A stretch of 64,000 bases of DNA, from the NCBI RefSeq assembly GCF_900452395.1, contig NZ_UGNV01000001.1:1-64000 (forward strand), written 5' to 3'. Shown here piece after piece: positions 1 to 64,000 of this stretch. This DNA comes from Legionella beliardensis. GTDB taxonomy: Bacteria; Pseudomonadota; Gammaproteobacteria; Legionellales; Legionellaceae. A program made the position numbers and the translations under genes. A model generated the notes under the pieces. That model was given only the letters and a program-made list of their open reading frames with translations, ran no database searches and was not told the origin of the DNA. Numbering within the stretch: position 1 is the first letter of the stretch; each line of letters starts with the position of its first letter.

Positions 1-1353
1 GTGTCTGCAATTGTTTGGCAGAAATGTGCAAAGCTTTTGGAAGAAGAATATCCTCCCCCACAATTTAATACTTGGTTACGGCCTCTACAAGCTGAAATGC
101 AAGAAAATTGTCTGATTCTTTTAGCGCCAAATAAGTTTGTAGTGGAGTGGGTAAGAAAGAATTTCTACACGCGTATTAAAGAGTTAGTACATCAATTTGG
201 TGGTGAGCTTGTTTCTTCTGTGAGTATTGAGGTGGGAACTAAAGTAGTTCAGCCAGTTGTCTTAGATAAAACCGTTGCTGAGGCAAATGTAGTTAGTGCT
301 AAGGTATCAACTAATAAAACTGCTGACTATAAAAATAGCTATTTAAATAAAAAATTCGTTTTTGATAGTTTTGTTGAAGGTAATTCTAACCAATTAGCAC
401 GTGCCGCCTCTTTACAAGTCGCTGAGCGGCCAGGTGATGCTTATAATCCTTTATTCATATACGGTGGTGTAGGTTTAGGTAAAACACATTTAATGCATGC
501 TATTGGCAACGCAATACTAAAAAATAACCCTGAGGCTAAAGTACTTTATTTACACTCAGAAAGATTTGTTGCGGATATGGTCAAAGCCTTGCAAACTAAT
601 TCTATTAATGAATTTAAGCGTTTTTATCGCTCCCTTAATGCGTTATTAATTGACGATATTCAATTTTTTGCAGGTAAAGATCGGTCGCAAGAAGAGTTTT
701 TTCATACATTTAATGCTCTATTAGAAGGCCAACAGCAAATTATTTTGACCAGTGATCGCTATCCTAAAGAAATCGAAGGTGTAGAAGAGCGCTTAAAATC
801 TCGTTTTGGGTGGGGCTTAACTGTCGCTGTAGAGCCGCCTGAGCTAGAAACACGTGTAGCGATTCTTATTAGTAAAGCAGAACAATCAAATATTGAGTTA
901 CCTTATGAAGTAGCATTTTTTATTGCTAAACGTATTCGCTCTAATGTTCGAGAGTTAGAAGGTGCTTTAAGACGAGTAATTGCTAATGCCCATTTTACTG
1001 GCAAACCAATTACTATTGAATTTGTTCATGAGGCCTTACGAGATTTACTTGCTTTGCAAGACAAATTAGTCACTATAGAAAATATTCAAAAAACGGTGGC
1101 TGAATATTATAAAGTGAAAGTCGCTGATTTGCTGTCTAAGCGACGTAGTCGATCGATTGCCCGCCCTAGACAAATGGCAATGGCTTTAGCAAAAGATTTA
1201 ACTAATCATAGCCTTCCTGAAATTGGCGATCATTTTGGTGGACGTGATCATACAACGGTTATTCATGCTTGCCGTAAGATTAAGGAATTAATACAGATTG
1301 AAAATGATTTCGCAGAAGATTTTAAGAATCTTATGCGTATTTTATCGTCTTAA
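1..1353 (+). CDS. dnaA: Chromosomal replication initiator DnaA
   Basis: DnaA binds DnaA boxes at oriC and opens the duplex to load the replicative helicase. The 450-aa product has the full family layout. An N-terminal helicase-interaction domain is followed by an AAA+ domain with Walker [11 protein letters not shown] near residue 155 and Walker B LLIDDIQF near 216. A C-terminal DNA-binding domain carries the DnaA signature [14 protein letters not shown] near 413-427. The start is GTG at base 1, the first base of the window, so its promoter and ribosome binding site lie outside. dnaN follows after 12 bases, then recF overlaps dnaN, so the three probably form one operon. Length is normal and nothing is missing. 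Confidence 0.98.
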
Positions 1354-1365
1354 TTGAGAATTACT

Positions 1366-2472
1366 ATGTTTGAAATTGCTATTCCTAAAAACGAATTGCT
1401 CCCACGTTTATTAATGGTTGCTGGCGCTGTCGATAAACGTCAATCGCTGGCTATTTTAGCCAATATTTTAATTACAATTAAGCAAAAGCGATTAGTATTA
1501 ACCGCGACTGACTTAGAAATGGAAATATCAGCTTTTTTAAATTGCCATGATTGCCTTACTGAGGGTGAGATTACCGTCCCTGCTAAGAAATTTATTGATA
1601 TTATTCGTTCCCTTGATGAGGAAGCAGTTCCTACTATTAAATTAGACGATAATGCAGTGCTTTTAAAGGCGGGCCGTAGTAAATTTAAACTTGCAACGCT
1701 GCCAGCAGAGCAATTTCCTAATAGCGACCAAGAGCAACCTGATATTGAGCTTTCTCTACCACGAGTAGAGCTTCTTTATTTATTACAATCTACTCATTTT
1801 GCTATGTCGCAACAAGATGTGCGCGTCTTTTTAAATGGTTTACTATTTGAGCTTGAAGGTAATACGATTACTACTGTTGCTACTGATGGTCATCGTATGG
1901 CTATTTGTAGGCGTTTATCTAATCAAGATTTACCAAGTCAACGTCTACTTATACCGCGCAAAGGTATTCAAGAAATGCTACGCTTACTTAACTCGGTGAC
2001 TGATGAAACAATTAGTGTTATTGCGGGAAAAAACTACTTTTGTTTAATCACTCAAGATTATAAGTTCAATTCAAAATTGATTGAAGCGCGTTTTCCTCCG
2101 TATGCTCGAGCAATTCCTGCTAACAATGATAAATTTGTTTTAATTGAAAAAGATATTTTAAAACGTTCGTTGCAACGAATTATGATTTTAGCACATGAAA
2201 AATCTCGGGCTGTTTTACTTCATATTCAAGCTTCAGGAGTAACGTTAGTCGCTAATAATCAAGAAAAAGAAGAAGCAACGGAGTCATTAGAAGCTAATGT
2301 AGATGGCAATGAACTTAAAATAGGAATTAATGCCAGTTATCTTTTGGATGTTTTAAATATTTTACCAGGCAATCTTGTTCGCTTATCAATGTCAACTACC
2401 GATCGCAGTATATTAGTTGAATCGTTAGAGGATGAACAATATCAATATATTATTATGCCTATGAAATTATGA
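1366..2472 (+). CDS. dnaN: DNA polymerase III beta sliding clamp
   Basis: The clamp encircles DNA and tethers polymerase III and other factors. The 368-aa product has three repeated clamp folds and the typical C-terminal end YIIMPMKL. I start it at ATG 1366 (MFEIAIPKNELL) because family members begin MxFxI; the in-frame TTG at 1354 lies immediately after the dnaA stop and would add only MRIT. The stop codon TGA at 2470 overlaps the recF start in an ATGA arrangement, which implies translational coupling of the clamp gene to recF. Confidence 0.97.
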   Translation: MFEIAIPKNELLPRLLMVAGAVDKRQSLAILANILITIKQKRLVLTATDLEMEISAFLNCHDCLTEGEITVPAKKFIDIIRSLDEEAVPTIKLDDNAVLLKAGRSKFKLATLPAEQFPNSDQEQPDIELSLPRVELLYLLQSTHFAMSQQDVRVFLNGLLFELEGNTITTVATDGHRMAICRRLSNQDLPSQRLLIPRKGIQEMLRLLNSVTDETISVIAGKNYFCLITQDYKFNSKLIEARFPPYARAIPANNDKFVLIEKDILKRSLQRIMILAHEKSRAVLLHIQASGVTLVANNQEKEEATESLEANVDGNELKIGINASYLLDVLNILPGNLVRLSMSTTDRSILVESLEDEQYQYIIMPMKL

Positions 2473-3533
2473 AGCTTAATGAGATACAAATAACTAATCT
2501 TCGTAATATTAGATCTGCGAAAACTACTCTTCATCCACATATCAATTTTATAACAGGCAATAATGGCAGCGGTAAAACCTCATTTCTTGAGGCAATTTAC
2601 CTTCTTGCTAGCGGCCATTCTTTTAGAACGCGAGAGATTTCAGCATTAATTTCTCATAATCAGGAAAAATTAGTTGTTTTTGCCAATACGGTAAATGAAC
2701 AATATGTCAGTATTCAAAAATCTATTAAATTACCCACTATTGCTCGTCTTAATGGCCAACCATGTTTAACGAGCAGTGAGTTAGCTTTTTTTTTGCCTTG
2801 CCAAGTAATTTATCAAGATATTTTTCAATTTATTGACGCAGGCCCGGTTGTAAGACGCGGTTTACTTGATTGGGGATTGTTTCACGTGGAACATTCCTAT
2901 CATTCAATATGGAAAGATTATCGCCGTGCATTGAAACAGCGCAATGCCTTATTAAAGCAGCGGGTTCCAAACACACAATTGTTACCGTGGAACAAAATGC
3001 TTTCCTCTTTGGCGACAATGCTTGATGAATTACGTAGAGGGTACTTTTTGAAATTAGAACAGGCTTTTACAGAAATCTTGCCTAAGCTGATAGACGTCGA
3101 ATGCTCACTGCACTATTACAAGGGTTGGGATAAACGTAATGAAGATAAAGACTTAGAAACCTTACTAAATGCCAATTATGAAATGGATTTAGCACGTACA
3201 CATACACACTATGGGGCTCATCAAGCTGATCTAAGCGTTACTAGTAGTGATTTTAAAGTAAAGAATTTTCTCTCTCGTGGCCAACAGAAAATGATTTTGT
3301 TTGCTTTGAAGTTTGCGCAATCAACGTTACTTAAAGAGCCATGTATTTATCTAATTGATGATTTTACTTCCGAATTAGATAGTATCCATGTGCAGCGTCT
3401 ATTAACTTATATTGCTGAAAGCAGCCATCAATTTATTATAACTCTACGTAAAGAGTTGCCGGTAAGTGATCAATTTATTTCTGCACATCATGTATATAGT
3501 ATGCATCTAGGCCATATTACAGAGAAATTTTAG
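2469..3533 (+). CDS. recF: DNA replication and repair protein RecF
   Basis: RecF is an SMC-like ATPase that, with RecO and RecR, helps load RecA at gaps. The 354-aa product shows Walker A GNNGSGKTS near residue 30, the ABC-type signature LSRGQQKM near 268 and Walker B YLIDDFTSELD near 295. Its ATG overlaps the dnaN stop by four bases. The stretch encoding GLFHVEH contains a near-perfect ParB-binding parS sequence (2878-2893, listed separately), so this coding region doubles as a chromosome-partition site. Confidence 0.97.
   Translation: MKLNEIQITNLRNIRSAKTTLHPHINFITGNNGSGKTSFLEAIYLLASGHSFRTREISALISHNQEKLVVFANTVNEQYVSIQKSIKLPTIARLNGQPCLTSSELAFFLPCQVIYQDIFQFIDAGPVVRRGLLDWGLFHVEHSYHSIWKDYRRALKQRNALLKQRVPNTQLLPWNKMLSSLATMLDELRRGYFLKLEQAFTEILPKLIDVECSLHYYKGWDKRNEDKDLETLLNANYEMDLARTHTHYGAHQADLSVTSSDFKVKNFLSRGQQKMILFALKFAQSTLLKEPCIYLIDDFTSELDSIHVQRLLTYIAESSHQFIITLRKELPVSDQFISAHHVYSMHLGHITEKF
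2878..2893. other. parS-like ParB binding site inside recF
   Basis: TGTTTCACGTGGAACA differs from the palindromic consensus TGTTTCACGTGAAACA at one base and mixes the two common half-sites (TGTTTCAC and TGTTCCAC). It lies close to the replication origin, where bacterial parS sites cluster. Binding by ParB is inferred; parA and parB are not in the window. Confidence 0.85.
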
Positions 3534-3661
3534 GTAGTCATTAATCAACGTAATTAAGCGAATATTGTTCTGTAAAATGCATAGTATTCTAAAGAAATTC
3601 AGTAAAGAATTAAGTTAAGGTAATTGATAGCTATGGTCTATACTGAATTAATTTTAAATAA

Positions 3662-3677
3662 TGTTTCACGTGAAACA
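3662..3677. other. parS ParB binding site, perfect consensus
   Basis: TGTTTCACGTGAAACA is a perfect 16-bp palindrome identical to the widely conserved chromosomal parS sequence. It sits in the recF-gyrB intergenic region about 785 bp from the second copy inside recF. The remainder of the intergenic stretch 3534-3863 is AT-rich and holds a possible gyrB -10 box TATAAT at 3816-3821; I see no DnaA-box cluster or small gene in it. Confidence 0.93.
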
Positions 3678-3812
3678 TAGCCGCATGCTTAAATCAAATG
3701 GTTTATAGAATTAAAACAATCAATACAAATTTATGCCTTTCCTAGCCATTGATGGGCATTCGCAGGAATTGTTGTGAATTATTAGCAAGTGATATAAACC
3801 CTATACGATTAA

Positions 3813-6281
<2,469 letters not shown>

Positions 6282-6290
6282 TTCACTACC

Positions 6291-6382
6291 AAAAAAAAAG
6301 CCGCATCCTTGCGGCAAAGCACATCCTGTGCTGGTCCCTTGTCTGTTGACTTCCTGTCAGACTATTCCATGTCATCCTTTAT
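6291..6382 (-). ncRNA. CsrA-titrating small RNA (RsmY/RsmZ/CsrB-like)
   Basis: Read on the minus strand, about 90 nt contain six GGA motifs: AAAGGATG, CATGGAAT, CAGGAAG, AAGGGAC, CAGGATG and AAGGATG. Most sit in loops of short hairpins. AGCAC-AGGAT-GTGCT is at 6318-6332, TGAC-AGGAA-GTCA at 6347-6359 and GAC-ATGGAATA-GTC near 6361-6374. The last hairpin GCCGCA-AGGA-TGCGGC (6300-6315) is followed by nine T, so it also acts as the intrinsic terminator. GGA in hairpin loops is the recognition element of CsrA/RsmA, and this arrangement is the hallmark of sponge RNAs. A -10 box TATACT lies at 6388-6393 and a LetA-like box further upstream. The 5' end is inferred from the -10. Confidence 0.88.
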
Positions 6383-6387
6383 TGACA

Positions 6388-6453
6388 AGTATATGTATTC
6401 TTTAAAATTTAACCTAAAGTTAATTGCGGTTTAAATTGTAAGAAATATCTCAA
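6388..6453 (-). promoter_or_regulatory. Promoter and LetA/GacA-type box of the CsrA-sponge RNA
   Basis: The minus strand has TATACT at 6388-6393 as a -10 element but no good -35, as expected for an activated promoter. At 6440-6453 the dyad TGAGATATTTCTTA matches the LetA consensus TNAGAAATTTCTNA with one mismatch. LetA is the Legionella GacA orthologue that drives rsmY and rsmZ. The box centre lies about 65 bases upstream of the inferred start, a plausible activator position. Confidence 0.75.
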
Positions 6454-6652
6454 AAAGAAGAGGGCTAAGGCGGGGTTAACAAATTAGTACGATTTAGGTA
6501 CACAAAATAACCTGCTTAGAAGCCTTTACGAAGGCAATCTAGCCTGCAATGATAAATTACTGCAATTTCTTGGAATAACGCGCATGCCCATGCAACTTTT
6601 GCGCTGGTTTTTTTACAATTCCAGATAGTTAGTTGAAAAAAGAAGAGCTTAT

Positions 6653-6677
6653 GCTAAAAATAATTATTATTTTTAGC
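6653..6677 (-). terminator. AT-rich palindrome after the TPR gene
   Basis: GCTAAAAATAAT and ATTATTTTTAGC form perfect 12-bp arms around one base, 15 bases past the stop of the TTC38-like gene. A T-rich stretch follows on the minus strand, so it is a plausible but AT-rich terminator. The rest of 6454-6692 shows nothing recognisable. Confidence 0.5.
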
Positions 6678-6692
6678 GCAAATTTACCTACG

Positions 6693-8000
6693 CTACTCGT
6701 CAAACCAATACCTGGCTAAGGGAGTATGACGGTAATGGTTAAGATAGCTCTGGAAAAATTTATTTGCTTTTTCTTTTTGGTTAGTTTTTAACAGGCTACA
6801 AAGAAAAGTTTGAGTGTAAATTTCATTTTGAGCATCACTACCACCTAATTGAAAGCAATTCTCTATAACAGGCTCCATTAAATCACAAGCACGCTGATAC
6901 TGACCTTGCGCAAAAGCGTTAATACCTTGACATAAGGGAAGAGCAAGAGTCTGCCATAAATATTGTTTATAGGGTGAAGTTAGGCTTGCAGCATAATGCG
7001 CCATTGCCTGCAATGATTCTTCAGCTAAATCGGTGTGGCCAGCTCGAGTAAGGCAATAGATGAAATGTGCATTATTAAAAGCAATATAATGCTCCATAGG
7101 ATGTAAACCTAAGTAAGGTATAATTTTAGTAAAGTAATGATCTTGTGGAAGCCCTGCTAAATCCATACGCCAGAGTAATGAAATAGCATCTAATTGCTCT
7201 AATACCGTATCAGGCATCGTGCCAAAAATTTTAGGAAAAAGATTTAAAACGGCTTTTTCATTCCGGTTGGCGACATAAAAGAGGGCAAGGTGCCAAGTAT
7301 TATGACCTCTTAACAGAGGCAGAACATCATTCCAGGATGATACTAAACGTTGTAGGCAATCTATACCCCCTTGGATATCATTTTCTAAAAGATAAGCATG
7401 AGCTAGTGTGTGATGTGCCCAGGGGACTGCTTCTTTTGTTATTTTGAGTGCTTGGTTAGCAATTGTTTTAGCTTCGCTATAATGACCGCATAACTCATGG
7501 GCAAAAGAATAGCTTGCTAAAAAAGCGGGATCATGTTGATTCTGCCTCACACATTTTTCACAAAGCGCTAAAAAGTATTTATTTTGATAAGATTGTCCCG
7601 TGCAGTAGAAAAGCCATTCAGCAAATTTTAAAGCTAAAATATCTTGCGGGAAAAGTTCAAGAATACTGGTAAACAACGTAATCGCACACTCATAGTCTAA
7701 ATGAGCCCATGCATAAACAGCATAAAATGTTAGCTTTTCTCGTAAATTTGAGGTGCGTAGCGCCTTTTCTGCATGTTGTAACAGCTCTATAGCCAGGGTT
7801 GTAGCAGCATCTTCTTGAGCATACAAATAAAAAGCAGCTGCATACGTTTGTAAAAGTAAATTATCAGGCTCATTATTCGCTGCTTGCAGAATGCTAATAG
7901 CATTATTGCCTGAATTTAACATTTCATCATAAAAGTGATTAATACTATCAATCACCTGCTGTGAATCAGTGGTAACTACTAAATCTCTTTGTGTTTTCAT
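6693..8000 (-). CDS. TTC38-like tetratricopeptide-repeat protein
   Basis: This 435-aa soluble protein consists of helical TPR-like repeats throughout, with no signal peptide. Motifs such as AWAHLDYECAITLF, PWAHHTLAHAYLLENDIQGGID and GHNTWHLALFYVANRNEKAVL resemble the tetratricopeptide repeat protein 38 family of bacteria and eukaryotes. The molecular role of that family is poorly known and no enzyme activity is visible here. It is transcribed alone, divergently from parC, with a 302-bp gap between the two starts. The family call is from recognised pattern, not from a search. Confidence 0.75.
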   Translation of the reverse strand: MKTQRDLVVTTDSQQVIDSINHFYDEMLNSGNNAISILQAANNEPDNLLLQTYAAAFYLYAQEDAATTLAIELLQHAEKALRTSNLREKLTFYAVYAWAHLDYECAITLFTSILELFPQDILALKFAEWLFYCTGQSYQNKYFLALCEKCVRQNQHDPAFLASYSFAHELCGHYSEAKTIANQALKITKEAVPWAHHTLAHAYLLENDIQGGIDCLQRLVSSWNDVLPLLRGHNTWHLALFYVANRNEKAVLNLFPKIFGTMPDTVLEQLDAISLLWRMDLAGLPQDHYFTKIIPYLGLHPMEHYIAFNNAHFIYCLTRAGHTDLAEESLQAMAHYAASLTSPYKQYLWQTLALPLCQGINAFAQGQYQRACDLMEPVIENCFQLGGSDAQNEIYTQTFLCSLLKTNQKEKANKFFQSYLNHYRHTPLARYWFDE

Positions 8001-8302
8001 AGGGCTTACTTAAATTTAGGCACATAAAGAAATCATAGCAGATGTAAATTAATTACTAAGAAAGGAGGTAATTGTTTTAGGTGAAAACGTGGTAATTTTA
8101 GCGTTATTTTGCGATAATACATATTGTATTAGTACTTAATTTTAGCGTTTAATTCAAACTTCAATTCTTTATACTAGCCGGTGTCCAAAGTAATAAACAA
8201 TTTAAATGATAAGGAGACGCTTGTGCTTAATTGTAAGGGATTAATAAAAGTAATTATGAGTGCTAACTGACCTTTAAATTTTAGATAGTGTGTCTTTATA
8301 TG

Positions 8303-10546
8303 ATGATATCCAATATTGAGCAAAAATCTCTTACCGACTTTACCGAAAAAGCATATCTTGATTATTCAATGTATGTGATTTTAGATAGAGCCTTACCTCA
8401 TATTGCTGACGGTTTAAAACCGGTACAACGACGTATTGTCTACGCGATGTCAGAGCTTGGCCTTAAGGCAACTGCAAAGTATAAAAAATCAGCTCGCACC
8501 GTGGGAGATGTATTGGGTAAATTTCATCCGCACGGTGATTCAGCCTGTTATGAAGCCATGGTATTAATGGCCCAACCCTTTTCTTATCGCTACCCTTTTG
8601 TTGATGGTCAAGGAAACTGGGGGTCGCCTGATGATCCTAAATCCTTTGCAGCAATGCGCTATACTGAGGCAAAATTGTCAAACTATGCTGAGTTACTTTT
8701 GTCAGAACTACAGCAAGGAACAGTTGATTGGGTCGATAATTTTGATGGGACTTTGCATGAGCCTTCTTTATTACCAGCGCGATTGCCAAATGTCTTATTA
8801 AATGGCGCAACAGGTATCGCTGTAGGGATGTCAGCTGACATTTTGCCACATAATTTAACTGAGGTGGCAAATGCTTGTGTTCATCTATTAGAGCACCCAA
8901 ATGCAAGCTTAGACACGATTTGCAAGCACATTAAAGCCCCTGATTTTCCGACACAAGCTGAAATTATTACACCTAAAGCACAAATTCGTACGATGTACCA
9001 AACGGGCATAGGTTCAATTAAGATGCGTGCAGTTTATAAAATTGAACATCATCAAGTTGTTATTACAGCACTACCTTATCAGGTTTCAGGCGCGAAAGTA
9101 ATAGAGCAAATTGCTGCTCAAATGCAGCAAAAGAAATTGCCTATGGTTGAAGATTTACGAGATGAATCTGATCATGAGCATCCTACTCGTTTAGTTATCC
9201 TACCTAAATCAAATCGAATAGATGTTGAAAGCTTAATGTCACACCTTTTTGCAACCACCGATTTAGAGCGTAGCTATCGGGTTAATTTTAATATGATTGG
9301 TTTAGATGGTAAACCTAAGGTAAAAGGTTTATTGACCATTTTAACGGAGTGGCTAAGTTTTAGATTAACTACCGTTGAGAAAAGATTACGTTATCGCTTA
9401 AATAAACTATTAGAGCGCATCCATGTCCTTGAAGGTTTACTTATTGCTTTTCTTAATATAGATGAGGTCATTGAAATAATTCGTGAAGAGGAAAATCCCA
9501 AACAAGGATTAATAAAAAAATTCAATTTAAGCGAGAAGCAAGCCGAAGCTATTCTTGAAATAAAATTACGTCACTTAGCTAAGCTTGAGGAAATAAAATT
9601 GCGGGCTGAATTAGATGAGTTATCGACAGAACGTAATACTATCGAAGCTATTTTAGAAGATGAATCAGCGTTAAGACAGTTAGTTAAAAATGAAATTATT
9701 GCTGATCGTAATAAATACGGCGATAAGCGAAAATCGGCTTTAATTGAACGCAGTGAATCACAAGCCCTTAAAGAAACAGATATCTTACCTAATGAACCTA
9801 TTACTGTGGTTTTATCTCAGAAAGGATGGATTCGCGCAGCCAAAGGTCATGATGTTAAAGGGGATGATTTAAGTTATAAGGCCAATGATGCCTTTAAAGC
9901 GCAAGCAAATGCGCGTAGTAATCAACAAATTGTCTTTTTTGATAGTGAAGGAAAAGTCTATACGCTACCAGCGCATGTATTGCCTTCTGCTAGGGGCCAA
10001 GGTGAGCCATTAACTGGCAAGTTAAATCCTGCTGATGGCGCTACATTTGAGGCCGTTATTGCAGGCGAGCCTGACGATTATTTTTTAATTGCAAGTGATG
10101 CGGGCTATGGCTTCATTACGCAATTAAGTGATTTATATGTTAAAAACCGTAATGGGAAAGCTTGTATTAAATTGACTGAGCATAGTTTGGTTTTAACGCC
10201 ACGTTTAGCAAATCAACGTGAAACATTAAGCATTGCTTGTGTGACCAATACCGGCCGGCTGTTAGTATTTTCAGCAGAAGAATTACCTCTATTGAGTAAA
10301 GGCAAAGGGGTAAAATTAATTAATATTCCAAGTGCAAAAGCTGACGTGCGGGAAGAGTACTTAATCGATGTACAAATTTTAAATAAAAATGATTTCTTAA
10401 CAGTTCATGCCGGAAAACGCCACTACACACTTAAGCCTACTGATCTAGAACACTATCGTGGTGAGCGGGCAAGACGTGGTCATTGCCTACCTCGAGGTTT
10501 ACAGAATGTAACTGCCTTGCGGGTTATTACTTCTGATGCGCAATAA
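8303..10546 (+). CDS. parC: DNA topoisomerase IV subunit A
   Basis: ParC is the breakage-reunion subunit of topoisomerase IV, which decatenates sister chromosomes. The sequence follows ParC rather than GyrA ([40 protein letters not shown]). The 747-aa length fits and it lacks a GyrA-box C-terminal domain. Starting at ATG 8303 puts the quinolone-determining residues at Ser80 and Glu84 and the catalytic tyrosine (MRYTEA) at Tyr120, the same numbers as in E. coli ParC. ATG 8300 and GTG 8288 are alternatives, and none has a clear ribosome binding site. Both quinolone residues are the susceptible type. Confidence 0.96.
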
Positions 10547-10677
10547 AATTGCAGGAAGTTGTCAATTACATGCTAAGGGATAGAGGTACAAATAATTAAG
10601 CCATTAGTTATAAAAGGATTGACTGTTAATGAGTAGACTTTACAATTCCTGCAACTGAAACCTTGTAGGGATTGTAA

Positions 10678-11796
10678 GTGGGACAACAAAAATTCTTAGC
10701 CAGGCTTAATAAGCGCCTGATCCTAACAGATAAAGCGCGTTATAAGCGTGAACCGTATCAATCCTATATGACAGGGCCTGAATGGGGGAATGTAGAATTA
10801 GCAGAAGATTTTGCTAAATTTCTCCGTGAAAGTAATTCGATGTTTCAATTCCCTTATTTTAGACGCATAGTCGATTTATGGGGGATTTTTAAGAACTCCT
10901 ATCAGGCTGCACGTAAATACAATAGCTTTTGGCAAATTGCTACCTCTGAATACATGTTAATGGATGTCTTTGTTTGTTTTTTTACCACCATTGAATTGTT
11001 GCCTAAAGGAATTTTATCTTTATTAGTTAGGCCGTTTCTAAAAAAGGAAAACCCTACTGAGTTTCAAACACACCTGGCTGCTTTCTTCACGCGCTATGCC
11101 AATGACTTACAAACTATTCCATTTTATGATCAAAATTATGCAAAAGCGCGTCACGATTTAGCAAAACACTACCAGCATTCTCCTGATAAATCATGGATTG
11201 ATTGGATAAGTTTTAAATTTGTCTCCATGGAGTTATGGGCAAGGCATTGGATCTCTAAGCCTTTGCATCATTGGTTTCATCAAGAAACAAATCTGGTAGA
11301 AGCAACGACAGATATAGTGGTTAAATTCAATACGCCTCATATTAGCTCTGCTGCTGCGACACATGCTTTTACAACTAAGCTTGCAAGGCTAGATCCAAGT
11401 ATTAAAGCAGACATTGTAAACGATCAAATTTATACAAAAAAATATAAGTCAGATTACACATCTGTTTACGCGCGTTTAAGAGTATCACGCTACAGTGCTT
11501 TTAAGCCTGCCCTACATGCTTTAAATGAACAAGGAATTTATTTAAGAAAAATTGCTGGTCAAGATCAGGTGCAAGTGAAGTGCGAAATAAATACGGTTAA
11601 TGAAAGGACAGTTAAATTAATACAAAATAAATTAGAACAAATTGAGGGCGTCTCATCTGTAGGTGATTATGGGGATAGACTTCGTCGCAACCGTCGTATT
11701 TGTTTGTTTGATGTACCTGTTAAAAATCTCGCTGATAAATTAACTGAATTTGAAAATATAGAAGATGTACAAGTGAAGTTTATTCATAATTTTTAA
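10678..11796 (+). CDS. Unknown protein paired with FAD oxidase-methyltransferase
   Basis: I do not recognise this 372-aa protein. It starts at GTG 10678. Near residues 95-120 a hydrophobic stretch (LMDVFVCFFTTIELLPKGIL) could be membrane-embedded or an amphipathic anchor. The C-terminal half is hydrophilic and mixed alpha/beta, ending in a region (residues 270-370) that could be two small ferredoxin-like modules. The next gene begins 10 bases downstream on the same strand, so the two are almost certainly co-transcribed and likely work together. No catalytic motif is apparent. Confidence 0.7.
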   Translation: MGQQKFLARLNKRLILTDKARYKREPYQSYMTGPEWGNVELAEDFAKFLRESNSMFQFPYFRRIVDLWGIFKNSYQAARKYNSFWQIATSEYMLMDVFVCFFTTIELLPKGILSLLVRPFLKKENPTEFQTHLAAFFTRYANDLQTIPFYDQNYAKARHDLAKHYQHSPDKSWIDWISFKFVSMELWARHWISKPLHHWFHQETNLVEATTDIVVKFNTPHISSAAATHAFTTKLARLDPSIKADIVNDQIYTKKYKSDYTSVYARLRVSRYSAFKPALHALNEQGIYLRKIAGQDQVQVKCEINTVNERTVKLIQNKLEQIEGVSSVGDYGDRLRRNRRICLFDVPVKNLADKLTEFENIEDVQVKFIHNF

Positions 11797-11806
11797 AGAG
11801 ATTAAT

Positions 11807-14659
11807 ATGTCATTTTTTAAGAAAATAAAAGCAGGTTTACCCGCATTAGGTAAATTCAATGCCATTCCTGCTGGGATAATTGATAGAGCCTATTTAGAAG
11901 AGCCGAAAGGGTTTTTAAGTCATTTTGTGCGCTTTTTAAAAATTCGCCTAATTTATGCAGCGTTATTTATTCCGCTAAGTGTGATTGATTTAGTGGTATC
12001 AGGGCTCTTGGCTACACGTTATGCATTAGGAACGTTTTTCATATCAGATGATTTACAAGATAGCCGTTTAACACAGCAAAAAAAATATACCTCAATATTT
12101 AGTAAAAATTTATATTCTTTATTTGCCTCCCTCGTTGGTTTGGTTTTTCCTAAATTAGTTGCATTTTACTTTACTCCCGATAAAAGCACGACCACGGGCG
12201 TGGAAGCAGGCGGTAGTTATTATAAAGCTAACGAGGCTGAACTTAGGCAGCCTGAGACAGTTGAAGAACTGCAAGCTATTATCCTTAATGCCGCAGCAAC
12301 AAATACTACGATTATTCCCAAAGGCGCAGGACGTAGTCAAGGTAGGCAATTTATACCGGAGCAAGGTAAATCAGGACTTGTTATTGATTTAAGTAAATTT
12401 AACAGCGTAGAAATTCACACAACTGAAAAGATTGCCTATGTTGGTGCTGGCGCACGTTGGATAGATGTACAAAAAGAAGCAGATAAACATAAGTTGGCCC
12501 TAGATGTGATGCAAGCATCTAATGTGTTTTCTGCTGCAGGTTCCGTAGGCACTAATATTCATGGCTGGTCACATAAATCAGGTTTGCTTTCTAATACTAT
12601 TTTAGAAATGGAGATTATTAATGCAAAAGGTGAGCTTGAAACAGTTAAACCTGACCATCCTTTATTTAGTTTAATTGCAGGCGGATTAGGGCTTTTTGGT
12701 GTCATTACGCGTATTAAATTACAATTAGTGGACAATGAATTACTAACTGAAAAAAGCGTTGAAGTTCACTTAAAAGAGTACACAAATTATTTTTACCATA
12801 CTGTTTTACCTGAAGAAAAAACAAGGATGCATTTATATCGCTTATCCTTAGATCCTAAAAACTTATTAAGTTCAGGGGTTGCAGTTAATTATAATAAAGA
12901 TGGCGATAGCCCGCCTGTTCAGACAATACCTAACTTAGTAGAAGAGAATGATGGAGGCACGCGTTTTAACCGAATATTGATTAACTTAGCGCGCCGTATT
13001 GGTTGGATTAGGAAAAAATATTGGGAAGGGGAGCGTTCACGTCTGCTTGCTAATAATTCACCGGCATTAACTAGAAATGCGATTATGCAACCGCCTATTA
13101 ATGCTCTATTTAATCCGTCAGTGAGTGAAGCGGAATGGTTGCAAGAATACTTTGTGCCGCCTGAGCAATTAGCTGATTTCCTTGCTGCATTAGGGCAGTT
13201 GTTAATGGAAAATAAAGTTAATTTAATAAATGCTTCTGTTCGTTTTGTTAAGCAACACGACAAATCACCCTTATCTGTGGCACCTGATAGTGATCGCTTT
13301 GCTGTGGTACTTTGCTGGAATCAGTCTCTTCAGCTTGCTAAGACAGTTAAGGTTAAAAAATGGATACGTGAGGCGCAAGAACTAACCGTAAAACATGGTG
13401 GTGCTTACTATTTGCCCTATCAACATGTTTCTGCACCTGAAACATTTCACAGAGCCTATCCTAAAGCACCTGAGGTTTTGCAACTAAAGACAGCCATTGA
13501 TCCCCAAAACCGCTTTTCTAGTGGTTTTTATGAAAAGTATATAGCTATAAAACCTAAACAACCTGATCACTTTAGAGCAATTGTAGCCTCTGAAGAAACT
13601 AAAAAAGAATTTGCAGGTTTCCTTGAGAATGTTTTACAACGGGTAGAAACAAATAAGCTTTATGCGCTTTTAGAAGATATATTAACTTACAATGACACGC
13701 ATGATGAAATTTATGAGGAATTATGCCGTCGCTTACCAGAAATTATGCCCTCAGTCTTTGGAACAGGCCGCCGTATTTTAAATTCTTTAACTAGTATCAA
13801 AAAAGATTTGACTGAACAAGCTGTTCATCTTTTAGAAGATAGAAAAACAATCAATGGGCTCGTTGAGATAGGTTATCCGGGACGTTTTGTAAAAGGATTT
13901 AAAGATAATTTTAAAGTAAATGGGCCTGTTATTGCGGTGTATGAGCAGCAATCAGTAACCGATTACATTCAGACTGGTTTTCCAAGGCCTTATGATCAGT
14001 TTGCAAAACTTGATTATAAGGCCCCTAACCTTGCTAAATTGCCCAATAAAAGTGCTGATGTGATTACTTGTTATGTTGGGCTACATCACTTTCCTCAAGA
14101 TAAACTAGCTTCTTTTTTAAAAGATGTAAGACGAGTTTTACGTGATGGTGGCCATTTCTTATTAGTTGATCATGATGTAATTGATGAAAAATCCCTACAT
14201 ATGGCTCATATGGCACATAGTATTTTTAATGCTGTGAACGGTGTTAGTTTAGCAGAGGAACAGCAAGAAATTAGAAATTTTAGGCCAATGTCATATTGGC
14301 AAACATTATTAGCACAATATGGGTTAGGCTATGCTGTAGAGGGGCCAGAAGTTCCTTTAATTAGGGCAGGCGATCCAAGTCGAAATCGTATGGTCAGCTT
14401 TGTAAAAACAGCACCTGTGTTAGCAGTTCAATTGGTAGAGCGAGAGGAGAAAGAGGAAGCTGAGGAAAGCACGGCGGGATTAAATCCCAGGGTACAAACT
14501 GAACCTGCTCAAATTGGTGCATGGCGAGAGAAGAAAACGTTACCAAAAGTTGCTTCGTGGTCACAATTTAGTGTTCATAATTCTCAGTTACAGGATTCAG
14601 ATTTAGGGTTAAAGCGCTCAAAGTCAACTAATGACATGCAAGCAACCTGTTCAATGTAA
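11807..14659 (+). CDS. FAD-binding oxidase fused to SAM methyltransferase
   Basis: The 950-aa protein joins two enzyme modules. Residues about 40-125 contain two hydrophobic segments, suggesting membrane attachment. Residues about 149-320 are a PCMH/GlcD-type FAD-binding domain (IIPKGAGRSQGRQF, AGSVGTNIHGWSHKSG, GGLGLFGVITRIKLQL). The oxidase cap runs to a typical end DPQNRFSSGFY near 570, as in D-arabinono-1,4-lactone oxidase relatives. Residues about 685-860 are a class I methyltransferase with motif I VEIGYPGRF and a post-motif region GLHHFPQDKLASFLKDVRRVLRDGG. The last 90 residues are polar and low complexity. Substrates are unknown. It follows the preceding unknown gene by 10 bases. Confidence 0.8.
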   Translation: MSFFKKIKAGLPALGKFNAIPAGIIDRAYLEEPKGFLSHFVRFLKIRLIYAALFIPLSVIDLVVSGLLATRYALGTFFISDDLQDSRLTQQKKYTSIFSKNLYSLFASLVGLVFPKLVAFYFTPDKSTTTGVEAGGSYYKANEAELRQPETVEELQAIILNAAATNTTIIPKGAGRSQGRQFIPEQGKSGLVIDLSKFNSVEIHTTEKIAYVGAGARWIDVQKEADKHKLALDVMQASNVFSAAGSVGTNIHGWSHKSGLLSNTILEMEIINAKGELETVKPDHPLFSLIAGGLGLFGVITRIKLQLVDNELLTEKSVEVHLKEYTNYFYHTVLPEEKTRMHLYRLSLDPKNLLSSGVAVNYNKDGDSPPVQTIPNLVEENDGGTRFNRILINLARRIGWIRKKYWEGERSRLLANNSPALTRNAIMQPPINALFNPSVSEAEWLQEYFVPPEQLADFLAALGQLLMENKVNLINASVRFVKQHDKSPLSVAPDSDRFAVVLCWNQSLQLAKTVKVKKWIREAQELTVKHGGAYYLPYQHVSAPETFHRAYPKAPEVLQLKTAIDPQNRFSSGFYEKYIAIKPKQPDHFRAIVASEETKKEFAGFLENVLQRVETNKLYALLEDILTYNDTHDEIYEELCRRLPEIMPSVFGTGRRILNSLTSIKKDLTEQAVHLLEDRKTINGLVEIGYPGRFVKGFKDNFKVNGPVIAVYEQQSVTDYIQTGFPRPYDQFAKLDYKAPNLAKLPNKSADVITCYVGLHHFPQDKLASFLKDVRRVLRDGGHFLLVDHDVIDEKSLHMAHMAHSIFNAVNGVSLAEEQQEIRNFRPMSYWQTLLAQYGLGYAVEGPEVPLIRAGDPSRNRMVSFVKTAPVLAVQLVEREEKEEAEESTAGLNPRVQTEPAQIGAWREKKTLPKVASWSQFSVHNSQLQDSDLGLKRSKSTNDMQATCSM

Positions 14660-14704
14660 TAAATTAAGGCGCTGAAACTTGATACAAGAAATGTTAATGG
14701 GTAA

Positions 14705-15565
14705 TTAGTCTTCTAACATCTTTATTAATAACTCTTTTTTTGCTGCTGATAAAGATGTTAAAGATAAGCTTTGTAGAGATAAAAGTTTATAAAGAGGTAA
14801 CGTTGATAAATTTTCTTGTGCTTTTAAATGCTTGGCAATTGTCATGATATCACCTCTGACTAAAGGGCCGGTAAGGGCTGCTGATAGATCAGTAGTATGT
14901 TTGATATTATCAAGGCTAGTTTGTATTAAGCGAGTCGTTATCTGTTTGGCGTCTTGCTCTTTTATCCCTGCAGCCATAAAAAGTTCAATGGCTTGTGTTG
15001 CTAGTGTGACTAAATGGTTGGCGGCAAGAACAGCTGCAGCATGATAAATAGCTTTTTTATGAGGATTAATAGCAACTAAATTTGCCCCCAAGGGGTTAAA
15101 AAGGGTGGCTAAAACGTTTAAAGCGTATTCATCGCCTTCTATTGCGCAATCACACGCGCTAAATGCAGCTGGGTCAAGTAGTGTTTTTCTAAACGCTTTT
15201 AAAGGATGAAAATTAGCAATAAAACACCCTAGTTCTTGTAAAGGCCTTAAGATATCTGAGCTTAATACACCACTGCAATGAACGATAATGCTGCCAGGTA
15301 ACACTAATTTTTTATCGGCAAGTTCTAAAGCGATTTGTGCAATGATGTCATCAGGTGTGGTAATAAAGATTAAATCTGCTGGTGGTAAATCTGTTAAACA
15401 GGCTATAGCATGTCCTGCCTTAATTGCTAAGCACGCTTGTTTAGCATTTATAAATTGCTTACTTACAATCGCTTGTAGAGAAGCTTGCCCTGTTTTAATC
15501 AAGCTAATTGCCAGATTTTGGCCTAAACGGCCAGCGCCAATTACATTAAAACGGAAAGTGTGCAT
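14705..15565 (-). CDS. Rossmann-fold DUF2520 protein
   Basis: A 286-aa NAD(P)-binding protein related to pyrroline-5-carboxylate reductase and 6-phosphogluconate-type dehydrogenases. The N-terminal dinucleotide motif VIGAGRLGQNLA is at residues 8-19, the domain includes FITTPDDIIAQIA, and the family hallmark HCSGVLSSDIL and FHPLKAF follows. The helical C-terminal DUF2520 part contains HAAAVLAANHLVTL and a GPLVRGD motif, typical of the family. The true substrate is not established in this family. The gene is convergent with the oxidase-methyltransferase gene and stands alone. Confidence 0.85.
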   Translation of the reverse strand: MHTFRFNVIGAGRLGQNLAISLIKTGQASLQAIVSKQFINAKQACLAIKAGHAIACLTDLPPADLIFITTPDDIIAQIALELADKKLVLPGSIIVHCSGVLSSDILRPLQELGCFIANFHPLKAFRKTLLDPAAFSACDCAIEGDEYALNVLATLFNPLGANLVAINPHKKAIYHAAAVLAANHLVTLATQAIELFMAAGIKEQDAKQITTRLIQTSLDNIKHTTDLSAALTGPLVRGDIMTIAKHLKAQENLSTLPLYKLLSLQSLSLTSLSAAKKELLIKMLED

Positions 15566-16423
15566 TAACTAAATGCTACCTTACTATGTAAAATTTAAGT
15601 GACTAGATGTTAGCATAAATTGACAAAGCGCTTATTAAAAATCAATTAATTTACTACACTCTCGGACTGGTCACTTAAAAATCAGTATCAATAAAGTTTT
15701 AATTCTACTAAAACCCTGTTCCAAAGTATTTAGCCCGTGTTTACTTTGTCTTTAAGGCTTTATTCCGCCAGCAATAAGAAATTAGCAAGAATTACTAACA
15801 GGCATCTTTAAATCTTGATAAAAGTAGAGAAATAGTGGCATTATTAATCCCAGTAAAGAGGGGCAGATTTTTTAAAAGCTATAAGTACAATAGAAGTAAA
15901 ATCTTATAAACTAAAAGCTCGCCTTAAGCAAAAAATCACCGAACTTAGCTACGATATACATGAACAGCTCACTAATTTCACTTATTAGTAACAGCTAATA
16001 TGGCAAATGTTTATCATATTTCTGTTTAAGAGGTTTCTTTTAAGCGAACTGCCCTAGGAGAATCAATAAGGATGTTAGGTATTGAGATTATGGGTCAATT
16101 TAAGCAGGTTATAATAGTTAATAACTTATTTGTTTTATCTTTAATTTCAAGTATGGCTCAATAAAACTGTTTATACAGGTTAAAAATTTGTCATCATTTA
16201 TAGAAAATGATGCTAATATTTTATTAGAGTTGGCTGTGTTTAAAGTGTTAATTTTTAAACAAATTTATTTTAAATTAAACATTGGCGATCAGCGAATGAG
16301 CAGTATGTTGTTAATTATTTTTAAGTTAAAGCATTTTTGTTATTAGAAATACTATTGAACAAATCTGCATTTTCTGCTTAATATGAATATTCTGCTGATA
16401 CCAGAAGATAAGGAAATAAAGCC
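15566..16423. other. Long AT-rich intergenic stretch with possible gene remnant
   Basis: About 860 bp without an intact gene. At roughly 15864-15989 the plus strand stays open for some 40 codons, with a coding-like composition (LKARLKQKITELSYDIHEQL), and ends in TAG. It lacks a start codon, so it may be the tail of a decayed gene. A CTTAATAT sequence at 16377-16384 resembles one half of a PmrA box but is a single copy. No RNA gene or terminator is convincing. Confidence 0.4.
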
Positions 16424-19189
16424 ATGCCTCTGCCAAGTAAGGCTTTACGATATGACGATTTAATTCTGAAAAGCGCCGGAGAAGTAGTACCTACCTCAGG
16501 GCATGAAGTTTTCAAGGTTGAATTTTTCGACGCAGCTGGTGAAAAAAAATTAGGATTTTATAAACCACTCTCATCGACATACCCTCGTATTTTAGCTGAA
16601 TACTCAGTTGCTACCAGTGTTTTTATGGGGACTCTATTAGATAGAGTGGCTGAGGAGCGTTTGGTACTCAATGAACACGATGAAGTAATTGGTAGTGTAT
16701 CTATCGCTATTCCAAATTTTAAACCTCTACAGCAGTGGACTGAGCCAACACCTGCCGACCCCCATGAAAGAGAACGCGTTTGCCCTAGTGTAGAAACGTT
16801 ACTTTACGATAACTTTGCTGAATTATTATTGATGTTATTGTTAATTGGCGAAGATGATGGGCATCCTGGTAATGTCTCTGCTATGGGGCTGATTGATGGT
16901 GATATGCGCTTATACTATGTTACGCATATCATGAAAGGTGGCCGCTTAAGTGATCTTTTGAAAGATGCGCCGGAAATATTAATGCGTTTAAGAGGGAGTC
17001 TTTTTGATAACTTCCCTAATTCATTACCAGCAACACATTCCCCAGCGCATACGATTCCTTCCAATGGCAATGTCGCTAAAATTTATAAAAATTACGCTGA
17101 ATTTCAAAAGTTAGCAGCAAATCCTTCGCTATTGACTAAAGATGGACCTGTTTCATTTCAAGATCAGCTGTTTCATGCCTTATTAAAGCAATTGATTATT
17201 TTTGATCCTCAATTATTGCGTGCACGACTTGAACATTATTTTGGTGATAGAAAATTTGATTATTCATGTCTAGATGAACAACAAAGAGCCGAATTGAAGA
17301 GGGTACACCCTACTTTTTTTCAGCCAGAATTTGAACAAAATGAAACGTTTGTTGATCATATTATGAAAGTTTTTTACGATAGATATCAACAATTATATCG
17401 AGCTGCAGTTTTTTACCCCGGATGTCCAAAAAATGACAGCGGTGTGGCTGTTGTTGCCTTTAATGATTACTTACGAAATAAGCCGTCTGCGGTGCAGCAA
17501 ATTATAGCGCAAGCAGAAGAAAAAAATAGCAGAATGGACAAGGCTTGGAAGTATAAGAAAGAAACTCATAGCGCTAGTAATAATAGCTCTAACAATGAAA
17601 GCTTTATTCACATAGAGAAGCCGTCGATAGAGATTGATAAATTTTTATTTGATCCATCAGCGCGGTTTGATCCTGTCAAAATAAAGCAACGATATCACCA
17701 AGTTTGGCGTGATTCACTTATTTTCTTAATCAAAGACAGCCTATCGCATGCAAAACGGCTAGCTAAAGAGCTAGTAGATGAGCTACGTATCACGCCTATT
17801 GTCTCATCGCAAGTAGAAAAGCCAGTACTCACAACAGATGACGCAGAATTAACAAAAGCACTTCAGCTTTTAGATAGTGACTTAGATAGTGAATCAATTT
17901 CAATTGACTGTGACAAAAACAATAGTCTCTTGCTAGGTGTGAAAGATTTAATTAAATTTAGAGATGCTTTAAAGTCGGCTGCATTTAATTATTATAATTT
18001 AGAAATCCATGAGCTAACAGTTGAAAAAAACCAAGAATTTTGCCGGTTAGTTTCAGATGCCATACTTAATTATGAGAGCAATATCTATACTCATTTATCT
18101 GGCACGCAGTGGTCTAAAAAATTTGGCGAGCTTATGAATAAGATCTTAAACTTCTATGGCAATTTTAATTTTCAGAGACATTTAAGTTCGCCAGACTCAC
18201 CTATTGAAACGAAAGATAAATACAATTATGCGCAGCTCTTAAAGATTCCACATACAAATCCAGAGGTAAGATCAGAAGCTATCAAGGCCTTATTTGATTG
18301 GGTTAATAAGCTAAATAAAGATACGTTTAATGGAATAATCTCGACTATTATTGCTGAGTATTATTCCCCAAGCTCATTAAACCCGCTTGCCAGTCGTCAT
18401 CGAGAGGAACCGGTGACTCAATACTTAAAAGTCAGTAAGGAAGATAACGCTAATAAATTGGCATATATTCTAAGTACAGGGGGGCATAGTAGTACTTCCT
18501 TAAATACACAGTTAATAAAATATTTAATGAAATTATTTGTCTCCAAGACTATTCAGTCCTATACCGTTGGTGGTATTGAGGATAAAACAATTGGTGCTAT
18601 CGATGTTAATTTAAGTAGTGTTGAATATGCCTGTGAACAGGGTAAGTTTAATGAAAATGAATATACTTTACATGCTATTCAATATGCGAAAACCGATCCT
18701 CGGTTTACCCATTTATATTCTACGAGTTCACTAGCACGCTTTAATCAATGGATGTATAAATGGGTTGCAGGCTTAGTGAGCTCGGATTTTGAAAGTATAA
18801 TTAGGCAGGCGCTAACACAATATGAGCCTTACGCTTGGAATTGGTTTAGTAAAAAAGGCCGTGGTGACGAAGTAAGAACTGTTCTAAAGAACAAGTCTCT
18901 CTCAAATGCAGGCTTACTTGCTTATATATTTTCTCGCGGTGAAACCAACGATAGCTCATTTAATAGTAAGTTATTTAGTTTACTATTAAATAGGATGCAA
19001 ATGGCTATCGCAATGAGTAGCGAGCCTGAACCTGATGCTCAACTTGTTTTGAAAGTAGCAATGGCTCCAGAACATATACAATACTATTTAAAATCGTTAG
19101 CCGATTATGCAAAGGGTCAATCTTATGAAGAGCGCCCTGCTATAACAGGGCACACAGAAAAGACTGATTCACTGTCCCTTGCGGTTTGA
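16424..19189 (+). CDS. Large orphan protein with kinase-like motif, possible effector
   Basis: The 921-aa product has no signal peptide or membrane segment. The N-terminal ~200 residues look like a kinase-fold domain. GFYKPLSSTYPRILAEYSVA offers a candidate ATP-binding lysine, and GEDDGHPGNV near residue 145 matches the D-x-H-x-x-N catalytic-loop pattern of phosphoinositide kinases and related folds. A normal activation-loop Asp is not obvious afterwards. The rest is helical and of unknown fold. The C-terminus is polar and acidic (YEERPAITGHTEKTD), reminiscent of Dot/Icm substrates of Legionella. Function is inference only. The 3' end overlaps the convergent neighbour by 21 bp. The ATG has an AAGGAA ribosome binding site. 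Confidence 0.6.
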   Translation: MPLPSKALRYDDLILKSAGEVVPTSGHEVFKVEFFDAAGEKKLGFYKPLSSTYPRILAEYSVATSVFMGTLLDRVAEERLVLNEHDEVIGSVSIAIPNFKPLQQWTEPTPADPHERERVCPSVETLLYDNFAELLLMLLLIGEDDGHPGNVSAMGLIDGDMRLYYVTHIMKGGRLSDLLKDAPEILMRLRGSLFDNFPNSLPATHSPAHTIPSNGNVAKIYKNYAEFQKLAANPSLLTKDGPVSFQDQLFHALLKQLIIFDPQLLRARLEHYFGDRKFDYSCLDEQQRAELKRVHPTFFQPEFEQNETFVDHIMKVFYDRYQQLYRAAVFYPGCPKNDSGVAVVAFNDYLRNKPSAVQQIIAQAEEKNSRMDKAWKYKKETHSASNNSSNNESFIHIEKPSIEIDKFLFDPSARFDPVKIKQRYHQVWRDSLIFLIKDSLSHAKRLAKELVDELRITPIVSSQVEKPVLTTDDAELTKALQLLDSDLDSESISIDCDKNNSLLLGVKDLIKFRDALKSAAFNYYNLEIHELTVEKNQEFCRLVSDAILNYESNIYTHLSGTQWSKKFGELMNKILNFYGNFNFQRHLSSPDSPIETKDKYNYAQLLKIPHTNPEVRSEAIKALFDWVNKLNKDTFNGIISTIIAEYYSPSSLNPLASRHREEPVTQYLKVSKEDNANKLAYILSTGGHSSTSLNTQLIKYLMKLFVSKTIQSYTVGGIEDKTIGAIDVNLSSVEYACEQGKFNENEYTLHAIQYAKTDPRFTHLYSTSSLARFNQWMYKWVAGLVSSDFESIIRQALTQYEPYAWNWFSKKGRGDEVRTVLKNKSLSNAGLLAYIFSRGETNDSSFNSKLFSLLLNRMQMAIAMSSEPEPDAQLVLKVAMAPEHIQYYLKSLADYAKGQSYEERPAITGHTEKTDSLSLAV

Positions 19190-21337
19190 TAAAGGTATAG
19201 ATTCTAAACATGATCTATCTTTAATAATAGACTTAATTAAGTAGTCAATGTCTTTAGTCAGTTCTTGTAAGGCGTTAAGATCATGTTTAGTAGGCTTTAA
19301 TTTAGCTTGTAATGTTTGTAGCTCATCATCGTAAAGCTCAATATGCCCTTGCCAATCAGTAGGTGCGGTTAATGCCGCATGTGTTGCAACAGACAATTTA
19401 TCAGCAGCATGCGCTAACGAGAGCGTAAAATCTTCTTTATTAACTTCTTCCTCATTCGTCTCATTTTCCTGTTGATGCAGCTTATCATAAATTATTTTTA
19501 TTACTAAAAAGCAAGTTGGTAGTAAAAGAATAAAGCCGGCTATCCAAATAACGGTGTTATCATTTTGACTGGCTATGACAGGAGTAGTTGGCTCGTTAGA
19601 AGATATTAAAGGTCGATAAGGTCTAATGGGCGCTGGGCACATTTGGGGCGTTGAATTTAAGGTTAAAGGTAATATTTGCTGGGATAAAGGTTGTGGCTTA
19701 GGGTGTTTTGCTGGCTTAAATAAACTATTATGGGCATGGGCGGTACGTGCAGGTTTTTTTACTTTTTCTACGTTTACACGCTTGGCACTAGGAAGCGTGT
19801 CTTTGGCTTCAATAAGCTTCTCTTCTACGGGCGCTATGGATTTGGGCATTACTGGCAAACCTTGGACAATACGCTGTTGATTAACCCAAGCGTGCATAGA
19901 ATCCATAAGTTGCTCAGTTAACTGCTTAACATTGGTCACTAACTGCAATTGGTCATTATAATTACTATGCTGGTTTAGATGGTTAACAACTTGATTAACT
20001 TGCTCAAGTAATTCGTTACTAGCTTGGTGTAAATCACTAGGAGACGTCGCAAAACGAGCCAAGTTATCTTGATTTAAAATAAAATTATCAATAGTCGTTT
20101 GTCGTTTTTTGACGACTTTATCCCACCAAGTTAAATCTTGTTTATCTTGAATAAATTGATGATAAGCGCGGGTATTTGCATCTAAAATAAGCAAAATATT
20201 TTTTTCTGAGTGCTGAATGAATTGCTCAATACTTTGTAATAAATGTTGCATCTCTTCGCGAAATTGCAATAACGTGAATACCTCACCTGCTTGATCAAAA
20301 ACTTGTAAAAGCCTATCTAAAATTGTTTGAAAACGTACTATTTCTTGTAAGTCCGTAATACTCTGACCATAAGCTGTTTTGACTGATGCTGGGAGTGAAT
20401 GAATAAGTTTAAAATCAGGACAATTTTCTAACATTTGCTCATCAAGAGTGACTGGTAAAAGGGTTGGTTGTATTGCAAAATCGGTAATTGCATCATTTGA
20501 AACCATTGCGCACGCTTTGGCGGCTAATGTTGGAAACGCGGCTTTGGCGTCTAACGCTTGCTCATCATTTTTAAATTGCTCCCAGTATGGGTGTGGGTTA
20601 ACTGGATCTTTTGCTAAGGCAAAATGCAATATAGTATGTCGTAATTCTGCAACTTTATTAAGTTGTTGCTTGACAGAATAAAGACGTTTTTTTAACTGTT
20701 GGGTTAACAGCGTATGAATAATTTCAGCTTCTACATTCATTTCAATACCATACCGGCAATCTGCTAAAAATAAGCGATCACTGCCATAGGTAGGTGGTAT
20801 ATGGATTTCTATAGCGCGCAAGTAGTGGCGCAATAATTGTAATTGCTGGGCAACATAGGTAGGATTTTCAATCACAGCAAGGCGTTTTAACATCTGCGCA
20901 ACATCAAGCAGCACGTAATTCATGGGTTGATTAAAATATTCAGCTGATAACTGACTATTACGAATTAGTAAATAATCACCAATATGACGCATGAGAGTAC
21001 TTAGCCCTGGCCAATTTAAACGCTGGCTTTCAATTAAGCTAATATGAAAATCATCCAAGCTAAGTTCATGCCGTGGACGATATTCATTATTTAAAAACCA
21101 AGCATTTTCGTTTTCATTAATAAAGGCAACGTCGTTATTTTCAGAAAACCAGCTGTCACTGGTTTGTAATAATTCTTGATCAAGTCCGCTAGCTGCTCGT
21201 GCAGTAAGAATACGCTGCCTAAACTGTAATTCAGTTTGCAGATAGCAATTTTCACGATGCAGGGGCCAGCCAAAAAGACCAAATCGTGATTGAGCTGGCA
21301 TTGGGCGGTATGTTAACTTATGATGTCCCTCACGCAT
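19169..21337 (-). CDS. Large orphan protein with C-terminal membrane anchor
   Basis: A 722-aa protein of unknown function. Residues about 1-480 are helical with likely coiled coils. Residues about 500-590 are basic and proline-rich. One transmembrane segment (WIAGFILLLPTCFLVIKII) lies near 600-620, followed by a charged tail of about 100 residues. There is no signal peptide, so it would be tail-anchored or an exported effector. The start is supported by a strong ribosome binding site AGGAGG five bases before the ATG. The 3' end overlaps the convergent 921-aa gene by 21 bp. Nothing recognisable was found in the 332-bp gap upstream, before psd. Confidence 0.6.
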   Translation of the reverse strand: MREGHHKLTYRPMPAQSRFGLFGWPLHRENCYLQTELQFRQRILTARAASGLDQELLQTSDSWFSENNDVAFINENENAWFLNNEYRPRHELSLDDFHISLIESQRLNWPGLSTLMRHIGDYLLIRNSQLSAEYFNQPMNYVLLDVAQMLKRLAVIENPTYVAQQLQLLRHYLRAIEIHIPPTYGSDRLFLADCRYGIEMNVEAEIIHTLLTQQLKKRLYSVKQQLNKVAELRHTILHFALAKDPVNPHPYWEQFKNDEQALDAKAAFPTLAAKACAMVSNDAITDFAIQPTLLPVTLDEQMLENCPDFKLIHSLPASVKTAYGQSITDLQEIVRFQTILDRLLQVFDQAGEVFTLLQFREEMQHLLQSIEQFIQHSEKNILLILDANTRAYHQFIQDKQDLTWWDKVVKKRQTTIDNFILNQDNLARFATSPSDLHQASNELLEQVNQVVNHLNQHSNYNDQLQLVTNVKQLTEQLMDSMHAWVNQQRIVQGLPVMPKSIAPVEEKLIEAKDTLPSAKRVNVEKVKKPARTAHAHNSLFKPAKHPKPQPLSQQILPLTLNSTPQMCPAPIRPYRPLISSNEPTTPVIASQNDNTVIWIAGFILLLPTCFLVIKIIYDKLHQQENETNEEEVNKEDFTLSLAHAADKLSVATHAALTAPTDWQGHIELYDDELQTLQAKLKPTKHDLNALQELTKDIDYLIKSIIKDRSCLESIPLSNRKGQ

Positions 21338-21669
21338 AAAAACCTCCTGTTAATATTAATTGGGCATATAATTTCCTTTAAACAAAATCAGTTAAGACAG
21401 TTTACTAAATGAGTAATGAGAGTAATTCGTTATCTGCTTTTCATTTGTAAAAGCGGGACAATAAGCTGGCTCAATCAAGCGATTGATATTCTTGATGAAG
21501 CTTATTATTGAGTTTCTTAAGTTTTTTAGTCTATTATTAATTAGCCATATATTGCTGCCATTGTAAATATTTAATCTTAGAAACTTCGTATGAGTGGCTG
21601 CAATGCATGAAACATGACAAGGAGACTTTTTTCGGGTTATGATGCGTTACACTTTTATTGATGTTAATT

Positions 21670-22521
21670 ATGTTTACTGATTACCTAAAAACTTTACCGC
21701 AGTATCTTACGCCAAAACATACCTTAACTAATTTTGCAGGCTTGCTTGCGGCAGTTAAAGTCCCTATGATTAAAAATCATTTAATACGTCGTTTTGTAAA
21801 AAAATATGACGTAATAATGAGTGATGCCTGTGAAGAAAATCCACTGAATTACGCCTGCTTTAATGACTTCTTTATTAGACAATTAAAGCCAGGTAAAAGG
21901 CCTTTAGCAGCGGCAGATATCGTGTCGCCTGTTGATGGAGTAATAAGTGAATTAGGGGAAATTAAAAAAGGCCAGATTCTGCAGGCCAAAGGCCGCTATT
22001 ATACCGTTGAAGAGTTTTTAGCATGCGATAAACAATTAAGCGACCAATTTATTTCTGGGCGGTTTGCGACTTTGTACTTGTCGCCTAAAGATTATCATCG
22101 CGTGCATATGCCAATGACTGCAACGTTGCGCCATATGGTTTACCTACCAGGAAAATTATTTTCAGTCCAACCAACAACTGCTCGTGTTGTGCGTAAGTTA
22201 TTTGCCCGTAATGAGCGATTAGTTGCCTTTTATGATACTGAGGCAGGTCTTATGGCCATGGTACTCGTTGGGGCAACGATTGTCGGAGCAATTGGTACAA
22301 GTTGGTTAGGTGACCTTCAGCGTGCTAAAAAACAGCAGTATTTTAGTTATCTTGATAAACCTAAAGTCTTACATCAAGGTGACGAAATGGGTTACTTTAA
22401 GCTAGGATCAACCGTGGTATTGCTTTTTGCTAATGGCCAACAAGTCCACTGGCTTGACGGTTTAAAGGCAGGTGACACGATTCAATACGGACAAGCATTA
22501 GGTAAGATAATCACAGCTTAA
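21670..22521 (+). CDS. psd: Phosphatidylserine decarboxylase
   Basis: Psd converts phosphatidylserine to phosphatidylethanolamine at the inner membrane. The protein self-cleaves to give a pyruvoyl group; the cleavage motif LGST is present near residue 250 ([11 protein letters not shown]). Other family motifs are [23 protein letters not shown] and [13 protein letters not shown] choose ATG 21670 ([13 protein letters not shown]), giving 283 aa like E. coli Psd. TTG 21658 and ATG 21661 are in-frame alternatives. An AAGGAG at 21619-21624 is too far upstream to serve any of them well, so the start is uncertain. Confidence 0.95.
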
Positions 22522-22533
22522 ATAACTATTGTC

Positions 22534-22562
22534 GTAGCCTGTTTGCAAAGCAAACAGGCTAC
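22534..22562. terminator. 29-bp palindrome after psd (GTAGCC family)
   Basis: GTAGCCTGTTTGC and GCAAACAGGCTAC form perfect 13-bp arms around a three-base loop. It lies between psd and the convergent tRNA-Leu and may end transcripts from both sides, although no T-run follows. Its GTAGCC/GGCTAC ends match the larger dispersed repeats of this window. Confidence 0.6.
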
Positions 22563-22598
22563 TTATGGCACAACTTATTTAGATAAGTAAATAATTTA

Positions 22599-22685
22599 TG
22601 GTACCGAGAAGAGGACTCGAACCTCCACGGAGTTGCCCCCACTAGCACCTGAAGCTAGCGTGTCTACCAATTCCACCACCTCGGC
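22599..22685 (-). tRNA. tRNA-Leu(CAG)
   Basis: The minus strand folds as a class II tRNA of 87 nt with encoded CCA. The acceptor begins GCCGAGG, the D-arm contains TGGTAGAC, the anticodon stem-loop is CTAGC-TTCAGGT-GCTAG with anticodon CAG, and there is a long variable arm and a GGTTCGAGTCC T-arm. G1-U72 pairing is the same as in other bacterial leucine tRNAs. Confidence 0.97.
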
Positions 22686-22697
22686 ATTATTTGGCGT

Positions 22698-22726
22698 ACG
22701 TTACTGAAGAACAGTTAAACTGTCAA
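22698..22726 (-). promoter_or_regulatory. tRNA-Leu promoter
   Basis: On the minus strand a perfect -35 TTGACA (22721-22726) is followed after 17 bp by TAACGT (22698-22703), placing the transcript start about six bases before the mature tRNA. Confidence 0.55.
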
Positions 22727-22845
22727 CCGTTATCATACTCTTTCTTAAAAAGTATAGTTATAAATAAGTAGCTCATTTATATTAACCATTAAATCAGCTA
22801 TTTTTTGTAGCGAATTTATATTAATTACCGTTGGAATAATAAGTT

Positions 22846-23631
22846 ATGATATTGCTTGATCTACTTAGCAAAGGGGTTGATACTTATTTTGCTTGCAAAC
22901 CACAACCTAAACCGTCCACAGAGGCCATCAATAAAGCGCGGCTAATTGCGCATCGCGGTGCCCATAATAATCAAAATGCTTGCTTAGAAAATACGGATGC
23001 TGCTTTTGCGAAGGCGTTAGCACTGGGCTGTTGGGGTATTGAGCTTGATGTACGTGCGACCTCTGATCAAATTATTGTTGTTAACCATGATCCAACCTTA
23101 AAAAGATTATGGAAAAAAAATTTAACAATTAGTGCACTTACACATAAACAGCTATGTCAAGAAGCACCCTTATTGCCAAGTCTTGCCGAAATCGTAGAAC
23201 GTTACGGTAAGAAAATGCATTTATTCATTGAAATCAAAGCGCCTTTCTCTCAAGTGGACGCATTAATTGAAATTTTAAAACCGCTTACTCCTGGTCAAGA
23301 TTACCACTTGCTTTCCTTAAGCGAATCGTTATTTCAGTTAATACAAACACATTTTCCTAGGGAATCTCTATTATTAGTGCCTTTGTATCATAATGTTCCC
23401 CATTTTTGTAAAGTAAGTATAGAGAAAAGCTACGGTGGTGTTTTAGCTCATTATCTATTATTAAAAGCGCATCACATTCACAATTTACGTAAAGCTCGGC
23501 AAAAAGTAGGTGTTGGTTTTATTGATTCTAAAAATTGCTTATACCGCGAGTTAAATCGCGGCATTGAGTGGATTTTTAGTAATAACGTTGAACAGGTAAG
23601 TGGCTATTTACGTGATTTACAGACAAATTAA
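22846..23631 (+). CDS. Glycerophosphodiester phosphodiesterase
   Basis: GDPD enzymes hydrolyse glycerophosphodiesters to glycerol-3-phosphate and an alcohol. The 261-aa protein has the TIM-barrel signature residues: IAHRGAHNNQNACLENTDAAF (catalytic His and Glu), GIELDVRATSDQIIVVNHD (metal Glu, Asp and catalytic His) and FIEIKA. There is no signal peptide, so it resembles the cytoplasmic UgpQ form. It stands alone and ends in a palindromic terminator shared with fumC. Confidence 0.9.
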   Translation: MILLDLLSKGVDTYFACKPQPKPSTEAINKARLIAHRGAHNNQNACLENTDAAFAKALALGCWGIELDVRATSDQIIVVNHDPTLKRLWKKNLTISALTHKQLCQEAPLLPSLAEIVERYGKKMHLFIEIKAPFSQVDALIEILKPLTPGQDYHLLSLSESLFQLIQTHFPRESLLLVPLYHNVPHFCKVSIEKSYGGVLAHYLLLKAHHIHNLRKARQKVGVGFIDSKNCLYRELNRGIEWIFSNNVEQVSGYLRDLQTN

Positions 23632-23643
23632 TACTATTGATAC

Positions 23644-23697
23644 TTAGCTTAAGTTTATAGAAGTTGAGCTTTAGCTCAACCTTTATAAACTAGCTTA
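23644..23697. terminator. Bidirectional terminator between GDPD and fumC
   Basis: GTTGAGC-TTTA-GCTCAAC (23663-23680) is a perfect hairpin core. Outer imperfect arms, from TTAGCTTAAGTTTATA to TATAAACTAGCTTAA, extend it to about 54 bp. The two flanking genes converge on it, so it can serve both. Confidence 0.7.
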
Positions 23698-23710
23698 AAA
23701 TCAATACTAA

Positions 23711-25102
23711 TTAACGCGGCGCAATCATATCTTTGGGGTTAACATACTCTTTAAATTGCTCAGCAGTTAAGAAGCCTAGCTTTATGGCCGCTTCTTGTAA
23801 GGAAATGTTTTCATGATGAGCTGTTTTAGCGATTGTTGCTGCTTTGTCATAGCCAATATGTTGATTTAATGCAGTGACTAACATTAACGAATGCTGCAGG
23901 TAATAATCAATTTGTTCTCGATGAGCGGCTAAGCCTTCTACACAAAATTCTCTAAATGAGTGGCAAGTATCTACCAAAAGATTTACAGAGTGTAAAAAGT
24001 TAAAAATAATAACCGGCTTAAACACATTCAGTTCAAAGTTTCCTTGGCTGCCAGCAATACCAACTGTTGTATCATTCCCCAGTACTTGCGTACAAACCAT
24101 GGTCATGGCTTCGCATTGAGTTGGATTAACTTTACCTGGCATAATAGAAGAGCCGGGTTCATTCTCAGGTAAAATTAATTCCCCAATGCCGCAACGTGGG
24201 CCAGAACCAAGCCAGCGTACATCATTAGCAATTTTCATTAAAGCGCAAGCTAGCGTTTTTAAGGTACCATGTGCCATGACTAAAGGCTCATGTGATGCTA
24301 ACGCTGCAAATTTGTTAGGGGCTGAAATAAAGGGTAAGCCCGTAATTGTGGCAATGTGTTGTGCTACTTTAGTAGCAAACTGAGGATGAGTATTTAGCCC
24401 TGTTCCTACGGCTGTACCACCTATCGCTAATTCAAACAATTGTGGTATAACATTTTCAATCCAATGCAGGCATGCGTCAAGTTGAGCAACATAACCAGAA
24501 AATTCTTGCCCAAGCGTAAGTGGCACGGCATCTTGCAAATGTGTACGCCCAATTTTGACAATGTCTTTAAATTCATCTTGTTTGGCCGCTAATGCATCAC
24601 GTAGGCGACGAACTTCCGGTATTAAATGATTATGAACAGCCAACGCCGCGGCTATGTGCATTGCCGTAGGGAACGTATCATTAGATGACTGCGACATATT
24701 AACCATGTCATTGGGATGAATAGGTGTTTTACTACCTAACGTACCTCCAGCCAATTCAATGGCTCGATTGGCGATAACCTCATTGACATTCATATTTGAT
24801 TGCGTACCACTACCGGTCTGCCAAACATGTAACGGAAAATGATCGTCTAATAAGCCTTTATGGACTTCTTCAGCTGCTTGGATAATTAGTTTAGCTCTGT
24901 CTTCAGGTAGTTTCCCTAACTCAACGTTAGTAAGGGCCGCTGCTTTTTTTAAAATGCCGAATGCATGGATTACCTCAATAGGCATAAGATCACGGCCAAT
25001 ATTAAAATGGTGTAAAGAGCGCTCAGTTTGCGCACCCCAATAACGATCAGCTGCAACAGCAATCTCGCCCATACTATCGGATTCTAAACGGGTTGTGCTC
25101 AT
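23711..25102 (-). CDS. fumC: Fumarate hydratase class II
   Basis: FumC interconverts fumarate and malate in the TCA cycle without an iron-sulfur cluster. The 463-aa product has all family signatures: [35 protein letters not shown] with the active-site His, [10 protein letters not shown] and the fumarate lyase signature [15 protein letters not shown] near residue 318. Length is normal. A GGAG ribosome binding site lies upstream of ATG 25102. It is a single gene, divergent from rsmE. Confidence 0.97.
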
Positions 25103-25364
25103 GTAATTAATTCTCCAGTATAACGCATTGACTCTTTACCATTTAAGCTTTTAGTTTCACAGCCATTTAAGGAATGAAGCGAGCTCACGGTAATAGGTCA
25201 TGTTCAATTTGTCAACTATATATTTTAAACTATAAATTTATGATAAAAGAATAACTAGCTTACCTTAACAAACTTAACTGATTACAACGAAAATTAAAGT
25301 AGATTAATTGTTATCTAGTATTCAGGTAACATAAGCACAATACTCTATTTAAATAGGTCAAGTA

Positions 25365-26093
25365 GTGAGAGAAGTACGTATCTATCAGCCAGGCTATTAT
25401 CAAGTAGGTCAATTAATAGAATTAAGTAGCGAGGCAGGGCAGCATGTTGGTGTTGTTTTACGAATGCAGCCAGGTCAGCATTTAACCTTATTTTGCGGTG
25501 ATAATCAGGAATTCAATGCTGAAATTATCAGTGTGGCTAAAAAAAAAGTATGGGTAAAAATTCTAACGTGCCATGAAGTAAATCGAGAATCGCCCTGCTC
25601 AATTCACTTAGCCCAAGCAATTTCAAAGGGCGAGCGGATGGAGATGGTGGTACAAAAAGCTGTCGAGCTGGGTGTCGCTAGCATTACACCGCTTATAACT
25701 GAGCGCTGTGCCGTAAAATTAGATGCTGCCCGGCTTGAGAAAAAACGCCTACAGTGGCAGGCAATTGCGATAGCTGCTTGTGAACAATCTGGCCGCAACA
25801 AAATTCCCCCTATTTTGCCAATCATTTCATTAAAGCAGTATTTAGATAACCCTCTACCTGCTTTAAAGCTTGTTTTATCCCCAACTGGTAAAAAAACACT
25901 GAGTCGTTTTGATCAAAAATTAGCTGAAATAGGATTAGTTATTGGCCCTGAAGGCGGGTTAAGTTTGGATGAATTAGATTGCCTCGATGCACAGCAATTT
26001 TTACCCTTAAGTCTCGGGCCGCGTATTCTTCGTACCGAAACTGCCGCAATAGTTGCACTAAGTGTGTTGCAAGCGATTTGTGGTGATCTATAA
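25365..26093 (+). CDS. rsmE: 16S rRNA m3U1498 methyltransferase
   Basis: RsmE methylates N3 of U1498 in 16S rRNA. The 242-aa SPOUT-type protein has an N-terminal PUA-like domain and the C-terminal knot motifs KGERMEMVVQKAVELGV, IGPEGGLSLDELD and LGPRILRTETAAIVAL. The start is GTG 25365 (MREVRIYQPG). trxA follows 37 bases downstream in the same direction, so the two may be co-transcribed. Confidence 0.95.
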   Translation: MREVRIYQPGYYQVGQLIELSSEAGQHVGVVLRMQPGQHLTLFCGDNQEFNAEIISVAKKKVWVKILTCHEVNRESPCSIHLAQAISKGERMEMVVQKAVELGVASITPLITERCAVKLDAARLEKKRLQWQAIAIAACEQSGRNKIPPILPIISLKQYLDNPLPALKLVLSPTGKKTLSRFDQKLAEIGLVIGPEGGLSLDELDCLDAQQFLPLSLGPRILRTETAAIVALSVLQAICGDL

Positions 26094-26130
26094 TGTTCTA
26101 CAGCAACTTTAATTTAGTGAGGTTTTCATA

Positions 26131-26457
26131 ATGAGCAATACCATCAAGACTATTACTGACACAAATTTTGAAGAAGAAGTGCTTAAATCAAGCAAGCCTG
26201 TATTAGTTGATTTTTGGGCAGAATGGTGTGGTCCTTGTCGTGCATTAACACCAATTTTAGAGGAAGTCGCCGCAAATCATAGTGAAAATATCACGTTTGC
26301 TAAGCTTAACATCGATGACAACCCAAGAATACCGTCACAATATGGCGTGATGAGTATCCCTACACTTATTCTCTTTAAAAATGGCCAAGTTGAAGCGATC
26401 AAAATGGGATTATTGTCTAAATCTCAATTAAGTGCTTTTATTGAAAGCAATAGTTAA
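26131..26457 (+). CDS. trxA: Thioredoxin
   Basis: Thioredoxin 1 reduces protein disulfides in the cytoplasm. The 108-aa protein has the redox motif WCGPC with Cys33 and Cys36, the preceding FWAEW, and the cis-proline motif SIPTLILFK. Length is normal. It is followed directly by a strong intrinsic terminator. In many gammaproteobacteria trxA and rho are neighbours; here a symporter and epmC lie between them. Confidence 0.97.
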   Translation: MSNTIKTITDTNFEEEVLKSSKPVLVDFWAEWCGPCRALTPILEEVAANHSENITFAKLNIDDNPRIPSQYGVMSIPTLILFKNGQVEAIKMGLLSKSQLSAFIESNS

Positions 26458-26473
26458 TTCACCTATTCTAGGA

Positions 26474-26507
26474 AAATCTCCCTGTTAAATAAGCAGGGAG
26501 ATTTTTT
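26474..26507 (+). terminator. Intrinsic terminator of trxA
   Basis: AAATCTCCCTG and CAGGGAGATTT form perfect 11-bp arms around a nine-base loop, followed by more T. It sits 16 bases after the trxA stop. Confidence 0.93.
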
Positions 26508-26707
26508 ATTCAATTTAATCATTTGCAGCTGCCTTCTTAGTGTTATCAATTTACATACTTACCTAGTCTCGAACATGCTCCTTTTAAAATTAAAATGATT
26601 TAAAATTAATGCCCTTGTGTAAGTAAAAACTAATTTTTAATTGACGAAAACTAGACATCCATGTAGTTTTTACGCGTTTTACATTAAGAATAAATTAAAG
26701 GAATAAC

Positions 26708-27928
26708 ATGCTGTTTGACTTAAAAAAATTTAAATTACTTTGTATGTTGTTGATTGTAATAATTTTTCCTATCTTGGCTGGCTCTTATGTACCTACTGAA
26801 ATTAAATCTGTAAGTTATGCGCTTAGCTTAAGTATGAAAACGATACTTGAGTTTTTCATGCCCTTTATTATTTTTAGTTTTGTTTTTTCTTGTCTGTCTA
26901 ATTTGCAGAAGGGCGCTGTTTTTTTTGTCTGTTTATTAATTGCTTGTGTGTTTGTATCTAACTTTACAGCCTTAATGATTGGTTACTCGTCAGGCTATAT
27001 AGGCCTTAACCTTTTTCATTTTACAGCGCCCGCCACAACGAACGTGGTACAATTATTACCGGCTTGGCAATTTCATTTAAAAAAACTCATTCCTAATGAT
27101 GTCGCTTTGCTTATTGGTTTTCTCTTTGGCATCTTCTTTTCTTTACGGCCAACGACCTGGTCTAAGACCATGGCAAGTGTATTAAATACAATGGCTAATA
27201 ATTTTTTAAAGAAAGGCTTTATTCCTTTATTACCGGTATTTATTTTAGGCTTTTTATTTAAACTCGAGTATGAGCAGGTGTTGCATACCTCTTTAAGTTT
27301 ATACGGCCCTATTTTAATTTTAATTATTGCGACTCAATGGCTTTATCTAGGCAGTTGGTATTTTATAGCAAGCCAATGCAATTTTAAAAAATTTATCTTT
27401 TATTTAAAGAATATACTACCCGCTACTTTAACTGGATTAAGTACTATTTCTAGTGCAGTAGCTATGCCTGTTCTCTTGGTGTCAACTGAGAAAAATTTAA
27501 ATAATGCTGAAAAAGCAAAGATGTTGGTGCCAGCAATTATTAATATTCACACGGTTGGCAGCGCAATTGGCATTCCAATTCTTGCCTTAGCAACGTTATT
27601 GACTTTTAATCTTCCACTGCCTTCGTTGCAAACATTTATTATGTTTGCTTTTTATACGGCATTAGCAAAATATGCCGTCGCTGCGGTACCTGGTGGTGTT
27701 ATTATTGTTGTGGCGCCTATTTTAGAAGCCCATTTAGGATTTTCTAGCGATATGATTGGCTTAATCACTGCGATTTATTTAATCTGTGATCCCTTTGGAA
27801 CGGCAGCAAACGTGACGGGCAACGGTGTATTTCCTCTTTTATTTACTAAAATTCATGAAAGATTTAACAATGTCTCATTGCCTTCAGTTATCGATACTCG
27901 CAAAACGTTGGCATTAAATAAAAATTAA
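26708..27928 (+). CDS. Dicarboxylate/amino acid:cation symporter (DAACS family)
   Basis: A 406-aa integral membrane protein with about eight hydrophobic segments. It matches the glutamate/C4-dicarboxylate symporter fold. TGLSTISSAVAMPVLL is in the position of HP1. The motif AVAAVPGGVIIVVAPILEAHLGF and the TM8 motif DPFGTAANVTGNG are close to the family D-x-x-[RN]-T-x-x-N-V-x-G. The arginine that usually contacts acidic substrates in TM8 is not apparent, so the substrate is open. It stands between trxA and epmC with its own 200-bp upstream region. Confidence 0.85.
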   Translation: MLFDLKKFKLLCMLLIVIIFPILAGSYVPTEIKSVSYALSLSMKTILEFFMPFIIFSFVFSCLSNLQKGAVFFVCLLIACVFVSNFTALMIGYSSGYIGLNLFHFTAPATTNVVQLLPAWQFHLKKLIPNDVALLIGFLFGIFFSLRPTTWSKTMASVLNTMANNFLKKGFIPLLPVFILGFLFKLEYEQVLHTSLSLYGPILILIIATQWLYLGSWYFIASQCNFKKFIFYLKNILPATLTGLSTISSAVAMPVLLVSTEKNLNNAEKAKMLVPAIINIHTVGSAIGIPILALATLLTFNLPLPSLQTFIMFAFYTALAKYAVAAVPGGVIIVVAPILEAHLGFSSDMIGLITAIYLICDPFGTAANVTGNGVFPLLFTKIHERFNNVSLPSVIDTRKTLALNKN

Positions 27929-28011
27929 TGGATATTGGCCCGGCTTTAGCGATTGATAAACCGGTAAAGCCACGGTTATTGCAGTAGCTTAAATTAGAAG
28001 GTGAAGTAACT

Positions 28012-28548
28012 TTGATTATTAAGGAACATCATTATCAAGATTTAATTACCATCTTTAATGCTTGTTTTGCTAAAAGATATAATACCCAGCTAGTAAAGGG
28101 TGATAATGAGCCCTTATATTTGCCTGCTACTGCAAATCGTCCTTTTCACGCTATTTATTTTGCTTATGGTTTTTTTAGTAGTGCATTGCATGAATGTGCT
28201 CATTGGTTCATCGCTGGCAAAGCACGGCGTGGATTGGTAGATTATGGGTATTGGTATGTACCAGATGGACGTACGTATGAAGAACAGGCGCTTTTTCAAC
28301 AGGTTGAGGTTAAACCGCAAGCATTAGAATGGATTCTTTCGACAGCAGCAGGCTATCGCTTTCAATTTAGCATCGATAATTTAAATGGCGCGCCTATTGA
28401 TTTAGATGCATTTAAGCAAGCCGTCTATCAACAAGTATTGACTTATTGCCTGGAAGGATTACCTAAGCGTGCAAGCCAGTTTCGAGCTTGCTTATGCGAT
28501 TTTTATCAAACACCTTTAGCATTGGATAGCCAACAATTTAACTTATAA
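28012..28548 (+). CDS. epmC: Elongation factor P hydroxylase
   Basis: EpmC (YfcM) hydroxylates the beta-lysylated lysine of elongation factor P. The 178-aa product aligns along its length with E. coli EpmC: ALHECAHWFIAGKARRGLVDYGYWYVPDGR with the metal-binding HExxH-like motif, VEVKPQALEWI and LEGLPKRASQF. The start appears to be TTG 28012, preceded by AGAAGGTGA at a good distance; no in-frame ATG lies nearby upstream. epmA and epmB are not in this window. Confidence 0.93.
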   Translation: MIIKEHHYQDLITIFNACFAKRYNTQLVKGDNEPLYLPATANRPFHAIYFAYGFFSSALHECAHWFIAGKARRGLVDYGYWYVPDGRTYEEQALFQQVEVKPQALEWILSTAAGYRFQFSIDNLNGAPIDLDAFKQAVYQQVLTYCLEGLPKRASQFRACLCDFYQTPLALDSQQFNL

Positions 28549-28879
28549 ACTAATAATCAGCTAATTTTGGGCTATATTTAGTATAGGATTTTACGTAGCG
28601 TCTTTAGGTTGTTTATTTTGGTGATCTTAAGAAAAGTAATCTGAAATTACTGGATCTCATTTAAAAGCTGTGTTAGGCTAATCATGTGGCTGTTTCCAAC
28701 AGGCCGGCAATCTTAAGTTACTTCTTTATGATATTACTGCTAATAAATAGGCCAATACATTTGGTAACTAGCTTGGCAATGAAGCCTGTTGACGACAACT
28801 TTCCACGCCGATCTTCCTAATTAAATTATCTCGGAATCCCATTTCGTTTAAACAGACAACAATACATCAAGTGAGTAGT
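28549..28879. other. rho upstream region
   Basis: This 331-bp gap precedes rho. In other gammaproteobacteria the rho leader is a site of autoregulation by Rho-dependent termination. Here I see no leader-peptide gene like rhoL and no clear hairpin, only mixed AT-rich sequence. Confidence 0.3.
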
Positions 28880-30142
28880 ATGAATCTTAGAGAACTTAAG
28901 CAATTACCTATTGCCGATCTTGTTAACATAGCTCAGGAAATGGGAGTTGAAAATACTTCCAGCAAACGTAAACAAGATATTTTATTTGCTATTCTAAAAA
29001 CACACGCTAGTAAAGGTGAGGATATTTTAGGTGGAGGTGTTTTAGAAGTATTACCTGATGGTTTTGGTTTTTTACGCTCTGAGGACGACTCGTACTTAGC
29101 AGGCCCTGATGACACCTATGTATCACCTAGTCAAATTCGCCGTTTTGGACTTAGGACGGGTGACACAGTCTATGGTAAAATTCGTCCGCCAAAAGATAAT
29201 GAACGTTATTTTGCTTTGTTAAAGGTTGATCAAATTAATTTTGATGCGCCAGACAGCACCAAACGCAAAATTCTATTTGAAAATTTAACGCCACTGTTTG
29301 CTACAGAACGCTTAGTGATGGAGCAAGGTAATGGCAGTACAGAAGACTTAACAGCTCGTGTAGTGGATTTGTGCGCACCCTTTGGTCGAGGCCAACGCGG
29401 ATTAATTGTTTCGCCACCGAAAGCTGGTAAAACATTAATGCTACAAAACTTAGCCCATTCAATTGAAAAAAGTTATCCTGATTGTCATTTAATTGTGCTT
29501 CTTATTGATGAACGTCCTGAAGAAGTAACGGAAATGCAACGCTCAGTAAAAGGTGAAGTGGTTGCTAGTACATTTGACGAGCCTGCTAATCGCCATGTGC
29601 AAGTTGCAGAAATGGTTATAGAAAAGGCAAAGCGTCTAGTTGAACACAAGCGTGATGTAGTCATTCTTTTAGATTCTATTACCCGGCTTGCCCGCGCTTA
29701 CAATACAGTTATTCCTTCCTCAGGTAAGGTATTAACGGGTGGTGTTGATGCTAATGCCTTACAACGGCCAAAACGCCTTTATGGTGCAGCTCGTAATATC
29801 GAAGAAGGTGGTAGTTTAACAATCATTGCGACTGCCCTTGTCGATACTGGCTCTAAAATGGATGAAGTTATTTACGAAGAATTTAAAGGCACAGGTAATA
29901 TGGAAATTCATCTAAGCCGAAGTATCGCTGAACGCCGAGTATTCCCCGCAATTAATATTAATCGCTCAGGTACACGCCGTGAAGATCTTTTACTTTCGCC
30001 TGAAGACCTGCAACGTACTTGGATTTTACGTAAAATACTTCAATCTATGGATGAGTGTGATGCGATTGAATTTTTACTTGAAAGAATGAAAAATCACAAA
30101 ACAAATGTAGAGTTTTTCGACGCAATGAAGCGCCAAGAATAA
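28880..30142 (+). CDS. rho: Transcription termination factor Rho
   Basis: Rho is a hexameric RNA translocase that ends transcription. The 420-aa protein starts at ATG 28880 ([10 protein letters not shown]), matching E. coli Rho; GTG 28871 is an alternative three codons longer. It shows the RNA-binding cold-shock-like domain ([15 protein letters not shown]), Walker A SPPKAGKT near residue 179, the [13 protein letters not shown] motif and the Q/R-loop region. It is a complete, ordinary copy. Confidence 0.97.
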
Positions 30143-30403
30143 AAAATATTAAAAATTAATAAGGCCCATTTTATTTTAGAAGTAAATCGACGTTAGCTAG
30201 CTTCGTTTTGTCTATATAAACATGGGTGCTCCCGAATGAAGCTTGTTCATCGTTTGAGCTGGTTTATTACTTCGCTCGCAAAGGCAAATGATTCTGTATT
30301 TTACCAGCGCGTATCTAAGCTTAGGAAAACTGTCATTACGATCCTTTTCTTCTTTGTCTAGAGGCCGCCATTTGCTTTAATCCCTTTGCTCCTCTTTGCG
30401 GAC

Positions 30404-30534
30404 GGCATTATTGTTGCGTGGATAAATTAACGTAGCTCAGGCGCAGGCCCATAGGACCGTAACCTGGGTTTCACTTTATTTCATCCAGGCTACAAGGTCG
30501 TTTTGATCACTTATCCTATTCACGCAACAATGCC
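30404..30534. repeat. MITE-like element with 62-bp GTAGCC repeat inside
   Basis: Imperfect inverted arms GGCATTATTGTTGCGTG (30404-30420) and CACGCAACAATGCC (30521-30534) enclose a 62-bp palindromic repeat at 30432-30493 that begins GTAGC and ends GGCTAC. The same repeat occurs at 35460-35521 (opposite orientation) and 48779-48841. The rest of the 30143-30597 gap has no recognisable gene. Confidence 0.75.
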
Positions 30535-30597
30535 TATTGGCCAAGACGAGCGGTTCTGGCGCGTTTTTACTAAAGTCGAACTATCATTGGGCGCCTC

Positions 30598-31773
30598 TTA
30601 GTTCAATTCTTGCCCAACAGCTTGCTCAATCAACATACGTTTTAAAGGAGTAAGTTGGTTACATGCATTAAGCCCTAACTTGCGCAGTGCAATTATAGGC
30701 GGTAAAGGGTTTGCAAAGAGCGTTTTTAACCCACCCATTAAAGTAATGACTTGCCATACTGCGTGTTTACGTTGTCTTTGGTAGGAAGCCATCTTACTTT
30801 TAGAAAAATTTTTATTTGACGTTTTATCTAAACAGTTTAACCACGTAGTAACATCTGCTAAACCAACATTTAATCCTAATCCGGCCAACGGATGAATGGT
30901 ATGCGCTGCATCCCCCATCAGTAACCAATTTTCTCCTACATATTGTTTAGCATGTCGCATAACCAGGGGAAATTGATGGCGCTCGCTTAGTAAATTGACT
31001 TGTCCTAATTTATAGGCAAAAGCTTCACTGAGCGCTTGCTCGAATTTATCTGGTGATAAAGACATTAAGTGATTAACATGGCTTGGGGTAGTTGACCAAA
31101 CAATAGAGCAAGTCTCATTAGCTAAGGGTAAAAATGCCAATGGGCCATCACGGTTAAAGACTTGATACGCTGTTTTTTGGTGTTTTTTTTCAGTTTGTAC
31201 AGTCGCAACTAACGCATGTTGATGATAGGGCCAGCTAGTGACAGGTACATTTAGCATGTTACGGATAGGAGAATTTCCACCATCGGTTACCAGCAATAAA
31301 CGGGTGTTCCAGGTTTGTTGCTGGCTAGCAACAGTCAAGCCTTGTGTCATACGAGTGAGGTTTGTAATTCGGTGATTAGAAAATACAGTGACATTGTTTT
31401 CAGATGCTAAACATTCTAGAAGAGCGTTTTTGATCACAGCTTCTTCTATAATGGCTCCTAAATTGGTATTTGCAATTAGGCGCGCATCAAAATCAATACA
31501 AGCTTGCGTAGTTGCATCCCAAACATGCATATGTCGATAGGGTGAGATACGACTTTTATCAAGCCTATCCCAAGCCCCTAATTGTTTTAATAAACATTGT
31601 GAGGCATGGTTAACCGCATAGACACGTAGATCAGGGTTTTCTAGAGACTTTATTTTTAAGTCACTTGCATCAATGAGTGCAACATGAAAATCACGCCTTG
31701 CCATAGCTAATGCAGCAGTTAGGCCAACAATGCCTCCACCAGCAATAATGACTTCAAACTGATGCGCCTCCAT
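30598..31773 (-). CDS. ubiI: UbiH/UbiI-family FAD monooxygenase (probable UbiI)
   Basis: Aromatic-ring hydroxylase of ubiquinone biosynthesis, likely the C5-hydroxylase. The 391-aa protein has the FAD motifs VIIAGGGIVGLTAALAMA at the N-terminus and GDAAHTIHPLAGLGLNVGLAD near 290. I start at ATG 31773 (MEAHQFEVIIAGG), preceded by GGGGGAA, rather than the upstream TTG 31797. It follows ubiH with a 13-bp gap in the order pepP-ubiH-ubiI found in many gammaproteobacteria. The exact position specificity (UbiI or UbiF) is assigned by context. Confidence 0.88.
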   Translation of the reverse strand: MEAHQFEVIIAGGGIVGLTAALAMARRDFHVALIDASDLKIKSLENPDLRVYAVNHASQCLLKQLGAWDRLDKSRISPYRHMHVWDATTQACIDFDARLIANTNLGAIIEEAVIKNALLECLASENNVTVFSNHRITNLTRMTQGLTVASQQQTWNTRLLLVTDGGNSPIRNMLNVPVTSWPYHQHALVATVQTEKKHQKTAYQVFNRDGPLAFLPLANETCSIVWSTTPSHVNHLMSLSPDKFEQALSEAFAYKLGQVNLLSERHQFPLVMRHAKQYVGENWLLMGDAAHTIHPLAGLGLNVGLADVTTWLNCLDKTSNKNFSKSKMASYQRQRKHAVWQVITLMGGLKTLFANPLPPIIALRKLGLNACNQLTPLKRMLIEQAVGQELN

Positions 31774-31786
31774 TTTTCCCCCAAAA

Positions 31787-32977
31787 TTATAAATCAATAC
31801 CGCAAACTAAATCAGGAATAATGCCTGCAAAACCACGCGTATGATGGGTTAGAATTTTCTTTAAATGACCACTGTTGTCAAACAAAGACAAGCCTAGGCT
31901 GCGCAAAAAACCTAGCCCAGGTAATTTCGATGTAAATAATTCTACTAAACCATGAGTAAATTTAGAAATCACATATTGATCGTAATTACGCATGCTTTGA
32001 TATTGAATAAGCATCTCACTGCTTAAGCCATATTGAACAATACATTGAGCTAATGTTGCTACATCACGCAAGCCTAAATTAAACCCTTGGCCAGCAACCG
32101 GATGCAGGGTATGAGCTGCGTTACCAATAAATACAAGCGGCCAGGCAATAGGTGTTGGCATGATAACTTGTTTTAAAGGGTAAATAACTTTTTGCCCTAC
32201 TTGATTAAATTTACCTAGCTTATAGCCAAATACCATTTGCAACTGACTTAAAAATTCAGCATCGGCCAACGCATGAAGTCGATTTGCCTCTATAGGGCTT
32301 AGCGCCCAAACCAGTGCCATACGTTGCTTAGTCATGGGTAACATGGCTAAAGGGCCAAATTGCGTAAATCGTTCATAGGCACAATTACCATGTGGACGAG
32401 CTAAGCCAATATTCGCAACAAGCGCATGCTGGGCATAATCTTTAACATTAACCGCCTTATCTAAGCCAGCTAATTGGCGCACTTTGGAGTGAGCGCCATC
32501 GGCTGCGATAATGAGTTTTGCTTTGAGCGTTAATTTTTGCGTATTGTGCTGTATTGTTGCCAAGTTATTTTGTTTATCAAGTGCTATTAATTCTGCTGGT
32601 GCTAATATCTTTTTATGGTCCACTAATTGAGAAAAAGCCCGGTTAATATGTTGCATTTCAATCACATAGCCTAATGGCTGACCATTTGACCGTTGCAACG
32701 TTGCTTTACCAAAGCGGCCTTGCTCTGAGGCATAAATAGTGTAAATAGGGCTCGCTTCAGCCGCGAGTAGAGGCCAAATTTCTAACATTTGTAAGATACG
32801 CATGCTTGCAGGCGATAAGGCAAGTGTACGTGCATCAAAATTAGAATTAACTTTATCAGAAAGAGGAAAAGTCTCAATTAATAACGTATTAAGGCCTTTG
32901 CCCGTTAATGCTAAGTGCAGTGCTGTTCCGATCAGTCCACCGCCGACAATTAAAATATCTACTTGTTGTTCATTCAC
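31787..32977 (-). CDS. ubiH: 2-octaprenyl-6-methoxyphenol hydroxylase UbiH
   Basis: Second flavin monooxygenase of ubiquinone synthesis, hydroxylating C1. The 396-aa product has ILIVGGGLIGTALHLAL, DARTLALSPASMRIL (typical of UbiH) and GNAAHTLHPVAGQGFNLGLRDVA. Its ATG overlaps the 3' end of pepP by 8 bp and it precedes ubiI, so the three genes form an operon. Confidence 0.93.
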   Translation of the reverse strand: MNEQQVDILIVGGGLIGTALHLALTGKGLNTLLIETFPLSDKVNSNFDARTLALSPASMRILQMLEIWPLLAAEASPIYTIYASEQGRFGKATLQRSNGQPLGYVIEMQHINRAFSQLVDHKKILAPAELIALDKQNNLATIQHNTQKLTLKAKLIIAADGAHSKVRQLAGLDKAVNVKDYAQHALVANIGLARPHGNCAYERFTQFGPLAMLPMTKQRMALVWALSPIEANRLHALADAEFLSQLQMVFGYKLGKFNQVGQKVIYPLKQVIMPTPIAWPLVFIGNAAHTLHPVAGQGFNLGLRDVATLAQCIVQYGLSSEMLIQYQSMRNYDQYVISKFTHGLVELFTSKLPGLGFLRSLGLSLFDNSGHLKKILTHHTRGFAGIIPDLVCGIDL

Positions 32978-34277
32978 GCATTAAGGCCTCAATCTCTGCA
33001 ATATCGACTGGCAGGGCGCCAGTTAAATTATAGTTCCCATCCTCGGTTACTAAAATATCATCTTCAATACGCACACCAATGTTCCACCATTTTTCATCTA
33101 CGTTTGGAAGATTGGCACTAATATATAAACCAGGCTCAACCGTTAACACCATGCCTGGCTGTAATGTACGCCATTGATTATCGATTTTATATTGCCCGCT
33201 ATCATGTACATCTAAGCCTAGCCAGTGCCCTGAATTATGCATATAGAATGGTTTATATGCGCCATTAGTGATTAACTCATCAACATCCCCAACCAATATA
33301 CCTAATTCACACAAGCCGGTGGTTAAAACATGTACTATTGTTTCTTGAATAGTATTCCAAGCAGCGCCTGGTTTAACACATCGAATACCTGCTTTTTGGG
33401 CTTTTAAAACTAAGTTATAAATAGCGCGTTGTGGCTCACTAAATGTGCCATTGATTGGAAAAGTGCGAGTAATATCGGCAGCGTAATTTTCAAATTCACA
33501 GCCGGAATCAATTAAAACGAGCTCACCGCGTTTAAGCGGTTGGTTATTGTCTATATAATGTAAAATACAAGCATTCTCGCCACTGCCTACAATGGGAGTA
33601 TAAGCAACATTCGGGCAGCCTTGTCGGCTAAATTCATAAATTAATTCTGCTTCTAACTCATACTCGTTCTCAAGAGACCGGCAAGCTCGCATGGCGCGTT
33701 TGTGTGCTGCTATTGAAATTTCAGCAGCCTTACGCATGACGGCTATTTCAGCCTCGCTTTTAAATAAGCGCATTTCACCAATTAATGGATCAATATCATA
33801 TAACCCTTCTGGTGGCTTTATGCCACGCCTAACCTGCGATTTTAACTCTTTTATCGTTTGTAAAATTAATCTATCAAAAGCCATATTTCGGCCTATTTCA
33901 TAATATAGAGCGGTTTTATTGGCTAATAACTCGGGCAATTGCGTTTTAAATGAATCAATAGGGAAGGCTTGCTTGACATTTAAATGTTGGCAAGCACCTT
34001 CTTGCCCTAAGCGCTTACCAGTCCATTGTTCTGCCTCAGGTTGACGTGGCTGATTAAATAGCAAGCTTTCGCCTTGGCTGCCTGCAAAAAGAATCAATAC
34101 AGCATCTGGTTCATTAAAGCCAGTTAGGTAATAAAAGTTACTAGCTTGCCGAAAGCGATAATGACTATCACCATTACGAAAAGCCTCTTGACCTGATGCA
34201 ACAATGGCAACGGAGCCTTCGGGCAATTGCTTTGCTAGTTGGCAGCGGCGCTGATGATATTCTTCTTGGGTAATCAT
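32970..34277 (-). CDS. pepP: Xaa-Pro aminopeptidase
   Basis: PepP removes N-terminal residues preceding proline, using two manganese ions. The 435-aa protein has the N-terminal domain (QASNFYYLTGFNEPDAVLIL) and the pita-bread metalloprotease domain. Its metal ligands are visible in LIDSGCEFENYAADITR (two Asp), HNSGHWLGLDVHD (His), LTVEPGLYI (Glu) and GVRIEDDILVTEDG (Glu). It lies in the UPF0149-pepP-ubiH-ubiI operon. Confidence 0.95.
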   Translation of the reverse strand: MITQEEYHQRRCQLAKQLPEGSVAIVASGQEAFRNGDSHYRFRQASNFYYLTGFNEPDAVLILFAGSQGESLLFNQPRQPEAEQWTGKRLGQEGACQHLNVKQAFPIDSFKTQLPELLANKTALYYEIGRNMAFDRLILQTIKELKSQVRRGIKPPEGLYDIDPLIGEMRLFKSEAEIAVMRKAAEISIAAHKRAMRACRSLENEYELEAELIYEFSRQGCPNVAYTPIVGSGENACILHYIDNNQPLKRGELVLIDSGCEFENYAADITRTFPINGTFSEPQRAIYNLVLKAQKAGIRCVKPGAAWNTIQETIVHVLTTGLCELGILVGDVDELITNGAYKPFYMHNSGHWLGLDVHDSGQYKIDNQWRTLQPGMVLTVEPGLYISANLPNVDEKWWNIGVRIEDDILVTEDGNYNLTGALPVDIAEIEALMRE

Positions 34278-34289
34278 GAAAAATCCTTG

Positions 34290-34877
34290 TTAGTGTTTAG
34301 CACTATCATTAGTATGCAGGGTATGCAAATCTGCACTTAAGCGCAAGACAGCCATGCGGGTATATTCACTTATTTCCATCAGTGCTTTTTCATCATCTTC
34401 ATTGATACTTAAGGAGTCATAATCAAGTTGAGCAAATTCAACAATATGTTGCAAAGCCTCACGTGATTCGTCTTCTTCTAATAATTCATAATTTACACCA
34501 GATAAGGTAATACCTTGAGTAAAACCTTCACACCATTGGCTAAAGGCTTGTGCTCGGTCGATAAGGGGTGCGTTTTCAGCGGGTAATAATAATTGGAAGG
34601 TAAAATCAAAATTATTAATTTGTTGTTGAGTAATGACATAAGTATCAAAGATAGCAAGTGCTGCTGTTCTCGTAAGCTCATCTTTCTTGGCTTTTAATGT
34701 CAAGGCTTGCAAGTAAGTCTCGGCCTTGCTGGATGAACCAGCACATAAATAACCGCACATAACCCCATGTAACTCACTGCTTGATATGGGTAAAGATAAA
34801 ATTGCTATTCTATCAGCAAAATCTTGGTAGCTAGGTAAACATTCAAGATTACTCTCAATGGGCATATTGATACTCAC
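34290..34877 (-). CDS. UPF0149 (YgfB) family protein
   Basis: A 195-aa small acidic helical protein of the YgfB/UPF0149 family. The signatures SSSELHGVMCGYLCAGS and FSQWCEGFTQGI are clear. In E. coli ygfB is the first gene before pepP and ubiH, as here. The gap to pepP is 12 bp. The biochemical role is not settled. ATG 34865 is an alternative start four codons downstream. Confidence 0.9.
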   Translation of the reverse strand: MSINMPIESNLECLPSYQDFADRIAILSLPISSSELHGVMCGYLCAGSSSKAETYLQALTLKAKKDELTRTAALAIFDTYVITQQQINNFDFTFQLLLPAENAPLIDRAQAFSQWCEGFTQGITLSGVNYELLEEDESREALQHIVEFAQLDYDSLSINEDDEKALMEISEYTRMAVLRLSADLHTLHTNDSAKH

Positions 34878-35037
34878 AAAATAAATAACTAATAATAGCT
34901 TAATTGTCGGAACAAGCCAAAATTGTTACTATTTAAAGAATAGCACTTACGTTAGTAAAACAACTCTGTTTGTTTCACTAAATTAATACCAATTAACTAA
35001 AGTACTTTTGACATACACAGCTTAAGGCAAAACTATT

Positions 35038-35361
35038 ATGACAGCGTCAAAATCTTGTACAATCAAATTATTAAATAAAAATTATGACATTAAGTGTCCC
35101 GAACATGAAACCGCTAATTTACAGAAGGCTGCAGCGAAATTAAATGAGCAATTGCTGCAAAATAAAAAAAAATTCAAACAGCTTGATGATTTCCAAAACT
35201 TAGTTCTTGCTTCACTGCATATAAGCCATGAGCTTATCTCTTGCCAAAAACAGCAAGAACAGCAGCGCCATCAAGTAACCCAATTTATTAATTCGTTAGA
35301 GAATAAAATAAATCAAGTGGTGAATGGCAATCCATTCGCAGAGCCCCAAACGGAAGGTTAA
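35038..35361 (+). CDS. zapA: Cell division protein ZapA
   Basis: ZapA binds FtsZ and bundles its filaments at the division ring. The 107-aa product has the N-terminal beta strand pattern CTIKLLNKNYDIKCPEHE and a long C-terminal coiled coil (about residues 60-95). It is divergent from the UPF0149 gene and upstream of 6S RNA, the conserved gammaproteobacterial zapA-ssrS arrangement. Confidence 0.93.
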   Translation: MTASKSCTIKLLNKNYDIKCPEHETANLQKAAAKLNEQLLQNKKKFKQLDDFQNLVLASLHISHELISCQKQQEQQRHQVTQFINSLENKINQVVNGNPFAEPQTEG

Positions 35362-35400
35362 TTATAATAGAATTAATTCAATCAATAACCTTAGTCCGAA

Positions 35401-35737
35401 ATACCGTGGCTTGACCCTGATTGTTCCCCACAAAATTACTCATAAAATGAGCCGAAGAGGTAGCCTGGGTGAAACAAAGTGAAACCCGGGTTTCGGCCCT
35501 GCGGACCTGCACCTAGACTACCTTTCGCGGCAAATATAACCATACCCTCTACGTACCGCGCTTTATGCGCGGTATCTAGAACGATGGCTTATCTTAAGCA
35601 GGACCATTTTGTGCTTAGATAAATGTTTTTGGATACCGCGCATAAAGCGCGGTACGTAGGGATAGGTTATATTTCTATAGATAAACAGTTAGTTATAGGC
35701 AATTTTGTGGGGAACAATCAGGGCTTGACCACGGTAT
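35401..35737. repeat. Nested palindromic element, about 337 bp
   Basis: Outer arms of 37 bp (35401-35437 and 35701-35737) are inverted copies. Inner arms of about 42 bp (35534-35576 and 35632-35672) are nearly perfect and contain TACCGCGCTTTATGCGCGGTA-like sequence. A third hairpin around TTATCTTAAGCA / TGCTTAGATAA fills the centre. A 62-bp GTAGCC repeat (35460-35521) interrupts only the left side, so it probably inserted later. No real gene lies in it; a short open frame at 35623-35841 is a by-product of the repeats. Confidence 0.85.
35460..35521 (-). repeat. 62-bp GTAGCC dispersed repeat
   Basis: Begins GTAGCCTGGG and ends GACTAC. Its reverse complement matches the copy at 30432-30493 over nearly the full length, sharing the block GGGTTTCACTTTRTTTCA. 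Confidence 0.8.
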
Positions 35738-35990
35738 CCATTTCTATCTCCATTTTTCTTAAATATTGTGGTTCACTTGATGGTGTTAAGTCATGGCACG
35801 TAAGCAAATCAATGAGATATCAATACGCCCTAGCCAGGTAATAATAAATCAGATTTTTTAAATAAAATTCTAAAGCCTAGGATTTGGAATCTGAATAGAC
35901 CCACCTGTAACGTTAATATCTGCTTTCTTTTCATTTTTTTAACTGTAAATTTAATAGCCATGTCTCATATGGGCTGCTATACTCCAATTA

Positions 35991-36139
35991 ACCGACAGTA
36001 GTAGATTTCTGAACCAACACGTATAGTTAGGGAAGCATTCTGTAGTTAGCGTTGTGCAAGCCCGCCCTGAAGCGGGAAGCCTGAACTAACTCATTCGCTG
36101 CCCACCTGAACCTCAGGGTTCAAATCTCATACTGTCGGT
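35991..36139 (+). ncRNA. ssrS: 6S RNA
   Basis: 6S RNA mimics an open promoter and sequesters sigma-70 RNA polymerase. The ends ACCGACAGTA and TACTGTCGGT pair perfectly, followed inward by AGATTT/AAATCT. The 3' part GGGAAGCCTGAAC and CACCTGAACCTCAGGGTTCA corresponds to the conserved GAGAAGCCTTAAA and CACCTTGAACCAAGGGTTCA region of E. coli 6S RNA. An apical hairpin CCCGC-CCTGAA-GCGGG is present. It lies downstream of zapA as in other gammaproteobacteria. An extended -10, TGCTATACT, ends at 35983, placing the start at about 35991. At about 149 nt it is shorter than E. coli 6S. Confidence 0.9.
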
Positions 36140-36146
36140 AACTGTT

Positions 36147-38144
36147 TTATCTAAAATCCTTCAACTGATCCTTATAAGCTAATAATTGATCGCGTACTTT
36201 AGCAGCCATTTCAAACTCCATGTTTTCTGCATGCGTATGCATTTGCTTTTCTAGCTGTTTTATTTGTTTTGCCAACTGCTCTGTTGTCATTGTTTTATAA
36301 ATTGGCTGAGATTCTGCTACTTGATTTTTGCGTTTACCACTGCTGTAAGCGCCTTCCATGATATCTTGTACTGCTTTATTAATAGTTTGTGGCGTAATGC
36401 CATGCTCGTGATTAAAGGCAATTTGTTTATTACGGCGCCTTTCTGTTTCATCTAAAGCGCGTTGAATTGAACCAGTTATTTTATCCGCGTATAAAATAGC
36501 TCGCCCTTTAATATTACGAGCAGCGCGGCCTATAGTTTGGATTAAAGAGCGATCAGAGCGTAAAAAGCCTTCTTTATCGGCATCTAAAATGGCAACTAAA
36601 GCAACTTCTGGCATGTCTAGACCTTCACGTAATAAGTTAATGCCTACGACCACATCAAATTCGCCTAAGCGTAAATCACGAATAATTTCTACGCGCTCAA
36701 CCGTATCAATATCAGCATGTAAATAGCGAACTTTTATACCATGTTCGCCTAGGTAATCCGTTAAATCTTCTGCCATGCGCTTGGTTAAGGTTGTTACTAA
36801 AACCCGATGATTTTGACTAGTTACTAATCGTATTTCCGATAACAAGTCATCCACTTGATTTTTTACCGGCCGTATGATTACGTCCGGATCCACTAAACCT
36901 GTAGGTCTTACAACTTGCTCTGCAACATTATCGGCATGTTGTAACTCATAAGGCCCAGGTGTTGCTGAAACATAAATTGTTTGGGGTGAACGGTCTTCAA
37001 ATTCTTCAAAACGCAAAGGTCGATTGTCTAAGGCAGATGGCAGGCGAAAGCCGTAATTGACTAAGGTTTCTTTACGAGAGCGATCACCACGATACATGCC
37101 ACCAATTTGCGGTACGGTGACATGCGATTCATCGATAATTAATAACGCTTCAGGCGGTAGGTAATCAAAGAGAGTCGGCGGTGCTTCGCCTTGTTGTCGT
37201 CCAGAGAGGTAGCGTGAATAGTTTTCTATGCCTGAGCAATAGCCTAGCTCTAGCATCATTTCAATATCAAAGCAGGTACGCTGTTGTAGACGTTGGGCTT
37301 CTACTAATTTATTTTGTGCAGTAAATTGGTTCACACAATCACGTAATTCCGTTTTAACTAACTCAACGGTTTGTAATAGTTTTTCACGTGGTGTTACGTA
37401 ATGGGTTTTAGGGAATACCGTAACTCGTGGCAAGCGGTGTATGACTTCCCCAGTTAAGGGATCAAAGCTCGCTAAATTTTCTACATAGTCATCAAATAAT
37501 TCAATGCGAATGGCTTCTTTTTCAGAATCAGCAGGAAAAACATCAATGACATCGCCATGAACCCGAAATTGCCCTCGTTCTAAAAATTGTAGATTGCGGG
37601 TATATTGCATTTCAGCGAGTCTTTGTAAAATTTTACGCTGGTTACATTGTTCTCCACGCGATAGATGTAATAACATACGCAAATATGAATCAGGATCGCC
37701 CAAGCCGTAAATAGCAGATACAGTCGCGACAACAATGGCATCTTTACGTTCAATAAGGGCTTTCGTTGCTGATAAACGCATTTGTTCAATGTGCTCATTA
37801 ATAGAGGCATCTTTTTCAATGAACATGTCAGAGGAGGGAACATACGCTTCGGGCTGATAATAATCGTAATACGAAACAAAGTATTCGACAGCGTTATCGG
37901 GGAAAAAGGACTTAAATTCACCATATAGCTGGGCAGCTAGGGTTTTATTAGGTGCCATAATCAACGTAGGTCTTTTCATTGCCTGGATAACATGTGCAAT
38001 GGTATAAGTTTTGCCGGAACCAGTTACTCCTAAGAGAATCTGTCGAGCTAAACCTGATTCTAAGCCATCAATTAATGAAGCAATTGCTGTAGGCTGATCG
38101 CCTGCTGGTTTATAATTTGAATAAATTTTAAATACTTTTTTCAT
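36147..38144 (-). CDS. uvrB: Excinuclease ABC subunit B
   Basis: UvrB is the damage-verification helicase of nucleotide excision repair. The 665-aa product has Walker A GVTGSGKT near residue 40, the beta-hairpin [24 protein letters not shown], the helicase motifs GLDMPEV and QTIGRAARN, and a C-terminal UVR motif ([22 protein letters not shown]). The stop lies 8 bp beyond the 6S RNA end, so the two transcripts converge closely. Confidence 0.97.
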
Positions 38145-38205
38145 TTCAACTCTAACCTAATTTGATTTGAAATTGCATGAATCAATTGTAAATAGGAGCT
38201 TTAAT

Positions 38206-39387
38206 ATGTACATTGCACTAGCTAATCGCGTGCAGCAAGTAAAACCCTCTCCCACCTTAGCTGTAGCAGCAAAAGCTACTCAAATGCAAGCTCAAGGGCT
38301 TGATATTATTAATTTAGGGACTGGTGAACCTGATTTTGATACACCCGAACATATAAAAGCAGCTGCTGTTGCCGCTATCGCCGCAGGCTATACCAAATAC
38401 ACCGCAGTTGATGGTATTCCTGAATTAAAACAAGCTATCCGTGATAAATTTAAGCGTGACAATGATTTTGATTATCAACTCAATCAAATTCTTGTTTCCG
38501 TGGGCGGTAAGCAAAGTGTATATAACCTTTGTCAAGCTCTCATTAATGAGGGTGATGAAGTTATTATTCCCGCTCCTTATTGGGTTTCTTACCCAGATAT
38601 CGTTTTGCTAGCTGCAGGCGTACCGGTTATTATACCTTCTACTCCCGCAAATCACTATAAGATAAGCCCTGAACAACTTGACCAAGCGATTACCCCTAAA
38701 ACCAAGCTATTGTTCCTAAACAGCCCTTCTAACCCATCTGGCGTAGCTTATAGTATAGCTGAATTGCAAGCACTTGCTGAGGTATTGAAAAAGCATCCGC
38801 ACGTCCTCATTGCTACTGATGATATGTATGAACATATTATCTGGTCAAAGCCCTTTGCCAACATCTTAAATGCTTGTCCTGAACTTTATGAGCGAACAAT
38901 TGTACTTAATGGTGTTTCTAAAGCGTATGCAATGACAGGTTGGCGTATTGGTTATGCTGCAGGCCCAGCATTACTCATCAATGCCATGAAAACAGTACAA
39001 TCACAATCAACGTCTAATCCTTGTTCTATTGCACAACGCGCCGCAGTGGCTGCTTTAAATAGTGGACAGGAGACGGTACAAGAAATGGTTAAAGCATTTA
39101 AACAACGTCACGACTATGTTGTCGATCGCCTCTCTAATATTCCTGGCATTGAAGTAATCCCTGCCGATGGTACATTCTATATTTTTCCTAGTGTGCAACA
39201 GATTATTGAAAAACGAGGCTTTGCAAATGACATCGAATTTGCCGAAAAACTCTTACAAGAAGATGGCGTAGCACTCGTACCTGGCTCAGCATTCGGTAAC
39301 GAAGGATGCATCCGCTTATCCTTCGCCACTAGCCAAGAAAATTTACAAAAAGCAATGGATCGCTTACAGCATTTCTGCCAGCAATAA
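38206..39387 (+). CDS. Class I aspartate aminotransferase
   Basis: PLP-dependent aminotransferase of subgroup I-gamma, interconverting aspartate plus 2-oxoglutarate with oxaloacetate plus glutamate. Visible motifs are INLGTGEPDFDTPEHIK, NSPSNPSGVAY, DDMYEHIIW and the PLP lysine in VLNGVSKAYAMTGWRIGY near residue 235. ATG 38206 has an AGGAG ribosome binding site seven bases upstream and gives 393 aa; the upstream TTG 38167 has none. It is divergent from uvrB. Family members may also use prephenate. Confidence 0.93.
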   Translation: MYIALANRVQQVKPSPTLAVAAKATQMQAQGLDIINLGTGEPDFDTPEHIKAAAVAAIAAGYTKYTAVDGIPELKQAIRDKFKRDNDFDYQLNQILVSVGGKQSVYNLCQALINEGDEVIIPAPYWVSYPDIVLLAAGVPVIIPSTPANHYKISPEQLDQAITPKTKLLFLNSPSNPSGVAYSIAELQALAEVLKKHPHVLIATDDMYEHIIWSKPFANILNACPELYERTIVLNGVSKAYAMTGWRIGYAAGPALLINAMKTVQSQSTSNPCSIAQRAAVAALNSGQETVQEMVKAFKQRHDYVVDRLSNIPGIEVIPADGTFYIFPSVQQIIEKRGFANDIEFAEKLLQEDGVALVPGSAFGNEGCIRLSFATSQENLQKAMDRLQHFCQQ

Positions 39388-39415
39388 AAAAAAAGTAAAA
39401 TTAACCATAATTCAC

Positions 39416-39444
39416 TTGACCCATAAGCGGAATCGATTTAAGAT
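39416..39444 (+). promoter_or_regulatory. tRNA-Asn promoter overlapping a palindrome
   Basis: TTGACC (39416-39421) and TAAGAT (39439-39444) are spaced by 17 bp, placing the start near 39451 with a GC-rich discriminator typical of stable RNA genes. A perfect dyad GCGGAATC / GATTCCGC (39427-39449) covers the spacer and -10. Confidence 0.65.
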
Positions 39445-39454
39445 TCCGCCTCAT

Positions 39455-39530
39455 TCCCCGGTAGCTCAGTCGGTAGAGCGGATGACTGTTAATCATTAGG
39501 TCGGCGGTTCGAGCCCGTCCCGGGGAGCCA
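39455..39530 (+). tRNA. tRNA-Asn(GTT)
   Basis: Cloverleaf of 76 nt with encoded CCA. The acceptor TCCCCGG pairs with CCGGGGA, the D-arm has AGCTCAGTCGGTAGAGC, the anticodon loop is CTGTTAA with anticodon GTT, and the T-arm has GGTTCGAGCCC. Its 3' half is the integration site of the island that follows. Confidence 0.98.
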
Positions 39531-39533
39531 TAT
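39489..39533 (+). repeat. attL: 45-bp direct repeat in tRNA-Asn 3' end
   Basis: The 45 bp from the anticodon stem to three bases past CCA are identical to 52250-52294. Beyond it the two sites keep partial similarity (TATGGCTT...AAAAT). The intact tRNA is at this end. This marks the left boundary of a tRNA-Asn genomic island of about 12.8 kb. Confidence 0.96.
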
Positions 39534-39575
39534 CTCATATGGCTTCTATGAAAATACCTTCAAGTTTTAAATTTT

Positions 39576-39597
39576 ACGTGTCGAATATGTGTCGAAG
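39576..39597 (+). repeat. Left copy of 22-bp subterminal island repeat
   Basis: Contains GTGTCGAA twice, separated by TAT, preceded by AC and followed by G. The identical 22 bp recurs at 52104-52125 upstream of the integrase. The position just inside each att site suggests arm-type integrase binding sites. Confidence 0.75.
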
Positions 39598-39798
39598 TTT
39601 GATGGATCTTTCTAAGAAAACTTTTCTCGACAGTATTCTTTTATGGCCTCAAATAAGCTAACAGATATATCATCGTAAGCGCTCCAGGAACCTTATCTTT
39701 TAGTATTTTTATCCTCCGCAGAAGTGTATTTAAAAAGATATATCTGTATAATTTGTCCCAATATAAATAATGATTAAATATTGCACTGGAGTTTAGTA

Positions 39799-39987
39799 AT
39801 GCACAATATAGCTTGGCTTGAGTCTCTAGCCACAAAAACTGATTATGATATTGACATCAATGAGATTTTAAAAAATCAATCTTTAGATGTACAAAATGCA
39901 TATTATTCTAATAATCAAACCGTTCTTAAAGCATTGCTAGGTGATGAGGAAAGGCTTGCTAATAAGAATACTATTTTTCATTGTTAA
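39799..39987 (+). CDS. Split-borosin precursor peptide (putative)
   Basis: A 62-aa peptide encoded directly before a borosin-type N-methyltransferase. ATG 39799 has a TGGAG ribosome binding site seven bases upstream; the longer frame from TTG 39781 has none. Residues about 1-50 are helical and fit a borosin-binding domain: LKNQSLDVQNAYYSNNQTVLKALLGDEERLA splits into helices ending in a G-D-x-x-x-L pattern like that of known split-borosin precursors. The short tail NKNTIFHC would be the core that is methylated on its backbone. The core and its modified residues are inferred. Confidence 0.75.
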   Translation: MHNIAWLESLATKTDYDIDINEILKNQSLDVQNAYYSNNQTVLKALLGDEERLANKNTIFHC

Positions 39988-40005
39988 AGATGCTTTGTTT
40001 ATTTT

Positions 40006-40779
40006 ATGAAAAAATCATCACTAACGGTGGTAGGTACTGGTATTAAATTTTTATCTCAAATGACATTAGAAGCAAAAGTATATATTGAAAAGTCGGATAA
40101 GGTATTATATTTAGTAAATGATCCTGCGCTTAAGCAATGGATTAATCAAGCTAATAAAAACAGTGAGTCCCTTGATGATCTATATTTCAAACATCCTCAA
40201 AGACTAGATTCTTACACGGCTATCACTGACTATATACTTTCTCATTTGATTGATTCAAAACACATTTGCGTAGCATTATATGGGCATCCGACTGTATTTG
40301 CTAAGCCTGCATTAGATGCAGTCCTAATTGCTATCGCGCAAGGATATGATGCAAAAATACTGCCTGGTATTTCTGCAGAAGATTGTTTATTTGCAGATTT
40401 ATTAATTGACCCTGGAACATGTGGGTGTCAGTCATTTGAAGCAACGGATTTTCTTTTACATCGCCGAAAATTTGACCCTAATAGCCATCTTATTTTGTGG
40501 CAGCCTGATGTAATAGGAATTCAAGATCACGAGAAGCCTAAAGATACTGTAGGGTTACATCACTTACGCGCATATCTCACAGAATTTTATCCTTCCTATC
40601 ACGATGTTATTGTCTATGAGGCTGCACAATATCCAGGACTTAAGCCAAATGTATTGACAATACCATTACAGCAATTACCCGATGCTATTCTTTCATCTAC
40701 CTGTACATTGTATATAAAACCAGCTGGCAAAACTGAGTGCGATTATGAATTTGTAAGAAGATTAAATATAACTCTGTAA
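40006..40779 (+). CDS. Borosin-type peptide backbone alpha-N-methyltransferase
   Basis: A 257-aa SAM enzyme of the tetrapyrrole-methylase fold that closely follows the split borosin enzymes such as SonM of Shewanella. It has the N-terminal SVVGTG-type loop (LTVVGTGIKFLSQMTLEAK), CVALYGHPTVFAKPALDA, LPGISAEDCLFADLLIDPGTCG and CQSFEATDFL. The central and C-terminal parts (LILWQPDVIG, YHDVIVYEAAQYPG, CTLYIKPAGK) also match that family. Such enzymes methylate backbone amides of a separate precursor peptide. It begins 18 bases after the precursor gene and is followed 25 bases later by an MFS gene. A plain corrin/porphyrin methylase is unlikely given the peptide context. Confidence 0.88.
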   Translation: MKKSSLTVVGTGIKFLSQMTLEAKVYIEKSDKVLYLVNDPALKQWINQANKNSESLDDLYFKHPQRLDSYTAITDYILSHLIDSKHICVALYGHPTVFAKPALDAVLIAIAQGYDAKILPGISAEDCLFADLLIDPGTCGCQSFEATDFLLHRRKFDPNSHLILWQPDVIGIQDHEKPKDTVGLHHLRAYLTEFYPSYHDVIVYEAAQYPGLKPNVLTIPLQQLPDAILSSTCTLYIKPAGKTECDYEFVRRLNITL

Positions 40780-40804
40780 GAAATAAAAAATACTAAGGAA
40801 AGTC

Positions 40805-42043
40805 ATGATTAAATTATTCAAATCAGTAGGACAAACCTATTATTCTAATTACCGAGGTGTTCCAAGCGCATGCTGGATAGATATTTTTTTTAATTTATTA
40901 AATGCAATGTCAGTTGGTGTTTGTTTTTTTCTATCGTTATATTTTGTAGATGAATTGCATTTTAATATGATAATAGTTGGATTACTTATGTCTAGCTATG
41001 GAATAGGGACAGTAGTTGGTGGAATTGTATCTGGTAAATCATGTGATAGATACTTACCAAGAAAATTAACCATACTCAGTTTGATTTTACAATGCGTCGC
41101 TTTCTTTTCTCTCGCTTGGTTTCATACCTTTGAGTGGTTAATTACAATATTATTTATATTAGGATTTTCAAATTATAGTTTTAAAACAGCAAATAATGTA
41201 TCGATGTTGAGTCATTGTTATGAAGAGAAACGAATACGTCTTAAAGCAATTAATATTTCACATGCAGCTTCAAATTTAGGATTAGGTATTTCAGGAATTG
41301 TTGTGGGCTTGATGGCCTCATATGGCTATACAAGTATTTTTTATTTGGCAAGTTCAATATTAATTTTTTCAGCAATTTATCTGATTTTCTTTCATAAATC
41401 ATTCATGCAATCACCAAAAGATGGCTCTCAGGGAAAATTTCAAAATGGTTTGAATTCAAACATTCCAAAAAAAAAAATTTTAGCCTTAGCATTACTAGCG
41501 ACTTTTTTTGTGGGAATGATTATTGCTCAACTGGGCTCCACTTATCCTGTATATGTAAAAGATGCCTTCCCTGATCTAGCTACAAAAGCAGTAAGTATTT
41601 TATTTATCTTAGATACCATCATCATTGTTTTATTTCAGACGCCACTATCAAATTACTATGGTCATTTTAATACTGTTTTGATTATGGGTTTAGGCGCATT
41701 TTTAATGGGCTTAGGGATGTTTATTTTAACCCTTTCGTCAACCTTTGCATTGGCCATGATATCCTGCTTCATTTGGACGACAGGAGAAATGTTGTTTATT
41801 CCAACAGTACAGTTATTGTGTTATGAAAATGGCAACAAATTAAAAAAAGGGCAGAGTATGGGAATGTTCCAGTCAACCTATGCAATTAGTACGGTTGTTG
41901 GTCCAACAATTGGCGGATTCATGTATGTCAAAATTGGAAGTAACTCAATGTGGTATTTAAGTCTCATTATCGGCGTGGTGTGTTTAATTTTCTGTATATC
42001 TCTCTCAAGAGATACAAACAAATCCGTCCTTGTATTGCGATAG
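40805..42043 (+). CDS. MFS transporter, likely exporter of the borosin product
   Basis: A 412-aa membrane protein with about 12 hydrophobic segments and the MFS loop motif GIVSGKSCDRYLPRK after TM2 (G-x-x-x-D-R-x-x-R-K type). There is a cytoplasmic central loop near residues 200-225. A good ribosome binding site, AAGGAAAG, precedes the ATG. The position right after the methyltransferase and on the same strand suggests export of the modified peptide. The substrate is inferred from context only; a drug-efflux role cannot be excluded. Confidence 0.8.
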   Translation: MIKLFKSVGQTYYSNYRGVPSACWIDIFFNLLNAMSVGVCFFLSLYFVDELHFNMIIVGLLMSSYGIGTVVGGIVSGKSCDRYLPRKLTILSLILQCVAFFSLAWFHTFEWLITILFILGFSNYSFKTANNVSMLSHCYEEKRIRLKAINISHAASNLGLGISGIVVGLMASYGYTSIFYLASSILIFSAIYLIFFHKSFMQSPKDGSQGKFQNGLNSNIPKKKILALALLATFFVGMIIAQLGSTYPVYVKDAFPDLATKAVSILFILDTIIIVLFQTPLSNYYGHFNTVLIMGLGAFLMGLGMFILTLSSTFALAMISCFIWTTGEMLFIPTVQLLCYENGNKLKKGQSMGMFQSTYAISTVVGPTIGGFMYVKIGSNSMWYLSLIIGVVCLIFCISLSRDTNKSVLVLR

Positions 42044-42078
42044 ACAGAAAGGCGAGTGATCAACTCACCTCCCTGAGA

Positions 42079-43419
42079 CTATTTTCGATTAATGCTCACG
42101 CATCCACGCAAGAATGGTGCGTCACTTGAAAATTCCGCGCCCGGCTTTTTGTATTTTTTAGGAATAGACGTAAATCGTTTGTCTATTTTAATAATCTCAT
42201 CTGTCATGCGGACAACGCCATATCTATCTGGCTTGCAGTGATAATAGGTAAATTCAACATGCTTTGCGATTTCTCCTAAAATCGTGTCGCTGCATTTAGC
42301 CTTATCTTTTGATAATTCCTCAGAAAAAATACGCATAATATTTTCTAGTTCACGCAGCTCCAGAAGCATATTAGTTACTTCGCGAGATTTAGGTGAAAAA
42401 ATATGTGTAGAAGGATTTTGCAGCGAGTAGTATATTGGCAATTTATCTTTTTCAAATATGAAATGAGAGGGCCGCATGACTGTAGGAAAATATTTCTTCA
42501 AACCATAGGACCCTGTATAAGCATTTTGAATATCTCCTAAAGGAAGAGCGTCTTCATTTAGCGCAGGAACAAAGCCAGGGGCTGCGCCAATTGCAGTTGC
42601 AAAAAGATGTCTTGCGGTATCAGCCAAATAAGGATTTGGTTTTAAATTTCTCTTTTTTTGAATCATGGAGAATGTCATATCGTAATAGACGCGGTTTCTT
42701 TCATATTCATAATGCTTCCATGCAAGTTCATGTAAATAATTTTTTAACGTTATCCATGAACTTTCGGCGTGTAATTTTGTTACCCATTTTTCAGAAAAAT
42801 ACATAACGCAACAGCGCCAATTAGATTTTGCCGTAATTTCCTTAAATATATGCCAATGATCATAAAGTGATTTAGGCGTAGAACTTTTTATATTTAAATC
42901 TCGTTGAAGAGTAGAGTGATGACTTGTTGAGCCAATATTAGGCAACATAAAGACAGAGCGCGCGCCTGCTGTAGAAGATAAAATACCATTTGGTGCATAT
43001 GTACGATGATATTTGATACTAAGGATTGCAGAAAAAGGAAAAAACATGCCTGGTGTATAAACAAGCCAAGGTATCGTAATTCCTTCCTTTTTAAGATCAA
43101 TGAAGAGTTCTAATTGCTTGTCAAGTACCATGCCGAGTGGTGCATTGTTTATACTATAGCTAAGATTTTTATATATATCTTTAGGGACATCACTATCTGT
43201 TAATCGATAAAAACTACCATCTTGTTTAGGAAAGAGCGAACTTTGTGTATCAGCTTCTATAGCTCCATAAGGATAGTAAGCTAAATAGATTGGAAATGAT
43301 TTATCGGGAGATAAATTATCAACATGTTTTGTAAACAACGGTTCAATTTTTGCAACACGGTCACGTACATCATCCCAGCAAACTTTAACTAAACCTTGTA
43401 TATCATCTATATCCATCAT
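42079..43419 (-). CDS. Unknown protein facing the borosin cassette
   Basis: I do not recognise this 446-aa protein. No signal peptide or membrane segment is seen. The sequence is rich in aromatics and has a conserved-looking block AAPGFVPALNEDALPLGDIQNAY near the middle and FLRGCVSI close to the end. The start is ATG 43419, where AGGATAGGA lies just upstream; TTG 43434 is the longer alternative. It is convergent with the MFS gene at a 35-bp gap that holds a weak hairpin (GAGTGATCAACTC). Whether it belongs to the borosin pathway is unknown. Confidence 0.6.
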   Translation of the reverse strand: MMDIDDIQGLVKVCWDDVRDRVAKIEPLFTKHVDNLSPDKSFPIYLAYYPYGAIEADTQSSLFPKQDGSFYRLTDSDVPKDIYKNLSYSINNAPLGMVLDKQLELFIDLKKEGITIPWLVYTPGMFFPFSAILSIKYHRTYAPNGILSSTAGARSVFMLPNIGSTSHHSTLQRDLNIKSSTPKSLYDHWHIFKEITAKSNWRCCVMYFSEKWVTKLHAESSWITLKNYLHELAWKHYEYERNRVYYDMTFSMIQKKRNLKPNPYLADTARHLFATAIGAAPGFVPALNEDALPLGDIQNAYTGSYGLKKYFPTVMRPSHFIFEKDKLPIYYSLQNPSTHIFSPKSREVTNMLLELRELENIMRIFSEELSKDKAKCSDTILGEIAKHVEFTYYHCKPDRYGVVRMTDEIIKIDKRFTSIPKKYKKPGAEFSSDAPFLRGCVSINRK

Positions 43420-43593
43420 TATCCTATCCTGCAAACTATTTACACAATTTTTTTATCATATAAAAAATACATAAATATTTTAATATATATAAAGTCGCGA
43501 AGATTATCTTCTACTATCTAATGTTAATCAATGATGTAATGCACCTTCTTTAATGAACCAGAATACATTTGTAAATAATTAGGAGTATGAGAT

Positions 43594-43733
43594 ATGGAAA
43601 GGGATTTACCTAAACCAGAAAAAAAGAACTAAGATTGATTTTAACATTATCGCGGAAAGTAAAGCATGAATTAAAAATATTAGCTGCTGTTGATAATAAA
43701 TCAACTGGAAATACCAACCAGCCTATTTTTTAA
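43594..43733 (+). pseudogene. Frameshifted ribbon-helix-helix protein remnant
   Basis: ATG 43594 has an AGGAG ribosome binding site and encodes MERDLPKPEKK. The frame is then lost at a run of seven A (43619-43625) and hits TAA. In the shifted frame it continues as ELRLILTLSRKVKHELKILAAVD, which reads like the N-terminus of small plasmid ribbon-helix-helix DNA-binding proteins. It stops early at 43733, without the usual C-terminal helix. It is probably a decayed antitoxin or partition-type gene. Confidence 0.6.
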
Positions 43734-43752
43734 TTTTTTTAGGATAAGTAAT

Positions 43753-44139
43753 ATGAAAGAAAATAAAAAATATAGTTCCCACCATTCTGAATTTATTTCA
43801 ACTAATCATAAAAAAAATTCAAAAAAAACTAAAAAGGTTAAGAAACATGTTCCCAAATTTTTAAAATGGCTTAAAAAGCGTATAGAGTCTGGAAATAGAA
43901 AATTCGCTCTAGATTCACAGGAGCTAATAATTACTAAGCCATCCCATGCTAATCCAAATATTCTTTTTATTTTACCTGAAGTTTTGGAACAATATGATAA
44001 TTATTCAGGAATATCTGCTAAGTTAATGCAATTAGAGCTTAAGAAAAAGTTGATGATAACCTTTGATTACACTATTGTCAGAAATAAAAGCATTATTGAG
44101 GTTTTTCCCATTAATTTTTTGGATTTGAATTCTGTTTAA
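43753..44139 (+). CDS. Small basic protein, weakly like TraI_2 relaxase C-terminus
   Basis: A 128-aa protein. ATG 43753 is preceded by AGGATAAG, so I prefer it to the longer frame from 43690. The first 35 residues are very lysine-rich. The rest (FLKWLKKRIESGNRKFA ... NPNILFILPEVLEQY) resembles the small C-terminal domain that follows the TraI_2 domain in MobH-type relaxases, which typically reads FWxWLxxGLxxGxL then LLLVSP. That likeness is weak and from memory. It may be a fragment of a mobilisation gene or an independent DNA-binding protein. Confidence 0.5.
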   Translation: MKENKKYSSHHSEFISTNHKKNSKKTKKVKKHVPKFLKWLKKRIESGNRKFALDSQELIITKPSHANPNILFILPEVLEQYDNYSGISAKLMQLELKKKLMITFDYTIVRNKSIIEVFPINFLDLNSV

Positions 44140-44293
44140 CGTAACTTAATAAGTCACTCTGATGCAGTTGTATACTTTCATAACAAAGATACTTGTCAAT
44201 TATAGCAACGGCCATCTACAACATTATTTTTGTGCAGCATTCATAAATGTTCCCTTTTAATTTAGATTTGATTTGATGTTATTTTATCACGCT

Positions 44294-44326
44294 CTGCGTC
44301 ACTGCAATTTATATGCAGTGACGCAG
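44294..44326. other. Strong 13-bp-arm hairpin upstream of ribozyme
   Basis: CTGCGTCACTGCA and TGCAGTGACGCAG pair perfectly around a seven-base AT loop. No T-run follows on either strand, so it is not a standard terminator. A second hairpin, TGTCCTA/TAGGACA (44374-44402), follows. Other than these and the ribozyme, the 44140-44848 gap holds only hairpins: AACCATG/CATGGTT, CTCTGTC/GATAGAG and a closing pair GTTTGCC/GGGCAAAC near 44706-44816. Confidence 0.6.
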
Positions 44327-44460
44327 GATTTCTCAACTAATCTAGTTAGATAACACCTATCCAAAATGGCCTCTGTCCTAACGCACCAAATAAGATAGGA
44401 CAAAAAATCCCTACCAAACCTCTTGCACCAAGATCTTCACTTTGTTAATTTTCTAAATGA

Positions 44461-44514
44461 AGTATGACTGATGAGCCGGTGGAAATCCGGTGAAACGCTT
44501 AAGCGTCTTATACT
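44461..44514 (+). ncRNA. Hammerhead ribozyme, type I topology
   Basis: Every core element is present in order. Stem I is AGTATGA (44461-44467) with TTATACT (44508-44514), including one G-U pair. The first core strand CTGATGA is at 44468-44474. Stem II is GCCGG/CCGGT with a seven-base loop. The second core strand GAAA is at 44492-44495. Stem III is the CGCTTAAGCG hairpin at 44496-44505, and the cleavage triplet GTC ends at C44507. The molecule is open at stem I, hence type I. Stem III is very short and self-complementary, so cleavage might be aided by dimers. It lies about 330 bases upstream of an integrase-like gene on the same strand. Confidence 0.9.
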
Positions 44515-44848
44515 AAAACCATGCTTATTCCCTAACTTCATGGTTGGACGTTTAGTCGGGAAGCCTTAAAGGAACTCTGTCGTTCGATAGAGCTAATTCA
44601 TTGTTCACTATGAAATGGATGGCGGATAAAGCACTTTCGTTTTATCTAATCTTTTTACTTACATTAATGAGGAAATCACAGAAAAGAAAATTATCTATGG
44701 CCATATCGTTTGCCTTATAACGATTGCTTTGCCCCCTACTTCGAGCTTTACGGCTATGCCAAGTTTCACTAGCGAAGTGAGCTGCTCGACCAACACTAAA
44801 CAGCGCTCAGGGCAAACACTATTGATAAAGTCCTTTTGCAGGTGAACT

Positions 44849-45700
44849 ATGCGTACCCAGTCATTGAGACAATTCGCTAATCAACAAATTAAATTAGATA
44901 GACAAGGTAAATACCTTTATCGCAAGCATCGTGCTTATGTCATTCATAAAATGATTGATGATTTATTTGCTATTCGGCAAGTACCACCTTCTTGGCAAGC
45001 TCTAAACACGCAACAGATTACCGAACTAGTTTCTTATTGGAAAAAGCGCAAGATTAATCCGGTTACAATCATGCGCTATATGACCATCATTCGTCGTTTC
45101 TTGACCATGTGCGAGTCTCCTGTTGGCAATATTGATAACAAAGCGCTTAACTTAATACGTCCTATTAAACGCAAAAAGCGCAAGTTAATTGTTAAAGCAG
45201 ATATTTGGCAATCAATTACCGATCCATACGCTCGAATCATTATGGCGTTGCAAGTAGAATTTGGTTTAACCTTTCGTGAAGCCATTACTCTAAAACCTGC
45301 CATTCATATACAAGATAATCAACTCTGGATTACTAGAGACATTGCTTTTAATTCCAGAGATCGAACCATCCCTATTCGAACAATAACTCAACGTTCCCTG
45401 TTAAATTTTTTTAACCAGTTACTTGGCAGACTTGATAATCTTATAAACATCATTCCTTATGAAGAAATCCGCTTAAGATGGCGTAGTGCTTTAGCCAAAC
45501 ATCGCCTATCCAGCGCTAAAAGCTGGCGTTATTTGTATGCGCAGCAAATGTATACAAGCTTGCTGACTGAGTATGGTAACTATAAAACTTACTTGTTGCT
45601 ACAAGATGAGATGGGAATAAAATCGCGTAACACGTTATGGTTGTATCTTAAAGATGTAAAATTGGCTGGGACAACTGGGACACTTGGGACAGCGCATTAG
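44849..45700 (+). CDS. Integrase-like protein (phage integrase N-terminal/Integrase_1 type)
   Basis: A 283-aa protein with the SAM-like N-terminal half (SLRQFANQQIKLDRQGKYLYRKHRAYVIHKM, then PVTIMRYMTIIRRFL) and a catalytic-like half (VEFGLTFREAITLKP). These resemble integrases of Legionella plasmids and integrative elements. The arginine in GLTFREA would match the first catalytic Arg of tyrosine recombinases. The later H-x-x-R and Tyr are not clear, although SSAKSWRYLYAQQMY may correspond. It may have a recombinase or accessory role. The last codons encode a GT-rich tail made by three 9-bp repeats (GGGACA units) that also form part of the iteron-like array. Confidence 0.75.
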   Translation: MRTQSLRQFANQQIKLDRQGKYLYRKHRAYVIHKMIDDLFAIRQVPPSWQALNTQQITELVSYWKKRKINPVTIMRYMTIIRRFLTMCESPVGNIDNKALNLIRPIKRKKRKLIVKADIWQSITDPYARIIMALQVEFGLTFREAITLKPAIHIQDNQLWITRDIAFNSRDRTIPIRTITQRSLLNFFNQLLGRLDNLINIIPYEEIRLRWRSALAKHRLSSAKSWRYLYAQQMYTSLLTEYGNYKTYLLLQDEMGIKSRNTLWLYLKDVKLAGTTGTLGTAH

Positions 45701-45753
45701 TACTGGATTCACGCTGTCCCAAATTGTCCCAAGCGTTAAAATTTATGGGACAA
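45667..45753. repeat. Iteron-like TGGGACA array, left cluster
   Basis: TGGGACA occurs at 45667, 45676 and 45685 with exact 9-bp spacing. The inverted form TGTCCCA occurs at 45715 and 45725, and TGGGACA again at 45746. The copies form two hairpins: TTGGGACAGCG with CGCTGTCCCAA, across the integrase-like stop codon, and TTGTCCCA with TGGGACAA followed by four T, which may serve as a terminator. The same heptamer clusters at 48163-48340 beyond the DUF927 and AlpA genes. Confidence 0.8.
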
Positions 45754-45779
45754 TTTTAATGACCAATTTACTCACCACC

Positions 45780-47530
45780 CTAGATTTTATCAGTGAATTT
45801 ATAGACTCTTGGTGTACCTACCCCTCTAATCCTAGGTTTATGAGTAGGTAATCCATCAGGCGATAATCTTAACCAGCCTTCATTTAGCAATACCTGAATA
45901 ACCATTTTAGGGTCAAAGCCAAGGCATAACTCTTTTTTAAAGACTTCCGTCAAAACCATATAAACACGATACCCTTCATCGTCAGTTGCATAAAATCCTG
46001 CTCGATTATGCAAATGCTCATTATTTGGCGTTCTAACATTATCAAAGCGACTAGCACCGTGGGATTCAAAAAAAGATCTGACTTGCGCGAGTATGGCCCT
46101 ATCTTCTCGGTTACCTTCTCTGCCAAACGCATCTAACCAAGCTCTAAAGCAGACTTGGACCGCATAGAATGATTGCCCTTCTTCCCAGCCTGTCAGTCCA
46201 TATTGAGTTGCTAATTCACCTGCAACAGCAACGAGCGCAAAACGCCGAGCTACTCTCATAATTTGGCCAGTTGAGCCAGGCATAGCAACACTGCTAGTAA
46301 ATTCCGCTAATTTATTTGTTATGGTACTTGCAATCGTTTGCCGATTAGCTACTACTTTTCTTAACCATTCCATACCAACAGCACCATAGTACTGGCTAGC
46401 ATACTCTTTTAAAGACAAAGCCATGGTAACAGGGCTAAGCTGATTATGAATACATTCGTAAATACCCATATGAAAGCCAGCGTCTGCCTCAATATCCGCT
46501 AATCGAATTTCCTGCCCGACATTCGTTCGCTGCCCAATTCTTGCCATCAAAGACATGAGCGATTCTTCACCAGCAGAAAGAAAAAGCAATGTCCATTGAG
46601 AAACGGGTTTGGCCATTCCTTGACGATTAGCGCGTGTTTTTCCTTGACCATTAGCAAGCAAATAAGTAGCTTCTCCTGCTTCTCTAGGATCCATCTGACT
46701 GAGCTCATCTAAAATTAGTAGCCCATCATATGTAGTGCAGCTAACCCCTCAAGCCCATTTGCTGTACTTCGCCATAAGCGACAATAAGCTTGCGGATTAC
46801 CCCAAACTGAAGCAGCCACTTTTAAAACCGTACTTTTGCCGCAAGATGAAGCACCTCTAAAATGAAAGCCGCCAGAATCTTCACCAGCAATCGTTGCTAA
46901 GGTTGGTGCAAAGGCAGTGCTAATAGCAAAAACTAGTCGTGAATTTCTAGCAGATAACGCACCGATAGAATCTCGCCAATCTTCAACAGTACCTGATACT
47001 GACAGTGCCGACTCAATTGCATTATTATTTTGAAAAACAATTCTTTCTGACGAATTACCTATTGTTTGTGATGCAGTGATAAACGTTTCACCATACCAGC
47101 CTAGTTTATCTACACAGCGCGCTCTTGCTTCAACAGGACACACTTGTAAATAGATAGCCAGTAAATCTCGCGCAATTTTACTCGGTGAAATAGATAAGCC
47201 AAGGTTAGCTAGCTCGCGTCTCACTTCAGAAGAATCACCTTGCAGTAGCGATATTGGCATGGCCCATTGGTGTATCACACCGTCGTCATCTTGCCATTCC
47301 AATTGCCATTCCAATAAGCGGCCCCAATCACCACTTTTAGCATCTCGGGTTTTAGCAATGACATAAAGAGGTGAACAAATCCAGCGTGGTGCCATTGGGT
47401 TACCATCTTTATCTTTGCCAAGAAAAGAAATGCCTTTCTCTGTTAACTTAAAACAACCACCTGCATATTCATAAATGACAGGGAAATTACCCGCTTTATT
47501 TTTGATATTAATAATTTGATTTTGAGTCAT
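45780..47530 (-). pseudogene. DUF927-family helicase-like protein, frameshifted
   Basis: Two minus-strand frames read as one protein of about 580 aa. The first (47530 to 46715) carries the DUF927 start and Walker A RGASSCGKSTVLKVAAS and ends ALHMMGY. The second resumes in another frame near 46726 with DGLLILDELSQMDPREAGEATYLLANGQGK, the Walker B and following region. A single missing base joins them. DUF927 proteins are superfamily-III-like ATPases of integrative elements and satellite phages, probably acting in replication. The ATG 47530 has a GGAG ribosome binding site. Either a genuine recent mutation or an assembly error could cause the break. Confidence 0.85.
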
Positions 47531-47619
47531 GACGCTTTCTCCAAACAGCGTTCAGGAAAGGCTTAAGTTCTGTAATAGAAATCATTCCTTTCTTGAACCG
47601 AAATCTATGTTGATTGAAC

Positions 47620-47891
47620 TTATTCGTTGACTAAGGATAGGCTTCGCCCTTCATCACTAGTTGAACAATAGACTCGTTGCTGCTCTAGAAATGCTAAAAC
47701 ATCACTTTTGCGATATAAAACCTTGCGACCAATTTTAAGATAAGGAATACCGGTGCCTGCCCAACGATTTCGTTCTAAAAGTTGAGTAGAACAACTTAAA
47801 ACAGCCGCTAACGTTGTTGATTAAACAGGGCAGAACGTGGTGCAGACTCAAATTCATTTAAGAGTTGTAAACGTGATACTTTTTGATTCAT
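47620..47891 (-). pseudogene. AlpA-like excisionase/regulator, frameshifted
   Basis: ATG 47891 with a GAGG ribosome binding site starts MNQKVSRLQLLNEFESAPRS, but the frame ends at TAG about 27 codons in. One base of shift near 47815-47820 restores TTLAAVLSCSTQLLERNRW and IPYLKIGRKVLYRKSDVLAFLEQQ, a winged-helix DNA-binding domain of the AlpA/excisionase family. It precedes the DUF927 gene in the same direction, a common order in satellite elements. It is the second single-base break in the module. Confidence 0.8.
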
Positions 47892-48162
47892 AGAAAACCT
47901 CAGCAATTGATTATTCATTCAGCTTAATGCCGACGGTATTGCATCCTACTTTACGAATATCAGTTGACTGTCCGGCCGGGTTCCCTTGCGGGAAAAAGTC
48001 GGTGATAATTCTTTTTCCATTACTTTTATAGAACCGTTAACCTATAAAAGTTTAAAGCTCGAAGTGAGTATTGCGTGAAACTTAAAAGCTCGTCAAGCAC
48101 TTTCATGACGGTGATAACAAATGGACTTATTTGATAATGAAAATTTTTTTATTGATGTAAAT

Positions 48163-48340
48163 TGTCCCATTTGTCCCAATTGATATTTCTTAAAATGGGA
48201 CAGCTTTTAGCCTGTGGTTATGCGAGTGTACCGCTTGTCCCTTTTGTCCCACATAAATATAAAAACTTAGACTGAAACTTTAACATTCAATTTTAATTCC
48301 TTGATTTCACTTCGTTGCACTCAAGATACATCGTGTCCCA
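48163..48340. repeat. Iteron-like TGTCCCA array, right cluster
   Basis: TGTCCCA occurs at 48163, 48172, 48245 and 48334, with one variant TGTCCCT at 48236 and TGGGACA at 48196. Two pairs again have exact 9-bp spacing. The rest of 47892-48543 shows hairpins such as GGTTCCCTTGCGGGAA but no gene. Confidence 0.75.
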
Positions 48341-48543
48341 TAGTGATTTTTTTGATGTATGAGGTTCTTAGCCTAATACACATGCGACTGTCTCAGGTGT
48401 ACCAGTTGTTCCAGAGAGTTAGCAATACGTGACGGTATCAGGCTAAATAGATTTATTAAGACAATCGTAATTATGTTTTGGTCTATAATGCCTATACTGA
48501 AACAAACGCATAGAAGCGGAAAGTATTTAGAAGGAGCAATGGA

Positions 48544-48768
48544 ATGAGCGCAGACGATCAGAATATTGAAATTTGCTGTTCAGAGTGTGAACAAACTAAC
48601 GTGATGAATAAAAATGATCATTTTGAATGCCAAAGTTGTCATGAAATATTTAGTGGAATATATCAATGTGAGTATTGTGGACACTATTATTCTGCTGATC
48701 AAGAAATAGAGGGAACGTATTTCCGAGGCTGCTGCCAATGCGATGGGAAAGACTTGTCAAAGGATTAA
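48544..48768 (+). CDS. Small zinc-ribbon protein
   Basis: A 74-aa acidic protein with four cysteine pairs in CxxC style: CCSEC near residue 11, CQSC near 29, CEYC near 42 and CCQC near 63. This fits two zinc ribbons. There is no helix-turn-helix or enzyme motif. A GGAG ribosome binding site precedes the ATG. Small zinc-ribbon proteins of this kind are common in mobile elements, and its role is unknown. Confidence 0.7.
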   Translation: MSADDQNIEICCSECEQTNVMNKNDHFECQSCHEIFSGIYQCEYCGHYYSADQEIEGTYFRGCCQCDGKDLSKD

Positions 48769-48778
48769 AGGAACCATT

Positions 48779-48841
48779 GTAGCCTGGGTTCAGGCCGGAA
48801 AGGCCGCAACCTCGGTTTCGCTTCATTTCACTGCAGGCTAC
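48779..48841 (+). repeat. 62-bp GTAGCC dispersed repeat, third copy
   Basis: Begins GTAGCCTGGG and ends CAGGCTAC in the same orientation as 30432-30493, with the shared GGTTTCRCTTYATTTCA block. It sits between two island genes, so the repeat family can insert in the island too. Confidence 0.8.
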
Positions 48842-48956
48842 ATTTGCTGTTTAGGCGTTGTCCATATTAATTCACTTATTACAGATTCGCCTAGATACGA
48901 GCACTATACTTAAAGAGCATATTTTCTTTTACAGTCGAAAATAACTTGGGAGAGCA

Positions 48957-49562
48957 ATGAAGCTAGAAGTTATTACATGTAAATCTTTAAAGCTCTGTCT
49001 TGAAGAGCTTGAACCATTTATTTTGAATGGCCGACATCTTGAAACGGGTCGTGAATTAAAAAAATTTGGGAACCTTAGATCAAGGGAGCTTCTTGGCTGT
49101 TGGTTATTAGCGGCAGTTTTAAATCACGAAGCTATGTCCGAGGATATAAAAATTTGCACAGACCCTACTGGTTCAGATGGAATTTTATATAACACAAAGA
49201 CGCAAATAGCTTGTCGCTTGGAGCAGGTTATGGCTACGCAGCACAGCCGAAGTGATAAAAATACAGAAGAGTTGATTTTAGAACTAATCCATAAAAAGCA
49301 AAATAAAGGCGACAAGGCCTATGCTGCTGGAAAAACACTCATGGTCTTCTTGAATAGAAGAGGAGATAGTTGGTGCCCTAATCGTTTGGCTAGTAAATTA
49401 CCAAAAATAGATTTCAACTCAGTTTGGGTGGTCGGATTACAAGAAGTTGTAAATGATTCATATTGCTACAATCTAACTCAGTTAATATCTGGCATATCTC
49501 CTATCTGGAAAATTAAAATTCAAAAAGCATTTGATGATTGGATAATTGATAAGATTCAATAG
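48957..49562 (+). CDS. Unknown protein, possibly nuclease-like
   Basis: A 201-aa protein with no signal peptide or membrane segment. A GGGAGAG ribosome binding site supports ATG 48957. Residues about 65-100 include ICTDPTGSDGILYNTKTQIACRLEQVM, where an acidic pair followed by a strand and a Glu could suggest a nuclease or DNA-binding fold, but this is not a confident match. The gene stands between the zinc-ribbon gene and a DUF1016 nuclease gene, so a defence or mobile-element role is possible. Confidence 0.5.
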   Translation: MKLEVITCKSLKLCLEELEPFILNGRHLETGRELKKFGNLRSRELLGCWLLAAVLNHEAMSEDIKICTDPTGSDGILYNTKTQIACRLEQVMATQHSRSDKNTEELILELIHKKQNKGDKAYAAGKTLMVFLNRRGDSWCPNRLASKLPKIDFNSVWVVGLQEVVNDSYCYNLTQLISGISPIWKIKIQKAFDDWIIDKIQ

Positions 49563-49611
49563 CAAGAAAATAAATTATTTACGAATTAACACTCAAAACA
49601 ATCAATTAAAT

Positions 49612-49740
49612 AACCTCTGTTGAATTAAGCTCCAACTTGCAAAATTTGTACATCTCATTCTTCGACACATCTTGATAAACTCTAACAGGCACATTTGGAG
49701 CTAGAATGCGCCCAAAATCAAAATTCGTAATTTGTTGATT
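49612..49740 (-). pseudogene. Possible C-terminal gene remnant
   Basis: On the minus strand about 42 codons stay open and look coding (FDFGRILAPNVPVRVYQDVS, then KFCKLELNSTEVI) before TAA. No start codon or ribosome binding site precedes them. It may be the tail of a lost island gene; the family is not recognised. Confidence 0.35.
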
Positions 49741-49788
49741 TTAATATGTTGTTGAGTAGAATCGAGCCGCAGACCTATTGATTACGAA

Positions 49789-50853
49789 TTAATCTTCTTT
49801 CGCAGATTCATTTAACTCAGCTTCAATTTCTTCAACTGTTGGTAAGCTGCCTTTCAAATCAGTGGGAATTGATTTTGATAAGGTATATTCTGAAACACCT
49901 ATTGGAGCACTAATGTTTCGCAGTGCGTATTCAGCTATAACCTTATTTTTTGATTTGCATAGCAAGATTCCAATCGTTTGGTTATCGCCAGGCTTTCGTA
50001 ATTGATCATCAACAGCTGCAAGATAAAAACCCAATTGCCCTGTATGTTCCGGTTTAAATTTTGTATTTTTCAATTCGATGACAACAAATGCTCGTAATTC
50101 GAGGTGGTAAAACAGTAGGTCAACAAAAAACTCTTGATCATCAAAAGTTAGAGGGACTTGAGAACCAACAAAGGCGAAACCTTGGCCGAGCTCAATAAGA
50201 AAATCACGAATATGGGTAATTAAAGCATTTTCAATATCGCGTTCATGAGCTTTGCCTTGAATAGTCAGAAAATCAAAATTATAGGGATCTTTTAATATTT
50301 CATTAGCTAAACCAGATTGTAATTCTGGTAAATGCTTGTGGTAATTGGAGGTTTTATTGCTGGCTATGGCTTGGCGCTCATACAATCCACTTTCGATCTG
50401 CATTTCAAGAACGGTTCGTGACCAACCATTTTTTATAGTTTGTTCAGCATACCATTCCCGCTTAGGTTCTTCTTTAACCATCTGCATTAAACGCACAATA
50501 TGTCCCCAAGGCAATTGCGAAACGGGCTGTTTCGTAAATTCAATATATGGATAAAGTTGGGCAAATCGTCGCATGTATTCAAGGTTTCTTTTAGAAAAAC
50601 CTTGCATTTCAGGGAATGCTTGTCGCATATCATGCGAGAATTGCTCAAGAAAATGCGACCCCCATTGATGGCTTTTTTGTTTCTCGATTAAATCAGTACC
50701 AAGCTCCCAATAGAATTTGATCAGCTCACTATTCGCAGCCAGTGCTGCACGAATTTGAGCTGTTTGTAATCGTGTTTTGATATCGGTTAAGAAATGTTTG
50801 TAATCTTGATTTAAACGTAATTCGTCATTTTGAACTTTAATTTCTTTACTCAT
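49789..50853 (-). CDS. DUF1016/YhcG family PD-(D/E)XK nuclease
   Basis: A 354-aa protein with the N-terminal DUF1016 domain (FYWELGTDLIEKQKSHQWGS, FSKRNLEYMRRFAQLYP, QLPWGHIVRLM) and a C-terminal nuclease domain. The nuclease core is EFFVDLLFYHLELRAFVVIELK, with the Asp and Glu-x-Lys of the PD-(D/E)XK fold. Family members occur in mobile islands and restriction or defence loci. Its start overlaps the integrase stop by eight bases, so the two are co-transcribed as integrase then cargo. Confidence 0.9.
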   Translation of the reverse strand: MSKEIKVQNDELRLNQDYKHFLTDIKTRLQTAQIRAALAANSELIKFYWELGTDLIEKQKSHQWGSHFLEQFSHDMRQAFPEMQGFSKRNLEYMRRFAQLYPYIEFTKQPVSQLPWGHIVRLMQMVKEEPKREWYAEQTIKNGWSRTVLEMQIESGLYERQAIASNKTSNYHKHLPELQSGLANEILKDPYNFDFLTIQGKAHERDIENALITHIRDFLIELGQGFAFVGSQVPLTFDDQEFFVDLLFYHLELRAFVVIELKNTKFKPEHTGQLGFYLAAVDDQLRKPGDNQTIGILLCKSKNKVIAEYALRNISAPIGVSEYTLSKSIPTDLKGSLPTVEEIEAELNESAKED

Positions 50854-52087
50854 GAACTGCTCCTTGTGGTTGGATTGCTATTAGTGTTGCGGATGGTTGG
50901 ACACCCATGCACTTTAAAAAATAATCTGTAATTTGTTGCATTGGTTTTCTTAACCGCTCAACATCGGTCACGATATATCCAGCAGTGATATCGCCGTTCA
51001 TTTTATGGTTCATCAAACGTTTTAAAGCATAAGCTGAGATATCCAGCCCCTCAGCAATGGTAATAAACGTTCGCCTTAAATCATGAACCGTAAAATGAAT
51101 CCCTGAGAGCTTGGTTACATTAGCCATTTGTTTACGTGGCTCAATAATATGACCTGCGGCTCCTGTGCCGGGGAAAACATACTCATTAATCCTCTTTTGG
51201 CTGCGTGATAATAGCAGCTCATAGAGGTAAGTAGAAAGAGGAAGGGTATGAGATTCGTGGTTTTTAGTATCAAGTATGGTTAATGTTTTAGCGTTGAGAT
51301 CAACTTGATCCCAGCGTAACGTGGCTGCTTCCTGACGGCGCAATCCTGTTAGTATTATTAACAATAAGTAATCTCGTAAAACTTCATTTTGTAGTTGTTG
51401 TACGCCAAGGTACCAAGCCGCCAATTCATGAGCTTTAATAAAACTTTGGCGACGCTCAACCCGATACCAGGCTCTGGTTTGGGATAGACGTTTTACCGGG
51501 TTTTCGGTAATCAATGATTTACCTTGTGTATCCTCATATTGACCGGCTGCAAAATTAAATAGGGCACGCAGTAGACGCATGGCTAAATTGGCATAAGCCT
51601 CGCCATGTACTTGCCCTAATTTTTTATGATGCTTTGCAACGTTATCTTTGGTGATGGCAAGAAAGGGTTTATTAATCCAGCCTGAAAATCCTGTGGCTAA
51701 TACCTTTTTGTAATTATAAAGGGTATTGTGTTTTAGAGATTTGCGAACTTGAATGTAATCATTAAACACATCATTTAATGTGATTTGGCGCATTTTTTCA
51801 GCGCGTTTTTCGGCAATTGGATCTATTCCAGTCGCAATTTGCCCGAGCAGCTTTTGAGCTTCTTTTCTTGCCATTTCTACTGTCAGCTCAGGATAACGAC
51901 CTAATGTAATGCGAGACAGTTTATTCTTTATCAGTTTTTCAACAAAAAAAGCCTTAGTTCCACCGGAGGTAACTCTGATACCAAATCCCTTCATAGCATC
52001 ATCATAATAGCGTTTTTGTGCCGTTCTTCCCTGAGTTGTTGAAACAGGCAAAGGTAGTTTATCAACAGCTGATTTTGTTATTTTCAT
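50846..52087 (-). CDS. Tyrosine recombinase, P4-type island integrase
   Basis: A 413-aa integrase that would recombine the island with tRNA-Asn. It has the N-terminal arm-binding domain (YYDDAMKGFGIRVTSGGTKAFFV, LGRYPELTVEMARKEA). The catalytic residues are visible: Arg in LTGLRRQEAATLRWDQVD, H-x-x-R in VHDLRRTFITIAE, His in LMNHKM and Tyr in AGYIV. The gene reads away from attR, with its promoter between the 22-bp subterminal repeat and the start. It is intact. Confidence 0.95.
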   Translation of the reverse strand: MKITKSAVDKLPLPVSTTQGRTAQKRYYDDAMKGFGIRVTSGGTKAFFVEKLIKNKLSRITLGRYPELTVEMARKEAQKLLGQIATGIDPIAEKRAEKMRQITLNDVFNDYIQVRKSLKHNTLYNYKKVLATGFSGWINKPFLAITKDNVAKHHKKLGQVHGEAYANLAMRLLRALFNFAAGQYEDTQGKSLITENPVKRLSQTRAWYRVERRQSFIKAHELAAWYLGVQQLQNEVLRDYLLLIILTGLRRQEAATLRWDQVDLNAKTLTILDTKNHESHTLPLSTYLYELLLSRSQKRINEYVFPGTGAAGHIIEPRKQMANVTKLSGIHFTVHDLRRTFITIAEGLDISAYALKRLMNHKMNGDITAGYIVTDVERLRKPMQQITDYFLKCMGVQPSATLIAIQPQGAVHE

Positions 52088-52103
52088 TTTCTCTCTTATT
52101 CAA

Positions 52104-52125
52104 ACGTGTCGAATATGTGTCGAAG
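52104..52125 (+). repeat. Right copy of 22-bp subterminal island repeat
   Basis: Identical to 39576-39597, with two GTGTCGAA units three bases apart. It lies 17 bases upstream of the integrase start codon, so it could also regulate the integrase. Confidence 0.75.
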
Positions 52126-52249
52126 GAATGATTAAAACATAATAAAAGTAATTGTGCTATAAAAAAAGCCGATAGGCCTTATAAACAAAGGGGTATTGGG
52201 ATAATTTAAAAGTTGGTAAAAGTCATTAAAAGCCCTAATTTTATAACTT

Positions 52250-52294
52250 TTAATCATTAGGTCGGCGGTTCGAGCCCGTCCCGGGGAGCCATAT
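52250..52294 (+). repeat. attR: 45-bp tRNA-Asn 3' end copy
   Basis: Exact copy of the tRNA-Asn 3' portion at 39489-39533. The 5' half of the tRNA is absent, so it is an attachment-site remnant and not a gene. Confidence 0.96.
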
Positions 52295-52502
52295 TTAGTA
52301 TGGCTTTTATCAAAATTCAAATTTCTTTCTTATCTTTTTAGATACCCTTTAGGGAACCCGATTTTTCCCGTCACCTTAATTATTGTATAACTAGGTAAGT
52401 TCAAAATATTATCTACATAGACTTGTAGGTTGGGCCACTTGATCCAACAACTACTTATCAATTCCATAGCGCTTTCTACTAACGTAAAGTCTAACAACCA
52501 TT

Positions 52503-52691
52503 GTAGCCTGGGGGTAGGTCCAAAGGGCTGTATCCCAGGTTTTCATTTTACTTCCATCGCTTAACAAACCCTTAAAATTCCATCTGTGAAACATAGCTAT
52601 GTAACTTGCGCTAAAGCATGGCCTGGCCCTATTCCAGCCGGCTTAGAAGGTAAACCTGGGATACGGCCCTTAGGAGCTATTTCCAGGCTAC
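52503..52691. repeat. MITE-like palindromic element, copy 1
   Basis: 189 bp that start GTAGCCTGGGGG and end CCAGGCTAC. The ends are inverted copies of about 40 bp, sharing TATCCCAGGTTTTC and GGTAAACCTGGGATA. The interior is shared with copy 2 at 54391-54650. The two copies bracket hipBA. Nothing else is recognisable in 52295-52502. Confidence 0.85.
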
Positions 52692-52725
52692 GTCTGCTGA
52701 AATATCCAGCCCCTCGATAATTTTT

Positions 52726-52771
52726 TACCCTCGAATGCGGGTATAATTGATTTTACCCGCACTTGGGGGTA
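52726..52771 (+). promoter_or_regulatory. hipBA promoter with two HipB-type operators
   Basis: TACCC-N8-GGGTA occurs twice, at 52726-52743 and 52754-52771, 28 bp apart. The layout matches TATCC-N8-GGATA, the HipB operator of E. coli. The first copy overlaps a perfect -10 TATAAT at 52742-52747 and the second covers the predicted start. A further half-site GGGGGTA is near 52793. This implies repression by the HipB protein encoded just downstream. Confidence 0.85.
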
Positions 52772-52813
52772 TATTTAATATTATTGGCAATTGGGGGTAA
52801 AAAGAGGAAATTT

Positions 52814-53053
52814 ATGATCATTCGATCAGCAAAAGATTTGGCAGTATATTTAAATGACAAGCGCAAGCAACTCAAAATGAGTCAGTCTGAAGTTGCAGAT
52901 TTAGTAGGTTTAAAACAGGATACTATATCAAAATTTGAAAATAGTCCCGACAATAGTCGAGTTGATACCTTATTTAGGATATTGTCTGCCCTAAATTTAA
53001 ATATTAGTCTTGTTGAAAAAGGTCAAGAAACTGATGAAGAGATAGAATGGTAA
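52814..53053 (+). CDS. hipB: HipB-like antitoxin, XRE family
   Basis: A 79-aa helix-turn-helix protein that binds the upstream operators and neutralises HipA. The HTH is MSQSEVADLVGLKQDTISKFEN at about residues 24-45, and the C-terminal NLNISLVEKG strand is typical. ATG 52814 has an AGAGGAA ribosome binding site; the longer frame from 52763 would read through the operator. It overlaps hipA by seven bases, giving translational coupling of the pair. Confidence 0.9.
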   Translation: MIIRSAKDLAVYLNDKRKQLKMSQSEVADLVGLKQDTISKFENSPDNSRVDTLFRILSALNLNISLVEKGQETDEEIEW

Positions 53054-54363
53054 GGCGTAAATTATACATATTAATGAACAATGAGCTCGTGGGGGAGCTT
53101 ACCCAGGATAATGCAGGAGGTTTGGGTTTTTCCTATGTTACGGACTGGATTTCCAAGTCACATTCGCGACCAGTATCTTTATCGTTACCGTTAGTAAAGC
53201 AAAAGTTTTTAGGTGAAGTTGTTTATAACTTTTTTGATAATTTACTTCCTGATAATCCGCAGATAAGAGCCAGAATTCAAGCTCGTTTTCAGGCAAGATC
53301 ATCACGACCGTTTGATTTGTTGGCTTTAATTGGAAGTGATTGTGTTGGTGCAATACAAATTGTTGAACATATTCCTCAGGCGCAGCAGCTAAATATTGAA
53401 AGTCATGTGGTCAGTGAAGCCGAGATAGCTCATACTTTGCGTTCTTACCAAACTTCTCCACTAGGAATGAACAAAGAAGATGATGAGTTTAGAATATCCA
53501 TAGCTGGCGCTCAAGAAAAAACAGCTTTTTTATATTACCAAAATGAATGGCATAAACCATTAGGGCCTACACCAACAACTCACATATTCAAATTACCTGT
53601 TGGATATTTATCACATCAAGGAATTGATTTAAGTGAAAGTTGCGAAAATGAATACCTCTGTTTAATGCTAGCCAGCAAATTTGGTTTAGATGTTGCAAAA
53701 TCAGAAATCTTACAATTCGAAGATGAAAAAGTACTGGTTGTCGAAAGATTTGATAGAAAATGGAGTCGAGATAATCGTTATATACTCAGGTTGCCACAAG
53801 AAGACCTATGTCAATCATTAGGTTATTCCCCAAATTTAAAATATCAGTCAGATGGTGGCCCCGGTATTAAAGAAATTATGCAGCTACTTAATGGTTCACA
53901 GCGACCTCAAAAAGATAGAGATGAATTTTTCAAAGCACAGATTGTTTATTGGTGCCTTGGCGCTATTGATGCGCATGCCAAAAATTTCAGTATAAATCTA
54001 CAGCCACAAGGAGGTTACCAGTTAACTCCATTATATGACATCATTTCAGCCTACCCTATCGTGGAACAAAAACAGCTATCGTTTAAGAAATTGAAAATGG
54101 CCATGGCTTTATACGGCAAAAACAGTCATTATAAGGTTCACAGTATTCAAAAAAGACACTTTATTGAAACAGCAAAGAACGTCCAATATTCTAAAATTAA
54201 AGCAGTTCAGATTTTTGAACAAGTGATTGACCGTATTGATTCTGCTATCGATGAAGTCACAGCACAATTACCGAGCCACTTCCCAGAAAAAATTGCACAG
54301 CCAATCTTCAAAGGCATGAAGAATTTTAAAGAGCGAATGATATCCCTCTCAACTCTAAACTAA
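53047..54363 (+). CDS. hipA: HipA-like serine/threonine kinase toxin
   Basis: HipA kinases phosphorylate a tRNA synthetase and induce dormancy. The 438-aa product has the N-subdomain 1 with GGLGFSYVTDWI, and the self-phosphorylated Ser loop in FRISIAGAQEKTAFL near residue 150. It also has the catalytic IDAHAKNFSI near 307 and the metal-binding LTPLYDIISAYP. All key residues are present, so it appears active. It forms a type II toxin-antitoxin module with the upstream gene, just outside the tRNA-Asn island, between two MITE copies. Confidence 0.93.
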   Translation: MVRRKLYILMNNELVGELTQDNAGGLGFSYVTDWISKSHSRPVSLSLPLVKQKFLGEVVYNFFDNLLPDNPQIRARIQARFQARSSRPFDLLALIGSDCVGAIQIVEHIPQAQQLNIESHVVSEAEIAHTLRSYQTSPLGMNKEDDEFRISIAGAQEKTAFLYYQNEWHKPLGPTPTTHIFKLPVGYLSHQGIDLSESCENEYLCLMLASKFGLDVAKSEILQFEDEKVLVVERFDRKWSRDNRYILRLPQEDLCQSLGYSPNLKYQSDGGPGIKEIMQLLNGSQRPQKDRDEFFKAQIVYWCLGAIDAHAKNFSINLQPQGGYQLTPLYDIISAYPIVEQKQLSFKKLKMAMALYGKNSHYKVHSIQKRHFIETAKNVQYSKIKAVQIFEQVIDRIDSAIDEVTAQLPSHFPEKIAQPIFKGMKNFKERMISLSTLN

Positions 54364-54390
54364 ATTTCCTTAACCAGAAGATTAGCCGAC

Positions 54391-54650
54391 GTAGCCTGGA
54401 AGTAGGCCAATAGGCCGTATCCCAGGTTTTCATTTTTCTTCCATAGCTTAACAACCCCCTAAAATTCCATCTGTTAAACATGGCTATGTAATTTGCGCTA
54501 AAGCATGGCCCTATTCCAGTTTTCATCGTTATGTTCAGAAGGGAGTATTGCAAGAAAAGTGGGATATGATGGAGTGCAAGGTGATTTTGGAGAATAGGCG
54601 TAGTGAAGGTAAACCTGGGATACGGCCTTTTGGGCCTACTCCCAAGCTAC
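54391..54650. repeat. MITE-like palindromic element, copy 2 with insertion
   Basis: Starts GTAGCCTGG and ends AAGCTACG-like sequence. Left and right parts match copy 1 at 52503-52691, but about 85 bp (roughly 54517-54600) are inserted between CCTATTCCAG and GGTAAACCTGGG. The inserted piece reads open in one frame and might be a gene fragment. The remaining 54651-54728 shows nothing. Confidence 0.8.
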
Positions 54651-54728
54651 GCCGGCTAGAAGCTACAAAAATAGCGAGATAGGCTGAGTAAGTAGCCCGT
54701 TTGAACCAGGAAATAATCTACGTTTGCT

Positions 54729-55535
54729 TTACTTGCGGCAAGCTACTTGGAAGCTGCCATAGAATCCAATTATTTGCTTATCATCCTTACTAAATCTAAC
54801 CGTTTCATCATATTTTTTTTGCCATTCTTCTTCAGACGTGCCTTGTTCAAGGTCAGTTTTTTTAAATGCATTTAATCCCTCTAGTAATTTCATTTTTTGA
54901 CTTTCTTGCCATAAGATTGGTTGAACAAGCCCGCAATTGATAATCTCAAAACCAATTTTTCTACACTCGTAAAATAACTTCATACCAATATCGCCGTCAC
55001 GCCTCATTCCTTCTATTTCTTGTTCTGGCAGCACCAATGCAGGAGAATATCCTTGCCAAGCAAATGTTGGCGGGTAGGCGAACATGTGGCTAATGATGCC
55101 TTCTTCTCCCACATAGATACCCCCATCATTTAAATTCTCATAAAATATTTTAATGGCTTTACGCGGGCTATAAAGATGATGCAACAAAAATCTACAATAA
55201 ATTAAATCATAATTTTCGCCTAACTCTGCAATATCATAGGCCGAAAGAACGGTAGTGCTCACATTGGCTATTTTGTTTTGCTGCAATGTTCGGTGCGTTA
55301 CCTTCAATTGTTCCGGGCTATTATCTATGGCGGTTACATATCCCTCTTTACCTACATAATTCGCAATCCAGGACGTCATAACACCTGCGCCACATCCAAC
55401 ATCTAAAACCTTCATACCTTTTGCTAGGCCGGCATCTAATAGAAATTTCTTGGTGCTTGCATTATAGGATTCGTCTAAGAGGTCATAACTAAGACCGCTC
55501 TCACCTATTTCAAAATCATATTTTTCATTTGTCAT
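54729..55535 (-). CDS. Class I SAM-dependent methyltransferase
   Basis: A 268-aa protein with motif I KVLDVGCGAGVMTSWIA near residue 43, an acidic residue in VTAIDNSPEQL, and motif YDLIYCRFLLHHLYSPRKAI followed by LNDGGIYVGEE. It resembles the UbiE/small-molecule methyltransferase type. The substrate is unknown. It stands alone, minus strand, divergent from a lipoprotein gene. Nothing firmly links it to the cyclodipeptide synthase gene about 3 kb away. Confidence 0.82.
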   Translation of the reverse strand: MTNEKYDFEIGESGLSYDLLDESYNASTKKFLLDAGLAKGMKVLDVGCGAGVMTSWIANYVGKEGYVTAIDNSPEQLKVTHRTLQQNKIANVSTTVLSAYDIAELGENYDLIYCRFLLHHLYSPRKAIKIFYENLNDGGIYVGEEGIISHMFAYPPTFAWQGYSPALVLPEQEIEGMRRDGDIGMKLFYECRKIGFEIINCGLVQPILWQESQKMKLLEGLNAFKKTDLEQGTSEEEWQKKYDETVRFSKDDKQIIGFYGSFQVACRK

Positions 55536-55816
55536 GTTCGACCTCCAGATGTTTATTCAACATCTCATTTGCCAATCGATTCACTTTAAAGCCTAAAGCT
55601 ATCAATTAAGTATACTGGAGCCCTGGATAATACACTTGCAATTTCTCAATCAATTAAACCATCTCTTTATAGGTCAAAATTCTCTTCCGAATAAGCTTTT
55701 TATAGTAAAAAAATCCAATGTCATTCATTTAAACTCGCAATTATTAAAATTTGTACTATGTTTTAACTGTAGTATGTAGTACTTAATTAAGGACTAATGA
55801 TTAAAGAGGGAACATT

Positions 55817-56095
55817 ATGAAAAAATTAATAATTACAGGATTTTCTACTGCTTTACTTTCAGCTACTTTAGTTGGTTGCGGTTGGAATACTATGGATACA
55901 GTGGGTTCCAGCCTTGTAAGCACTGGTACCAATGTAGTAACTACAACTGGCACAGTAGTGGGTTCAGGTGTTGATCTATTAGTAGGTCGCCCAGTTACTC
56001 ACGCAGATATGGTGGTTTATCGTAAGCATGGTGTTATTTATCGTAACGGCCATTCTTATGCTATCCAAAATGGACGATACATTATTGTTCGTTAA
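55817..56095 (+). CDS. Small lipoprotein
   Basis: A 92-aa protein with a lipoprotein signal: MKKLIITGFSTALLSATLVGC, with lipobox LVGC and Cys21. The mature part has a Thr/Val/Gly-rich stretch (STGTNVVTTTGTVVGSGVDLL) and a basic C-terminal domain (VVYRKHGVIYRNGHSYAIQNG). The function is unknown. A GAGG ribosome binding site precedes the ATG, and a strong terminator follows. Confidence 0.8.
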   Translation: MKKLIITGFSTALLSATLVGCGWNTMDTVGSSLVSTGTNVVTTTGTVVGSGVDLLVGRPVTHADMVVYRKHGVIYRNGHSYAIQNGRYIIVR

Positions 56096-56103
56096 TTTTG
56101 CTT

Positions 56104-56143
56104 GCCCTTCATTAAGTCTTTTAATGAAGGGCTTTTCTTTTTT
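56104..56143 (+). terminator. Intrinsic terminator after small lipoprotein
   Basis: GCCCTTCATTAA and TTAATGAAGGGC are perfect 12-bp arms around GTCTT, followed by TTTTCTTTTTT. The remaining gap to 56496 is AT-rich with no recognisable gene. Confidence 0.93.
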
Positions 56144-56496
56144 ATCTTCATATGACTATTTTTTATAAGTAAACTTAACTACTACTTAATCTTTAAATTA
56201 CTAAAGTCTTAAAATCAATTCGCCAAATCAACCTCTCATTGGTAGCGAGTATATACTTTAATTAGGTTTTAGGAGTAAAAGTAATTTGCTTTAAAGTTTA
56301 TATCACCGCTAAACTTATATTTATTTTCTATACTTAGGTTAAAGATAATGGTCAAAGTAAATTTTAAGTATAATTTACCTTAAAATGTAAGGTTGACATA
56401 AACACTATAGCTTTTGTGTCGCCAAATGAACATTATCCCGTAACATGCGAAGCATTTATATGGGAACCATATTAAGTACCTAGTTCAGGGAGTGTA

Positions 56497-56880
56497 ATGA
56501 TGAGAACGATGCTGGCTTGCTGTCTTTTCGTAGTAGTTAGCTTGTTAACGGGATGCTGGACGACTCAGTCGGGGCAGAAATCGGGCATTATCGTGAAAGT
56601 AGCCAAAGAAGGTCGCTACTGGGGAACTTATGAAGGTGAGTTAATTCGTGGTGGCTTAGATAATGCAAGTGGTGCTACTGGACGTGAGTTTCATTTTACA
56701 TTAGGGCAATTTAAATCAGACTTAGTAAATCAAGCAATCTATGCTATGGAAAATAATAAACATGTCGTGCTTAAATATCATTGTGAAGCTTATGTTCTCC
56801 CCTGGAGCGGCGAGACAAAGTGCTTTGTTGATGAAATTAAAATATTAGATTCTGCGAAGGGCACTAAAGCGCCTGAGTGA
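56497..56880 (+). CDS. Putative lipoprotein
   Basis: A 127-aa protein with the signal LACCLFVVVSLLTGC, where LTGC is the lipobox. The mature domain contains GRYWGTYEGELIRGG, FHFTLGQFKSDLVNQAIYAME and a Cys pair. It resembles small beta-rich domains of conserved hypothetical proteins found in phages and bacteria. The start may be ATG 56497 or ATG 56500. A GGGAG ribosome binding site lies just upstream. The function is unknown. Confidence 0.75.
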   Translation: MMRTMLACCLFVVVSLLTGCWTTQSGQKSGIIVKVAKEGRYWGTYEGELIRGGLDNASGATGREFHFTLGQFKSDLVNQAIYAMENNKHVVLKYHCEAYVLPWSGETKCFVDEIKILDSAKGTKAPE

Positions 56881-56975
56881 TCGCACTCTTGTTGACGTCT
56901 CTATAAGAACTTGTCTAATCGTACTAAAGAATAATGTTTTGCTATCTAAACATACAGTACTAGATAGCAACCTTC

Positions 56976-58187
56976 TTAAGTATTCATAGCTGGAAGCGGT
57001 AAAGGTGTACTGCTATCTTGTGGTAATTGTTTATAATTTTTAGTGTTAGCAATAAAGCCTTTATTAATGAAAAATGATTTAACTTTTTTTAACCAACGGT
57101 CTTCGACATATAAGGTAAAAATATAGGCAAATGCAAGGCAGGTAGGCAAAGTCACTAAAGAGACCAGGATAGCTCTTAATAATAAAGGATAACCTGCGCT
57201 AGTCAATAACGCATTGGTAAAGTGTGATAATGAACATAGTAAGGTAAGGTGTGTTAGATACAATGCAAATGATATTTTCCCTAAAAATAAAGATATTTTT
57301 GAAGTAAATAGGGATTTTAAATTATCACTAGTAAGAGCCCAAAAGAGTAAAACAATCATAGGGAAAGCAGCGCTTATTTTACCAGTTAAATTTAATTGAT
57401 AAAGATAGGCAAAAATGCCGCCTAGACTAGTATCAAATAAATAATCAATATTAAAAAATTCAACGATTTTGGCATATAGGCTGTTTTCTTGCAGAAGGGT
57501 AAGCTTATATTTTTGTAATAAATAGCCATATTTTTTATTTAAAATATAGAGGTCACAAAAACATAGTCCGGTGAAAAAAAGGAAATAATAATAAAAGTGC
57601 TTATAAAATATAGGCAGTATTATTAAGTAAATAAGGGGTCTGATTTTCCATGTACCGAATAAGGATAAGAAAGCAAAGACTAAAAACGAGCCTATAAATT
57701 CTCGTGACATAGTCCATAATTGCAGACCAAAATCATAAAGATGTCGGGTATCTGGAACAAAGAAGACCTCAAAGAAAGAAAATTTTAATGCGGTTAAGAT
57801 TCTCGGTTTACTCATAAAAATACCGACGTGATCTTGTACCGTATACATTAAGTTAAACCGCATAAATAAATAAGAAATAAGCACGGAACAAAGAATGGGA
57901 ATAAGTAGGCGAAAATAACGAAATTGGGCCATGCTTATTAAGGCGTTATAATCATAGTTTTTAAAGAAATTAAAACTTAATACAAAGCCGCTTAATAAAA
58001 AAAACAAGATAACGGCGCTCGGGCCATCAGTAAATAACTTAAGAGGAGTATGATAAAATAACTGACTAAGAGGAGAGTCACTTGGTGGATATAACCAGCA
58101 TGGGTAAAGGTGACCAATAAGAACAACAAAAGCTGCCCATCCTCTAAGGCCATCTAAAAATTCGATACGCTGATTAGCATTACTCAT
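56976..58187 (-). CDS. Acyltransferase 3 family membrane protein
   Basis: A 403-aa integral membrane protein of the OafA/YrhL/Nod-factor O-acyltransferase family, transferring acyl groups to sugars or lipids on the cell surface. The N-terminal signature IEFLDGLRGWAAFVVLIGHL has the family Arg and the catalytic His. About ten hydrophobic segments follow, with FFLLSGFVLSFNFFK and LGKISFALYLTHLTLL in the expected places. I start at ATG 58187; ATG 58232 would add 15 residues without a ribosome binding site. The acceptor is unknown. It lies downstream of the cyclodipeptide synthase gene at a gap of about 135 bp. Confidence 0.88.
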   Translation of the reverse strand: MSNANQRIEFLDGLRGWAAFVVLIGHLYPCWLYPPSDSPLSQLFYHTPLKLFTDGPSAVILFFLLSGFVLSFNFFKNYDYNALISMAQFRYFRLLIPILCSVLISYLFMRFNLMYTVQDHVGIFMSKPRILTALKFSFFEVFFVPDTRHLYDFGLQLWTMSREFIGSFLVFAFLSLFGTWKIRPLIYLIILPIFYKHFYYYFLFFTGLCFCDLYILNKKYGYLLQKYKLTLLQENSLYAKIVEFFNIDYLFDTSLGGIFAYLYQLNLTGKISAAFPMIVLLFWALTSDNLKSLFTSKISLFLGKISFALYLTHLTLLCSLSHFTNALLTSAGYPLLLRAILVSLVTLPTCLAFAYIFTLYVEDRWLKKVKSFFINKGFIANTKNYKQLPQDSSTPLPLPAMNT

Positions 58188-58323
58188 CTTAATTATTGTT
58201 TCCTTTCCATGAAATAGATTTAAGAAATGCATAGTTTATATAAAAATTAGCAATTATTCTATTGTATCTAGTAAGCCAGTTAAATACCTCGTTAGGGCCG
58301 TTTAAATTTATTTTAAACACTTA

Positions 58324-59658
58324 TTAAAATTTCAATGCTGATGCCTGTGTTGGTCTAGATTCTGCTTCTATTTCTACGACATCAATAGCTAAGGGGCTTA
58401 TTATTTCATTTATGGGTTTAGATTTTGATTCTACCATGCTACTTGCTGCTTGCTGTTTCTGCACAATGCTTAACAAGCTGGCAAATGATTGCTCAAATAA
58501 TTGACGTTGGAATTCTATGGAACCGCCTTTATCTATAATCGCTGCGGTAATTCCATAGGCCATGTGCTCAATTGCACTATTAAATAAAGTTTGGGGGGAA
58601 ATTGTTGCTGACTCTTGCCGTTCTTGAGTGCCGCCATGGCTAAAAAATTTGTATCGGTTTTCCCCAAGGCTTAATTCCTCAAATTTTTTTAATGTAGCTT
58701 CAACTTCGCTTATAACGAGCCGATTACTAATTTCTTCAAGACTTTTATTAGTTGCTATGTCTTTTTGTCGGTTATTATCAGTAGTAGTTAGTTTAGGCGG
58801 CTCAATAGCCTTTCTGCAAAAAGAGACTTGTAGCCAGTTGGCAACCAAGTTAAGATCAAGGTCTTCTGGGAAGCTACAGCGAGGATCTTCTCTGTTTTTA
58901 TCAAAATAAGCTTTGGCCACTTCAAACGGCTTGCGTATTTGTCCTGGGTAAACAATAAAGTTGTAATTTAGAGCTGCCGCTAACCACATGATGGCTGGTG
59001 TTTCTTCTTCTAAGTAGCCTTTAGAGCGTGCTTTCCATAATCCCTCCTTGTCGCCCTCTTGTTGATGTCGGCCGGCAAAAATATCTGCTTCTGCTGCTAT
59101 ACTTGCCTTAAGCTCTGGTTCTGATTGGCATAATGAGTTTAAGCCTGGCTCTCTTTCTTGATACTGAGGGTGAGCTACCCATTGGCTCCAGGTTACAACT
59201 TCAAAACCTAAGGACATATCTTTTGCCAATTGATTTAAGACTGAAATTTTTTCTAATGTATTTAAGTCAGGGTAATTGTTCTTAAATTTCTCAACAGATA
59301 GCCCCAATGGCTTTAAAAAATAGTGTAAATGCTCCTCAAAATAGGCTGCACCTAATTGTCGCGCTTCTTTTTTTAAAGTAGCCTTATGATCATCAGTAAG
59401 ATATTCTTCAGATTTTAAGTTATGCCAGTGAAGTTCGTCAGCAATAAGAAAAGTCACTAATTGATGTGGCTCGGTAACTGCTTGTTCAATAATAGCCCCT
59501 AAAAAATCACCTCTACAATACTCCTGGCCAACTATACTAAGCAGGACTAAGCTTTTTGTTGTTGCTAAAGATAGGCTGTCTGAATTTTTAAATAGGCTTT
59601 TTGCTTTACCATTAAAATTTGCTTGCAGTTTGCCATCTTTTGGGCCTTTAATTTTCAT
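58324..59658 (-). CDS. Cyclodipeptide synthase (XYP-like) with C-terminal extension
   Basis: CDPSs make cyclodipeptides from two aminoacyl-tRNAs. From ATG 59658 (444 aa) the first ~255 residues follow that fold. The nucleophile is Ser41 in LVLLSIVGQEYCRGDF; then come VTFLIADELHWHNLK, the basic helix KATLKKEARQLGAAY, VVTWSQWVAHPQYQ, Tyr215 and Glu219 in GYLEEETPAI, and Tyr237-Pro238 in FIVYPGQ. The YP pair is the mark of the XYP subfamily, which includes enzymes from Fluoribacter and Rickettsiella. ATG 59658 has GAGGA upstream; GTG 59724 and ATG 59715 are longer alternatives. About 190 C-terminal residues are unusual and of unknown role. Confidence 0.8.
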   Translation of the reverse strand: MKIKGPKDGKLQANFNGKAKSLFKNSDSLSLATTKSLVLLSIVGQEYCRGDFLGAIIEQAVTEPHQLVTFLIADELHWHNLKSEEYLTDDHKATLKKEARQLGAAYFEEHLHYFLKPLGLSVEKFKNNYPDLNTLEKISVLNQLAKDMSLGFEVVTWSQWVAHPQYQEREPGLNSLCQSEPELKASIAAEADIFAGRHQQEGDKEGLWKARSKGYLEEETPAIMWLAAALNYNFIVYPGQIRKPFEVAKAYFDKNREDPRCSFPEDLDLNLVANWLQVSFCRKAIEPPKLTTTDNNRQKDIATNKSLEEISNRLVISEVEATLKKFEELSLGENRYKFFSHGGTQERQESATISPQTLFNSAIEHMAYGITAAIIDKGGSIEFQRQLFEQSFASLLSIVQKQQAASSMVESKSKPINEIISPLAIDVVEIEAESRPTQASALKF

Positions 59659-59965
59659 TTTTTCCTCAGCTAGTATAATTTGACCTTCAATTCCCCCTAA
59701 AACTAGCTCGAACATATTTCTCACAATCCATGTAATTTATTGATCATTGTGATAAAATAATGAATTTTTATCATTGATTATCTAGAGCTAGCTAATTAGC
59801 CATATTAGTTAAGGCTAGAAATTGGTGACTATAATATGATATTATTGTACAATTATCAATACTTTTGTTCAAATTGCTGCATTTAAGAGCAGAAATTACT
59901 TTTTAGTAAAGTTTTTTAAATTTTAATATCTAAATGTAAATGTTGCTAATCAAATAGGTTTAATA

Positions 59966-61180
59966 ATGGATGCTGATACTGTAACCGATTTTAAAAAATG
60001 GCTTGAAGAAAAAGAATTAGAAATTAAAAAGCTACAGTCTTACTTGGAATCAGAGCGTAAACGATTCCAAGATAATCTTAAAGAAGCTCAAGAGTATTAT
60101 GAAAGCATTTTAGCATTGATGCCTGGGCATGTTTATTGGCTGGATAGAGATAATGTTTTTTTAGGTTGTAATGATTTGCAAGCTAAGAGTGCGCGTCTCG
60201 CGTCACGAAAAGAAATAGTAGGTAAAACCAATTATGATATGCCTTGGAAAGATCAAGCTGATGAATTAAATCGGCTAAATAATCTAGTCATGGAAAGCGG
60301 TGTACCTCACACAGCCGAGGAATATGCTGTTATGGCCGATGGCATGAGCATTCATTTATCAAATAAAACCCCGCTACGTGATAAACATGATCAAATTATA
60401 GGTGTGTTAGGTGTATCTATTGATATAACAGAACGTAAGAAGTTAGAAGTTACTTTAAAGCGTGCAAAGGAAAAGGCAGAACTTGCTAATCGCGCGAAAA
60501 CAGAGCTTATAACCAATATAAGTCATGATATTTGTGCCTCATTAAATGGCATTAACGGACTATCGACACATTTAGAAGCTCAGTTAGTACAATTAGAAGA
60601 GAAACAACAAGCGCGTTTAATAAAAGAAAGCAGTACCCAATTACTACAGATAATTAAAGAGATATCGGATAGCTTAACTCATTGTCCGTTGACTGATAAT
60701 GAGATAGTCCAAGAACCTACTGACTTAAATAAAGTCATTGCCGATATTACTCAATTGTACTACCCAGCCATTAAAATGAAAAACCTTGAGTTTAATGTTG
60801 ATGTGGCGAATTCTATACCGCCTATTTTAATGGATAAGGTAAAATTACACCGGGTTTTGATGAATCTCATCACAAACTCCCTTTACTATACAGAATCAGG
60901 CTCTATTACCATTAAAGTAGAGAAGGTTGCTACTGATAATATCTATCTACAATTGCGATTTAGTATTATTGATACAGGTAGAGAGATTCCTCATGACTTA
61001 CAAGATCAATTAGCCCATCCTGATTTTTCCTCAGATGATGAAAGCCATTACCTTAGTCAAGACTTACATATTGCGCAAAAATATGTTGGACTGCTTGGAG
61101 GTGAGCTTAAATTAATATCGGAGCCTAATTGTGGTTCCAAAGTATATTTTGTCCTTTCATTGAAAATATTAACTGACTAA
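59966..61180 (+). CDS. PAS-domain sensor histidine kinase
   Basis: A 404-aa cytoplasmic kinase without membrane segments. Residues about 8-40 form a coiled coil. A PAS domain follows (YYESILALMPGHVYWLDRDNVFLGCND to LGVSIDITERKK, about 38-155), of the type common in Legionella. The dimerisation domain has the phospho-acceptor His in TNISHDICASLNGI near 190. The ATPase domain has LMNLITNSLYY, a G1 box DTGREIP in which the second glycine is Glu, and GSKVYFVLSL. The altered G1 box could lower activity. No response regulator is adjacent. Confidence 0.88.
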   Translation: MDADTVTDFKKWLEEKELEIKKLQSYLESERKRFQDNLKEAQEYYESILALMPGHVYWLDRDNVFLGCNDLQAKSARLASRKEIVGKTNYDMPWKDQADELNRLNNLVMESGVPHTAEEYAVMADGMSIHLSNKTPLRDKHDQIIGVLGVSIDITERKKLEVTLKRAKEKAELANRAKTELITNISHDICASLNGINGLSTHLEAQLVQLEEKQQARLIKESSTQLLQIIKEISDSLTHCPLTDNEIVQEPTDLNKVIADITQLYYPAIKMKNLEFNVDVANSIPPILMDKVKLHRVLMNLITNSLYYTESGSITIKVEKVATDNIYLQLRFSIIDTGREIPHDLQDQLAHPDFSSDDESHYLSQDLHIAQKYVGLLGGELKLISEPNCGSKVYFVLSLKILTD

Positions 61181-61246
61181 CTTTCTACGTGCCGCGGCTT
61201 GTGTATAGTTAAGATACGTAGGTAGTAAGTAAAATATCAACAGACC

Positions 61247-62068
61247 CTAGTTATTAATTAAACCTGGAACAGAGAAGCATTGCTTATCTTGTAGGCGAAG
61301 GGCGGTAAGGCGCCCGCCCCATAGGCAACCGGTGTCTAAGGCGTAAATACGGGGATGAGGGCATTTTCCTTGTAAGGCAGCCCAATGGCCAAAAATAATA
61401 TCAGCGTCAATTTCCTTGCGCTTTGGCACAGAAAACCAAGGGATAAAATCGGGTGGTGCCTGTTTAATTGTGCCTTTATAATCTAACAATAACTCACCTT
61501 GATTGCCGCAAAAACGCATACGAGTCAAATAATTAGTAATAATTCGCCATCTGGCAAAGCCAGTCAGTTCAAGAGACCATTGATTGGGTAAATTTCCATA
61601 CATATTACTTAAGTATTCTTGATAATTCTCACCATGTAACACGGCTTCAAGCTCTTTTGCGCAGGCTTTAGCAGTCTCTAAATCCCATACTGGTGCTATG
61701 CCAGCATGGGTCATCACGATATTAAAGTTGCTGTCATAGTAAAGAAAGCGTTGTTTACGTAACCAATGACCTAATTCATCGCGATCGTCGGCTAGCAAAA
61801 TAGGTTGTAAGGTATCGTCTTTATTTTTCCGCTCAGCTTGGCCAAAGAGCCTATTTAATAAATGCAAATCATGATTACCAAGAGTAATATAAGGTTCAAT
61901 AGGTAAATTTTTAACAAAGCGTAGCACTTCTAAAGATTGTGGGCCTCGATTAACTAAATCGCCTACCAGCCAAAGCCTATCTTCCCGCTCATTAAAATGT
62001 AGACTATCTAATAAGCGTAATAAGGGTTCATAACAGCCTTGTATATCGCCAACGACATAATCAGCCAT
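61247..62068 (-). CDS. apaH: Diadenosine tetraphosphatase, symmetrical
   Basis: ApaH cleaves Ap4A to two ADP and can decap RNA. The 273-aa protein has the metallophosphatase motifs [36 protein letters not shown] and GHWAALQG. Length is normal. It overlaps the upstream TraI_2 gene by eight bases. In E. coli apaH is in the rsmA-apaG-apaH operon; here a TraI_2-domain gene lies between rsmA and apaH and no apaG is seen. Confidence 0.96.
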
Positions 62069-63422
62069 TATTAGTCATACCAGGGTTTAAATTAGGATTT
62101 AGGTTTGGGTCTTTCTTTTGCCATTGACCGGTAGCATTTAATACTTCAAGCGAATTTGTTGTCGTTTTTTGGTGGGGTGGCGTTAAATGGCTAGAAAAAT
62201 GAGCTAAGTGGATAAGTTCTATATCTGATATTGTATCTGACTTGCCAGTTTTAGGATTATGCAATTGGACGGTAGTAGGCAGGGCTATTGCATAGTTACC
62301 AAATACGACACCACTATGCATTTGTTGAGTATTGCTTTGCTCAAAGCGCGAAATCACATTACCATCTGAGCCTACTTGATGTAACTTTAAAGACAAAAAG
62401 CCATTTTGTACTGCTTGCCAATTTTTATATTCAGGGTGTTCGCGGACAAACCATTTAAAAATTTCAGGCGACATCAATAAACCGCCTGGAACCGTAAATA
62501 AAGGCGCTTTATTGATCATAATAATGCGTGATTCTAATGATTTAGTAAGCCACTGAATAAACTGAATGCCCATTTGCTGTTCTATATCGTTAACGGATTC
62601 TGGCACGGTGCCTGTAAACGTGCTTGCTCGCCCATAGCGATTTGTCTTTGTGTTAGCAAATTTTAAGTTTAATTGATTAAGGTAGCGCTGAATGGCAATG
62701 GCATCGGCACGAATTAATATAGCGCCTAATGTTCCTGCGGTATGTGGATCTTCATTAAGTAAGGCAAGCCAAACAGCTAAAACTTGCGCATCGGAGACAA
62801 TCCATGTAAAGCCACTCGTAGGCATTAAAGAACGCGCTAAGAGAATATTTAAACGCCGCCGTAGATCAATATCTGTTTCTTTTTGAAAACTATAACTATA
62901 ATGGCTGCCTACTGATACGAGGCTTTCTAATAAAGGATTCCATAATTTTAAAAACTGGCCATTATTGTCATAAAGCTCAACTAAATAATCAATTTGTAAT
63001 TTACCAATACCTTGTAATAGAGCAGCTGAAAACAAGGCATATTGCCAAAGTCTTTGTTCTTCTGAGTAATCTGAGTTTTCTTCGAGCAAAACAAATTTTT
63101 TAAATAAATTTAAAGCCGTTTCTGTACGATTGAGGGCATAATCCAGTAAACCACCAGCTTGTGAATAATAACTATTTGAGGTTTCAGGTAAGGTTTGTAC
63201 ATGATTAATGAGATTATGAATAATACTTAAACATAGACTATCAAAGCGTGCTTTTTCTAGAGAGCATGCTATACGTAGTTCCTGCAGAAGGACGGCTCTT
63301 TTTTCTTCAGCCAGAATATCCTCAGCAGGCAAGATTCGTGTTAAATCCTTTAACGGCTTTGATTGTCCTTTGCCTTTTTTACTATATCTATGAAACAAGT
63401 TAATCTCCAAAAAGCTAGCCAT
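62061..63422 (-). CDS. TraI_2/MobH-type HD domain protein (chromosomal)
   Basis: A 453-aa protein whose first ~330 residues resemble the TraI_2 domain of MobH relaxases: [50 protein letters not shown] and [13 protein letters not shown]. The usual HD metal motifs (HxxxPxxxxxHH and an HD) look degraded: Tyr and Gln occupy the SxxYYSQAG position and the expected HD reads QGIGK. This suggests a domesticated, possibly inactive relative. It lies between rsmA and apaH, overlapping apaH by eight bases, with no conjugation genes near. Its role in this operon is unknown. Confidence 0.75.
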
Positions 63423-63442
63423 AATTTATATTAATACCTTTA

Positions 63443-64000
63443 TTAGTTTAATTTTATTCCATTTGATAAGAAATTGGCTATTTTAATATAGTCTATTAGT
63501 TTAATTTGCTCTGGGCGGTGAGCCGCATTAATCGCCAAATCAGCTAACTCTTGGGCGCTAATAAGTGGCTTTAAATTATTAGCAAGTGTTTTACGGCGCA
63601 TTGAAAATGCTAATGCAACTAAATCTTGTAGTAGTTTAAGATTAACAGGCGGATAAGGAGAAACAGCATAAGGCGTTAACCTTACGACAGCCGAGTCAAC
63701 CTTAGGCTTAGGATAAAAAGCATCCGGTGGAACATTAAATAAATGGGTTACTTCACAATGATATTGAATCATTATACTTAAGCGGCCATAATCCTTGCTT
63801 CCCGGTTGTGCAGCTAAACGCTCAACCACTTCCTTCTGCAGCATAAAATGCATGTCTTTAATACTATTAACAAATGATAGTAGATGAAGGATTAGTGGTG
63901 TGGAAATATTGTAGGGTAAATTCCCCACTACACGTAAATTATTTCCCCAATTATGGTAGTTAATTGTGAGCGCATCAGCACCTATAATTTGTAGCCGGGA
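63443..64000 (-). CDS. rsmA: 16S rRNA dimethyladenosine transferase, 3' part
   Basis: RsmA (KsgA) dimethylates two adjacent adenosines near the 3' end of 16S rRNA. The visible 185 residues include the catalytic motif [14 protein letters not shown], then [23 protein letters not shown] and the C-terminal [14 protein letters not shown]. The frame stays open to base 64000, so the N-terminal SAM-binding part lies beyond the window. GTG 63928, where an isolated reading frame would begin, is inside motif IV and is not the start. Confidence 0.96.

What the first reader, a model, noticed from the sequence alone, without database searches (positions are those of the whole stretch)
39799..42043. Split borosin RiPP cassette in a tRNA-Asn island
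A 62-aa peptide gene with a good ribosome binding site is followed at 18 bases by a tetrapyrrole-methylase-fold enzyme. The enzyme shares the SonM-type motifs ALYGHPTVFA, GISAEDCLFADLLIDPG and QSFEA. An MFS exporter comes next. This is the split-borosin layout (separate precursor and backbone N-methyltransferase). The predicted core tail NKNTIFHC is very short and ends in His-Cys, unlike known cores. A borosin on an island of a Legionella-like bacterium would be a new natural product pathway.
Basis: partly seen in the sequence, partly recalled or inferred. Interest (0 to 1): 0.92.

Follow-up and report, generated by a model that had tools for sequence, protein, structure and literature searches.

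The report
Split-borosin peptide cassette with unknown partner
A small mobile stretch of DNA carries genes that very probably make and export a short peptide with methyl groups on its backbone, next to a gene of unknown function that usually accompanies this kind of enzyme in the same bacterial family.

Summary
A 62-aa peptide gene (39799-39987) lies 18 bases before a 257-aa enzyme (40006-40779), then an MFS transporter (40805-42043). The enzyme is a borosin-type backbone N-methyltransferase: 25 solved-structure sequences match at E 1.9e-38 or better, all borosin enzymes; the next match is 0.65. SonM's four studied active-site residues are present. The peptide is conserved: 11 of 11 closest loci have a 62-aa peptide there ending ADRTTIF-x-[LI] (window ANKNTIFHC). 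A looser tail motif is in 39 of 46 gathered precursors.

In 140 family genomes, 72 of 81 enzyme places have a relative of it within 5 kb, 71 of them convergent, 3' of the enzyme. A distant branch sits beside YcaO/TfuA/ThiS genes, in a named case on a Legionella plasmid. The cassette lies in a 12.8-kb element in tRNA-Asn.

Split borosins are known. New here, as far as searched, are this branch, its core motif and the linked unknown family. Methylation, product and partner function are untested; a SonA-type leader fold is not shown.

The parts
39455..39530 (+). tRNA-Asn (GTT), attachment site of the element
   Evidence: ARAGORN
39482..39555 (+). left copy of the 74-bp direct repeat (att-like; includes the tRNA 3' end)
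   Evidence: family D2; exact 24-bp core
39799..39987 (+). 62-aa precursor peptide gene (leader about 1-53, core tail about 54-62; the boundary is inferred)
39958..39978 (+). codons for the core motif ANKNTIF (residues 54-60)
   Evidence: motif in 39 of 46 gathered precursors
40006..40779 (+). borosin-type peptide backbone alpha-N-methyltransferase, 257 aa; Y60, R66, Y70, Y92 = SonM Y58, R67, Y71, Y93
40805..42043 (+). MFS transporter, 412 aa, putative exporter
   Evidence: PF07690 E 9e-39; relative in the same position in 11 of 11 closest loci
42079..43434 (-). 451-aa partner protein of unknown family (P451); likelier start ATG at 43419 with AGGATAGG before it
50846..52087 (-). tyrosine integrase (Arm-DNA-bind_3 + Phage_integrase) of the element
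52243..52316 (+). right copy of the 74-bp direct repeat

Best explanation
A split-borosin cassette carried by a tRNA-Asn integrative element. The 62-aa precursor has a helical leader that docks on the methyltransferase (a dimer, by analogy with SonM), and its last residues (ANKNTIFHC) are threaded through the active site. There the enzyme uses SAM to methylate backbone amide nitrogens, probably one or two around T58-F60 (inferred from SonA, where residues 63 and 65 are methylated). The methylated tail is then freed from the leader and exported by the MFS transporter. The convergently encoded 451-aa protein is the usual partner of the system; I think it most likely acts on the peptide (release or further tailoring), with self-protection as the main alternative. 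Shown: gene anatomy, enzyme family, catalytic residues, precursor conservation, linkage and element ends. Inferred: methylation, its sites, cleavage, export, and the role of the 451-aa protein.
For: Enzyme: only borosin enzymes match in the PDB, E 1.9e-38 or better. SonM Y58, R67 and Y71 are kept in 58 of 59 and Y93 in 57 of 59 enzyme sequences aligned besides SonM and dbOphM; the window's protein is counted twice among the 59, and matches under 200 aa or with stops were left out. Precursor: a 62-aa peptide with an invariant ADRTTIF tail upstream of all 11 closest enzymes. The motif [ASPTQY][DNH]x[STNV]x[VI][VIFA] is in the last 30 residues of 39 of 46 precursors, against a mean of 0.93 and a maximum of 5 in 500 tail shuffles (written after seeing the sequences, which are related). 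In 8 of 46 it occurs twice, as expected of a substrate site. AF2 gives five short helices then a tail, as described for SonA (PMC8429565). MT dN/dS 0.11-0.20 in 5 of 5 pairs run; precursor 0.34-0.36 in the 3 of 5 pairs with dS>=0.11 (the pairs share sequences). MFS and a convergent P451 follow in 11 of 11 closest loci (in L044 the P451 there is cut to about 90 matching residues). Linkage of MT and P451: 72 of 81 places, 71 convergent.
Against: No significant sequence match of the precursor to SonA or LigA: only unrelated hits; hhalign 0.4% probability, and 3.6%, E 0.012, with a broader set. The helical model has pLDDT 68, pTM 0.47, and no Foldseek match. Two close precursor pairs have dN/dS 1.4-1.5 at dS 0.03 (too few changes to read). 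7 of 46 precursors lack the tail motif. No methylation, product or expression data. Nine of 81 enzyme places lack a partner within 5 kb, and 35 of 109 partner places lack an enzyme. In G030 and G046 partner, MFS and a precursor-like ORF stand without an intact enzyme.
Confidence: 0.85

Rival explanations
1. The enzyme is a TP-methylase-fold methyltransferase acting on a small molecule (corrin/porphyrin type), and the upstream ORF is a spurious or regulatory leader.
For: Pfam TP_methylase E 8e-14; NCBIfam YabN 3.9e-14 and a weak precorrin-3B methylase hit, both far under cut-off.
Against: PDB matches are only borosin enzymes, none corrin up to E 10; the residues studied in SonM are kept; upstream peptides conserved in place and tail.
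Confidence: 0.04
2. The 451-aa partner is a self-protection or sensor protein rather than a maturation enzyme: it shields the producer from the N-methylated peptide, and is separately promoted because it must also be made without the operon.
For: Opposite strand to the enzyme, hence its own transcription unit, in 71 of 72 linked places; present without an intact methyltransferase in G030 and G046; cassettes lie on mobile elements in the cases examined, as competition modules often do.
Against: Invariant E109, H399, D418, R420 and C445 among others in 21 aligned sequences including one of the distant branch, which suggests an enzyme; on pLLO the distant branch lies in line with ATP-grasp-like, ThiS, ThiF, YcaO and TfuA genes and in 5 of 7 distant-branch loci read it runs with them (in the other 2 it is convergent).
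Confidence: 0.3
3. The cassette makes a signal (for example for conjugation or element transfer) rather than an antagonistic peptide.
For: The L. israelensis plasmid places the cassette between ParB and TraY/TraT/TraL; the YcaO branch lies between ParB and TraL on pLLO; a POT-type oligopeptide transporter lies beside the partner in several variants.
Against: Several copies lie on contigs over 3 Mb, i.e. chromosomes (G057, G098, G104, G114); transfer genes around them were not searched for; no receptor or regulator was identified.
Confidence: 0.15
4. The cassette in this window is a decaying relic.
For: The DUF927 gene on the same element is split; some partner copies elsewhere in this genome and the family carry stops, and an enzyme fragment in G030 does.
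Against: Precursor, enzyme, transporter and partner frames are open here; enzyme dN/dS is low in the five relative pairs run.
Confidence: 0.06

Closest known systems
Type IV split borosins, SonM/SonA of Shewanella oneidensis (PMC8429565)
   Same: Discrete methyltransferase of about 260 aa and discrete short precursor encoded next to it; same four studied active-site residues; C-terminal core
   Different: Precursor of 62 aa without detectable LigA/SonA homology; the loop between SonM Y58 and R67 is three residues shorter; core motif ANKNTIF/ADRTTIF; linked MFS transporter and 451-aa partner
Fused borosins OphMA / dbOphMA of fungi
   Same: Methyltransferase domain homologous over about 250 residues (E 1.7e-48)
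   Different: There core and clasp are fused to the enzyme (PMC8429565); here the enzyme ends after the domain and the substrate is a separate gene
Other split borosin types V-X (named in PMC11395268 and PMC11285071; primary papers not read)
   Same: Bacterial, separate enzyme and precursor
   Different: Type criteria could not be checked in the held library, so assignment to IV or V-X is left open
YcaO/TfuA genes in F-type transfer regions of Legionella (drawn as unknown function in a figure legend of PMC3218107; passage seen)
   Same: The pLLO copy carries a distant relative of the 451-aa partner between ParB and TraL
   Different: No borosin methyltransferase annotated in that stretch; ATP-grasp-like, ThiS, ThiF, YcaO, TfuA instead

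Membership tests
Split (type IV-like) borosin pathway | Methyltransferase homologous to borosin alpha-N-methyltransferases | tested here: met
   25 PDB sequences, all borosin enzymes, E 1.7e-48 to 1.9e-38; next 0.65
Split (type IV-like) borosin pathway | Active-site residues SonM Y58, R67, Y71, Y93 | tested here: met
   Window Y60, R66, Y70, Y92
Split (type IV-like) borosin pathway | Enzyme and precursor separately encoded and adjacent | tested here: met
   Enzyme 257 aa aligned over 2-255 with no C-terminal extension; precursor 18 bases upstream
Split (type IV-like) borosin pathway | Precursor conserved with the enzyme, with a C-terminal core | tested here: met
   11 of 11 closest loci; motif in 39 of 46. 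Conservation was tested; that the tail is the core is inferred
Split (type IV-like) borosin pathway | Five-helix borosin binding domain as leader | tested here: inconclusive
   AF2: helices 2-14, 20-25, 29-36, 40-47, 50-55, pLDDT 68; no Foldseek match; hhalign 0.4% and 3.6%
Split (type IV-like) borosin pathway | Backbone alpha-N-methylation of the core | not testable with these tools
   Needs mass spectrometry
Corrin/porphyrin TP-methylases | Closest relatives are corrin or porphyrin methylases | tested here: not met
   None in the PDB up to E 10; NCBIfam YabN 52.5 of 525 bits, PRK05991 16.7 of 391
Integrative element in a tRNA gene | tRNA with duplicated 3' end, integrase beside one repeat, single copy in an unoccupied relative | tested here: met
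   74-bp repeats 12,761 bp apart, integrase 50846-52087; in the 14-15 kb read from G073 and G091 both repeats hit one place only
Any known family for the 451-aa partner | Match to Pfam, PHROGs, NCBIfam, PADLOC or PDB sequences | tested here: not met
   only scattered single-member or unrelated hits

The most novel reading that the evidence does not exclude
The 451-aa family is a new kind of peptide-maturation enzyme, shared between borosins and a YcaO/TfuA pathway in Legionellaceae, that performs the missing last step (release or closure of the core) and so defines a new branch of backbone-N-methylated natural products spread by tRNA elements and conjugative plasmids.
Probability: 0.35. Interest if true: 0.82.

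Novelty: new variant of a known kind. Interest (0 to 1): 0.66.

Why it matters
[quoted passage not shown] what follows methylation is open. This branch has a recurring set of companions (transporter, 451-aa partner), which names concrete candidates for the missing steps. It also suggests that one unknown protein family serves two unrelated peptide-modifying pathways. A search of the open-access library for 'borosin' with 'Legionella' returned 0 papers.

Tried and rejected
Rejected: the corrin/porphyrin reading and the spurious-ORF reading. Tried without result: precursor against PDB, single and profile (unrelated hits only); hhalign of the precursor profile with SonA and with a small LigA-type set (weak); AF2 of the 451-aa protein from two sequences (pLDDT 32, not used); Foldseek and VIA-align of the precursor model (no hit); 451-aa family against viral contigs (none), Pfam/PHROGs/NCBIfam/PADLOC (nothing credible); own plasmid-contig stretch against PLSDB (no match). 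One search stopped with a script error after five of nine pairs; only those five are used. In one search two partner matches (L061, L038) were dropped because the script met a stop; alignment A2 used 31 sequences chosen by hand. The start codons of several of the 46 precursors were set by hand at an inner ATG of a longer frame; upstream ORFs of L108 and L139 were seen but left out, as were those of L002-L004 and L121-L126 outside the family. That such cassettes are undescribed in Legionella rests only; most subscription papers, including those that defined types V-X, are not in the library.
Full report
WHAT IS THERE. The window has a 62-codon gene at 39799-39987 with GGAG seven bases before its ATG, an 18-base gap, a 257-aa enzyme at 40006-40779, a 25-base gap and a 412-aa MFS transporter at 40805-42043. 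Thirty-five bases on, and converging on it, is a 451-codon gene at 42079-43434 on the minus strand. Its likelier start is the ATG at 43419, preceded by AGGATAGG.

THE ENZYME. Against all PDB sequences the enzyme matches 25 distinct sequences at E 1.7e-48 to 1.9e-38. All are borosin backbone N-methyltransferases (dbOphM, OphMA, SonM, MroMA types). The next match is unrelated at 0.65, and no corrin or porphyrin methylase appears up to E 10. The general TP_methylase domain is recognised (E 8e-14). Aligned with SonM (letters printed), the four residues mutated in the SonM study (Y58, R67, Y71, Y93; PMC8429565, section read) are Y60, R66, Y70 and Y92 here. Among 59 sequences besides SonM and dbOphM, in which the window's protein is counted twice, they are kept in 58, 58, 58 and 57. 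The loop between SonM Y58 and R67 is three residues shorter here. The enzyme ends after the domain, so there is no fused core.

THE FAMILY. Two partner matches on contigs of this family have the coordinates of named plasmids: G087:C2 (129,882 bases, match ending at 95045) is that of L. hackeliae NZ_LN681226.1, and G110:C2 (match starting at 234512) that of L. fallonii. I therefore take the window's family f1 to be Legionellaceae. All 8 plasmid records with a partner relative are Legionella. Enzyme relatives also occur on plasmids of other bacteria (20 records, e.g. Bradyrhizobium and Streptomyces, none over 60% identity).

THE PRECURSOR. In the 140 family genomes searched, 46 (own genome included) have an enzyme relative at E<=1e-10, with 81 places in all, a few of them fragments. 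The closest group is 11 loci at 55-59% identity, and 11 of 11 have a 62-aa peptide directly upstream ending ADRTTIF-x-[LI] (in L012 from an inner ATG). Seven of the 11 match the window peptide by tblastn at E 7e-4 or better among the fetched loci; the others were recognised by reading. I gathered 46 distinct upstream peptides (44 from family genomes, plus L001 and L119) from loci, not from all 81 places, setting some start codons by hand. They fall into several groups with tails such as ADRTTIFEL, SDTTKVVNF, ADMSRVVR, ADTVEVVEL, ANANKIVSI, PDSNKIVNI and SDMSHVIPYSDMTHVFP. The motif [ASPTQY][DNH]x[STNV]x[VI][VIFA] is in 39 of 46 tails against a mean of 0.93 and a maximum of 5 in 500 shuffles, and twice in 8 of the 46. 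It was written after seeing the data and the sequences are related, so I use it as a description, not a test; 7 of 46 lack it. The window's ANKNTIFHC is a deviating member; none of the other 45 ends in His-Cys.

IS THE LEADER A SonA-TYPE BINDING DOMAIN? Not shown. Single and profile searches of the PDB find nothing relevant. hhalign gives 0.4% and, with 18 diverse precursors against three SonA/LigA-type sequences, a collinear 47-column alignment at E 0.012 but only 3.6% probability. AF2 from two sequences gives five short helices (2-14, 20-25, 29-36, 40-47, 50-55) and a tail, pLDDT 68, with no Foldseek match. That resembles SonA's five-helix bundle of residues 1-53 (PMC8429565), but it is weak evidence. 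Two Streptomyces precursors found with the same enzyme query do match LigA or SonA weakly.

SELECTION. In the five pairs run, MT dN/dS is 0.11-0.20. Precursor dN/dS is 0.34-0.36 in the three pairs with dS>=0.11 and 1.4-1.5 in two pairs with dS 0.03, where there are too few changes to read (the script stopped before four further pairs).

THE MISSED PARTNER. The 451-aa protein has no credible match in Pfam, NCBIfam, PHROGs, PADLOC or the PDB sequences, alone or as a family. In the same 140 genomes 52 have a relative, with 109 places. Of the 81 enzyme places, 72 have one within 5 kb; in 71 of the 72 it lies 3' of the enzyme on the opposite strand. The gap is mostly 10-55 bases, about 580 bases (a GNAT-type gene in loci read) or about 1.2-1.3 kb (the MFS gene), with a few other values up to 2.95 kb, so the orientation survives insertion and loss of neighbours. 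Nine enzyme places lack a partner within 5 kb; for eight of them no partner match lies on that contig. Thirty-five partner places have no enzyme within 5 kb. Forty-five genomes have both, one only the enzyme (a fragment), seven only the partner. In the phylum sample, 0 of 397 other genomes have a relative. In the class sample, 10 of 369 genomes have an enzyme relative, 8 of them outside the family; 2 of these 8 (G838 and G678, the two with enzymes at 52-55% identity) also have the partner convergent with the enzyme, G838 twice in tandem, and 6 show none within about 6-7 kb. Invariant residues across 21 aligned sequences, one of the distant branch among them, include W20, E109, H399, D418, R420, F421 and C445. 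The AF2 model from two sequences is useless.

TWO CLUES TO THE PARTNER'S ROLE. First, a distant branch of about 420-430 aa, part of the enzyme-less group, lies beside an ATP-grasp-like protein (annotated glutathione synthetase on pLLO), a ThiS-like protein ending in GG, ThiF, YcaO and TfuA. It runs with them in 5 of 7 loci read and is convergent in 2; a POT-type transporter is in view in 5 of the 7 (L100-L106; named example L. longbeachae pLLO). So the family accompanies two different peptide-modifying chemistries. Second, in two genomes of one genus (G030, G046) the partner and MFS gene are followed by a small ORF that by eye resembles a precursor, but no intact enzyme; G030 has a weak enzyme-like fragment (E 2.6e-5) with three stops next door. 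Both suggest that the partner deals with the peptide itself, either finishing it or protecting from it. I prefer finishing (about 0.45), with protection or sensing at about 0.3.

MOBILITY. The 3' end of tRNA-Asn is repeated, 74 bp at 91%, 12,761 bp downstream (39482-39555 and 52243-52316). A tyrosine integrase with an arm-binding domain (50846-52087) sits beside the right copy. In the two closest relatives at this locus (83-84% identity, G073 and G091), both repeats of the window match one single place in the 14-15 kb read, and the window's far right flank (61258-63993) is found about 7-10 kb further on. In G088 the same tRNA carries a related element (integrase region 79%, DUF927 region 68% identical) with other ORFs and neither enzyme nor partner. 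The host genome also has enzyme copies on a 91,693-base contig, near a lipoprotein-like gene (L048; I take it for TraT from recall). An L. israelensis plasmid carries MFS, small hypothetical gene, enzyme and convergent partner between ParB and TraY/TraT/TraL.

HOW IT MOST LIKELY WORKS. Precursor and enzyme are made together; the leader docks; the enzyme methylates backbone amides in the tail with SAM, N-to-C as in other borosins (PMC8429565); the tail is released, perhaps by the 451-aa protein, and exported by the MFS transporter. Only the gene content, enzyme family, residue conservation, linkage and element ends are shown.

LITERATURE. PMC8429565: outline, sections 6, 7, 9 and 16, and passages read. 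PMC11395268: outline and introduction. PMC11285071, PMC3218107, PMC10434180 and PMC9505594: passages only. PMC10434180 names Legionellales among orders with many plasmids holding gene clusters (34%) and does not contain the word borosin. Searches: 'borosin'+'split' 13 papers, 'borosin'+'Legionella' 0, 'borosin' 32 (30 listed), 'Legionella'+'RiPP'+'biosynthetic gene cluster' 35 (15 listed), 'YcaO'+'TfuA'+'Legionella' 2; searches added nothing. The papers that defined types V-X were not available, so Legionella members may be listed in them.

VERDICT. A real, open-framed, conserved split-borosin cassette; ordinary in being one of many in its family, unusual in its short core motif, its linked unknown partner and its place on mobile elements.

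Noticed in passing
L100-L106; L140 3036-11818 (pLLO): Distant relatives of the 451-aa partner sit with an ATP-grasp-like protein, a ThiS-like protein ending GG, ThiF, YcaO and TfuA; on pLLO this lies between partition and transfer genes, with an oligopeptide:H+ symporter.
   Followed up: partly
45780-47530 (-): DUF927 gene on the element is in two ORFs (46715-47530 and 45780-46694), so it looks broken; in G088 (L172 8916-10665) the related region is also in several ORFs.
   Followed up: no
49789-50853 (-): YhcG/DUF1016 PDDEXK nuclease next to the integrase; strong match to PADLOC candidate family PDC-S02 (E 2.4e-146).
   Followed up: no
52763-54363 (+): A 96-aa ORF (by eye a helix-turn-helix protein) followed by a HipA-type protein just right of the element (HipA domains).
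   Followed up: no
43690-44139 (+): 149-aa ORF next to the partner gene; a relative (137 aa) lies next to an enzyme-less partner copy elsewhere in the same genome (L097 8056-8469; that copy's match has one stop).
   Followed up: partly
G000:C2 (L006, L007, L048): The 91,693-base contig holds the paralogous enzyme twice, 71,237 bases apart, identical over 3,423 of the 3,741 bases compared, with one partner copy broken; real duplication or circular-assembly overlap not decided.
   Followed up: partly
52520-52623 and 54407-54510: 104-nt repeats, 90% alike, on either side of the HipA genes; similar stretches recur elsewhere in the genome.
   Followed up: no
44849-45700 (+): 283-aa protein with only weak phage-integrase-like matches in the middle of the element.
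   Followed up: no
L119 9018-11722: A bacterium of the same class but another family has two tandem partner genes beside one enzyme.
   Followed up: no
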